Source: Bacteroidota bacterium
GTDB lineage: Bacteria > Bacteroidota > Rhodothermia > Rhodothermales > UBA10348
Direction: 5' to 3'
Assembly: GCA_022567305.1 (NCBI GenBank)
Contig: JADFHF010000036.1
Coordinates: forward strand, 1-39,464
DNA: 39,464 nucleotides
The notes under the pieces were generated by a model, which was given only the letters and a program-made list of their open reading frames with translations, was not told the DNA's origin and made no database searches. Made by a program: the position numbers and the translations under genes. Shown piece after piece: positions 1 to 39,464 of the stretch; positions within the stretch are counted from its first letter, which is position 1, and each line of letters starts with the position of its first letter.

Positions 1-2
1 TA

Positions 3-560
3 GCTGTAACGCTCCTATCGGCCAGTGAAGCCAGGGCTCAGGAAGCCGCCGACGAAAATGTCAGAAGTGCGGTGGTGGGGCTGTACGCGGCTCTCAGTGC
101 CAAGGACGCCAACGCGGTCGTCCGCTACATGCTTCCCGACGGCTACACCGAGTTCAGCGAGAGTGGGAGTCGCCTGTCCGTACTTGATCAGGAGTACATC
201 AGGAATGCGCTTGCCTCAGATGTCGAGATCGACCTTGCTGTACGGGATCTTGACGTCACCAGTTACGGCGACGCCGCTATAGTAACCGGATATCGGGTCG
301 GCTCGATCAAGTGGCCGAGTGGGTCGAAGTCCGAGGCTACCTTGCGCCTCTCGATGGTGTGGGTGAAAGAGTCCGGTGAGTGGCGACTGGCTCATGTCCA
401 CCTCTCGCCGTCGCGGACCGTCCCCTCCGATAGCGCCACGGTACGCGAAGTTCACGACGCATGGTTCGAAGGACTTCTGAGCGAGGACACTACCATCGTC
501 AGCCGCGTTCTTTCACCCGATGTCACGCTTGGCTTTCCGGGCGGGAACGTTTCTGTATAA
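3..560 (+). CDS. Exported SnoaL/NTF2-like (DUF4440-type) protein, cut at both ends
   Basis: The reading frame is open to the left window edge, so the true start lies outside. The first visible residues (AVTLLSASEARAQEAADENV) look like the end of a signal peptide with an A-R-A cleavage site, so the protein is probably exported. The body shows the NTF2-like pattern: a helix (VVGLYAALSAKDANAVVRYM), then strands ending in LRLSMVWVKESGEWRLAHVHLS. A second copy of the same fold starts at VREVHDAWFEGLLSEDTTIVSRVL but stops after FPGGN, where only the first third of a domain has been read. The gene is therefore either a truncated two-domain protein or disrupted near position 560. The family includes many small-molecule-binding proteins of unknown substrate; no function is assigned. 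Confidence 0.6.
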   Translation, partial: AVTLLSASEARAQEAADENVRSAVVGLYAALSAKDANAVVRYMLPDGYTEFSESGSRLSVLDQEYIRNALASDVEIDLAVRDLDVTSYGDAAIVTGYRVGSIKWPSGSKSEATLRLSMVWVKESGEWRLAHVHLSPSRTVPSDSATVREVHDAWFEGLLSEDTTIVSRVLSPDVTLGFPGGNVSV

Positions 561-842
561 ACTTGCGAGGCCAAATCACGAAGTTCTTCATCTTCTGCTG
601 AGAGCAAGACCGAGAACTTATCTTTCGTATTCTACCTGGTTCTCTCCCCAAAAATACTGCCTGTAGGCAAGTCTTCACGAATGGCTCTGAGCTCATTCAG
701 CGCTATTCTTAGTCTCCCTATCGGGTTATGAGAGACCTCAATTGTAACCAAATCCTAACTTTCCGAGTGTCCACTGAAACGGGGTTGAACCCTACTGCCA
801 AACGACAGTATTCTGTAGATCAACACGATAAGGTCATCTACC

Positions 843-1964
843 ATGCCCTCTAGGGGATCAAAAGGTATTGTAACAGAGCTGCTTGCGCACGCCGGAATCG
901 TTATCGCGGGGAAAAATCCGTGGGACCTCAAAGTGAATGATGAACGGGTATTTGAACGTGTTCTCAAACAGGGTCCGCTCGGTCTTGGAGAAGCCTACAT
1001 GGAGAGATGGTGGGATGTAGAGTGTGTCGATGAGTTTCTTTATCGAATACAGCGGGCGCGTCTTAGACAGTACGCAAGACGTAACTGGAGATTCTATCTC
1101 TTTGCTTTACCTCACATTCTTTTCAATTTCCAAGGGAGATCAAAGGCAAAAGAAGTAGCCCTGGTGCATTACGACAAGGGCAATGATTTATTTAGGGCTA
1201 TGCTCGATGACCGCATGGTCTATTCGTGTGGGTACTGGAAGGATGTTTCCACTCTCCAGGAAGCCCAGGAAGCCAAACTTGATTTAGTGTGCCGGAAGCT
1301 TAGTCTTGAGCCTGGGATGAAAGTTCTTGATATTGGTTGCGGTTTTGGGAGTTTTGCCAGGTTTGCTGCAGAGAAATATGGTGTGACTATCGTTGGCGTA
1401 ACTAATTCGGAACAACAAGCCACCCTTGCTCGAAAATTATGCGAGGGCTTGTCCATCGAAATACGATTGCAAGATTACCGTGAAATTTCTGGCACCTATG
1501 ACCATATCGTGTCCATTGCCATGTTTGAAGCGGTGGGACACAAAAACTTTCGCACCTTTATGAAAATAGTGCATGATCTTCTGAACGACCATGGGCTATT
1601 CTTGCTTCATACCATAGGAGGCAACTTTACTAGGTTCTCGGGTGATGCTTGGACTGAAAGATATATTTTTCCCAATGGCATGATTCCCTCAATCGAACAA
1701 ATCGGCACGGCCATTGAGAAGCTCTTTGTCATGGAGGATTGGCATAGTTTCGGGACGGATTACGACAAGACGCTTATGGCTTGGTTTCGCAACTTCGATG
1801 CCGCATGGCAGGATTTAGAAGGAAAGTATGGAGAGCGTTTTTATCGGATGTGGACCTATTATCTTTTGTCCTTTGCCAGTTCGTTTCGTGCTCGTGAGCT
1901 TCTACTCTGGCAAATTGTACTTTCAAAGAACGGGGTGCCGGGCGGCTATACCTCAGTGCGATGA
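843..1964 (+). CDS. cfa: Cyclopropane-fatty-acyl-phospholipid synthase, paralogue 1
   Basis: A 373-residue SAM-dependent methyltransferase that would transfer a methylene group to cis-unsaturated acyl chains of membrane phospholipids. Visible family marks: HYDKGNDLF, the YSCGYW active-site cysteine segment, the SAM-binding loop VLDIGCGFGSFARFAAE, LLHTIGGN, and DWHSFGTDYDKTLMAW. Length is typical of the family. The usual MFEHVGPKN motif reads MFEAVGHKN, so the conserved His after the catalytic Glu is Ala here. Base composition is clearly richer in A and T, with many A/T third positions, than the second copy at 3200-4357, which argues for separate origins rather than a recent tandem duplication. 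No good Shine-Dalgarno site is seen before the ATG. Family assignment is strong; activity is uncertain because of the His to Ala change. Confidence 0.9.
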   Translation: MPSRGSKGIVTELLAHAGIVIAGKNPWDLKVNDERVFERVLKQGPLGLGEAYMERWWDVECVDEFLYRIQRARLRQYARRNWRFYLFALPHILFNFQGRSKAKEVALVHYDKGNDLFRAMLDDRMVYSCGYWKDVSTLQEAQEAKLDLVCRKLSLEPGMKVLDIGCGFGSFARFAAEKYGVTIVGVTNSEQQATLARKLCEGLSIEIRLQDYREISGTYDHIVSIAMFEAVGHKNFRTFMKIVHDLLNDHGLFLLHTIGGNFTRFSGDAWTERYIFPNGMIPSIEQIGTAIEKLFVMEDWHSFGTDYDKTLMAWFRNFDAAWQDLEGKYGERFYRMWTYYLLSFASSFRARELLLWQIVLSKNGVPGGYTSVR

Positions 1965-1986
1965 TATTGCCTTTCCACCCCGAACC

Positions 1987-2019
1987 CCGTTTCTTTAGGC
2001 TCACCCACCTAGAAGCCTC
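1987..2019 (+). promoter_or_regulatory. Leader shared with the second kinase relic
   Basis: The 14-mer CCGTTTCTTTAGGC (1987-2000) lies 19 bases before the ATG at 2020. The identical 14-mer lies 19 bases before the ATG at 9106, and the bases between are also similar (ACCCACC in both). Constant spacing suggests a conserved 5' leader or promoter piece kept with the kinase start. Function is inferred only from conservation. Confidence 0.45.
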
Positions 2020-2181
2020 ATGATCGGCAAGAACTTATCCCACTACAAGATCCTTGAAGAACTGGGCCGCGGCGGGATTTCTTCGGAAGCAACTGAGAGG
2101 GAATGGGAAGAAGTTGATGAAGACTCGAACGCCAAACCGAATCGTCTGGGTCGCATTGCTGACTCTGTCCGGCTGCGATAG
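2020..2181 (+). pseudogene. Relic of a Ser/Thr protein kinase N-terminus (copy A)
   Basis: A 53-codon frame beginning MIGKNLSHYKILEELGRGG. This is the classic opening of bacterial Hanks-type kinases (ISHYKILEKLGEGGMG followed by VYKA), up to the glycine-rich loop. After GRGG the kinase sequence stops and the frame runs on without homology into a TAG. The VAIK lysine and all catalytic motifs are absent. The following PD40 lipoprotein gene starts inside this frame, in another phase, at 2117. In related organisms these kinases often carry C-terminal TolB/PD40 repeats, so the arrangement may come from a deletion within a kinase gene. Relic status is clear; how it formed is inferred. Confidence 0.6.
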
Positions 2182-3032
2182 GATCGCTAATCGTGAATCC
2201 ACCGCCGCGAACGGAACCGGTGGAATCGAAGTCGAGGTGGTTGGCCCCGGTATCGTTTCCACAGAGCTGCCGGAGTTCGCCAGCGCTTTCTCACCCGATG
2301 GCGACACAATTTATTTCAATCGTACCCCTTCTGACCGCTCTTCGATAGGACTGTTTTATTCCATTCGAACAGACTAGTGGTTGGTCTGAGTCACGCCAAT
2401 TCCCACCCACCCAGGGGGTTACAGCGATCGACCCGTTTCTAAGCTCAGACGGGCGGCGACTTTATTTCGCGTCACCTCGAGTCCGTGAGAGCTCCGGCAA
2501 TGAATCGCTCAGTATCTGGTTCGTGGAGCGGACCCGCGAGGGTTGGGGCGAGTTCGAAGAGGTTGGCGGTCCTATCAACTCGGACTCCACCGATTATTTC
2601 CTTTCCCTCGCTACCGATGGGACGGTGGCCTTCAGCTCCACACGGAACGGAATCCTCGGGATCTACATCTCATCACCGAGTCCGAGTGGATGGACAGATC
2701 CAGAGTTTCTTAGCCTGGAGGGGGCTCCAGATGCATCGAATCCATTGATCAGTCCTGACGGGACCCTCATGGTTGTGTCCGCGACGAGCACGGACGGATC
2801 ATCCGACCTGCTGGTCACATGCCGAATGGCGACAGGGTGGGGTCGCCCTCGCCCTCTTCCCGATCCAGTGAACTCTCGATACGCCGAATTCGCTCCAGCG
2901 ATAGCCGGCGAGAACCTATACTACACGTCGGAACGCCCCGGCATCGTTGGTCCCTCGCCGGACTCAATACGCCCGCCAGGCGATCTCTACCGAACTCCGA
3001 TCCGAGTCCTATCTGACATGTGTCAGCCATAG
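2117..3032 (+). pseudogene. PD40/TolB-like repeat lipoprotein, frameshifted
   Basis: The first frame starts at ATG 2117 after a purine-rich GGGAAGAAG and gives MKTRTPNRIVWVALLTLSGC, a lipoprotein signal with lipobox LSGC. It continues into the PD40 motif FASAFSPDGDTIYFNR and stops at the TAG of 2375-2377. The frame beginning near 2373 carries on without an internal stop to 3032, with more repeats: FLSSDGRRLYFAS, FLSLATDGTVAFSSTR, LISPDGTLMVVSAT, and FAPAIAGENLYYTSERPG. A single-base-type frameshift near 2365-2375 therefore splits one gene of about 300 codons. Such beta-propeller proteins sit in the periplasm or outer membrane and often bind other proteins. The break may be real decay or a sequencing error. 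Confidence 0.7.
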
Positions 3033-3199
3033 GAAGCGGGGTTCTTAACAAGCAATTGCTGCTAGCATGATCATTTGGGAATTGAGTACCAGCAGCGATT
3101 TGTGCATCTTGCTCATAAAGCAGAACCGCAGATCCGTTATACAGCTCCAGGCGCAATGTGAATGACCGTTTTAGATACGTCTACCTTTAGCGAATCTCC

Positions 3200-4357
3200 A
3201 TGAGTGACACGGAAACGACCACGGCGCGCAAGACCGAGACTGCCGATGCTGATCGTCGGTCCATCGTCGAAGATGCCCTGGCGATGGGTGATATTCAAAT
3301 CAACGGGTCGCGTCCCTGGGACATTCAGATTCATGATGAACGGTTCTACAAAAGCATCCTGGCGGAGGATGCACTCGGACTGGGCGAGTCTTACATGGAA
3401 GGGTGGTGGGAGGCGGAGGAGTTGGACGCTTTCTTCTTTCATTTGCTCGGAATCGACCTCAGCGAGATCCGAATGTCCTGGCAGAAGAAATGGACGCTGC
3501 TGAAGGATCGCTTCTTGAACCGGCAGAGCACGGCACGTGCATTTTTAATCGGCGAGCACCACTACGACCGCGGCAACGATCTCTTCCGGGTGATGCTCGA
3601 TCGGCGGGTAACGTATTCGTGCGGATACTGGAAGGATGCCACTACGCTGGACGAGGCGCAGGAGGCGAAGCTTGATCTCGTCTGTCGCAAGATCGGACTA
3701 CAACCGGGACAGAAGGTGCTCGATATCGGCTGTGGGTGGGGCAGCTTCATGAAGTACGCGGCCGAAAACTACGGCGTCTCAGCAGTGGGCGTCACCGTCT
3801 CTGAAGAGCAGGCCGCGCTCGGACGGGAGCTCTGCGAGGGATTGCCTGTAGAGATCCGGCTGCAGGACTACCGCGACGTCACCGATCAATTCGATCACGT
3901 GGTCTCCATCGGCATGTTCGAGCACGTCGGGCCCAAGAACTACCGCACCTTCTTCGAGAAGGTCGACCAGTGTCTGAAAGAGAACGGGGTGCTGCTCTTG
4001 CACACCATCGGCAACAGGTTCTCCGTTCGCTCCACTGATCCGTTCACGGAGAAGTACATTTTTCCGAACAGCGTCATTCCGTCCATCCGTCAGATCGGAG
4101 ATGCGACGGAGCACCTGTTTGTAATGGAGGACTGGCACAATTTCGGACAGGATTACGACCCTACCCTGATGGCCTGGAACGAGAACTTCGAGGCTGGCTG
4201 GGAGGAACTGCGCCCGCACTACGGCGACACTTTTTACCGCATGTGGCGCTATTTCCTACTGTCTGGCGCAGGCTCCTTCCGGGTGCGAAAGATGCAGCTG
4301 TGGCAAATCGTATTCTCAAAAAGCAGCATCATAGGGGGGTATACGCCTATCCGGTGA
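3200..4357 (+). CDS. cfa: Cyclopropane-fatty-acyl-phospholipid synthase, paralogue 2
   Basis: A complete 385-residue Cfa protein. It keeps all the usual marks: HYDRGNDLF, YSCGYWKD with the active-site cysteine, the SAM loop VLDIGCGWGSFMKYAAE, GMFEHVGPKNY with the catalytic Glu and following His, LLHTIGN, and DWHNFGQDYDPTLMAW. It would convert unsaturated to cyclopropane acyl chains in membrane phospholipids, commonly in stationary phase or under stress. Compared with the copy at 843-1964, the amino-acid sequence is closely similar but codons are much more G/C-rich, like the right half of the window. This is the copy more likely to be functional and native. The broken PD40 lipoprotein lies between the two copies. 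Confidence 0.95.
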   Translation: MSDTETTTARKTETADADRRSIVEDALAMGDIQINGSRPWDIQIHDERFYKSILAEDALGLGESYMEGWWEAEELDAFFFHLLGIDLSEIRMSWQKKWTLLKDRFLNRQSTARAFLIGEHHYDRGNDLFRVMLDRRVTYSCGYWKDATTLDEAQEAKLDLVCRKIGLQPGQKVLDIGCGWGSFMKYAAENYGVSAVGVTVSEEQAALGRELCEGLPVEIRLQDYRDVTDQFDHVVSIGMFEHVGPKNYRTFFEKVDQCLKENGVLLLHTIGNRFSVRSTDPFTEKYIFPNSVIPSIRQIGDATEHLFVMEDWHNFGQDYDPTLMAWNENFEAGWEELRPHYGDTFYRMWRYFLLSGAGSFRVRKMQLWQIVFSKSSIIGGYTPIR

Positions 4358-4771
4358 CCTGGTGGAAAGCGGATGATAGAGATGGGGCGTTCTTTCGGCG
4401 TATTTCTTCCTTATATGGGCGCTCTATCGTCGCGTTGGCAACAGATGTTTTCTTCGAGAAGACAGAATTACCCGATGCCGTTGTCGAATGGTGGCAAAAC
4501 TGGGCCCAGTCGCTATCGAAGGAGGAAGGCCGATTAAGGCGAGACGATGCCCCTGTATGTAGATCCCAGGGTCGCGAATTCTAAGTACGAAAAGGGGAAT
4601 TATCAAACGTTGAACCCAACCTATGTACGCCTGATTGGCTGGAATCGGGGATTTTCTGATTTACCCACCTTTAGAAATTAAGGTAAATCGGTGATCAGGC
4701 CTTAATAATTTCAGAACGGGGTGGCGCACATATACGCTGATAACGATTACAATCGGCTCTAGATAATTGAG

Positions 4772-4789
4772 GGTTACCGTGAAGTAACC
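4772..4789. repeat. Short perfect hairpin
   Basis: GGTTAC and GTAACC are separated by CGTGAA. No flanking T-run is present. Role unknown; possibly an operator or part of a non-coding transcript. Confidence 0.3.
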
Positions 4790-4883
4790 TATTGTGAGTT
4801 GGTCAACATATACTGATCGGTGATAAGCATATTAAACGAGATGCGGATCACTTCTCTTTATCACCCGCAGGTTCTTGTACTAG

Positions 4884-4925
4884 CCAGGTAACGAGATTAC
4901 ACTAGTGGAAAATCAACTGGGGTGA
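4884..4925 (+). repeat. Dispersed 42-base repeat, copy 1
   Basis: About 33 of 42 bases match 8651-8692 without gaps, including CCAGGT, GATTAC, TGGAAAA and TGGGG in the same spacing. It lies about 55 bases before the truncated M23 gene, so it may be a decayed promoter or leader. Identity was counted by eye. Confidence 0.4.
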
Positions 4926-4980
4926 GACGAAAAAATGCAGCACCTTCATCGACAGAATGATTGCGACTACTATTTGAACG

Positions 4981-5460
4981 ATGGCAAAAAACAGCTATTA
5001 CTATTATGACAAGGAAAACGCTTGCTTCGTCGAGGTAAAAGAAAAGGGGGCGAAAATATACGCTCGGATTATTCTCATCGTCGCCGGCTCACTCGCCTTA
5101 TCCATTGCCCTCACATTAGGTATGGACCGCATGGTCCAAACTCCTCAAGAATTAGCCTTGCTAGAGCAAATCGCTCATTATCGTTCGGGAGTTGACGCGC
5201 TTGAGAACCACATAGAGAGACAGGCTGATACTATTAGTCGCTCGACGCCAGCGACGGCGCAAACCTCGTTCCAAATGGTGTTAATGGACCGGACGCTCGA
5301 CCGGCATAAGCGGTCCTCCGTGACCTTCGTCGGTATTCGATTACAGTATGGGTGCGCTGCTAAAAAGTCCACGTCTTACCGTGAACGTCTAATCACACGA
5401 CTCTCTTACTGGACGATCGGTTCAACAATCACCGTACCGCGCATCATGGCCCCTTCGTGA
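4981..5460 (+). pseudogene. M23 peptidase N-terminal piece without catalytic domain
   Basis: The start MAKNSYYYYDKENACFVEVKEK followed by one membrane segment (IILIVAGSLALSIALTLGM, about residues 29-48) and a coiled-coil-like stretch (LALLEQIAHYRSGVDALENHI) matches the N-terminal half of Bacteroidota inner-membrane M23 endopeptidases, which open with a YYYD motif. In the family a periplasmic linker and an HxxxD...HxH peptidase domain follow. Here similarity fades after about residue 90-125 and the frame stops at 159 residues, right against the convergent cupredoxin gene with which it overlaps by 55 bases. The catalytic domain is not found in any frame downstream. It is most likely a truncated gene. 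An intact M23 peptidase lies at 28434-29753. Confidence 0.55.
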
Positions 5461-5843
5461 GGGATGCAGAAGTATACATAGGTACCAGGTACATCAAACG
5501 TATGCCGAAACGTTGCCTTTGCATCAAGATTGCCTGAGTTGAAGGACTTCGCCCCTTCAGGCAGCTGCACACTCTCAGCTAGCGTTGCCAAGTCAGGATC
5601 TGCCGTGATCGTGTGAACGAGCAGTGACGTGTTTCTCCACTCAACGGTCGTTCCGGCCCTGATCCTGACGGTCTCCGGCATAAACATCAACATATTGGTC
5701 AGCTCGACCACCGTAACGGGCTCCTCCGTCTTAGGATGAGGCGTTTGCAGGCCGATGCCGCCAACTAGTGCGACCATAGCAATCAAAGAAGCCGGTAGAA
5801 GGTGTAGCCTTGGCCGACTAAGAGTATGTGAAAATCTGCGCAT
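5406..5843 (-). CDS. Exported plastocyanin-like blue copper protein
   Basis: A 145-residue cupredoxin. An N-terminal membrane/signal segment (about residues 16-33) is followed by a single plastocyanin-type domain: VVELTNMLMFMPETVRIRAG, then the first copper ligand H77 in LLVHTITAD, and the C-terminal ligand cluster YFCIPHEGAMM with C126, H129 and a Met at 133 or 134. All four type-1 copper ligands are present, so it should carry electrons in the periplasm or on the membrane surface. A sulfocyanin- or plastocyanin-like electron carrier is the best description; the partner is unknown. It ends tail-to-tail with the M23 relic. The multicopper oxidase at 35272-36414 is the other copper protein in the window, but the two are not adjacent. 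Confidence 0.85.
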   Translation of the reverse strand: MRRFSHTLSRPRLHLLPASLIAMVALVGGIGLQTPHPKTEEPVTVVELTNMLMFMPETVRIRAGTTVEWRNTSLLVHTITADPDLATLAESVQLPEGAKSFNSGNLDAKATFRHTFDVPGTYVYFCIPHEGAMMRGTVIVEPIVQ

Positions 5844-5946
5844 AGTGTGTGTCCCTCGTTCTCCGAATCGTGTTCACAATACCCTCCCCATCTCGCTGTA
5901 CGGAATGGGAGGAGCTAGCATGAGGAAGGTCTTGTGACTTCAGTTC

Positions 5947-6936
5947 CTACTCCGAGCGTTTGCTATCGATTTCAAGGTTTTCAAACATGACATGCCAAAA
6001 CGGTAGCTCCATGCCATTGGGTAAATTAAAGCCCGTCTTAACCGGTTTTTTCGTAAACCGACCCTCCTCCATCACCGGCATGAAGGGCGCTACCATCAGA
6101 TGAAAATGCTGCCGGGTCGGCGTGACTTCGTCATCAAAGGCTAACTTGTAGCCTTCTTTACGCACATATTCGGTAAGCATGCCATGGACCAGGCGCGGCT
6201 TGTCGAGCACCACTCCGTTTTTCTTTACCTCACCCATGCCCCAAAAGGCAAAGTAGGCGTACTCGCTCGGCATGAGCGCCGTGCCGATGCGGGTGAAACC
6301 ATGCAAGATGTGATTGGTGACCACGCCACCGAAGGTTGGAAACTCCATGCCGTGTGCTGCCAGCATCTGACAACATCTAACCTCGTAGGTATTACCGTCT
6401 TGGTCTTTCCAGCTGGCCATCATGTTAACGGCGTCCTCTGTCTTGGCCGCATCGGTCGCCGTCGCATCAACAGCCTTTAGGCTGAGCTTCCCCTCAGCCA
6501 TGACCGTGTATTTGTCGCCAAAGGGAGAGAGCGGTTTCATGACAGTATACGCGCTATGCTCTACACCACGCGCCATCAACGGAACACCATTTACACCGGG
6601 CGTACCGGAGAAGGCTCGCGGCATCTCCGGCGTACCGAAGACGTTAGGATCGAGCCTACGCTGGTCGGGCAGCGAAACGAAGACGCCGCCACTGGTTTGG
6701 GTAATGGTGACCTCGACCGGCCCACCGAGTAGCCCCAAAGGCTTCTCAAGATTCTTGTGCGCATCGATATAGCCCCTGGCAGGGGTCATTTTCTGCAGCT
6801 TGGCCATCGTTTGCTCCTGATCCATTTGCTTGGCATGCACGTGCGGTACTGCTGTTAGTAGGAGAAGCAAGAAGGCCAAGAGGTACCCGGCTGAATAGGA
6901 GCGTCTTGCTACGCGATTGATGTTGGATGATTTCAT
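5947..6936 (-). CDS. Secreted protein of unknown function
   Basis: A 329-residue protein with a clear signal peptide: basic start, then AGYLLAFLLLLLTAVPHVHA with likely cleavage after HVHA at about residue 35. The mature part is soluble with no further membrane segment. Visible features are a glycine/proline-rich region (LGLLGGPVEVTITQTSGG), a CC pair in YEVRCCQMLAAHGMEFPTFGG, and several conserved-looking histidines (NHILHGF, RQHFHLMVAPF, PFWHVMF). The His/Cys content could mean metal binding, but no known motif is matched. It follows the cupredoxin gene in reading order about 100 bases upstream on the same strand, so the two could be co-transcribed. I do not recognise the family. Confidence 0.75.
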   Translation of the reverse strand: MKSSNINRVARRSYSAGYLLAFLLLLLTAVPHVHAKQMDQEQTMAKLQKMTPARGYIDAHKNLEKPLGLLGGPVEVTITQTSGGVFVSLPDQRRLDPNVFGTPEMPRAFSGTPGVNGVPLMARGVEHSAYTVMKPLSPFGDKYTVMAEGKLSLKAVDATATDAAKTEDAVNMMASWKDQDGNTYEVRCCQMLAAHGMEFPTFGGVVTNHILHGFTRIGTALMPSEYAYFAFWGMGEVKKNGVVLDKPRLVHGMLTEYVRKEGYKLAFDDEVTPTRQHFHLMVAPFMPVMEEGRFTKKPVKTGFNLPNGMELPFWHVMFENLEIDSKRSE

Positions 6937-7110
6937 ATTAGAAGGTCTATGGGTTTCATTGAATGATTGTGTTTACTTACGAATCGTTAGGTGTGGCAAC
7001 ACAGATTTTCATTACCTCGTGGCGACCATGTTCGCGATATCTTCAGGGGATGTTTGCGCTTTCTTCAAGAAAGTGCGACGAGCGACATTCATATCACGTG
7101 ACCGGGACTT

Positions 7111-7392
7111 TTATAACAGCTCTTCGAATTCCTCACTCGTCATATCACAATTTCGGAGGATTTTTGTAAGGAGCGTTGGTCTGATGACTTCCCCGCCGTG
7201 GACAGGCACCACGGTGGTTCTCCCGTCGGCTTGCCGGAAATAAAAATGTGCCCGCGAGTTTTCAGGCTGGCAGAAGTTGGCAGCGTTGCCTGAGAAAGTC
7301 GCAAATTTGCGACTTGAATTAGGAAGGACAGCCCTGTAAGAGTTCTGAATTAATCGCACCCACGGGTAGAGGACACCAATACGCTCTGCCAT
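7111..7392 (-). pseudogene. Decayed HicA-like toxin
   Basis: The C-terminal 45 residues (AHFYFRQADGRTTVVPVHGG, then EVIRPTLLTKILRNCDMTSEEFEELL) closely fit the end of HicA/YcfA mRNA interferases, whose pattern is GSH-x-x-(Y/F)-PDGRR-TTVPVH-x-G...LLRKILRD-x-G. The N-terminal half of the frame (MAERIGVLYPWVRL...) does not fit: the family start with its first strand and the conserved GSH histidine is missing, reading NSRAHFYF. The N-terminus was therefore replaced or frameshifted and the protein is unlikely to be active. The upstream frame at 7440-7688 has a HicB-like patch, giving a hicB-hicA order. Family call is fairly good; pseudogene status is inferred from the missing half. Confidence 0.5.
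7296..7315. repeat. Perfect 20-bp palindrome
   Basis: AAGTCGCAAATTTGCGACTT is its own reverse complement over all 20 bases. It falls at the point where HicA similarity is lost. Such sites are typical dimeric repressor operators or insertion scars; nothing shows which. Confidence 0.6.
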
Positions 7393-7439
7393 GTCCGGAT
7401 TATCATGCGGCTACTTAGCCCCTGCGTCGTGCAAGTCGA

Positions 7440-7688
7440 TCTTATATCGGCATGATTCGCGAGGTTGGCAGCTCCCTCCGGAGTATCGCCGGCTTCGAGG
7501 GAATTCGTGATTCCGATTTCTCTGCAGACACGATTTCCAATCCAGTCGCGAAGACAACCGGGCCATGCTCTAGAAAAAGATAGCCTCTGTCTCCAAATTT
7601 CGGCGGGATCGGTCTGCCGGCTGGAGATGGGCTCTTTTCCACATTCATTCAGAAAAGCTTGTCGATGCAGATTCGCAGATCTTCCCAC
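7440..7688 (-). pseudogene. Possible decayed HicB-like antitoxin
   Basis: In the minus-strand frame starting near 7688, the segment EAGDTPEGAANLANHADI resembles the HicB consensus GDTPEEALANLREAI, and AWPGCLRD may correspond to the PELPGC patch just before it. The rest of the frame shows no family pattern and the C-terminal DNA-binding part is absent. Its position directly upstream of the HicA-like remnant on the same strand supports the reading. The similarity is short, so this is tentative; it could be chance. Confidence 0.25.
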
Positions 7689-7783
7689 CTGCCGTATTAC
7701 GTCTCAGGACAGCCCTCTGTCAGAGCGCGTCTGCATCGTTTCCTCGTTCCGGCTTTGGGCGAGGAGGAGAAGAGGGGCATTGC

Positions 7784-8455
7784 TCAACTCGCGACGATCA
7801 CGCGGCGAGAGTCGGGTGACTTCGAAGGATAGGGCCGCGGCGGGAACTCCTCCAGAATTTTCTCGACTACCTTGTTGATTTCCTTCGCATCGTAGGCCGG
7901 GTCGGACATACGGCTCACGGCCGAGCCTCGCCAGACCAGTTCATCCGTTTTCGCGTCGAGGATGTCGATCACCAGGGTACCCTCGGTGTAGGTTCCGTAG
8001 CGGCCAAGGCCGCCTCCATAGTACGGATAGCCGTAGCCAAAACCGCCATACCCGAAGAAGGACCGGCGATACCTATAGGGAAATCCGTAGCCCCCATATC
8101 CGAAGCCGTAGCTCCCATATCCGTAGTATCCCGAACCGAAGTAGGAGTTGCGTGTCTTTTCTTTAAGACCGACGCGATAGACCACGTAGAAATCGGGCGT
8201 GCTGTTGCTTTGTTCGGTGTAGCCCTGCTCCACAAGGGAGCTCGCAACAGCCTGCTTAATCCGTTTATCCAACAGGCCGTCATCCCGATACGGTCCGGGA
8301 ACGTCTTGCGTGTTTTTAGCCGGTATCCAGCTAAAGGTTTTATAGATGACGAAGCTGGCGCTGTCGTCATAATCGCGCTGAATGGCGAGGTTGGCGCAGC
8401 CGGACAATAGCACGCTCAGCAATAACATGCTGAGCAAACGAGATCGTTTTTTCAT
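7784..8455 (-). CDS. DUF4136 lipoprotein
   Basis: A 223-residue protein with a lipoprotein signal (MLLLSVLLSGC, lipobox LSGC at about residues 16-19). It has the DUF4136 pattern: YDDSASFVIYKTFSWIP, then DKRIKQAVASSLVEQGYTEQ and PDFYVVYRVGLKEK, and later GTLVIDILDAKTDELVWRGSAVSRM. A glycine/tyrosine/phenylalanine-rich insert (about residues 103-150, many GYG and GGY repeats) lies in the middle, as often seen in this family. It should be anchored to the outer or inner membrane on the periplasmic side. Function of the family is unknown. The start is chosen because the lipobox follows directly. Confidence 0.88.
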   Translation of the reverse strand: MKKRSRLLSMLLLSVLLSGCANLAIQRDYDDSASFVIYKTFSWIPAKNTQDVPGPYRDDGLLDKRIKQAVASSLVEQGYTEQSNSTPDFYVVYRVGLKEKTRNSYFGSGYYGYGSYGFGYGGYGFPYRYRRSFFGYGGFGYGYPYYGGGLGRYGTYTEGTLVIDILDAKTDELVWRGSAVSRMSDPAYDAKEINKVVEKILEEFPPRPYPSKSPDSRRVIVAS

Positions 8456-8650
8456 GACGAACCCCCACGTATTTTGGTCGAAGAAAGGAATCTCTTTGAA
8501 GCGGCGGCTCTACTACGGGCCGTGCGCCCGACCGAGACGAGTGCCAATTGTGAATAGGCTGAAGTTGCCATGTATCTGATCCTCTGTATTATCTTTGGGA
8601 ATACTTAATTCTTTTATTTAGAACACGACCTACTGAAATCGTTACGTAAA

Positions 8651-8692
8651 CCAGGTGATGCGATTACCCTTATGGAAAAACAAATGGGGCGA
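8651..8692 (+). repeat. Dispersed 42-base repeat, copy 2
   Basis: Ungapped partner of 4884-4925, about 33 of 42 bases identical by eye. No gene follows directly, so it may mark a lost gene or be a decayed element end. Confidence 0.4.
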
Positions 8693-9072
8693 TATGCGTG
8701 CACACATTACGTATTCGCCGATATGCGTCCACAGATTTCATGTAAGCAGCGCAGAGAATATCGGAGGCGTAGGTAGACATCCCACGGCAAAACGACAAGC
8801 GGGGACTGGCGGTGACGCCTGAGAAACAGTTCGTCGTTGGCATCCTTTATTATACCGTCCAATTTTCCGAATTTTGAGTAGCGATAATCAGGCGTGATTG
8901 ATCGCACTCATTTTGTACGTCCGAGTCGCCACTGAGAGAGGAAAACATTTAGGTAGCAGTCAATCGAGTGGCCTTGATTTAGAAAAATAAGGCGCGAACT
9001 GAGAGGAGGCACTCCTTTCTCTCCGATACCTGACTACCTCCATTCCCCCTAATTGCACTTCCGTATTGAACT

Positions 9073-9105
9073 CCGTTTCTTTAGGCCAACCCACCCAGGA
9101 CGTCT
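9073..9105 (+). promoter_or_regulatory. Leader shared with the first kinase relic
   Basis: CCGTTTCTTTAGGC at 9073-9086 is identical to 1987-2000 and stands at the same 19-base distance from its ATG. It probably is the 5' leader or promoter region of a kinase gene family; the role is inferred. Confidence 0.45.
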
Positions 9106-9159
9106 ATGGTCGGCTCAACCATTTCCCACTACAAAGTCCTCGAAGAACCGGGCCGCTAG
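9106..9159 (+). pseudogene. Relic of a Ser/Thr protein kinase N-terminus (copy B)
   Basis: Seventeen codons read MVGSTISHYKVLEEPGR and then TAG. The sequence matches the opening of Hanks-type bacterial kinases and the relic at 2020 (MIGKNLSHYKILEELGR); the LG of the consensus reads PG here. Similarity ends exactly at the glycine-rich loop. Nothing kinase-like follows in any frame. With its conserved leader this is a second gene start left behind after loss of the body of the gene. Confidence 0.55.
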
Positions 9160-9384
9160 GAAATGGTGAGGGATATGTAGACGGCGGATATGCTGATTGG
9201 CGATACCCGGACTGGAACCCTATTGTCGCCTCCAGATATTGGATCAAGTAGTTGTTCACGTTACACTTGTACCAACTCGGGATTTTTCGCACTTTGAAAA
9301 TTTGAGGGTGGGCGGTCCGGAGAATATCTGTGATATGTCTATTCACTTAAGCAACCTACATCAAAAGTGAGACCGGAGGTCATC

Positions 9385-9867
9385 ATGATACGTTTAATCG
9401 GTTTGCTGATATTGCTCTCTTCCGTTCTTCTTGCGGCCTGTCAACAAGCGCCCCAAACGCTGACCGATGTTAATCGCGCTGAAATTGAGCGTGCTATAAC
9501 GGATCGCGTCGATGAACTAATCAACGCCGCTGAGAAGGTTGATTTAGATCGCATTGTGGCGTGGTTCGAAGAAGACGTGGCGGTGGGTAACAGCGGCTCG
9601 CTTTACAAAACCCTCGATGAGATGCTTACCGTTTTTCGTCCCGGATTTGAAGGGTTGCGTGAGCAAGAGATTAATCTGAGCTACTCGAAAGTGACCGTAC
9701 TTGCTCCTGATGTAGCCATCATGAGTGGTGAGGGCGTTTTCACCGCGACAGACACAACAGGAGTCATAACACCTGAACGACCGTTCGCATGGACTTTTGT
9801 CTTTATTGAAGAAAATGGAGAGTGGAAGTATCTTCAAACGCACCAGTCCTTTGGTCCTGCACGCTGA
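9385..9867 (+). CDS. SnoaL/DUF4440-like lipoprotein
   Basis: Starts at ATG 9385, chosen over an earlier GTG because GGAGGT stands 5 bases upstream and a lipoprotein signal follows directly (IGLLILLSSVLLAAC, lipobox LAAC). The mature part of about 140 residues is one NTF2-like domain: helix VDELINAAEKVDLDRIVAWF, then strands ending in FAWTFVFIEENGEWKYLQTHQSF, the typical W-x-(F/Y) ... W-x-h-x-x-x-H-x-S close of SnoaL/DUF4440 proteins. It should be anchored on the periplasmic side. Substrate unknown. It is of the same fold as the partial gene at the left window edge. Confidence 0.8.
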   Translation: MIRLIGLLILLSSVLLAACQQAPQTLTDVNRAEIERAITDRVDELINAAEKVDLDRIVAWFEEDVAVGNSGSLYKTLDEMLTVFRPGFEGLREQEINLSYSKVTVLAPDVAIMSGEGVFTATDTTGVITPERPFAWTFVFIEENGEWKYLQTHQSFGPAR

Positions 9868-10424
9868 AGAACTTTGCAAAAGAGTGATAAACAGATTGGG
9901 TGTGCTGCGGCACAGGGTTAGCGTATAACCTCAGCGATCAGTCGATTAGACTGACGCTCTCTCCTTTTCCGTTTATAACCGGTGCGTTCCGGATGTCTTT
10001 TGATCCCATGAGCGGTTTTCGGAGAGCAAAGAGAAATGCACGCGATCCTTTTCCCCTCAATTCAGATTTCCGCATCACGATAACAGAGCTATCAGTTTCG
10101 CATTTTGCGGAGAGAGCGAAACTCAAGGCGGCGAAAGCCCTTTTTTGTATGTATTCTATATGTGTAGGTCACCGGAAATGCGCAAACTTTCGTGGTAAAA
10201 TGGCAAAAGCGAAACTGAGTATGGAGCGGAATAATTACGATCGAGAAAAAGACATCAAGCGAGTAGCGAAAATCCTCCTGGACGGATCATATAATTAGGA
10301 CTAAACAAAACATCTTTATGCTTAAGCACGGCGGATGAACGGGTGTCTGGGAAGGCCACATCAAACGCTTGCGCGACAAGATTGTTAATTCGTAGGTTCA
10401 GCGTCCCACCACCCACGCCCACAC
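9868..10424. other. Intergenic stretch at the left flank of the mobile element
   Basis: A frame of 132 codons (9900-10298) is open but rich in unusual residues and matches nothing; it is not called. A 10-bp palindrome TGCTTAAGCA lies at 10319-10328, about 100 bases before the XRE gene, and could be an operator. The 25 bases before the XRE start are C-rich, with no Shine-Dalgarno site. The left end of the mobile element is probably in this stretch, but no direct repeat matching the integrase side was found. Confidence 0.4.
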
Positions 10425-10772
10425 ATGCCACGCATCAAGCACAAGAATGACGAATTCGCCGCCGAGATCGGCAACAGAATTCGTGTCCGCCTGGTCGAGA
10501 TCAAGAAGGATTCCGTCTGGCTCGCCGAAACAGTGGGCGTGAACCGAAACACCGTCTACCGGTGGCAGAAAGGCGAGATACCGCTTCACACACTCAACCT
10601 ACCAGCTGTCGCGAAAGCTCTTAATGTATCGATCGCATATCTCGTGGGCGAGGGTGAGCCGCCAACACGTGACCCCGTCTTTTTGGTGGTCGAAAAGAAT
10701 GGGGTCGAGCAGATCCGGATCAGGATTGAGCAGGATGTGGAGATTAGGATTGAGGGTGAGGCAGCGAAGTAA
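10425..10772 (+). CDS. XRE-family helix-turn-helix regulator
   Basis: A 115-residue protein. Residues 10-70 form an XRE/Cro-CI helix-turn-helix domain: IGNRIRVRLVEIKKDSVWLAE, the recognition helix region VNRNTVYRWQKGEIPLH, then LPAVAKALNVSIAYLVGEGE. The C-terminal 40 residues (VFLVVEKNGVEQIRIRIEQD) form a short acidic strand region. The protein ends one base before the next ATG, so it is surely co-transcribed with the STAS-GHKL ATPase and the DUF4325 gene. It may be the master repressor of the element or a dedicated regulator of the operon. The dyad at 12078-12105 is a plausible second target. Family call is secure; targets are inferred. Confidence 0.85.
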   Translation: MPRIKHKNDEFAAEIGNRIRVRLVEIKKDSVWLAETVGVNRNTVYRWQKGEIPLHTLNLPAVAKALNVSIAYLVGEGEPPTRDPVFLVVEKNGVEQIRIRIEQDVEIRIEGEAAK

Positions 10773-10773
10773 T

Positions 10774-11691
10774 ATGGCTCAGGTAGCTCACGTAGAGATC
10801 GAACTTCCAAAACGATTGTCGTCAGGCACCATCGCCCAAGTGCTTGAGCCGATGATTACCAAAGATCATGAGCCCCGGTATAAACGAATAAGGCTTGACA
10901 TGACAAAGGTCATTTTTGTCGAACCGGTAGGCGTCACGAGTCTCTCGAATGCGATCGAGTGGTTGAAACAAAATGGCTGTAGCGTTGGCCTTGTGGTTAG
11001 TGCTGGCGACAGCGCCAACCGTGCTCAACGATGGCTCGATGAGGCCAAGTTCTTTGAACACTATATGCACGAACCACTAGACCAGGACGTGCAATGCCGA
11101 AGTTCGCTCCTCCCGTTAAGCCGCGTTACGTCTGAGGAATTTGTAGACTGGAAGGAGAACAAATTTAACCCGTGGATCGCAAATCAGCTTAGGGTTAAGC
11201 CCAATCGTGTTGCGGGATTCACGTTTTTTCTCGACGAAATCGTACGTAACATTCAGGATCATTCCGGGTACAATCTGGCATGTGTTTGTGGGCAGTATTA
11301 TCCGTCAAAACGCCAGATAAGCATTGCAATATCGGATTTTGGCGTTGGGATCCCGACTACAGTAAACGAGTATTTGGATTCGCCGTTGACGGATTACAAT
11401 GCTCTAAAAAAAGCAATGGAGAAAGGATTTTCGGTCAAAACAACGCCCAGAAATCGAGGATTTGGATTAAGTACGCTCGTTTCCGATGTCGTTCATACGC
11501 ACAAAGGATCGTTAGCGGTTGTGTCGGGTAGAGGAAGAATCTTTATCGGGCTTAGTGGGAAGGAGAGTGTTATAGCGGGTCAAACAACCGAATATCCATA
11601 CCCGGGCACGCTTTTTGACATTGTAATAAATGCTCACCATTTTAAACTAAGCGAACCAGACGAAATAGAAGAGGAATTATGGTTATCCTGA
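10774..11691 (+). CDS. STAS-like / GHKL ATPase fusion protein
   Basis: 305 residues from the ATG at 10774, one base after the XRE stop; a longer upstream frame would overlap the regulator and is rejected. The N-terminal 110 residues look like a STAS-type alpha/beta domain (YKRIRLDMTKVIFVEPVGVT, then LSNAIEWLKQNGCSVGLVVS). Residues 145-290 are a GHKL/HATPase domain: N-box DEIVRNIQDHS (E155, N159, H163), G1 box SDFGVGIP (D188, G190, G192), and G2 box RNRGFGLSTL (G229, G231). No histidine-kinase dimerisation domain or transmitter His is present, as in anti-sigma kinases of partner-switching systems. The 3' end overlaps the DUF4325 gene by 13 bases. Probable regulatory kinase or ATP-dependent switch; target unknown. 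Confidence 0.75.
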   Translation: MAQVAHVEIELPKRLSSGTIAQVLEPMITKDHEPRYKRIRLDMTKVIFVEPVGVTSLSNAIEWLKQNGCSVGLVVSAGDSANRAQRWLDEAKFFEHYMHEPLDQDVQCRSSLLPLSRVTSEEFVDWKENKFNPWIANQLRVKPNRVAGFTFFLDEIVRNIQDHSGYNLACVCGQYYPSKRQISIAISDFGVGIPTTVNEYLDSPLTDYNALKKAMEKGFSVKTTPRNRGFGLSTLVSDVVHTHKGSLAVVSGRGRIFIGLSGKESVIAGQTTEYPYPGTLFDIVINAHHFKLSEPDEIEEELWLS

Positions 11692-11969
11692 TTTCAGATA
11701 TCACACAGACGTGCTATTCGAATGATGACGGAGACGCCGTTTACAAGGTTATTAAGCCGTATTTGATCGGAGAGGAGCCCATTACGCTTTCTTTCGGTGG
11801 AATTGACGGCGTGACGTCCTCATTTGTGAACTCAGCGTTCATTCAGCTACTCGATAGCGTAGAATATGACGCCATCCGGAAAAATCTTCACATTACGAAG
11901 GCGACTCGCCGGACGAGGGACATGATACGCGATCGATTTATTTTCGAGACGCAGGAACGCCAAGACTAA
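11679..11969 (+). CDS. STAS-like DUF4325 protein
   Basis: A 96-residue protein starting at ATG 11679 with GAGGA just upstream, overlapping the ATPase gene by 13 bases, so translation is probably coupled. The pattern EPITLSFGGIDGVTSSFVNSAFIQLLDSV fits DUF4325, a small STAS-like family often encoded next to HATPase proteins. In partner switching, a STAS protein is the substrate or antagonist of a GHKL kinase; the SS pair in VTSSFVN is at the position where such proteins may be phosphorylated, but this is inference. It ends the operon, 30 bases before a strong terminator. Confidence 0.7.
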   Translation: MVILISDITQTCYSNDDGDAVYKVIKPYLIGEEPITLSFGGIDGVTSSFVNSAFIQLLDSVEYDAIRKNLHITKATRRTRDMIRDRFIFETQERQD

Positions 11970-11998
11970 CAGCTTTAACCAGGGACTTACTCTAATTG

Positions 11999-12031
11999 AG
12001 CCGCATCCTCCATCGGGGTGCGGCTTTTTTT
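11999..12031 (+). terminator. Intrinsic terminator of the XRE operon
   Basis: AGCCGCATCC (11999-12008) pairs with GGGTGCGGCT (12016-12025) with one G-T pair, loop of 7, followed by a run of seven T (12025-12031). This is a textbook Rho-independent terminator closing the XRE/STAS-GHKL/DUF4325 unit. Confidence 0.92.
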
Positions 12032-12077
12032 GTGCCTAACTCAACGCAAAATGTTTCGTGTTGAAACACAGTTCGTT

Positions 12078-12105
12078 TAATATTACCATAGGGTGAGTAA
12101 TATTA
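12078..12105. promoter_or_regulatory. Dyad operator-like site before the terminase gene
   Basis: TAATATTAC (12078-12086) and its reverse complement GTAATATTA (12097-12105) form a perfect 9+9 dyad with a 10-base spacer. Because TAATATTA is itself palindromic, two identical boxes also sit exactly 20 bp apart, two helical turns. It lies 10 bases before the ATG of the terminase small subunit, where bound protein would block transcription. The XRE protein is the obvious candidate binder; this is inference. Confidence 0.6.
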
Positions 12106-12115
12106 GAGAGGGAGG

Positions 12116-12640
12116 ATGAGCACCAACGGTCTAAACGTTAGGCGAAGGCGTTTCGTTGAAGAGTACGCCGTCGATTGGAATGCAACGCAAGCTGCGAAAA
12201 GAGCTGGTTATTCGCTCAGAACGGCCTATTCGCAGGGTCAGCGATTGTTGAAGAATGTTGAAATCCAGAAGGCTATTGAAAAGCGCCTGGATAGACTGAG
12301 TATGACAGCCGCAGAAGCTCTCAAAAGGCTCACTGACATGGCTCGCGGATCGTTCTTTCCGTTCGTAAAGATTAATGAAGAAGGTCGGTTCTGGTTAGAT
12401 CTCGCAGACGAGGAGGCACAAAAGCACCTTCACCTGATTAAGAAAATGAGGGTGCGCCGCCGACGAGAAAAGGGCGGGAAAGGCGAAGCCGACTGGGAGG
12501 TCGAGTGGTTGGAGGTTGAGCTGTACGATGCTATGACCGCTCTCGACAAGATTGCCCGGGCTCACGGTATTTACCGCGATTCGCTGAACGTCAACATGAG
12601 TGCGCAGGTCCAAATCATAGACTTTTCTGCCGATGATTGA
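12116..12640 (+). CDS. Phage terminase small subunit (Terminase_2-type)
   Basis: A 174-residue protein that would recognise phage-type DNA packaging sites. Residues 9-58 (RRRRFVEEYAVDWNATQAAK, then RAGYSLRTAYSQGQRLLKNVEIQKAIEKRL) are the characteristic N-terminal helix-turn-helix of small terminases, where the family reads F-V-x-E-Y...N-A-T-x-A-A-x-R-A-G-Y. A central basic segment (KKMRVRRRREKGGKGEADWE) and a closing DAMTALDKIARAHGIYRD fit the oligomerisation end. A strong AGGGAGG touches the ATG. No large terminase follows; instead a deleted methyltransferase gene overlaps its last 8 bases. A lone small terminase is a hallmark of phage satellites, where it redirects helper packaging. Confidence 0.85.
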   Translation: MSTNGLNVRRRRFVEEYAVDWNATQAAKRAGYSLRTAYSQGQRLLKNVEIQKAIEKRLDRLSMTAAEALKRLTDMARGSFFPFVKINEEGRFWLDLADEEAQKHLHLIKKMRVRRRREKGGKGEADWEVEWLEVELYDAMTALDKIARAHGIYRDSLNVNMSAQVQIIDFSADD

Positions 12641-12892
12641 GCCATACTACCGAGATAACTTTATAACGATCTATCACAGTGACTGCCGGGATGTGCTACC
12701 GCATTCGGGGCGGTTTAATCTGTTGCTTACAGACCCGCCGTATGCGTTGGAACCACGATCGTAGCAGCTCACAATGAAAGCCGGCGCTGTTATGCCATCG
12801 ATATCGACCTGGCCTACGTGGCCGTCTCGCTTTAACGCCTGGCTGACATCGAACTCGAACCAAAGCGAGAGCAGCAACCCCATGCAAGTTGA
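12633..12892 (+). pseudogene. Phage-type DNA methyltransferase with internal deletion
   Basis: From ATG 12633, which overlaps the terminase stop, the frame gives MIEPYYRDNFITIYHSDCRD, VLPHSGRFNLLLTDPPYALE, then a stop at 12762-12770. DPPY is motif IV of beta-class N6-adenine/N4-cytosine methyltransferases, and the preceding GD/SDCRDVL pattern is typical. In a shifted frame just after, GTTIVAAHNESRRCYAIDID and LAYVAVSL follow: this is the end of motif I (FxGSGTT) and the C-terminal part of the same family. The middle of about 100-150 codons, including the target-recognition region, is missing, and the join falls at 12742-12750. A further in-frame TAA (12833 region) follows AYVAVSL. The enzyme cannot work. 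Confidence 0.7.
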
Positions 12893-12900
12893 ATAACCCC

Positions 12901-13548
12901 ATGCAAGGTACCCGGAAGAAAAAATCACCTCAGTGCCGAGCCAATTCCAAGCGCTCTGGAATGCAGTGTAAGAACCGGGCGGTCACTGGGCGGAATGTTT
13001 GCCGCATGCATGGCGGCAAGACGCCCAGAGGCAAAAACAGTCCACATTTCAAGACGGGTATTCATAGCAAGGATCTTCCGACGTGCCTGCAGGCCCAATA
13101 TGATCGGCTGAAGGATCATCCCGATCTGCAGAATTTCATTGACGACGTCGCGTTGGCGCAACTGCGTATGTCTAAGCTCATAGCCGGTCTTGACGTTGAT
13201 GGCCAGACGCAACTGTGGAAGGATCTGAAAAGGTTTTGCAACGAGCTCGAAAAGCGTACGAGCTCATCCAAGTACGACAAGGTGCGGGACGCTATTCAGA
13301 AAATATTCGAGCTCGTTCGGAGAGGCTACTCTGATCAGGCGAAATGGGCCGAGATCTTTCTCGTCCAGGACCATAAGCGGAAACTCGTGCTGACGCACCG
13401 ACGCATTCAGCACGACGCCCAGCAGATGATCTCTATCGAGAAGCTGATGCTAAACATAGCCGTCATGACGGTTATCATCAGAAAACATGTCACTGACCCT
13501 GATACTCTCAGGGCGATCTCAGATGACCTCGAGAGACACGTTCTGTAA
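12901..13548 (+). CDS. Phage-type Cys/His 'HGG' protein
   Basis: About 215 residues. The N-terminal 45 residues carry C-x10-C-x10-C-x2-H followed by GGKTPRG (C12, C23, C34, H37 from this ATG), the zinc-binding-looking motif CRMHGGKTPxG common in small phage and mobile-element proteins of unknown function that often lie beside terminase genes. The rest is helical and charged (DRLKDHPDLQNFIDDVALAQ, then LEKRTSSSKYDKVRDAIQKI). An alternative TTG start at 12889 overlaps the methyltransferase stop. A 13-base direct repeat AACCCCATGCAAG (12876-12888 and 12895-12907) spans the start, so the ATG itself is duplicated. Possible nucleic-acid binding is inferred from the motif only. Confidence 0.65.
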   Translation: MQGTRKKKSPQCRANSKRSGMQCKNRAVTGRNVCRMHGGKTPRGKNSPHFKTGIHSKDLPTCLQAQYDRLKDHPDLQNFIDDVALAQLRMSKLIAGLDVDGQTQLWKDLKRFCNELEKRTSSSKYDKVRDAIQKIFELVRRGYSDQAKWAEIFLVQDHKRKLVLTHRRIQHDAQQMISIEKLMLNIAVMTVIIRKHVTDPDTLRAISDDLERHVL

Positions 13549-14120
13549 GAAAGTATTCGTGTAGCGTCGTTTTTGCGACCGTTCGATAGTGCGCACATTG
13601 TAAGACGCAATTTAGGATATGATGCGATTCGTAGCCGTTATGAGACGTCTACAGACTCTAAGATCTATGTAGAGTACGCGCATTAATCACTGCATTTCTG
13701 CTCTACGACTCAGGGGTAGGACTCGATCCTAGTAGTTAGCGCTTATGTCCGTCAACATTTAACCAAGTGCCACCCTTCTCGTAATGACGACGAATCTAGA
13801 GCGGCTAACACTCTTGGGTGTGGATAACCTGCCTCGCAAAGTGTGAATAAGATAACGTGGGCGTGAAGAATAAGACAGAGTACCACCCCTCAGTAAGCTT
13901 CCATATTAACTCATATAGCCGATTATACAGGAGTGATTCGTTATCTATGGCCATAGGCACATGTTAACAACATACTTTAAATGTCAACGTTTATCATTTA
14001 GAGTAGATTCAAGCTAAAAATTTATGTAAATACACCCCCGTTACGTGTCACGGGTACGCACTACCCTTTAGGAGCCGCATCAACAGATTCGCGATAGAAC
14101 TGCCAATACGGTCAGGAATT
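13549..14120. other. Non-coding stretch before the helicase; palindromes, AT-rich
   Basis: No gene is seen. The stretch holds TATGGCCATA (13946-13955, perfect palindrome), ATGTT-AAC-AACAT (13961-13973), an A/T-rich segment near 13974-14031, and CCCGT/ACGGG arms (14037-14041 and 14050-14054, 8-base loop). Position directly upstream of a replicative-type helicase, together with A/T-richness and dyads, fits a replication origin or a control region of the element. No clear iterons were found. Confidence 0.4.
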
Positions 14121-15338
14121 ATGGATTCGAACGATTTTTCTACTCTCGAAGCTCCAGAGTGGATGCTCGATGAGCTAACGCACAAGCCTGCTTTGCCGGG
14201 TCGCAGCTATTCGAAAATATATTCTGATACCCAGGATCAATTAAAAAATTCTATTCTTCCCTATAGTGATAATCAGGAAAAGAAAGAAAGAAATCTTTTT
14301 TTGACTCCCCAAGAAAGGGATGCTATAAAAATTCCAGAGACAAAGTGGCTAGTTGACAAGTTGATTCCACTAGGTAGCCTGGTCCTTCTTTCTGGGCAAC
14401 CAAAAGCATCTGGAAAGACTACGTTCGTTTGCCACGCTATGAACTCGATCGTCTCAGGTACTCCGTTTCTGGGCCTTCAAACAACTCAATCCTCAGTCGT
14501 GTTTGTTAGTGAACAATCATGGACCAGTCTTCGCGATGGATACGTCGTTCCATCAGGATTAGTACACCAGAAAAGCATCTTTATTACGGCCGGGCATGAG
14601 GTAAGCCATCTATCTTGGTCTCGTCTGATTGACGAAGCGATCAGTCAGTGTCTTGATGTATCAGCAAATCTTTTGGTTATAGATACATTCCCTGCATTTG
14701 CAGGGCTAGAAGGCACGGCGGAAAATGACAGCGGACCGATAATTAAGGCGTTAAAACCACTTCAGGATGCAGTTTCTAGATATGAAATAACCATTCTCCT
14801 TGTTCATCACGATCGAAAAACCGGGGGAAACGTATACGATGCCTCAAGAGGTTCGGGCGCACTCAATGCTTCTGTAGATGTTCTATTTCAATTGCGTCGC
14901 CAAGGACCTAATGACCAGTCAGGTTATAGGATTTTGTCAAGCGGCGGACGATTCCCCCGTATTCCGAGTGAGATAGTTATCTACTTCGACGGCCATAGCT
15001 TTAAGTACATCGGAACGCAATCTGACGCCAGAGCTGAATCGGCACGAAATTTAGTGATGGAGATTATCAATGAGAATTCGCCAGAAGCTCTCTCGAGAGA
15101 GCGAATCTATTTTCTCCTGGCAGCTGATGGAGTTGAATTGACGCCGAAAATCATTAATAAAGCTCTAACCGATCTGGTAACCAATGGACGAATCACTCAA
15201 TTAGGTTTAGGTAAGAAGGGCGATCCGTTCACATACCGTGTCGTAGACGCTAACGTAGAGAATCCATCAGAATTCTATTCTTTCCAGGATCTATCTATAG
15301 GAAAAGAAATGAATTCTAAAACTCAGCCATATGCGTAG
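14121..15338 (+). CDS. AAA_25/RepA-type replicative helicase
   Basis: A 405-residue RecA-fold ATPase. Walker A is GQPKASGKTT (residues 92-101) after KLIPLGSLVLLS; Walker B is LLVIDT (184-189); then LLVHHDRKTGG (227-236) and RGSGALNASVDV (243-254), the loop patterns of RepA/AAA_25 hexameric helicases of plasmids, phages and integrative elements. The C-terminal 100 residues (ARNLVMEIINENSPEALSRE, then NKALTDLVTNGRITQLGLGKKGDPFTYRVV) look like a winged-helix DNA-binding domain. Codon use is A/T-rich relative to the chromosomal right half, as expected for acquired DNA. It probably replicates the element after excision. No primase gene is seen. It is convergent with the integrase. Confidence 0.8.
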   Translation: MDSNDFSTLEAPEWMLDELTHKPALPGRSYSKIYSDTQDQLKNSILPYSDNQEKKERNLFLTPQERDAIKIPETKWLVDKLIPLGSLVLLSGQPKASGKTTFVCHAMNSIVSGTPFLGLQTTQSSVVFVSEQSWTSLRDGYVVPSGLVHQKSIFITAGHEVSHLSWSRLIDEAISQCLDVSANLLVIDTFPAFAGLEGTAENDSGPIIKALKPLQDAVSRYEITILLVHHDRKTGGNVYDASRGSGALNASVDVLFQLRRQGPNDQSGYRILSSGGRFPRIPSEIVIYFDGHSFKYIGTQSDARAESARNLVMEIINENSPEALSRERIYFLLAADGVELTPKIINKALTDLVTNGRITQLGLGKKGDPFTYRVVDANVENPSEFYSFQDLSIGKEMNSKTQPYA

Positions 15339-15493
15339 GCTCCCTACTCATCTGAAAGGAGGCCGTTAACTTCGTCTAGCCCCCCGAACTGGTACAAAGT
15401 TGAGAAAAGTAATTCTCATTCATTCCGGTATTACTCCCAGCGAAAGTCTTGTGACATTTGCGAGCACGGCACGACCTAATAAATGGTTAATTA

Positions 15494-16750
15494 CTAAGAA
15501 TCTATTCGCTTGAGCACCCGCACGAGTTCCTCGTCGAACATCCCTGATCTGAGGTTGTGTAGGTAGACCTGAGTCGTCTTTGCATCCTTATGGGCGAGCG
15601 TCTGCTGGATGCGCTGAATAGGCAGATTGCTCTCATCCATGAAGGCCGCCCAAGAATGGCGAGCCATGTGCGTTGTGAGCCGGGTTTCAATCCCACACTC
15701 GTGGGCCAGAGTTTTCAGGTGCTTGTTGATGAACGATATATTCTTTTTTCGCTCTTTGAAAGCCTCCTCCGTACCTGGTCGAATGCGCTTAGGCATGATT
15801 GGAAAGATGTATTCATTCGGACCAATGTGCGGCCAGCCGTAGTAGCGCAGGATTTCTTCCGGTTTTCCCAAAAGCGGCATCGAGAAGGAGGGGTCATCCG
15901 TCTTCGTCATCGTGTATTCGATACGCCAGACGCCGCGTACACGCCGGATATGAGCGCCCACCAGGTGCATGACGTCCGAGACGCGCATACCGGCGGCGTA
16001 GAAAGCAAAGATGAAGTAGTTTCGCACATCGTTCAGGTTGCCATCCTCGAGCTCTATGTCTTCGAGTTTCCAGATCTCTTCGATCGTGAGATGCTGACTT
16101 TTTGCGCGTCTCGTTTTTAGGCGAAGATGAAAGAACGGATTATTCTCCTGTGGAAAGAGACCCTCCTTGATGGCCACATATAGGACCGAACGGATAAAGT
16201 TCAGATTCTTCGTTACCGTATTCGGCTTATTGTTATGAACCTTTACGAGGTAGGTGTGAAAGCCTCGAAGGAAGGACACGGTGAGCTTGTCGAAGGAGAG
16301 ATCATCTTGGTGGAGAGTCGTGCGCGTATAATCGCGCAGTTTCTTCAGCGCTGAGCGATACGCATCAGCTGATCCAAACTGAGAGCGGTCGCGGAACTCG
16401 TCGATTCGTTTCTGAAAATAATCGAAGAAGGAAGGCGCCACAGGCTTCTCTGTTCGCCGCAGAAGCTCCTTCACGACATGAGTTGAGAGTGTGCCATCCC
16501 GAAGAAGAACGTCGAGTACAGCATCCTCTGCCGCCTCTACGACGCTCTTAAGATATAGGTTAAGTTTGTGGTGTTGCCGGTGGGTCTTGCGGACCTCCTG
16601 ACGCGCCGCATTCCAGTGACGAGCGTGCATGCGCACGCCCTCGATCGCGATCGTCGAGCGCTGGTCTTTGTGACGGATAACCAGGTAGAGGGGGACGTGT
16701 CCATTGGAGTCCTTCTTGGAGCTCCATGGAACGATTCTTACTTTGGCCAC
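15494..16750 (-). CDS. Tyrosine recombinase / phage integrase
   Basis: A complete 418-residue integrase of the Bacteroidota mobile-element type. Residues 1-90 are an arm-binding domain (VPLYLVIRHKDQRSTIAIEG), 105-200 a SAM-like core-binding domain (SFFDYFQKRIDEFR...TVTKNLNFIRSVLYVA), and 220-415 the catalytic domain. The catalytic set is complete: R256 (GMRVSD), K283 (TMTKTD), H361 and R364 (HMARHS), H387 (LAHKDA) and the nucleophile Y396 (TQVYLHN). It should excise and integrate the element. It faces inward from the right end, with its start about 170 bases before the mntR-like gene, so the right attachment site is expected between 16751 and about 16920. No matching left repeat could be found by eye. 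Confidence 0.92.
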   Translation of the reverse strand: MAKVRIVPWSSKKDSNGHVPLYLVIRHKDQRSTIAIEGVRMHARHWNAARQEVRKTHRQHHKLNLYLKSVVEAAEDAVLDVLLRDGTLSTHVVKELLRRTEKPVAPSFFDYFQKRIDEFRDRSQFGSADAYRSALKKLRDYTRTTLHQDDLSFDKLTVSFLRGFHTYLVKVHNNKPNTVTKNLNFIRSVLYVAIKEGLFPQENNPFFHLRLKTRRAKSQHLTIEEIWKLEDIELEDGNLNDVRNYFIFAFYAAGMRVSDVMHLVGAHIRRVRGVWRIEYTMTKTDDPSFSMPLLGKPEEILRYYGWPHIGPNEYIFPIMPKRIRPGTEEAFKERKKNISFINKHLKTLAHECGIETRLTTHMARHSWAAFMDESNLPIQRIQQTLAHKDAKTTQVYLHNLRSGMFDEELVRVLKRIDS

Positions 16751-16922
16751 GCGAGGGGAACGTTGCTAGTAGGTCGAAATAGGTGACGGCCAAGGTGACG
16801 CTTTTTCACCAGAATCGCAAAAGGGTTCGCAGAGTCTCAGATACGAATCGTCGATTTTACATATATTGACTGCGAATTCCGGCCAAACCATACCCAAACA
16901 AGGTGGGGCGGATAGAAAGGGC

Positions 16923-17606
16923 GTGTCCACCCAAGTTTCAAATCCTACCATGCTTAGTCAAGCCGTAGAAGATTATCTCAAGACGATTTACAGGCTCCAT
17001 AGCGGAGATCCGGTCTCGACGACCGAAATCGCCAGAACTATGGACGTTTCGTCGGCTTCCGTTACGAATATGATCAAACGGCTTTCGGGCATGGGGTTGG
17101 TCACGCACAAGGCTTACCACGGTGTAACACTCACGAATGCCGGTCGAAAAATTGCGCTTGAGATCATTCGGCACCATAGGCTTCTCGAGACCTATCTCAA
17201 GGAGATTATGGGATACGATTGGCGGGAGATGCACAACGAGGCCGAACAACTCGAACATCATATCTCAGAAGAATTTGAGGACCGCCTCGATGAAATGCTG
17301 GGGTACCCTACCCACGATCCACATGGAGACCCCATCCCTGCCCGGGACGGTAGTGTTCCTCCCTCATCCGCAGATCCTCTGACCGCGTTTTCAGAAGGCG
17401 ATTCTGTCCTCGTTCACAGGCTAGCTGATTCAGATCCGTCATTGCTTGCAAGGCTTGAATCGATTGGTATCTTACCGCGCGTTCGACTTACACTGGTCAA
17501 CAAGCCCACCGACGACGGACCCGTCACGGTTCGCGTAGGCAAGATTGAGCATGAACTGTCGTCTAGCGATGCACGATCGGTCTACGGTGTACCAACCAGA
17601 TCCTGA
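16923..17606 (+). CDS. DtxR/MntR-family metal-dependent repressor
   Basis: About 228 residues. The N-terminal winged helix is clear (QAVEDYLKTIYRLHSGDPVS, then EIARTMDVSSASVTNMIKRL and GLVTHKAYHGVTLTNAGRK). It is followed by the dimerisation/metal-binding helices (IIRHHRLLETYLKEIMGYDW, EAEQLEHHISEEFEDRLDEM) and GYPTHDPHGDPIP, the family signature, then a C-terminal FeoA/SH3-like domain. It senses Mn or Fe and represses uptake or activates efflux genes. The start is uncertain: GTG 16923 is used because AAAGG precedes it closely; ATG 16950 and TTG 16866 are alternatives. No metal transporter is adjacent; the ZIP/multicopper-oxidase pair is 17 kb away. It is the first chromosomal gene right of the element. 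Confidence 0.88.
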   Translation: MSTQVSNPTMLSQAVEDYLKTIYRLHSGDPVSTTEIARTMDVSSASVTNMIKRLSGMGLVTHKAYHGVTLTNAGRKIALEIIRHHRLLETYLKEIMGYDWREMHNEAEQLEHHISEEFEDRLDEMLGYPTHDPHGDPIPARDGSVPPSSADPLTAFSEGDSVLVHRLADSDPSLLARLESIGILPRVRLTLVNKPTDDGPVTVRVGKIEHELSSSDARSVYGVPTRS

Positions 17607-17633
17607 GTACGCTTTTAATTATACACCGACGGC

Positions 17634-18641
17634 ATGCGATACTTCCTGACCGGCGCCACCGGCTTCATCGGTCGTCGATTGGCCGTGCGGCTGCTCGAGA
17701 ATGGACACGACGTGTCAGCTCTCGTTCGTAAACCCCATGAAGCCAGAGACCTGAAAGCCCTAGGGGCCGATATCTTCCAGGGAGATATTACGGATCGCAA
17801 CTCCATTGCTCCTGGCATGCAGGGGGCCGACGGCATATTCCATATCGCAGCCAAGTATCAATTTGGCCTCCGAAGCCACGGTAAAATGGAGTCGGTCAAT
17901 GTGGGGGGTACGCGGAATGTGCTTCAAACCATGAGGGAGCTGCGGATTTCGAAAGGAGTTTATACGAGCTCAATTATAGTCAATTCTGACACCAAAGGAA
18001 CTTTGGTCGACGAGACCTACCAGCACGACGGCCCCCACCTCAGTGAATACGCCCGGACTAAGTGGGAAGCCCATTACCGTGTTGCCAAGTCAATGATCTT
18101 CGAAGGTCTTCCCCTTGTCATTGTGTTACCCGCATCCGTATATGGCCCCGGAGACACCAGCTCCATCGCCCTCATGTTCAAAGACTTCCTTCGTCGCCGT
18201 CTTCCAATGATCCCATCCAAAGCAGCGCTGTCGTGGGTCCATGTCGATGACGTGGTGAGCGGGCATGTTCTGGCCATGGAAAAGGGAACGGTCGGCGAGT
18301 CTTACATCCTTTCTGGACCCACTCACACACTGGTTGAAGCGCTCGATGAAGCTGCACGCATCACTCGTAGACGTCCTCCTCCGATTCACCTCGGTCCTGC
18401 CATGATGAGACTTGCAGCAAAGTTTTCTGGAGTCCTGGAACCCGTCATCAACATTCCATCCCATTACTCGGCCGAGGCACTGGCGTCGTCTGCAGGGACC
18501 ACCATCATCGCTTCTTTCGAAAAGGCCCAGGCTGAACTTGGATTCGAGCCGCGCGACCTTCGGCAAGGGCTGAAGGGTACGCTGACGGATCTGGCCTCGC
18601 GTATTTCCGACGAGAGAGAAACAAAACACCGCCGGAGATAA
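17634..18641 (+). CDS. Extended SDR, NAD-dependent epimerase/dihydroflavonol-reductase type
   Basis: A 335-residue extended short-chain dehydrogenase. The Rossmann motif GATGFIG is at residues 7-13, DITD closes the nucleotide site, and the catalytic Y139 and K143 are in EYARTKWEAH with the upstream Ser in VYTSSIIV. The VLPASVYGPGD and WVHVDDV segments are typical of dihydroflavonol-4-reductase-like and hopanoid-associated epimerases. It would act on a sugar nucleotide or a ketone with NAD(P)(H); the substrate cannot be told. It is followed after 4 bases by RNase R, likely in one transcript. Confidence 0.82.
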   Translation: MRYFLTGATGFIGRRLAVRLLENGHDVSALVRKPHEARDLKALGADIFQGDITDRNSIAPGMQGADGIFHIAAKYQFGLRSHGKMESVNVGGTRNVLQTMRELRISKGVYTSSIIVNSDTKGTLVDETYQHDGPHLSEYARTKWEAHYRVAKSMIFEGLPLVIVLPASVYGPGDTSSIALMFKDFLRRRLPMIPSKAALSWVHVDDVVSGHVLAMEKGTVGESYILSGPTHTLVEALDEAARITRRRPPPIHLGPAMMRLAAKFSGVLEPVINIPSHYSAEALASSAGTTIIASFEKAQAELGFEPRDLRQGLKGTLTDLASRISDERETKHRRR

Positions 18642-18645
18642 CCAC

Positions 18646-20793
18646 TTGGCCCGTAGACAACGCATTCGACGAGACGTTCTAAAATTCCTGAAAGATCACG
18701 GAAAGAAGTCGTTTCGTCCAAAGGATTTGGCCAAACGGCTCAATTACCAGGACAATCGCGACTATCGACTCTTTCGGGAAGTTCTCGAAGAACTCCGCGT
18801 CTCAGGCACTGTCGGCTCAGCAAAGGGAGGACAGCTGACCTACCGACCACGGACAGGCGAGCTCACGGGCGTCCTTACGGTTCATCGAGACGGATTTGGA
18901 TTTGTATCGGTCGAGGGAGAAAATGAGGATTACTTCATTCGTTCGCGCCGGATGAATACGGCACTTGACGGGGACACCGTTGTGATTGGTGCGGCCGCGC
19001 CGGCCAAAGGGGATCGGAGAAAATCGGCAGAGATTCGGCGAGTCGTCGAGCGGGCTCGAACGTCCGCGGTGGGCACGCTCCAACATGGCGATTCATATGC
19101 CATTGTTATTCCCGACGACCTGCGCCTGACCCACGATATATACGTTTCGCTGGAAGATCTGAACGAAGCCGTTGAGGGAGACAAGGTCGTCGTCTCAATC
19201 GACGCGTTCGAAGATCGTCGAGGTGCGCTTCATGGAAGAGTCCTTCAGGTCCTGGGGCCGTCGACAGACGCAGCCGTTCAGACGCTCGCCGTAGCGATGA
19301 GCCACGGTGTGCATTCTGATTTCCCTGAATCAGTGGTGGAAGAGGCGAGTGAAATCGAAGGCATTATCGAAGGTGTGACATCCGACCATCGGGTTGATCT
19401 CCGGGATAAATTGATTTTCACGATCGACCCGGCCGATGCACGCGACTATGACGACGCGCTACATATCGAACTACTTTCGAACGGACGCGTCGAGCTGGGG
19501 GTCCATATCGCCGACGTCAGCCACTACGTTGGGGAGGGCTCGGAGATCGATAAAGAGGCCTACCGACGTGGAACGAGTGTTTATCTGGTTGATCGCGTGA
19601 TTCCGATGCTGCCGGAGAAATTGTCATCGGATGTCTGCTCTCTTTTGCCTCATGCGGACCGCATGGCCTTCTCATGTATCATGCTGCTTTCCAGAGACGG
19701 AGAAGTCGTTTCCAGCTCATTTCACGAGTCCATCATTCACTCGAAACACCGCCTTACCTACGAGGATGCACAGAAAATCCTAGACAACCCAGACTCGGCT
19801 CACGCGCTTCAGCGCCCGCTTACTGAGATCAACCGATTGGCACGAACCCTGTCGGCAAAGCGACGAAAGAATGGTTCGATTGACTTCGGGATGAGTGAGG
19901 TGAATATTGAAATGGATGATTCCGGCCATCCAATTGCCATTCGACCCAAAGAGCGTCTGGATGCGCACCGTCTCATCGAAGAGTGCATGCTTCTGGCAAA
20001 TCGGGTGGTCGCCGAGTCGCTCATGGAGTCAAAAATCGACATCTTCATTTCGAGAATTCACGAACACCCAGATCGAGAGAAGCTCAGGAATCTGGCCCAA
20101 TACGTCCGTGCATTCGGATATGAGTTGGCGCACGTCGAAGGCCTTGTAAAACCAGGAGATCTCAACGAGCTCCTGGAATCCGTCCGTGGAAATCCAGAGG
20201 CGCCCGTCATTGAGCACGCGGCTCTTCGAGCCATGGCGAAGGCACGATATGGCATAGAGACAACGGGGCACTACGGCCTTGCTTTCCGACACTACACTCA
20301 TTTTACGAGCCCGATCCGCCGCTATCCGGATCTGGTCGTCCATCGTCTTGTGAAACGGATGATTAGAGGTGCGCCAGGATATGAACTCGAGGAGTTGAAG
20401 CAGATCTGCGAGCAATCGTCAGAGCGAGAGCGTGTGGCCGTCGATGCAGAGCGGGCTTCCGTTGCTTTGAAAAAAGTAGTCTACGCAGCCGACCACATTG
20501 GAGATGAATTTGATGGAATCGTTTCCAGTGTATCAAAGTTTGGCGTCTACGTCGAATTGACGTCGCTTCTCGTGGAGGGAATGGTCCACGTTCGAGACAT
20601 GTTGGACGACTACTACGAATACAATGAGCAAACCTTTTCACTCGTGGGATACCAATCCGGGCGGCGATTTCGTCCTGGAGACACGGTTCGAGTAACTCTG
20701 GTTGGCGCACACGTGGATTCTCGTGAAATCGACCTTATGTTTCCGGGCGCCCAACAGGGACCAAAAACGCGAAAAAAAGGGCGGAGACGCTAA
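18646..20793 (+). CDS. rnr: Ribonuclease R
   Basis: A 715-residue 3'-5' exoribonuclease of the RNase II/R family that degrades structured RNA. Order of domains: N-terminal winged helix (residues 1-60, FRPKDLAKRLNYQDNRDYRL), cold-shock/OB domains (about 65-220, GVLTVHRDGFGFVSVEGE), the RNB catalytic domain (about 240-560) with the metal-binding aspartates in TIDPADARDYDDALHIE (near 258-275), the conserved HYTHFTSPIRRYPDLVVHR region, and an S1 domain (about 619-695, FDGIVSSVSKFGVYVELTSL). A basic KTRKKGRRR tail follows. The start is TTG 18646, 4 bases after the previous stop; no ATG fits better before the winged helix. Length is usual. Confidence 0.95.
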   Translation: MARRQRIRRDVLKFLKDHGKKSFRPKDLAKRLNYQDNRDYRLFREVLEELRVSGTVGSAKGGQLTYRPRTGELTGVLTVHRDGFGFVSVEGENEDYFIRSRRMNTALDGDTVVIGAAAPAKGDRRKSAEIRRVVERARTSAVGTLQHGDSYAIVIPDDLRLTHDIYVSLEDLNEAVEGDKVVVSIDAFEDRRGALHGRVLQVLGPSTDAAVQTLAVAMSHGVHSDFPESVVEEASEIEGIIEGVTSDHRVDLRDKLIFTIDPADARDYDDALHIELLSNGRVELGVHIADVSHYVGEGSEIDKEAYRRGTSVYLVDRVIPMLPEKLSSDVCSLLPHADRMAFSCIMLLSRDGEVVSSSFHESIIHSKHRLTYEDAQKILDNPDSAHALQRPLTEINRLARTLSAKRRKNGSIDFGMSEVNIEMDDSGHPIAIRPKERLDAHRLIEECMLLANRVVAESLMESKIDIFISRIHEHPDREKLRNLAQYVRAFGYELAHVEGLVKPGDLNELLESVRGNPEAPVIEHAALRAMAKARYGIETTGHYGLAFRHYTHFTSPIRRYPDLVVHRLVKRMIRGAPGYELEELKQICEQSSERERVAVDAERASVALKKVVYAADHIGDEFDGIVSSVSKFGVYVELTSLLVEGMVHVRDMLDDYYEYNEQTFSLVGYQSGRRFRPGDTVRVTLVGAHVDSREIDLMFPGAQQGPKTRKKGRRR

Positions 20794-20798
20794 AGTTT

Positions 20799-20820
20799 TC
20801 GGCGTTTTAGCCGACATTTT
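20799..20820 (+). terminator. Possible weak terminator after rnr
   Basis: TCGGC (20799-20803) pairs with GCCGA (20810-20814) across GTTTTA, followed by CATTTTT. The stem is only 5 bp, so strength is doubtful. It lies directly after the rnr stop. Confidence 0.35.
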
Positions 20821-20859
20821 TACAGCTGTCACAGAAATCATTTTCCGCGCTCATACGGC

Positions 20860-22371
20860 ATGCAGCCTATCTCCGGAATAGCCACATTTAGGCTATTAGT
20901 TCGCAATCAGTGGAAAACCTCGAAACGGACGTATTTGTCTCAGCAGGGCGTTTTCATGTCGATTGTCATCCTGTCGATGGCGATTTACGTAGGATTTACA
21001 CTTTTCATATTGGGATACTCTTTCGATGCCTTCGCATTTAGAGTTTTTCCAGGAGAAGATCCGGTTCGTGTCGTCAATCGATATCTGTTGGCTGGCTTTA
21101 TTTCACTCTTCTTCATGCGTTTTCTGTTTCAGAGAACGCCTCGCATGAAGATTGCGCCCTTCTTGCATCTACCGATCTCGCGAAATCGTCTGGTTACGTT
21201 CTTTCAGATTTCCAGCTTGTTCAGCGGTCACAATTTCTATCCGCTCATTTTTTTCATTCCGTTCTGGATTCGCTTCGTAAATCCGTCCGAACTGATTACC
21301 GGACAACTCTTCTGGATGGTTTCGGTCATCGGAATCTTGCTGGGATCGCATTTCGCAAACCTCATTCTTCGCGGCCTACTCAAACGATTCCAGGGCGCAT
21401 TTTATGCCTTGATGGCTCTCTTTATTCTGGTCGTTATCGTCGATGAGACAACCGGGGCCGGTGTCATTCAGGAGACATCCATCTTCCTATTCTCGCATAT
21501 TCTGGCAGGCCAGTTCTCCAGTTTCGGTCTTGTGATGAACGTGGTTCTCGGCCTAGCGATTGCCTCGACGGTTGTTCTCAAGAAGTCTCTAAGGGCGCCG
21601 AGGTGGTCAGCCACCAAAAAGCGCGGTAAGCCGTTAGATCTTGTCGTCCCGAAAAAATTTGGTCTGACTGGAAAACTAATCTATCTCGAGCTCCTGTTAA
21701 TGTGGCGAAATCGCCGTCCGCGGCACTACCTCCTGGTATCCGCTCTTTTCTCGACGATGTACTTGATCCTTATGCTCGCCGCGAAGAGCACGTTTAACGC
21801 CCGTGGGTTCGATGCGCTCATCGGTCTTTTTGCATCGGGTGGCTTTGCACTGAACTACGGCCAACTGATGTTCAGTTGGGACAGCACGTACTTCGACGGG
21901 CTTCTTGCCCGAGATATTCCGATGCGGTCGTTTATTCGGGCCAAGCTCATCCTGCTTCAGTCGTCGTGTCTACTCTTTTTCCTGATTGCTCTCCCACTTT
22001 TTATATGGCTGAAACCTGAGCTCCTGGGATTGCATCTGGCGTTTCTCGTTTTCAACGCTGGAATAACGAGCGTCTTGGTGATGGAACTGGCCACTAGAAA
22101 TTGTCAGGCCGTAGATATTGAGAAAAGCGGAAGTATCTTTAACTACGAAGGCTTTTCTATCCGACATTGGCTCTGGTTTTTTCCTACCGCCCTTCCTCCA
22201 ACCCTATGGATGGCCGCGATGTCCAAGCAGCCTGCTACCGCTCTCCTTATTTTGGCCGGTGTCGGGTTTTTGAGCCTGCTGGCAACCGAATTTTGGACAC
22301 GCTTTTTTGCGCGCGGAATAACCTCGAGAAAATACCAGATGGCACAGGGATTCCGACTCTATGCACGTTGA
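20860..22371 (+). CDS. DUF5687 ABC-type permease
   Basis: A 503-residue integral membrane protein of the Bacteroidota DUF5687 family. It has many hydrophobic helices, among them IVILSMAIYVGFTLFILGYS, YLLAGFISLFFMRFLF, LIFFIPFWIRFV, FWMVSVIGILLGSHFANLIL and AFYALMALFILVVIV, with a second set after residue 270. The early LPISRNRLVTFFQISSLFSGHNFYPL segment is characteristic. Its last 11 bases overlap the next gene, which encodes the partner ATPase, so the pair forms one exporter-like ABC system. The cargo is not known for this family. The start at ATG 20860 comes directly after the rnr terminator-like hairpin. Confidence 0.85.
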   Translation: MQPISGIATFRLLVRNQWKTSKRTYLSQQGVFMSIVILSMAIYVGFTLFILGYSFDAFAFRVFPGEDPVRVVNRYLLAGFISLFFMRFLFQRTPRMKIAPFLHLPISRNRLVTFFQISSLFSGHNFYPLIFFIPFWIRFVNPSELITGQLFWMVSVIGILLGSHFANLILRGLLKRFQGAFYALMALFILVVIVDETTGAGVIQETSIFLFSHILAGQFSSFGLVMNVVLGLAIASTVVLKKSLRAPRWSATKKRGKPLDLVVPKKFGLTGKLIYLELLLMWRNRRPRHYLLVSALFSTMYLILMLAAKSTFNARGFDALIGLFASGGFALNYGQLMFSWDSTYFDGLLARDIPMRSFIRAKLILLQSSCLLFFLIALPLFIWLKPELLGLHLAFLVFNAGITSVLVMELATRNCQAVDIEKSGSIFNYEGFSIRHWLWFFPTALPPTLWMAAMSKQPATALLILAGVGFLSLLATEFWTRFFARGITSRKYQMAQGFRLYAR

Positions 22372-23062
22372 ATTCAGAAACATAACGAAGAAGTACGGTG
22401 CCAAAACGGTGCTGAACATTCCTCTCTGGTCTGCAAAACCAGGCGATGTGATCGGTCTGGTTGGAAGCAACGGTGCGGGAAAGACAACGTTTCTTCGACT
22501 CGTTCTGGACCTCCTTCAACCTGATACGGGCGAACTCAGAATTGAGGGAGAGAATGTTTCGAATTCCGAAACATGGAAAGCACACACTGGATCGTATTTG
22601 GATAGTACGTTTCTGATCGATTTCCTGACACCACTCGAATACTTCAAGTTTATTGGAACGGTGTACGGATTTGAAAATGGCCAGGTCGAGGAATCGATTC
22701 GCCCGTACATGAACCTTCTTCCCTTCCTTGCTACCGAACCGAGCTCCGGGTTCATCCGCGAGCTTTCAACCGGGAATGCCCAAAAAGTGGGCATTGTATC
22801 TGCTCTTTTCCCCGGCCCGAAATTGCTCCTTCTGGATGAGCCGTTTTCCAATCTGGATCCTCCCTCGCAGATCCGCTTGAAGCAGCACATTCGCCGGCTT
22901 GCTGAAGAGCAGAATATGACGATGATTATCTCGAGCCATAACCTGGGCCACGTAACCGAAATCTGCTCGCGGATTACACTACTGGATCGAGGCGTGGTAA
23001 TCAGAGACGACGTGACGTCACAGGAAACGCTCTCGCAGCTGAAGCACTACTTCTCATCCTGA
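22361..23062 (+). CDS. ABC transporter ATP-binding subunit
   Basis: A 233-residue ATPase, partner of the overlapping DUF5687 permease. Walker A is GSNGAGKTT (about residues 36-44), Walker B LLLLDEP (about 154-160), and the H-loop is in IISSHNLGH. The signature reads LSTGNAQKV instead of LSGGQ, a known variation of this exporter subtype. It hydrolyses ATP on the cytoplasmic side to drive the permease. Its end overlaps the convergent pseudouridine synthase gene by 16 bases. Confidence 0.92.
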   Translation: MHVEFRNITKKYGAKTVLNIPLWSAKPGDVIGLVGSNGAGKTTFLRLVLDLLQPDTGELRIEGENVSNSETWKAHTGSYLDSTFLIDFLTPLEYFKFIGTVYGFENGQVEESIRPYMNLLPFLATEPSSGFIRELSTGNAQKVGIVSALFPGPKLLLLDEPFSNLDPPSQIRLKQHIRRLAEEQNMTMIISSHNLGHVTEICSRITLLDRGVVIRDDVTSQETLSQLKHYFSS

Positions 23063-23715
23063 GGGTGAAGTTCATTTGGCCAACTTTCTGGCACTGGACA
23101 CACCCACTTCATTTCTGTTTTCCGAACAGGATGCGTTAGACCGAGTCGGAAGGAGTGGAGGGCAAGATTCTTACCGTCCAGGTCTTGATTGGAACCGTAT
23201 CGAAAATCTCCCAAAATGTGCATCCCGCGCGAAGCCAGTTGGATCCTGATCTGGTGCGGTCGGCCGGTTTTGAGTTGGATGGACAACAAGGTCAGCTCAT
23301 TTGATGTCTTCAGCGGTGTAAAACTGAGCTCTGCGAAACGGGCCTCCTTTTCAGATGCATCGGCAATTCTCACCTTTTCATTTTCTTTGACCAGGTGATC
23401 AATCAAGATCTCGCCGCCTTTGACCTCTTTCTCGACGATGGCCAGATATTCCTTTTTTACTTCGTGCTCACGAAACTGACGGGACAATCGTTCGGCCGCC
23501 TTTGATGTTCGGGCGAAAATCATCATACCTGACGCGGGTCGATCGAGCCGATGGACGAGCCCCAGATACACATTGCCGGGCTTATCGAACTCCTTTTTGA
23601 TGTAGGCCTTCCAGTATGTGAGCGCATCCAGGTCCCCCGTGCGGTCTGCCTGCGACAACATGCCGGGCGGCTTGTTGGTGACGAGAATGTGATTATCCAG
23701 GTATATTGGGTGCAT
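23047..23715 (-). CDS. RluA-family pseudouridine synthase
   Basis: A 222-residue enzyme that isomerises uridine to pseudouridine in rRNA or tRNA. The catalytic motif is GLVHRLDRPASGMMIFAR with the catalytic Asp at residue 58 (HRLD). LLSIQLKTGRPHQIRIQLAS is the second family motif, followed by ILGDFRYGS. It has only the catalytic domain and no S4 domain, like RluA/TruC-type members. The target base cannot be told. It runs tail-to-tail with the ABC ATPase. Confidence 0.92.
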   Translation of the reverse strand: MHPIYLDNHILVTNKPPGMLSQADRTGDLDALTYWKAYIKKEFDKPGNVYLGLVHRLDRPASGMMIFARTSKAAERLSRQFREHEVKKEYLAIVEKEVKGGEILIDHLVKENEKVRIADASEKEARFAELSFTPLKTSNELTLLSIQLKTGRPHQIRIQLASRGMHILGDFRYGSNQDLDGKNLALHSFRLGLTHPVRKTEMKWVCPVPESWPNELHPQDEK

Positions 23716-23891
23716 GGTCTTCTGCCCAAGCTGCTCGGTCCAAAGATTAGCTCATTGGATTAGTATACCATCAGCCATTAGAGTCGGGTAATCCGTAGAT
23801 TCCGTCCTTCTTTGAGGATCGTAAACGGAATTTATGCATTTCGGCCTGTTTCTGATGACTTGCGATCCAAAATGGAACTCGATCTCAATCT

Positions 23892-24584
23892 ATGTCCAAG
23901 GCTCCCGGTACAGAAGCAGGAATATCGCTGACGGGCGAAACGTTCCGGAAGTTAACACATCTCTTTGCGCTCATCGGTCCGCTTGTAGCGTGGATGATCG
24001 GGACGAAAAATTCGTTGGGTATCATAATTCCACTCGCATTGACGGGCGTGGGAACCGATTATTTGCGTGTACGATCGCCCGGATTCAAAGCGTTCATCGA
24101 ACGGAATTTTGGAAGAATGATGCGGACGCACGAACTGCCGGCGATTGGAGAACCCGTTATTCTGAATGGAGCCACGTGGACGACGATGGCTTTCATGTTG
24201 TTACTTCTCGTTTTTGACTTGGAAATCGTCGTGACGATGTTCTCTGTATGCATGATTGGAGATGGTGCGGCGGCTATGATCGGTCGTCGCATCGGGCGAC
24301 ATAAGTGGGGGCGATCAGGATGTTCGGTAGAGGGGTCGGTCGCGTATTTCATTTTTGGTGTTGCCACAGCCCTTCTCATAGGCGGAGGAGGACTTCTCGA
24401 AATTGGGCCCTTTTCCTTTCCTCTACTCTCGCTCGTAGCCGGAACGGCGGTAGGAACTATCGCTGAAATCGTGCCGATTCCGATCGACGACAATATGGCT
24501 GCTCCGGTTGGAGCAGCAGCGTCGATGGCTCTGGTCCTTCAGTTTGGATACGGAATTCCGTTGGAGTATTTCCCGGCTTTCTAA
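23892..24584 (+). CDS. Polyprenol/diacylglycerol kinase-like membrane protein (SEC59/DGK1/VTE5 type)
   Basis: A 230-residue membrane protein. It begins with a short polar part (TGETFRKLTHLFALIGPLVA, the R-K-x-x-H-x-x motif of the CTP-dependent lipid kinase family) and contains helices at LGIIIPLALTGVG, AFMLLLLVFDLEIVVTMFSV, YFIFGVATALLIGG and LVAGTAVGTIAEIV. The patch MIGDGAAAMIGRRIGRHKWG, then EGSVAYFIFG, and the closing PIPIDDNMAAPVGAA are characteristic of dolichol kinase, phytol kinase and related cytidylyltransferase-like proteins. It likely phosphorylates a membrane lipid alcohol. The stop overlaps the start of the lipase gene by one base (TAATG), so the two are coupled. Confidence 0.8.
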   Translation: MSKAPGTEAGISLTGETFRKLTHLFALIGPLVAWMIGTKNSLGIIIPLALTGVGTDYLRVRSPGFKAFIERNFGRMMRTHELPAIGEPVILNGATWTTMAFMLLLLVFDLEIVVTMFSVCMIGDGAAAMIGRRIGRHKWGRSGCSVEGSVAYFIFGVATALLIGGGGLLEIGPFSFPLLSLVAGTAVGTIAEIVPIPIDDNMAAPVGAAASMALVLQFGYGIPLEYFPAF

Positions 24585-25468
24585 TGCAACCAAAGCGCAA
24601 AAAACAACCCGTTGTCGAACTCACGCGGAGCGCGCTCAAAAGGATTGCCGGGCTCGACGAATTTCCTCAGCCGGCCGTCATACCGGTTCGCTACCCTGTC
24701 GTGCTGATGCATGGATTCGGAATGCTCGCCATTTTCCTCCGGGGTGGACATCTTCACGACGAAGCCATTTATCTCCGACTCCGTGGAGTAGCGGCGTACG
24801 CACCGAATGTCTCTCCGTACCACACGGTTCCGGTACGCGCAGAAATGTGGCAAGATCGGATTCGGAAAATTCTGGAAGAGACGCGAGCAGACGCAATCAA
24901 TTTGATCGCCCATTCAATGGGCGGATTGGATGCCCGATTTATGATTTCGGAGCTGGGCATGCACAATTTTGTCGCCTCGCTGGTGACCATGTCCACGCCG
25001 CACCGCGGCTCTCCGGTGGCCGATGTTGTGCTGGAATCACCCGAGCGGGTTCAGGGATGGCTCACGGATGCGGCAAATTGGGCAGGCAGTTCGGTGTTGG
25101 AAGGAGGCGGTTCAGATTTCCGTCGGGCAATTCACGACCTGACCCCGGGACACGTAATTGAGACATTTAACGAACAGGTCCAGGATCACGAGAGTGTACG
25201 CTACTGGTCATATTCCGGTCGAGCCGGCAAAGGAACGGATATCGGCATCAATCCCCTTCTTCGCCCTCAGAACACCATGATTTACAAGCGCGAGGGTGTC
25301 AACGATGGCTTTGTCTCCGTTGAGTCTTCGAAATGGGGAACGCACCTGGGCAACGTCGACGCTGACCATGCCCAGCAAATCGGAATAGATCTGACACCGT
25401 CGGGATCGTTCGATTCTACCAAGTTTTACGCCGGAATCGTTTCAATGCTCGGCGCCGAAGACTTGTAG
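24584..25468 (+). CDS. Triacylglycerol lipase / esterase
   Basis: A 294-residue alpha/beta hydrolase of the bacterial lipase family I. Marks: oxyanion segment PVVLMHGFGM (about residues 36-45), nucleophile elbow AHSMGGLDARFM (Ser near 110), acid in VNDGFVSVESSKWG (Asp near 241) and the catalytic His in NVDADHAQQIG (near 261). This order matches Pseudomonas/Burkholderia-type lipases, where DGxVxxxSxxWG and DH are conserved. No signal peptide is seen; the N-terminus is basic (MQPKRKKQPVV), so export is uncertain. It is translationally coupled with the lipid-kinase-like gene, suggesting a joint role in lipid turnover. Confidence 0.9.
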   Translation: MQPKRKKQPVVELTRSALKRIAGLDEFPQPAVIPVRYPVVLMHGFGMLAIFLRGGHLHDEAIYLRLRGVAAYAPNVSPYHTVPVRAEMWQDRIRKILEETRADAINLIAHSMGGLDARFMISELGMHNFVASLVTMSTPHRGSPVADVVLESPERVQGWLTDAANWAGSSVLEGGGSDFRRAIHDLTPGHVIETFNEQVQDHESVRYWSYSGRAGKGTDIGINPLLRPQNTMIYKREGVNDGFVSVESSKWGTHLGNVDADHAQQIGIDLTPSGSFDSTKFYAGIVSMLGAEDL

Positions 25469-25477
25469 TGGGAAGCT

Positions 25478-25948
25478 TTATTGCAGACTGATGTCTCCAT
25501 AAGAGACCAACTCGCCCAGGCGATCGAAAACGAAGAGCCGGATCAACCCGGTTCTTCCCAATATTGCTGGACTGAATCGGAGAACATAGGCGCCAGGCTG
25601 AGAGGAATTTAGAATTTCAGCAAGGAGCCGAAGAGAGCCACTGCCGTCGTCTGCCCGTAGTACCAAGCCTCCCGGGATCGCATCAAATTCCTGGATCGAA
25701 ACGGGCACCGTCACGAATTGACCGAAACTCGGATTGGGATACGCAGGGTCGATTCGAATCTTTCCGAAATAGATTGGAGCCGTCCGCCAATCGTCTTCAT
25801 CCTCGGAACCGATGACACCGTCTGCATCGGTCGATGTGAAACCCGACGGAGGCCGACCCGCGTCCTCTTCGAAATCGTTCTGCTGCTTTTGCGAGTCGCA
25901 CGCCGATACATGGAGTCCAAAAAGAATGACGAAGAAAAGTCTGAGCAT
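25478..25948 (-). CDS. Small lipoprotein with a sorting-domain-like C-terminus
   Basis: The frame can be extended upstream to 26164, but the ATG at 25948 is chosen because it gives a good lipoprotein signal directly (MLRLFFVILFGLHVSAC, lipobox VSAC) and because upstream sequence is a 17-bp tandem repeat, not a protein-like stretch. The mature 140 residues include an acidic linker (FEEDAGRPPSG...GSEDEDDW) and a beta-rich end, DPAYPNPSFGQFVTVPVSIQ ... GLIRLFVFDRLGELVSYGD, which resembles a type IX secretion sorting domain (YPNPF...VYDxLGxxV). Function unknown. It is divergent from the ABC ATPase gene at 26166. Confidence 0.65.
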   Translation of the reverse strand: MLRLFFVILFGLHVSACDSQKQQNDFEEDAGRPPSGFTSTDADGVIGSEDEDDWRTAPIYFGKIRIDPAYPNPSFGQFVTVPVSIQEFDAIPGGLVLRADDGSGSLRLLAEILNSSQPGAYVLRFSPAILGRTGLIRLFVFDRLGELVSYGDISLQ

Positions 25949-25949
25949 G

Positions 25950-26026
25950 ATTCTGGGCAAGATCGTATTCTGGGCGAAATCGCATTCTGGGAGAAATTGC
26001 ATTCTGGGCGAGATCGTATTCCGGGC
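25950..26026. repeat. 17-bp tandem repeat, about 4.5 copies, touching a start codon
   Basis: Units begin at 25950, 25967, 25984, 26001 and 26018. The consensus is ATTCTGGGCGAGATCGT, with a few substitutions (A for C in unit 3; the fifth unit is partial, ATTCCGGGC). The array begins 2 bases before the ATG of the minus-strand lipoprotein gene, so it occupies its ribosome-binding and leader region. The unit length is not a multiple of three, which argues against a coding role. Confidence 0.9.
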
Positions 26027-26165
26027 CGACCGAGTGTCCGCAACTACAAACGCGTCTTTCTGGCGGGCGGTTTCGTAGAGTGGCACGAGAGATGCTGAAA
26101 TGCCCGATTGAAATTTTCTGAGGTGCGCCGCAAAGAATTGAGTTTCAGAAACGTATCCGAACAAC

Positions 26166-26990
26166 GTGTTTACGTATTCATCATCAGGGTTGACGGTCGA
26201 ACTGGGTAAGAAAGAGATTCTGCACGGTCTCGAATTTCAGGTGGAAAGTGGCCAGTGGATTGGACTCCTGGGTCCAAATGGGGCCGGGAAAACGACCTTG
26301 CTCCGCGCGATGGCTGGACTACTCGAATATCACGGTTCGTTGAAGCTGTTGGACCGGGAAATCCGCGATTATCGACCCCGCGAAAGGGCAAAACGACTGG
26401 CTCTCGTGCGCCAGACACACGCGTTGGCGTTTGATTTTCGTGTAGATGAACTGGTGCTCCTCGGCCGGTCACCGTACAAGTCACTTCTGTCTGTGTATGA
26501 TAATTCGGACCTCGACCGGGTATCCGTGGCGCTTTCGCTCGTAGACCTCAAGGGTTTCAGAGAAAGGGTCATGTCCTCGCTCAGTGGCGGCGAACAGCAA
26601 CGGGTTTTCCTAGCGCAGGCCCTCGTACAGGAAGCGGATATCCTGTTATTGGATGAACCAACAACCCATCTCGACGTGCACCACCAGTATGAGTTTTTGT
26701 ATCGTGTGCAGGAATTTGTTTCTGAAGGAAAAACCGTTGTAGGCGCCTTCCACGATTTGGAACTGGCAGCTCGATTCTCCACACATCTGCTAATACTTCA
26801 GCACGGTAATCTCGTGGCCTCGGGACCACCTGAGCTGATTTTGAATGAATCGCTCATTGCAGACGTGTTCGAGATGGACGCGGCTGTTTTATCAGGAGAA
26901 ACGGCGGCGGATTCTTCCATGGGATCTTCTACTGAAACAGCACCGCTACGTATCATGTACCAGCGCCCGCTGAAATCCAACCGCAAGTGA
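26166..26990 (+). CDS. btuD: ABC transporter ATPase, cobalamin/siderophore (BtuD/FecE) type
   Basis: A 274-residue ATPase of the FecE/BtuD/FhuC class. Walker A is GPNGAGKTT (about 37-45), the Q-loop region is LALVRQTHALAFDFRVDELV with LGRSPY, typical of iron-siderophore and B12 importers, the signature is LSGGEQQRV (about 138), and Walker B is ILLLDEPTTHLD (about 159). The start is GTG 26166. The cobalamin adenosyltransferase gene follows after 42 bases, which favours vitamin B12 as the cargo, but the permease and binding protein are not in this neighbourhood. The symbol is therefore tentative. Confidence 0.8.
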   Translation: MFTYSSSGLTVELGKKEILHGLEFQVESGQWIGLLGPNGAGKTTLLRAMAGLLEYHGSLKLLDREIRDYRPRERAKRLALVRQTHALAFDFRVDELVLLGRSPYKSLLSVYDNSDLDRVSVALSLVDLKGFRERVMSSLSGGEQQRVFLAQALVQEADILLLDEPTTHLDVHHQYEFLYRVQEFVSEGKTVVGAFHDLELAARFSTHLLILQHGNLVASGPPELILNESLIADVFEMDAAVLSGETAADSSMGSSTETAPLRIMYQRPLKSNRK

Positions 26991-27032
26991 TGGATTCGCT
27001 TCCACCTTTTATCTAGCTGATTTCCGGTTGAA

Positions 27033-27584
27033 ATGAAGATTTATACCAAAACGGGAGATTCGGGAACGACCGGGCTGTTTGGAGGGCCGCGCGTGTTGAA
27101 GTCTGATTCCCGTATTGCCGCCTATGGTACGGTGGACGAACTGAATGCGGTTATCGGGTTGGCCAGATCGTTCTTAGCAGACGGCGAGGCTACAGAAGTC
27201 GATCCGATGCTCGGCGATATTCAGGTGGAATTGTTTGTGCTGGGAGCAGACTTGGCAACACCGTCGGAAGCCAAAGTCGACGTCCCGAGAATCGAGGCGA
27301 ACCACGTCGAGCAGCTTGAAATAAAGATCGACCAGTTGGAAGAAAGACTTCCTCCACTGACGAAGTTTATCCTTCCAGGTGGGGGCCCAGCCGGTGCTGC
27401 ACTTCACACCGCACGAACCGTTTGTAGACGGGCGGAAAGGCTGGTCGTCCAGTTGCAGCAGGAAGTTTCAATCGGACCGGAATCGCTTACCTATTTGAAT
27501 CGACTGTCTGATTTCCTGTTCGTGGCTTCCCGATTCATAAACCGGTGCGCCGGTCAGGAAGAGGAAACATGGACACCCAGTTGA
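27033..27584 (+). CDS. Cob(I)yrinic acid a,c-diamide adenosyltransferase (PduO type)
   Basis: A 183-residue ATR that transfers the adenosyl group of ATP to cob(I)alamin. The family start KIYTKTGDSGTTGLFGG (residues 2-18, ATP-binding loop), YGTVDELNAVIGLAR, the LPGGGPAGAALHTARTVCRR segment (about 112-132) and AERLVVQ ... YLNRLSDFLFVASRFIN are all present. Length is usual for the PduO/CobO-2 type. It lies just downstream of the ABC ATPase on the same strand and probably in one transcript, a cobalamin uptake and activation unit. Confidence 0.95.
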   Translation: MKIYTKTGDSGTTGLFGGPRVLKSDSRIAAYGTVDELNAVIGLARSFLADGEATEVDPMLGDIQVELFVLGADLATPSEAKVDVPRIEANHVEQLEIKIDQLEERLPPLTKFILPGGGPAGAALHTARTVCRRAERLVVQLQQEVSIGPESLTYLNRLSDFLFVASRFINRCAGQEEETWTPS

Positions 27585-27654
27585 TGTCCGATTGGGTGAA
27601 CGATCGGCTCCAGTCTTGTATTTCTCGCTATTTGTAACTTCGAGCCTGGTAGAT

Positions 27655-28231
27655 TTCGAGCGTCAACGGAGATCATCGCGTTCTGATCAACGACACGATT
27701 GATGCAGGAAATTGGGTTCAGGTTTCCCTGGGATCACGCCGCAAAACAGCCTTGCTATTGGCTCTCGGGTTAAAATCGATGCCGGTGGCCTGACCTGCAT
27801 TCGCAGTGTCAGCGGTGGCGACAGTTTCTGCTCACAAAGCAATAGCGTGCTTCAGTTCGGCATGGGTGATGCCACGGTTATCGACGAGTTGAGGGTGTAT
27901 GGGGGAAGTCGGCCAGTGGTCATCGAGAGCGGAATGGCTGTCAACCAGCGGTGTGTCTCCCGCCACATCGCCCATCACCCGGCAGATGGGCGTAGTCCCT
28001 CAACCTTTCGGACTCGATCAAAATTATCCTAATCCCTTCAATCCACCTACGGCCATCTCATTCCAAATGGCTGAACCCGCCCAGGCACGCCTTGCATTCT
28101 AAAACCTGTATGGGCAAAAGGTAGCGGTGCTCGTAGATGACTTCCTACCGGGCGGAATCCACCAAATGGGATTCGACGGTCAAGACCTCGCCAGCAGATC
28201 ATACGTTTATTCGCTAACCACCCGTGCTTAG
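27655..28231 (+). pseudogene. Relic of an ASPIC/UnbV protein with type IX secretion tail
   Basis: In broken frames the text reads VNGDHRVLINDTIDAGNWVQ, then a frameshift near 27725, then NSLAIGSRVKIDAGGLTCIR, SVSGGDSFCSQSNSVLQFGM, GDATVIDELRV: this is the ASPIC/UnbV domain (pattern GARVxVxAGGxxQxREVxxGxxxxSQxxxxxHFGLG). After another shift near 27950 follows FGLDQNYPNPFNPPTAISFQ, then LAF, a stop, NLYGQKVAVLVDDFLPGG, and SYVYSLTTRA: a type IX secretion C-terminal sorting domain. At least two frameshifts and one nonsense codon break it. Only the last 190 codons of what would be a large FG-GAP-type surface protein remain. Confidence 0.75.
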
Positions 28232-28325
28232 ATGTACAACACCCGAATCTGGTCGCTTGTACAGTGACCTGAAGGGCATCTACGGCTATATTTAGGCTCT
28301 GTCTCTAACTTATTGTTATTTTAGC

Positions 28326-28357
28326 CGATGCTCTGAGGGTCAGCATCGTTATTTTCA
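28326..28357 (+). terminator. Hairpin with T-rich tail
   Basis: CGATGCT (28326-28332) pairs perfectly with AGCATCG (28342-28348) over a 9-base loop, followed by TTATTTTC. It lies between the T9SS relic and the M23 gene and is a plausible Rho-independent terminator, maybe left from the relic. Confidence 0.5.
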
Positions 28358-28433
28358 GTCAAAACCCGGTTCTTCGGGTTCATTTTAAAGGTCTCTTCGA
28401 CTCATCACCTCAACCTGCGCCCTGTAGCGGTTC

Positions 28434-29753
28434 ATGTCAAAACGTCTTTTTTTTGTAGTCGTTTTCTGCCTGATACTCGCTTTCATCGTCTTTTTGATGA
28501 TGAAACCGGGAATTGGAGCGATCTCTGACGAGAGCGACCACATCGTCGCGATGGCGGACGAATCACACGAGCAACCCATAGAGTTCGACGAATATGGCTT
28601 CTCGCTTTCGGAATATGAGCGTATCGATGCCAGAATCCGCCGGAATCAGACGTTCGCAGATTTACTCGTCCCACACAACGTCCCTTACGGCGCCATCGTT
28701 AAGATCGCCGCTGCGTCGAAGGGCGTTTTTGATGTACGCCGCCTGAGAGCAAACAACAGGTATCGAATCTACCGGGACGATTCCCTTGGAACGCCGCTGT
28801 ATATGGTCTATCAGCAGGACCGCATTCGATATGTGGTTTTCGACCTGCATGAGGGGCTCGACGCGCGAGCAGAGGAAAGACCGATAACCGTAAAGGAAAA
28901 AGCGATCACCGGAGTCATCAATTCCTCCCTCTATGAGACGCTGCTTGAGCAAGGGGCCAGTCCGATTCTGGCCTATGAACTTTCCGAAGTCTACGCGTGG
29001 CAAGTCGATTTCTACCGGATACAGCAGGGCGACTTCTTCAAAGTGATCTATGACGAACTCTGGGTCGGCGACGATCGGATTGGGATTGGGAAGATCCATG
29101 CCGCGAGATTCAATCACATGGGGGCTGATCACTTCGCTTTCCATTATCAAGAGGATGACGTCGACGAACACTATGATGAAACCGGTGCGAGTCTGCGAAA
29201 GGCTTTCCTGATGACTCCGGTCAGGTACTCGCGCATTAGCTCGGGCTACACCTCAAGGCGGTATCACCCTGTGCAGAAAGTGTACAGGGCACACCTCGGT
29301 ACCGATTATGTTGCTCCCTATGGCACCCCCATCCAGTCGACAGGAGATGGCATTGTGCAGGAAGCCAGATTTCGAGGAGGCAACGGCAACTGGGTAAAGA
29401 TTCGACACAACGGCACCTATACGACGGGGTATTTGCACATGTCGCGCATTGCCAAGGGGATACGACCGGGTGTTCGAGTGAAACAGGGGCAAGTCATTGG
29501 ATACGTCGGACACACCGGCCTGGCAACGGGCAATCACGTTTGCTATCGTTTTTGGAAAAATGGAACACAGGTAAATCACCGTCGCCAGAAAATTCCGAGT
29601 GTGGGCCCCATTCCGGATCAGTACCGGAACGCGTTCGAAAAAGTCCGGGATATCTACCTCGCCGCTCTTTCTATCGAACCTGAAGAATTCCTTGCTCCTG
29701 CCTATGCGATGCTTCTCGGCTACTCACAGAAACTAGCCAATTCCGGGCCATAG
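28434..29753 (+). CDS. M23 family metallopeptidase (murein endopeptidase)
   Basis: A 439-residue cell-wall hydrolase. The N-terminus has one membrane anchor (LFFVVVFCLILAFIVFLMM, residues 5-23). The middle part (residues 60-270: FADLLVPHNVPYGAIVKIAA, NNRYRIYRDDSLGTPLYMVY) is the OapA/LysM-like region usual in Bacteroidota members. The peptidase domain has HLGTDYVAPYGTPI (first Zn His and Asp, about 286-290), GYLHMSRI, and GNHVCYRFWKNG (about 365). The usual HxH reads HVC, as in many Bacteroidota relatives. It probably cleaves peptidoglycan crosslinks in the periplasm. Compare the broken relative at 4981-5460. Confidence 0.9.
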   Translation: MSKRLFFVVVFCLILAFIVFLMMKPGIGAISDESDHIVAMADESHEQPIEFDEYGFSLSEYERIDARIRRNQTFADLLVPHNVPYGAIVKIAAASKGVFDVRRLRANNRYRIYRDDSLGTPLYMVYQQDRIRYVVFDLHEGLDARAEERPITVKEKAITGVINSSLYETLLEQGASPILAYELSEVYAWQVDFYRIQQGDFFKVIYDELWVGDDRIGIGKIHAARFNHMGADHFAFHYQEDDVDEHYDETGASLRKAFLMTPVRYSRISSGYTSRRYHPVQKVYRAHLGTDYVAPYGTPIQSTGDGIVQEARFRGGNGNWVKIRHNGTYTTGYLHMSRIAKGIRPGVRVKQGQVIGYVGHTGLATGNHVCYRFWKNGTQVNHRRQKIPSVGPIPDQYRNAFEKVRDIYLAALSIEPEEFLAPAYAMLLGYSQKLANSGP

Positions 29754-29918
29754 GACCTGTTTTCTGCGGTTTAACGAGACCTTCTCACGTCCCGGTTGTT
29801 CGGCAGTTATAAGCCGCTATCTTTCGGGAATACTACGCGTAATTCGCAGGAGTTAACGTGTGGCCCGACCCCGTATCTGAGAGATTTCTGGTCGTATCAC
29901 TTTATTGGAGGATTCAAA

Positions 29919-31583
29919 ATGATGGCAAGAGCCTGTTTTATTCTGGTCGTCGGATGTTATTCGATTTTGGGATTAACGTCCAGCGCGGTTGGACAGATGA
30001 CAACCGAGCCGGTCGACGACGAGGCGATCGAGATGATCAGGGCGGAAGGCCTTGAAAACAGCCGTGTGATGGAGTTCATGAGCTGGATGACGGATGTGTA
30101 TGGTGGCAGGCTAACGGGTTCGCCTGCTCTCGACGGAGCCACCGAGTGGGCACTTGAGACGTTTAAAGAGCTTGGACTCGAAAATGTACATAAAGAAGCC
30201 TGGGGACCGTTTGGTCGGGGCTGGACCGTTGAATACATGAATATGCAGGCCAGCACGCCCTATGGTGGTTTTCTGGTGACCGCTTATCCCAAAGCTTGGA
30301 CCCCAGGAACGGATGGTCAGGTATCGGGCGAAGTAATTTTTGTCGAAGCGTCTAGCGTGGACGACTTTGAAAAGTATCGAGGAATGCTCAGGGATAAGAT
30401 CGTCTTGATTCAGGAAATCCGTGATCTGGAAGAACCGTTTGACCCGACTGCACGTCGGCTTGATGAGGCTCGACTGCTGAGTATGGCAAATGCAGTGCCT
30501 GGGGGCAGGCGCCGAGGCTTCCGCATGAGTGACGAGCGCAGGGCTCAGATGATGTTCCAGCGCGAGCTCAACAACTTCATTTTCTCAGAAAAGCCTCTGG
30601 CCATTTTGGATCGAGGAAGACAAGGAGACTACGGGACCATTTTCGTCTCCAGTGCAGCTGTTCCATCGCCTACCGAAACCGGTGGCGGATTGGGTCGCGG
30701 CGTTCGCGCATGGGATCTGTCGAAACCAGAAACCATTCCACAATTGACGGTCGCCGTAGAACATTACAACCGAATGATGAGGCTCCTGGAACTCGGAATA
30801 TCCGTCGAGATGGATCTTCATCTTCGAGTCGCCTTTAACGACGACGATCCGATGGAATATAACATTGTGGGCGAGATTCCGGGTACGGACCCCGTAATTG
30901 GAGATGAAGTCGTCATGGTGGGCGCGCATTTTGATTCATGGCACGCCGGAACGGGAGCAACGGACAATGCTGCTGGATCGTCGGTCATGGTCGAGGTCAT
31001 GCGGATTCTGAAGTCGGTTTATGCCCAAAAAGGCACGAGCCCTCGCCGAACGATTCGAATTGCTCTGTGGACCGGTGAAGAACAAGGATTGAATGGATCT
31101 CGCGCGTACGTGAGTCAGCATTTTGCCGAATCCGCGGGACGCGGTCAACCACCATCAAAGATTCTTCCGGAGCACGAGACCTTCTCGGCATACTACAACA
31201 TGGACAACGGTACGGGAAAAGTTCGAGGTGTGTACCTGCAGGGGAACGAGCGCGTCTCTTCTATTTTCCGATCCTGGCTGGCACCATTCAACGATCTCGG
31301 AGCGGCTACGTTGACACTTAGTCATACAGGCGGTACCGATCATCTCGCCTTCGACGGCGTCGGGTTGCCCGGCTTCCAGTTCATTCAGGAGCCGATAGCC
31401 TACGGCTCGAAAACGCACCACTCCAACATGGATGTATACGATCATGTGATTCCTGAAGACCTCAAACAAGCAGCCACGATCATCGCCTCGTTCACCTATC
31501 ACACGGCGGAAAGAGACGAAAAACTTCCGCGCAAGGATCTTCCTAGACCAGCCGATACGTCCTCGCCCGTCTCAAGCCGCTAG
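29919..31583 (+). CDS. Exported M28 family metallopeptidase
   Basis: 554 residues from ATG 29919, chosen over an earlier start because GGAGGA lies 6 bases upstream and a signal peptide (FILVVGCYSILGLTSSAVGQ) follows. The zinc-ligand set of the M28 aminopeptidase/carboxypeptidase Q type is complete: His in GAHFDSWHAGTGATDNAAG (about residue 336) and Asp (349) in the same segment, Glu-Glu in WTGEEQGLNGS (about 387), Asp in YNMDNGTG (about 428) and His in THHSNMDVYD (about 501). A PA-like insert precedes the catalytic domain (ASSVDDFEKYRGMLRDKIVL). It degrades peptides in the periplasm or outside the cell. The aldehyde dehydrogenase gene follows after 11 bases. Confidence 0.92.
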   Translation: MMARACFILVVGCYSILGLTSSAVGQMTTEPVDDEAIEMIRAEGLENSRVMEFMSWMTDVYGGRLTGSPALDGATEWALETFKELGLENVHKEAWGPFGRGWTVEYMNMQASTPYGGFLVTAYPKAWTPGTDGQVSGEVIFVEASSVDDFEKYRGMLRDKIVLIQEIRDLEEPFDPTARRLDEARLLSMANAVPGGRRRGFRMSDERRAQMMFQRELNNFIFSEKPLAILDRGRQGDYGTIFVSSAAVPSPTETGGGLGRGVRAWDLSKPETIPQLTVAVEHYNRMMRLLELGISVEMDLHLRVAFNDDDPMEYNIVGEIPGTDPVIGDEVVMVGAHFDSWHAGTGATDNAAGSSVMVEVMRILKSVYAQKGTSPRRTIRIALWTGEEQGLNGSRAYVSQHFAESAGRGQPPSKILPEHETFSAYYNMDNGTGKVRGVYLQGNERVSSIFRSWLAPFNDLGAATLTLSHTGGTDHLAFDGVGLPGFQFIQEPIAYGSKTHHSNMDVYDHVIPEDLKQAATIIASFTYHTAERDEKLPRKDLPRPADTSSPVSSR

Positions 31584-31594
31584 TCCGGCCGCAA

Positions 31595-33022
31595 ATGATG
31601 GCTGCTGTCAGAAACTGGGGCATTTTGGTTGGAGGTGAGTGGCACGACGGTCCTGATCGGATCGAGGTGCGAAACGCCTTCGATAATGAACGGGTTGGTA
31701 CGGTTGTTCGCGGAACGGAGGAAATGGTCTTTGCGGCGATTTCAGCAGCAGAGACCGCGTCGCTCCAAGCTTTCCCCGCGCACGAGCGTTACGATGTGCT
31801 TATGGATGTAGCAGCGCTGATCGATGCTGCGGCCGACGAATATGCCGACACGATCGCGCGCGAGGGTAGCAAAACGATTTCGGAAGCTCGTCATGAACCG
31901 CCGCGTGCCGCGACCATTTTTCGTTTGGCAGCCGATGAATCGCGACGGATTGCAGGCGAGACGCTCCCCTTTGATATCCGTCCGGGATCCGAGAATCGGA
32001 AGGGATACTATACCCGGAGACCCGTGGGCGTCGTTGCCGCGATCATGCCGTTCAATGATCCCATGGCGGTTACGGCTCACAAAATCGGGCCGGCGATTGC
32101 CGCAGGAAATTCTGTCGTTGTAAAACCCGATTCATCTACGCCGCTTTCGATTCTTCGAATGGCAGAGGATTTCATGACAGCCGGCCTGCCCCCAGGCAGA
32201 CTGAACGTGGTTACGGGTCACGGATCTGAAATCGGCGACGCCATCGTCCGGGATCCTCGTGTTCGACTGGTCGCATTTACGGGTGGGGTGGCTACGGGTA
32301 GACAGATCACAAAAACAGCCGGAATCAAAAAGCTGCTGTTAGAACTCGGAGCCAACAGTCCGGTGATTGTTATGCCGGACGCCGATCTGGAAAACGCCTG
32401 CTCGGCGATCATTGCCGGCGCATTTGCCCAGGCCGGACAGAACTGTCTCGGTGTCCAGAGAATATTCATTCATAAGGAGATTTATACGTCCTTCTCGAAC
32501 ATGCTGGTTGAAGCTACCGGTCGACTGAAGGCTGGGCATTCCATGGATGAGTCCGTCGACGTCTGTCAGATGATTCGACTGCGTGATGCGGAGCGAGTGG
32601 ATGCATGGGTAAACGAAGCTGTTGCCGAAGGCGCGTCCATCCTTACGGGTGGAAGTCGTGAAGGCGCCGTGTACGAGCCGACTCTGCTCGAAAATGTCCC
32701 TTCCGGGGCCAAATTGGAATGCGATGAGATATACGGTCCGGTATCGTCTCTCTTCGAGTTTGAGGACCTATTCGACGCAGTTGATCGGGCAAACGCTGTA
32801 GACTTCGGACTACACGCTGCCATCTTTACGGAATCACTTCGAGATGCTTTTTATGCTGTCGAAAACCTGAACGTCGGAGCCGTAATTGTGAACGATTCGA
32901 CCGATTATCGCCTGGATAGCATGCCCTTTGGTGGATTTCGGTCGAGTGGAGTAGGACGGGAAGGAATTCGCTTCGCCGTGGAAGCGATGACCGAGACAAG
33001 AGTAGCCTGTTTCAACCTGTAG
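31595..33022 (+). CDS. Aldehyde dehydrogenase (lactaldehyde/phosphonoacetaldehyde-type)
   Basis: A 475-residue NAD(P)-dependent aldehyde dehydrogenase. The PFNDPMAVTAHKIGPAIAAG and NSVVVKPDSSTPLS segments bind the cofactor; the general base Glu is in LLLELGANSP (about residue 250) and the catalytic Cys in GQNCLGVQR (about 284). The closing MPFGGFRSSGVGREG is standard. The QNC context and PFNDPM variant (usual PWNxP) place it near lactaldehyde and phosphonoacetaldehyde dehydrogenases; the exact substrate is open. The gene ends on the base before the convergent dehydratase gene begins. Confidence 0.9.
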   Translation: MMAAVRNWGILVGGEWHDGPDRIEVRNAFDNERVGTVVRGTEEMVFAAISAAETASLQAFPAHERYDVLMDVAALIDAAADEYADTIAREGSKTISEARHEPPRAATIFRLAADESRRIAGETLPFDIRPGSENRKGYYTRRPVGVVAAIMPFNDPMAVTAHKIGPAIAAGNSVVVKPDSSTPLSILRMAEDFMTAGLPPGRLNVVTGHGSEIGDAIVRDPRVRLVAFTGGVATGRQITKTAGIKKLLLELGANSPVIVMPDADLENACSAIIAGAFAQAGQNCLGVQRIFIHKEIYTSFSNMLVEATGRLKAGHSMDESVDVCQMIRLRDAERVDAWVNEAVAEGASILTGGSREGAVYEPTLLENVPSGAKLECDEIYGPVSSLFEFEDLFDAVDRANAVDFGLHAAIFTESLRDAFYAVENLNVGAVIVNDSTDYRLDSMPFGGFRSSGVGREGIRFAVEAMTETRVACFNL

Positions 33023-34015
33023 TCATTTGCAAAAGACGCCTCGAAGGGTATCCAGGCTCACGTTTCTTCCGGAGATGAACACGACAATGGGTCCGTCCGG
33101 CACCGTGGTTTCTTTCGTCTCCGTCGCCTCCTTGGCGTCCGAAAGATCATGCTTGAGACAGGCCGCCACGGCAACCGCGGAGGATCCCTCGATAATGTGC
33201 TGATGTTGGTCATACATCCAGATCATCGCCTCACGGATCTCATTTTCTGAGACAAGAGCGACGTGGGGTTTGAGGTGCTTTAGAATCTCAAACGTTTTGT
33301 TGCCGAAACCACCTTCGAGACCGCTCGCCAGGGTCTCTATTCCTGGGAGTTCCGTTACGGCAGACCCTTTCTCCATCGATAACTTGAAGGAGGGAGATTG
33401 TGCGTGTTGGCAGAGCACGAATTGGTAAGAATCTAGGAGCTGCGATACCGTGAATGCGAATCCCGCACTGTGGCCGCCTCCGCCAGCCGGCATCACGAAT
33501 GTTTTTGCATCCGGAACCTGGTCCAGTACTTCCAGAGCAACCGTGCCGCCATTTCCGGCCATGATGCGCTCATCGTCATACGCGCTGAGGAACGGTAGCT
33601 GTCGACGCTCAGTCTCTTCGAGCGCCCATCGCTCGGTATCATCGTACCCTACGAATTCGGACACGACGACATCAGCTCCTAGTTCCACCATGGCCCTGTA
33701 TTTGATCTGATCCACTCCGGAGGGGATGTATATCGTCGCCGACATTCCAAGTTCATGCGCGGCATGAGCTACGGCCCGGCCATGATTTCCTGCAGAACAG
33801 GTCGAAATGTGTCCCACGCCCTCGGCTTTCAATTGAGACATCGCGAAGAGGGCACCCCGATACTTAAAGCTTCCCGTAATCTGGAGTTGTTCGAGCTTCA
33901 GCCAAACAGGAACGCCGAGTCTCTTACTGAGGACCGGAGAATACTCAACAGGCGTTTTTTGAACTCGGCCACTGAGCGCCTCAGCCGCATCGTGGACCAA
34001 ATCGAGGGATAGCAT
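33023..34015 (-). CDS. PLP-dependent threonine/serine dehydratase-like enzyme
   Basis: 330 residues from ATG 34015; the frame extends further upstream but the family begins at MLSLDLVHDAAEALSGRVQK TP. The PLP lysine is K51 in ITGSFKYRGA, the phosphate/substrate loop is STCSAGNHGRAVAHAA, and the PLP phosphate loop is PAGGGGHSAG, where the common GGGGL reads GGGGH. The close is IIEGSSAVAVAA...IVVFISGRN. It has only the catalytic domain without an ACT domain, like catabolic threonine dehydratase or serine racemase/3-hydroxyaspartate ammonia-lyase. It deaminates a beta-hydroxy amino acid; the exact substrate is unresolved. The ZIP gene lies 20 bases upstream on the same strand, probably one transcript. 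Confidence 0.88.
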   Translation of the reverse strand: MLSLDLVHDAAEALSGRVQKTPVEYSPVLSKRLGVPVWLKLEQLQITGSFKYRGALFAMSQLKAEGVGHISTCSAGNHGRAVAHAAHELGMSATIYIPSGVDQIKYRAMVELGADVVVSEFVGYDDTERWALEETERRQLPFLSAYDDERIMAGNGGTVALEVLDQVPDAKTFVMPAGGGGHSAGFAFTVSQLLDSYQFVLCQHAQSPSFKLSMEKGSAVTELPGIETLASGLEGGFGNKTFEILKHLKPHVALVSENEIREAMIWMYDQHQHIIEGSSAVAVAACLKHDLSDAKEATETKETTVPDGPIVVFISGRNVSLDTLRGVFCK

Positions 34016-34035
34016 TACGGTTTGATCGAATTTAC

Positions 34036-35232
34036 CTATACAAGAAGCGCCGTAACATACATGATGGTAATTCCAGTCATCATGCCCATCATATTCGACC
34101 AGGATAACCAGTTTGACTTCTCGTCTCCCGTTCCCAGGAGACGACTCACTTCGACGATGACCTGAAGAATTGCGCCGGCGCCGACGGCGAAGAAAAGTAC
34201 CGCGAGAAATGGCGTGTACGAGAACCCCCCGATCCATGTACCGATGATAGCGGGACCACCGGCGATAACGGTGAGTGCGATCAGTTTTCCAAAGCCAGGT
34301 CTATCCACTGCCATCGGAGCGCCGATTCCTACACCCTCGGTGACGTTGTGAAGCACAAATCCGATCACTAGAAAACTGCCGAGTGCCGCTTCACCGGAAG
34401 CGATGGAAACGCCCACAGCCATTCCTTCCCCAAGATTGTGTAACCCGATTCCAATCGAGATGGCGGTCGCTATCCAGAGTCTACCTTTCGATGTCGAGCG
34501 ATCACGAACACCCTGGCGCCTCCCGATAAGAGTAAGCATCATGTAACTCAGGATGGCGATCAGGAAAACAAGCGGAAGTCCATTAAAAACCTTCGGAACT
34601 TCACCGGCGAACTCGACGCCTTCGAGAATCGTATCGAACAAAAGAAAAACAAGAAGGCCCACCGTGAGCGCGAGCACAAAGTCGAGGGCCCTTTTCTTCA
34701 TACTTTGAAGAAGGGGAAACCACATAAGTCCAAGTCCCACAGGAACTATTCCCACAAAGAATCCTACGAGACCTAGAAGGAACCACCGGGTGATATCTGA
34801 GGGCGGCGTGGCAACGGCCACCTCAATCGTATGGTCGAACGTGGCCCCAGAACTCGTTAGCAGTCGAAGTTCGTGGGCCTCCCCCTCCACCCAGTGATAG
34901 GGTATGGTAATAGTGGCGCGTCCGAGGCGCGGCAGTTCGTTGGCAGGCGAAATGTTGAACGACCAATACGCCTCATCTACCAGCACCTGCGCAATCGTAA
35001 CCGTCTCCGGGCCGGCATTGATGACGTGTATGACAATCCCTTCACTATTCAGGATCACGCGCTGGACAGAAAGATCCTCAACCGGGGGTTGATTCCCCGT
35101 CAGGCTTTCCATCGGATCGAGCTGAATGAAAAGAACCAGCACGGCGGTGAGGAGAACGAGCGGAAGAATCAGTTGTCCTACTTTCAGCAGACTGGAGCGG
35201 GTTTCACCGGACTTATTTATAGGCTCATTCAT
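34036..35232 (-). CDS. ZIP-family metal transporter with an extracytoplasmic N-terminal domain
   Basis: A 398-residue membrane protein. Residues 20-38 form one membrane helix (LILPLVLLTAVLVLFIQL), then about 110 residues of Ig-like beta sequence (VQRVILNSEGIVIHVINAGP, ATITIPYHWVEGEAHELRLL) face the periplasm, then seven to eight helices of a ZIP transporter. The two metal-binding helices carry HNLGEGMAVG (about 265) and HNVTEGVGIG (about 294), the ZIP signature for Zn, Fe or Mn. The added N-terminal domain is not in standard ZIP proteins. The multicopper oxidase gene is 39 bases upstream on the same strand, so the two are probably one operon. Confidence 0.85.
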   Translation of the reverse strand: MNEPINKSGETRSSLLKVGQLILPLVLLTAVLVLFIQLDPMESLTGNQPPVEDLSVQRVILNSEGIVIHVINAGPETVTIAQVLVDEAYWSFNISPANELPRLGRATITIPYHWVEGEAHELRLLTSSGATFDHTIEVAVATPPSDITRWFLLGLVGFFVGIVPVGLGLMWFPLLQSMKKRALDFVLALTVGLLVFLLFDTILEGVEFAGEVPKVFNGLPLVFLIAILSYMMLTLIGRRQGVRDRSTSKGRLWIATAISIGIGLHNLGEGMAVGVSIASGEAALGSFLVIGFVLHNVTEGVGIGAPMAVDRPGFGKLIALTVIAGGPAIIGTWIGGFSYTPFLAVLFFAVGAGAILQVIVEVSRLLGTGDEKSNWLSWSNMMGMMTGITIMYVTALLV

Positions 35233-35271
35233 AGTCCAGATTTTCGGCTCGTGACGTGACCTTAAAATGGG

Positions 35272-36414
35272 TTACGTGATTTGGCGGGATCCACCGTCCA
35301 CATCGAAAAATCCCATCCATCCCAGTTCAGCAAACTCACTCTGGTGGGCATGAAACATGAATGAGCCCGGGTCGAAGCCCTCATACGAAAATTCGAGAAT
35401 TCCCCGCTGCCCCTGACACTGCATAATCGTATCGACTGTTTTCAATGTGGGTTCGAAGGTCGTGCCGTGGTCATAGTAGTCGAAAAAATTCCCATGCAAA
35501 TGAAAGGAGTTGACGGGATCGAACTCGGTGGCGTTTGCCAGATAGATACGCTGTTGAGCCGCGCTCTCAATCGGGATACCGGGACTCAAATAGGCAAATG
35601 CGACTGTATTGGCCGCATACACCTCATTGTCACCATCGAAATTGGTATCAAAACCATTCATCACCATGACCATCTCGTTTACCGCCTGGCACTCTTCGTA
35701 CTCGTGATTCCGTCTTTTCGCCTGTTCACGATCAAGCCCCTGATACCGCTCCGGATCGGGATCAATAATGAACGCGCCATATAGCCCCTTGTGGATGTGA
35801 CGCTTGAGCGGAATGCCATGGCAGTGGTAGAAGTGGCAACCGAACGGTCGGGCATCGAACTCATAGATAGTGGTTTCGCCTACCTCAATAAGACCGGCAC
35901 CAACGCCCGGCACCCCATCCATCTTTGCCTGATGAATACCATGGAAGTGGATCGTATGGGGATGACTTCCGGCGTTTACAAATCGAACGCGTATTCGATC
36001 GCCTTCCACACATCGAATGGTAGGCCCGGGTACGCGACCGTTAAGGATCCAAGCCGGAAAAAATACACCCGGTGCGATCTCAATCTCCTGGTCCTGAGCA
36101 ACAAGTTCGTATTCACGAAGCCGTTGTCCATTCGGCAATCTGCTGACGGTTCCGTAATCGAAATCATATAGCAGGTCCATCGGATCAAAACCGTTCCGTT
36201 CGTGATTGACCGTTCCAACCGTGTGCATCACTCCAGTGGGCGGCCCCAGGTGAGGCACGTCGCCATTGGACGAGAGAGCGGCAGCGTGATTGAGAGGGCG
36301 TTCGACGAGCGATGACATCCCGGCAACGCCGACGAGTCCAACCACTCCTCCGGCTCGTAGCCACTCACGCCTGGACAGACGAGTGCCTTTGAAATCGTTC
36401 TTTGGGTTACTCAT
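35272..36414 (-). CDS. Tat-exported two-domain multicopper oxidase
   Basis: A 380-residue copper oxidase. The N-terminus has a Tat signal (SRREWLRAGGVVGLVGVAGM, RR at 15-16). Domain 1: HPHTIHFHGIH (H156, H158) and GCHFYHCHGIPLKRHIHKGLYG, with the HCH at 197-199 giving type-1 copper in this domain. Domain 2: NSFHLHGNFF (H305, H307) and FMFHAHQSEFAELGWMG (HAH at 355-357). The layout suits the two-domain, nitrite-reductase-like class that forms trimers. It oxidises metal ions or phenols in the periplasm with oxygen. Placement directly before a ZIP transporter suggests metal oxidation coupled to transport, for example of Fe or Mn; substrate is inferred, not shown. Confidence 0.9.
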   Translation of the reverse strand: MSNPKNDFKGTRLSRREWLRAGGVVGLVGVAGMSSLVERPLNHAAALSSNGDVPHLGPPTGVMHTVGTVNHERNGFDPMDLLYDFDYGTVSRLPNGQRLREYELVAQDQEIEIAPGVFFPAWILNGRVPGPTIRCVEGDRIRVRFVNAGSHPHTIHFHGIHQAKMDGVPGVGAGLIEVGETTIYEFDARPFGCHFYHCHGIPLKRHIHKGLYGAFIIDPDPERYQGLDREQAKRRNHEYEECQAVNEMVMVMNGFDTNFDGDNEVYAANTVAFAYLSPGIPIESAAQQRIYLANATEFDPVNSFHLHGNFFDYYDHGTTFEPTLKTVDTIMQCQGQRGILEFSYEGFDPGSFMFHAHQSEFAELGWMGFFDVDGGSRQIT

Positions 36415-36546
36415 AAATAAAGGTCTTCCCCGTTGCGCGGATCACGAACGGTTTATTGGGTGATTTCCGGCTGAAACGAGCATTTTCCGATCATGTTTTC
36501 ACACAATCATTAAGATTTAGCCAAGACTAAACTTTTTAGCATTTTC

Positions 36547-36576
36547 TTGGGTCACGGGCCTGAAATGTTATATTTC
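36547..36576 (+). promoter_or_regulatory. Bacteroidota-type promoter candidate for the second aldehyde dehydrogenase
   Basis: TTGG (36547-36550) and TATATTTC (36569-36576) are 18 bases apart, close to the Bacteroidota -33 TTTG and -7 TAnnTTTG elements. The region is A/T-rich and lies between divergent genes, about 50 bases before the GTG start at 36624. Read by eye only. Confidence 0.3.
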
Positions 36577-36623
36577 ATTCCCATGAACGCTCTATTACTT
36601 AAGATTTACAGTTCTAAGGCCCC

Positions 36624-38039
36624 GTGACTGGCTCCAATTCGTACCAAGACCTATTTGAACGACAGTCCGGTGCAGCGCCAGGACTCCGTCTACGCAGTGC
36701 GAATGAACGCATCGATCAACTTCGACTTCTCGAAACCAATCTTCTCGCCATGCAGGAGGAGATCGGTGCGGCACTCAAGAACGACTTTGGTAAACCCTAC
36801 GAGGAAGTACTACTCACCGAAATCTCGCCGGTGATCATCGAGATTCGGCACGCTACTAGACAGCTCAGGAAATGGATGAAGCCGAGGAGGATTCGGTCTC
36901 CAAGACTGCTGCCTGGCAGCACCTCGCATGTTCGATTTGAAGCCAAAGGCCCGAGTCTCATCATCTCTCCCTGGAATTATGCGTTCACACTTACACTTGG
37001 GCCCATCGTGAGCGCAGTTGCAGCCGGATGCCCGGCCATCGTAAAACCGTCGGAATACACACCCACTGCCACTGATATCCTCGGGCGTTTGATCGGCGAT
37101 ACGTTTCCCGATAATGAGGTAGCAATTTGCCCTGGTGGCTCTGAGGTTTCCCAATCCCTTCTCAAGCTACCATTCCGCCATATTTACTTCACAGGGAGCC
37201 CCAGTGTTGGAAAAAAGGTCATGGCAGCGGCAGCTCATCATCTTGCCTCGGTCACGCTTGAGTTGGGCGGCAAATCGCCGGCGATCGTAGATAGCACGGC
37301 CAATCTAGACTCCGCTGCTAAAAGGCTAACCTTTGGAAAGTTTGCCAACGGGGGACAGACCTGTATCGCTCCTGATTATTTGATGGTCCATGAATCGGTC
37401 GCCGATCGGCTGATCCAGAAGTTAACATCCTCGATCCAGTCTCTTTATGGAGAAAATTCCACGGCTTCGTCACCCGCCAGAGACCTCAGCCGCATGATCA
37501 GTACGGTGCATACCGAGCGGTTGATCGAGATGCTTGATGAAGCTGTAGAAGCGGGTGCTCATGTGGTGTACGGCGGCTCACACGATTTAGAGAAGAAATA
37601 TATTGAGCCCACGCTAATCTGCGGAGTGGATCAGACGGCACGGCTGATGCGCGACGAGATATTTGGACCGATTCTACCGATCATCACGTATGCCAATAAC
37701 AGTCAGTTGATCGAGGCCATCACCAGGCACGCTCCTCCCCTGTCCCTCTATATCTTTTCCAGGAATAAATCGTTTATTTCAAAAATCATCCAAGCCGTTG
37801 AAGCGGGCTGCGTCAGCGTGAATGAGACATTGCTTCATTTCTCCCATCCGGAGTTGCCATTCGGAGGCCTGACAACGAGCGGCGTGGGTAGAGGACACGG
37901 ATATGCGGGTTTTTGTGCCTTCTCGAATGAAAAGGCGGTATTCCGGCAGCGATTCGGGCCTTGGCTATTTAGCCATGTACACCCTCCATACGGGGAGAAC
38001 ACGAGGCGATGGATCCGGGCCTTGATTCGATTGTCGTGA
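36624..38039 (+). CDS. Aldehyde dehydrogenase, class-3/fatty-aldehyde type
   Basis: A 471-residue aldehyde dehydrogenase starting at GTG. The ISPWNYAFTLTLGPIVSAVA and PAIVKPSEYTP segments bind NAD(P); the Glu is in VTLELGGKSP (about residue 213) and the catalytic Cys in NGGQTCIAPDY (about 247). The NYAF...LTL, QTCIAPDY and C-terminal LPFGGLTTSGVGRGHG patterns mark the ALDH3 class, which oxidises medium- to long-chain or aromatic aldehydes. The ALDH3-like C-terminal tail (FGPWLFSHVHPPYGENTRRW) is present. It stands opposite the multicopper oxidase, with a shared divergent promoter region, and is convergent with the SDR gene. Confidence 0.92.
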   Translation: MTGSNSYQDLFERQSGAAPGLRLRSANERIDQLRLLETNLLAMQEEIGAALKNDFGKPYEEVLLTEISPVIIEIRHATRQLRKWMKPRRIRSPRLLPGSTSHVRFEAKGPSLIISPWNYAFTLTLGPIVSAVAAGCPAIVKPSEYTPTATDILGRLIGDTFPDNEVAICPGGSEVSQSLLKLPFRHIYFTGSPSVGKKVMAAAAHHLASVTLELGGKSPAIVDSTANLDSAAKRLTFGKFANGGQTCIAPDYLMVHESVADRLIQKLTSSIQSLYGENSTASSPARDLSRMISTVHTERLIEMLDEAVEAGAHVVYGGSHDLEKKYIEPTLICGVDQTARLMRDEIFGPILPIITYANNSQLIEAITRHAPPLSLYIFSRNKSFISKIIQAVEAGCVSVNETLLHFSHPELPFGGLTTSGVGRGHGYAGFCAFSNEKAVFRQRFGPWLFSHVHPPYGENTRRWIRALIRLS

Positions 38040-38124
38040 GCGTTATAGTGCCGGGGCGGCGTAACAGAACCCGGTTGCTCCGATTCCGGTTATCGTACTC
38101 CGAATGATCACGGCCCGCACCCAG

Positions 38125-38199
38125 GCGACTTGTTCTAGCGCGACTTGATCTAACGCGACTTGATCTAGCGCGAATCGATCTAACACGACTTGATCTAAC
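38125..38199. repeat. 15-bp tandem repeat, 5 copies, over the SDR stop codon
   Basis: Units start at 38125, 38140, 38155, 38170 and 38185, consensus GCGACTTGATCTAAC; they differ by a few substitutions. The last unit contains the stop codon of the minus-strand SDR gene (38195-38197). As the unit is five codons long, each unit places another TAG in that gene's frame, giving five in-frame stops in a row. It fills most of the gap between two convergent genes. Confidence 0.93.
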
Positions 38200-38962
38200 G
38201 AGGCCCCATTCGGAGGGCGCCATCCAACCGAATCACTTCCCCGTTCAGCATCGGATTCTCAATGATGTGTTGAACCAGGTGGGCGTACTCTGCCGGTTTT
38301 CCAAGCCGGGAAGGAAAAGGGATTTGAGCGGCCAGTGAATCTTGTACCTCTTGGGACACGCTGTCAACCATCGGCGTATGGAAAATACCCGGTGCGATCG
38401 CCATCACTCGAATGCCCAAGGAAGCGAGATCTCTGGCGATCGGTAGTGTCATTCCAACGATACCCCCTTTCGAAGCTGAATACGCAGCCTGACCAATCTG
38501 GCCTTCGTACGCCGCCACGGACGCCGTACTCACCACGACTCCCCGCTCGCCGTCTTCGTTCGGCTCGTTTTTGGCCATAGTCACGGCTCCCAGTCGGATC
38601 ACATTGAACGACCCGATCAAATTGACACGTACGATGCGTTCAAAACTCTCTAGATCGTGGGCGCCACGGTTGCTCAACGTCTTCCGTCCAATCAATATGC
38701 CGGCACAGTTTATGACTCCGTGCAAAGAACCGAATGACGAAATCGCATGATCAATGGCTGCAGATACCTCTTCCTCACTCGTGACATCCGCTTTGACAAA
38801 CCGGGCGTTTTCACCAATGGACGTTGCCTTGGATTGTCCGGCTTCTTCGTCAATGTCGACTAAGAGAACGTTTCCTCCCAGGGTTCCCAAGTGCTCGGCC
38901 GTGGCTCCACCGAGACCGGATCCAGCCCCGGTAACGAGAAAAGTGTGATTTTGAACCTGCAT
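38195..38962 (-). CDS. SDR, 3-hydroxyacyl-CoA dehydrogenase type 2 (HSD10)-like
   Basis: 255 residues from ATG 38962 (an in-frame TTG 24 bases upstream is less likely). The cofactor motif TGAGSGLG is at residues 11-18, DID at 36-38 prefers NAD, NCAG is at 85-88, and the catalytic Ser (VVSTAS, about 145), Tyr161 and Lys165 (YSASK) are all present. The close [15 protein letters not shown] is typical of HSD10/FabG-like enzymes that oxidise 3-hydroxyacyl-CoA in beta-oxidation. Its stop codon lies within the 15-bp tandem repeat. The gene is divergent from queE with about 146 bases between them. Confidence 0.9.
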
Positions 38963-39108
38963 AATTTCTAAACTAGTGTCAGGCAAAAGATGGGGAAGTG
39001 CCGTGAGAATCTACTGCCGATCGTGTTGAAGGGCCAGAGAAATCAGGAACTCAGTGCCCCGATCGGTATTATGGACGCGACGTGTTCAGCGTCCACGGAG
39101 ACTTGAAA

Positions 39109-39464
39109 ATGAGCTACGCGGTTAAAGAAGTCTATTACACGCTTCAGGGTGAAGGATATCACACGGGCCGGCCTGCAGTATTTCTTCGATTTTCCGGATG
39201 CAACCTCTGGTCTGGACGCGAGGAAGATCGGTCTCAAGCGATTTGTAAGTTCTGCGATACGGATTTCTTCGGCATAGACGGTGACGGCGGAGGCAAATTC
39301 GCGGATGCCACTGTGTTGGCCGACCAGGTGCTGTCTGTTTGGGGGGCCGAAGATGGGCGATTCGTGGTCTGCACCGGTGGCGAGCCCCTCCTTCAATTGG
39401 ATTCACCGTTGATTGACGCTCTCCACGATCGAGAGTTTGAGATTGCCGTCGAGACGAACGGAAC
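39109..39464 (+). CDS. queE: 7-carboxy-7-deazaguanine synthase, start only
   Basis: The frame opens at ATG 39109, after GGAG at 39097, and runs off the right window edge after 118 codons. It begins MSYAVKEVYYTLQGEGYHTG RP, the QueE signature, followed by the radical-SAM cluster motif with C31, C46 and C49 (FSGCNLW...AICKFCDTDF, C-x14-C-x2-C, the longer-loop QueE type), and VVCTGGEPLLQLD, the SAM-binding GGE motif. It makes the 7-deazaguanine core for queuosine biosynthesis from carboxy-tetrahydropterin. The end of the gene lies outside the window. Confidence 0.95.
   Translation, partial: MSYAVKEVYYTLQGEGYHTGRPAVFLRFSGCNLWSGREEDRSQAICKFCDTDFFGIDGDGGGKFADATVLADQVLSVWGAEDGRFVVCTGGEPLLQLDSPLIDALHDREFEIAVETNG

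Follow-up and report, generated by a model that had tools for sequence, protein, structure and literature searches.

Across many bacteria and salt-loving archaea, pairing of a ZIP-type metal carrier that has an Ig-like domain with an exported copper oxidase suggests docking of the two proteins for metal uptake

In yeast, the Fet3/Ftr1 system has an exported oxidase that works with a membrane metal carrier. Carriers of the ZIP family, the ones discussed here, move divalent metals inward, and their metal motifs usually carry prolines. Bacterial multicopper oxidases of the kind treated below have, to our knowledge, no agreed substrate, and members of their family are annotated as "copper oxidase" or similar. 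The preliminary description of the DNA analysed here stated that ZIP genes stand beside multicopper oxidases in some archaea. For Nitrososphaera viennensis, excerpts of the published account confirm this (PMC7785015). LMCO3 of Rhodococcus opacus R7, which is close to the oxidase family considered here, is described in excerpts of another account as 57% identical to 3GDC, encoded near zinc-transporter genes, and proposed for plastic breakdown (PMC8556283).

The window, meaning the whole stretch of 39,464 nucleotides that was analysed, carries such a pair. A ZIP protein and an exported multicopper oxidase had been described in it as one unit, and both open reading frames are indeed in place on the same strand, with the oxidase first and 39 nt between the two. 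The genes and the landmarks of the oxidase are as follows.

35272..36414, minus strand: two-domain multicopper oxidase, first gene of the pair (380 aa, Tat-type; open reading frame and Pfam)
36367..36372, minus strand: twin-arginine pair of the export signal, residues 15-16 (sequence)
35821..35823, minus strand: Cys198, proposed type-1 copper ligand of domain 1, with H153, H206 and axial L211 (alignment)
34036..35232, minus strand: ZIP-type metal carrier with an extra N-terminal module, second gene of the pair (398 aa)

The oxidase scores above the Pfam cut-offs for both Cu-oxidase_3 and Cu-oxidase_2. Its arginines at residues 15-16 have a hydrophobic stretch alongside; each is kept in 71 of 73 aligned oxidases, and RRx[FLVIMW] lies inside the first 60 residues of 65 of them (the 73 rows omit duplicate loci and oxidases that are cut by a contig end or lack a start codon). 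H153, H156, H158, H197, C198, H199, H206, H307, H355 and H357 are invariant in all 73 rows, the window included. The Cys ligand is found in domain 1 only (C198) and paired His motifs in both domains, as in a two-domain oxidase; domain 2 has HLHG (H305, H307) and HAH (H355, H357) and no Cys in every row, H305 being an X in one. These invariant ligands and the twin-arginine signal are consistent with the full type-1, type-2 and type-3 copper motifs and the export that had been ascribed to this protein, the division into three types being our assignment, by analogy with the numbering of copper nitrite reductase. At the axial position 211, 66 of the aligned oxidases have Leu and 7 have Met. We take an axial Leu at a type-1 site to be a trait of high-potential oxidases.

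The window ZIP belongs to a divergent subfamily of the ZIP family and scores 27.9 bits against Pfam Zip (PF02535), below the cut-off of 35.1. Its predicted model (pLDDT 88.6, from an alignment of 81 sequences) matches BbZIP (7z6m) with a Z of 20.7 and an rmsd of 3.2 over 223 residues, as expected for the eight-helix fold. An ordinary ZIP is also present in the same genome, on another contig. The parts of the window ZIP are these.

34039..34794, minus strand: eight-helix ZIP core, residues 147-398 (predicted model, BbZIP match)
34423..34440, minus strand: HNLGEG, the TM4 metal motif, residues 265-270 (alignment)
34333..34350, minus strand: HNVTEG, the TM5 metal motif, residues 295-300 (alignment)
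35119..35196, minus strand: extra N-terminal membrane helix, residues 13-38 (predicted model)
34804..35091, minus strand: Ig-like domain, residues about 48-143, proposed oxidase dock (model strands, FlaF/FlaG-like fold)

Both of the HNxxEG helices that had been claimed for this protein are present, as HNLGEG and HNVTEG, and the H/N/E motifs of TM4 and TM5 recur in all 81 aligned ZIPs. In the first, H, N, E and the last G are kept in 81 of 81, and the fourth position is G in 76 and A in 5; in the second, T298 is kept in 81 of 81. The Ig-like domain, which had likewise been claimed, is real. It is modelled as a beta sandwich between the extra helix and the first core helix, and its best fold match (over residues 47-138) is the soluble domain of archaellum FlaF, with a Z of 11.9 and an rmsd of 1.8 over 91 residues. 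Its mean conservation (0.62) is like that of most core helices; TM4 stands at 0.72 and TM5 at 0.78. Within it, no His, Cys or Met is conserved in at least 85% of the aligned ZIPs, H120 being His or Cys in 79%. Metal binding by the domain was considered and rejected, since the alignment offers no invariant ligand. A domain that is conserved, yet has no invariant metal ligand, suits a docking surface, without of course demonstrating one.

The two-gene unit of domain-bearing ZIP and exported copper oxidase recurs in many bacteria and in haloarchaea. A strong ZIP match is present in 5 of 100 near genomes (the window's own included), with the oxidase beside it in 4 and the fifth at a contig end. 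A scan of named genomes, with search patterns placed inside the Ig-like domain, kept 80 of 105 relatives (L014-L017 being already among the near-genome loci); their titles name Bacteroidota, Chloroflexota, Gemmatimonadota, Acidobacteriota, Bacillota, Cyanobacteriota, Pseudomonadota, haloarchaea and others. The oxidase gene precedes the ZIP gene on its strand in 78 of these 80, and the other two, L017 and L048, are cut by contig ends. Every one of the 78 uncut loci is paired, therefore, which is far beyond chance. In one of them (L033), two ABC-transporter genes stand between oxidase and ZIP; in 17 loci the ZIP start and the oxidase stop overlap by 4 nt, as judged by script-assigned start codons. 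Within the window's own phylum (394 genomes, whose ZIP matches do not include the near genomes known to carry the pair), the ZIP (E to 1e-20) occurs in 3 genomes, and the same 3 have an adjacent oxidase above 500 bits; the remaining oxidase matches reach at most 106 bits. One survey of domain-bearing ZIPs gave 22 matches in 20 genomes, of which one per genome was taken. Phage carriage of the pair was rejected, no relative having been found in viral contigs. Riboswitch control was rejected as well, with no Rfam riboswitch matching in the 23 relative loci scanned.

Plasmids also carry the unit. The ZIP has 150 matching records there (E to 1e-5) and the oxidase 155 (E to 1e-20), and the genus counts of the two are almost equal (Pseudosulfitobacter plasmids, for example, account for 37 of each). 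The weakest oxidase matches (27-32% identical) are other oxidases, and the weakest ZIP matches seen are a domain-less ZIP, a fragment, and the Deinococcus fusion described below. Over more than 80% of the length, 131 records match the ZIP and 130 the oxidase, a few of the oxidase records being distant and many being near-copies. Such numbers would fit a metal-resistance unit that acts under heavy-metal stress, with Cu(I) or Fe(II) made harmless by the oxidase and a competing essential metal replenished through the ZIP, and several plasmid copies do lie beside efflux ATPases and ArsR-type regulators. However, queries for P-type ATPases, ArsR and RND proteins are without a match in 61 of the 76 loci L018-L093 (many of whose flanks are short), and the MntR-type control discussed below points to scarcity of metal rather than to excess. 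We consider resistance a distinctly improbable purpose.

ZIPs that lack the domain offer a further comparison. Of 392 genomes from the phylum to which a Natrinema genome belongs, the same 7 have the oxidase (E to 1e-30) and the domain-bearing ZIP (403-425 aa), and 2 of them were known beforehand from the named-genome scan. Ten other genomes of this set have 11 domain-less ZIPs of the subfamily (312-334 aa) and are without the oxidase, and an MntR-type gene lies directly upstream of all 11; the rest of the ZIP list consists of a weak match (L147, 269 aa) and a fragment (L149). Chloroflexota (301 genomes) have 19 domain-bearing ZIPs, the known L018 among them, with the oxidase adjacent to 18 and the remaining one (L170) at a contig edge. 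Here, 11 of 48 weaker matches were read; L183 is cut by a contig end and uninformative, and a fragment covering the domain (G906:C10) was left out. The 10 domain-less loci, read with flanks of up to 1.5 kb, include the oxidase in no case and an MntR-type gene in every case. A Natronorubrum plasmid ZIP (L123) is also without the domain, and without an annotated oxidase within 5 kb.

Thus, wherever contigs permitted the comparison, the expectation that the domain would be conserved together with the oxidase was borne out, and the domain-less ZIPs of the subfamily have no separate oxidase adjacent to them. The reverse pattern, in which domain-bearing ZIPs would occur mostly without the oxidase, was not seen. 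One plasmid of Deinococcus (NZ_CP092195.1) goes further still. It encodes a 603-residue protein, the sole plasmid record to match over 80% of its length, in which a ZIP core is fused C-terminally to an oxidase of another type, and its ZIP part has neither the extra helix nor the Ig-like domain. Co-occurrence of domain and oxidase, together with one natural fusion, is what a docking domain predicts, and a domain and an oxidase that come and go together suggest that the two proteins dock for metal uptake.

Two genes can, of course, be inherited together for other reasons. The Ig-like domain and the oxidase might be mere operon partners, co-inherited without contact. Core-only trees unite the haloarchaeal domain-less and domain-bearing groups (support 100/100, and 100/99 in a second tree from which 34 rows, near-copies and distant outgroups, were dropped and to which 16 were added) and require two changes of the domain, with the root and the long branches unsure. 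With so few independent changes, genome counts overstate independence, a point in favour of mere partnership. A model of the window pair as one chain (102-row alignment, pTM 0.59), which has a low-confidence linker and no interface score, yields no evidence of an interface. Haloarchaea, however, miss domain and oxidase together while the ZIP core and its MntR-type neighbour persist, and a covalent fusion of ZIP and oxidase exists in Deinococcus. Co-inheritance without contact is thus an unlikely account of the pairing.

If the proteins dock, the oxidase might hand its product on; the preliminary description had supposed that the extra domain passes oxidised metal to the carrier, a part of its proposal that the present data do not support. 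In channelling of the Fet3/Ftr1 kind, it would make Fe(III), Mn(III) or Cu(II), and these would pass directly into the ZIP core. The constant pairing, the Deinococcus fusion and the type-1 axial Leu all fit such a transfer. The Chloroflexota domain-less ZIPs do not, for with an MntR-type neighbour and no adjacent oxidase they keep HNLSEG and HN[IV]TEG, nearly the motifs of the domain-bearing ZIPs, so that the core seems to work without oxidation. Motifs of the haloarchaeal domain-less ZIPs (mostly HSIGEG and HNVMEG) diverge more and leave room for channelling; the general knowledge that ZIPs carry divalent metals speaks against it. We doubt that channelling occurs. Transport by the core probably needs no oxidation, to judge from the domain-less sisters that stand beside MntR-type genes without an oxidase. 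The oxidase is an accessory: in the present data it occurs only where the Ig-like domain does, and the one ZIP fused to an oxidase has one of another type instead of the domain.

The metal may be indicated by a regulator, which the preliminary description had named as a possible link to expression, and by a candidate operator.

16866..17606, plus strand: MntR-type regulator with FeoA domain, proposed regulator of the pair (profile matches)
36516..36531, no strand: candidate MntR-like operator palindrome TTTAGTCTTGGCTAAA, 102-117 nt upstream of the oxidase start

The regulator is the only match in its genome above the cut-off of the DtxR family (PF01325). It scores 216 bits against the MntR model NF047407 (below the cut-off of 350) versus 99 bits for DtxR. 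The metal site of MntR has a D/E pattern and that of DtxR a Met/Cys pattern, according to excerpts of PMC4805248. The window regulator has the MntR pattern (D8, E99), in EDY and AEQLEHH. Across 49 aligned rows (one from the window, 5 from plasmids, and 43 from loci, where one gene gives two rows, one per half, and two regulators lie more than 4 kb off), the first position is D in 31, N in 15 and a gap in 3, and the second is E in 40, D in 8 and a gap in 1. The absence of Met and Cys at these positions indicates the MntR rather than the DtxR pattern.

As for the operator, 22 of 73 operons have the box wTTAGn6CTAAw in the 300 nt before them, where 0.33 would be expected from the remainder of these loci, and TTTTGAn4TCAAAA lies upstream of 12 of the 73 and nowhere in the other 776 kb, while reversed-motif controls give 0 and 0; the motifs were first spotted in these same loci, so that the test is not an independent one. 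Among the domain-less haloarchaeal ZIPs, fetched later, the complete box immediately precedes the ZIP in 9 of 11 and its core does so in a tenth, and the core lies near the start of the regulator gene in 10 of the 11 loci; the wTTAGn6CTAAw box is absent from the 10 domain-less Chloroflexota loci. The window's own assembly (3.76 Mb) has 5 perfect boxes, the one in the window included, and 21 of the reversed pattern. None of the other four stands beside a recognised Mn gene. One of the two Nramp genes of this genome has a one-mismatch box just upstream, and the other has no close box. The regulator itself is 18 kb from the operon, and the best box before its gene has 3 mismatches.

Relatives extend this association. 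Of the 76 loci, 40 have an MntR-type gene no more than 1.5 kb from the pair; such a gene, an MntR-like box or both are found in 52, and neither in 24. An Nramp gene adjoins the pair in L056 and L059. Among the six plasmid regions opened first, an MntR-type gene is divergent to the oxidase in 5; in Deinococcus QL22 one gene lies between. Ten more plasmid regions have a DtxR-family regulator beside the unit in 3 cases, from Arthrobacter (troR), Sinorhizobium (mntR) and Natronorubrum (no oxidase), and not in 7. The operator-like palindrome before the oxidase and the MntR-type neighbours lend support to the suggested regulatory link. Neighbours on the cyanobacterial, bacillar and actinobacterial plasmids that were opened are ArsR-type regulators, P-type ATPases and cation efflux genes, and in Microvirga a Fur-family gene lies near the pair. 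Given these heavy-metal or Fur neighbours, and the 24 loci with neither MntR-type gene nor box, the metal may differ.

It might, for example, be copper. The oxidase would then turn Cu(I) to Cu(II) for import by the ZIP, as proposed for the MCO1-permease pair of N. viennensis, whose genes NVIE_000600 and NVIE_000590 are both mildly induced under Cu limitation in excerpts of PMC7785015. Some plasmid copies of the unit lie among copper genes, as copper uptake would have it, but the MntR-type genes beside 40 of 76 loci argue otherwise, and a CsoR query is without a match in all 76. Copper uptake strikes us as very unlikely.

The reading that we prefer, and to which we give about an even chance, is manganese uptake under MntR control, with the Ig-like domain of the ZIP docking the oxidase. 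MntR control would make the ZIP most simply a Mn(II) importer. When metal is scarce, the MntR-type regulator would leave the palindrome before the oxidase, and both genes would be read from one transcript. The oxidase would fold, exit by the Tat route, and sit at the outer face of the membrane, where the Ig-like domain, held by the extra helix, would serve as its dock. The core would carry divalent metal inward, while the oxidase would alter the redox state of metal at the mouth of the carrier. For this last step we favour a form that would help Mn to enter, in which the oxidase either oxidises a competitor such as Fe(II) or cycles Mn itself. Removal of a competitor or redox cycling is ranked above channelling because two lineages keep ZIP cores next to MntR-type genes with no oxidase adjacent. 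Mn-oxidising Pseudomonas putida GB-1 contains more intracellular Mn than its non-oxidising counterpart, according to excerpts of PMC3798386; these data fit a link between oxidation and uptake, yet they concern other enzymes.

With a regular carrier partner and a predicted manganese regulator, these oxidases acquire a job that can be tested, and the joint absence of domain and oxidase allows the docking claim to be put to binding assays. If the preferred reading is right, coupling of oxidase and carrier reaches beyond iron and Ftr1 to ZIP carriers, and there is a new reason for cells to oxidise manganese or iron at their surface. A bolder proposal, for which we put the chances somewhat short of even, is that the unit represents a previously unnamed class of redox-assisted Mn importer: an MntR-controlled ZIP with an archaellum-like Ig socket into which its own Tat-exported oxidase fits. 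Such a unit would be a convergent counterpart of Fet3/Ftr1 on bacterial and haloarchaeal chromosomes and plasmids, whose socket and oxidase can be lost together or replaced by a fusion. A literature search brought up no description that we recognised as an MntR-oxidase-ZIP unit.

Each of the described systems shares some part of this arrangement. BbZIP and ZupT have the same eight-helix core (the ZupT model gives the window ZIP 40.8 bits, against a cut-off of 252) but are without the Ig-like domain, and the window subfamily replaces the usual motif prolines, as HNxGEG and HNxTEG. The stand-alone haloarchaeal and Chloroflexota ZIPs have the core subfamily and the MntR-type neighbour in common with the window ZIP; unlike it, they have neither Ig-like domain nor adjacent oxidase. 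The soluble domains of FlaF and FlaG, which in these archaellum stator proteins follow an N-terminal helix, have the Ig-like fold of the ZIP domain (Z 11.9 and 11.8), a common fold that shows no common function. The best solved relative of the oxidase is 7rab (M. hydrothermalis, dodecameric by its title; 504 bits, target-normalised TM-score 0.97). Next to it, 3gdc, presumably the oxidase from Arthrobacter, gives 343 bits and a target-normalised TM-score of 0.96. Both were solved alone, in entries that name no carrier partner, whereas the window oxidase adjoins a ZIP. Fet3/Ftr1 has an Ftr1 permease rather than a ZIP, a three-domain oxidase and no known MntR-type control; the window carrier has the ZIP fold, not that of Ftr1. 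The thaumarchaeal MCO1 and its zinc/iron permease come close, with a two-domain oxidase, an axial Leu and a permease beside it as in the window, a likeness of description; the excerpts that report them mention no MntR link and no Ig-like domain (PMC7785015).

Directly downstream of the ZIP gene of the window lies a gene that also adjoins the ZIP-oxidase pair in two near relatives (loci L003/L015 and L004/L016); its remaining matches (L007, L026) are weaker and lie away from the pair.

33023-34237, PLP-dependent (threonine-dehydratase-like) gene

The genome itself carries a second oxidase, at locus L119 (G000:C109), which is 46% identical (domain 1 only). Two ORFs, named by eye only, adjoin the MntR-type regulator gene of the window, and these are perhaps an integrated element.

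14121-16750, AAA-type ATPase ORF and tyrosine-recombinase-like ORF

In other loci, a tatA-type gene directly 3' of ZIP in Cytobacillus is consistent with export of the oxidase by Tat, and a Rieske gene lies downstream of the pair on three actinobacterial plasmids.

L127:6075-6251, tatA-type gene
L094:9877-10338, L120:6053-6472 and L121:6188-6469, Rieske (2Fe-2S) protein genes
L033:4017-5831, ABC-transporter ATPase and permease genes (named by eye), between oxidase and ZIP

At L056 and L059, an Nramp-type gene adjoins the pair, and an MntR-type gene accompanies it. In Rossellomorea, a tmRNA gene (L050:2536-2876) lies ~2 kb upstream of the oxidase.

Natural history has also joined a ZIP carrier and an oxidase within a single polypeptide, encoded on a plasmid of Deinococcus sp. 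KNUC1210.

L128:3668-5479, natural ZIP-oxidase fusion

The oxidase part of this fusion is similar to DUF4396-annotated oxidases of rhizobia and others. DUF4396 proteins may possibly be a second membrane partner for the oxidase type found in the Deinococcus fusion.
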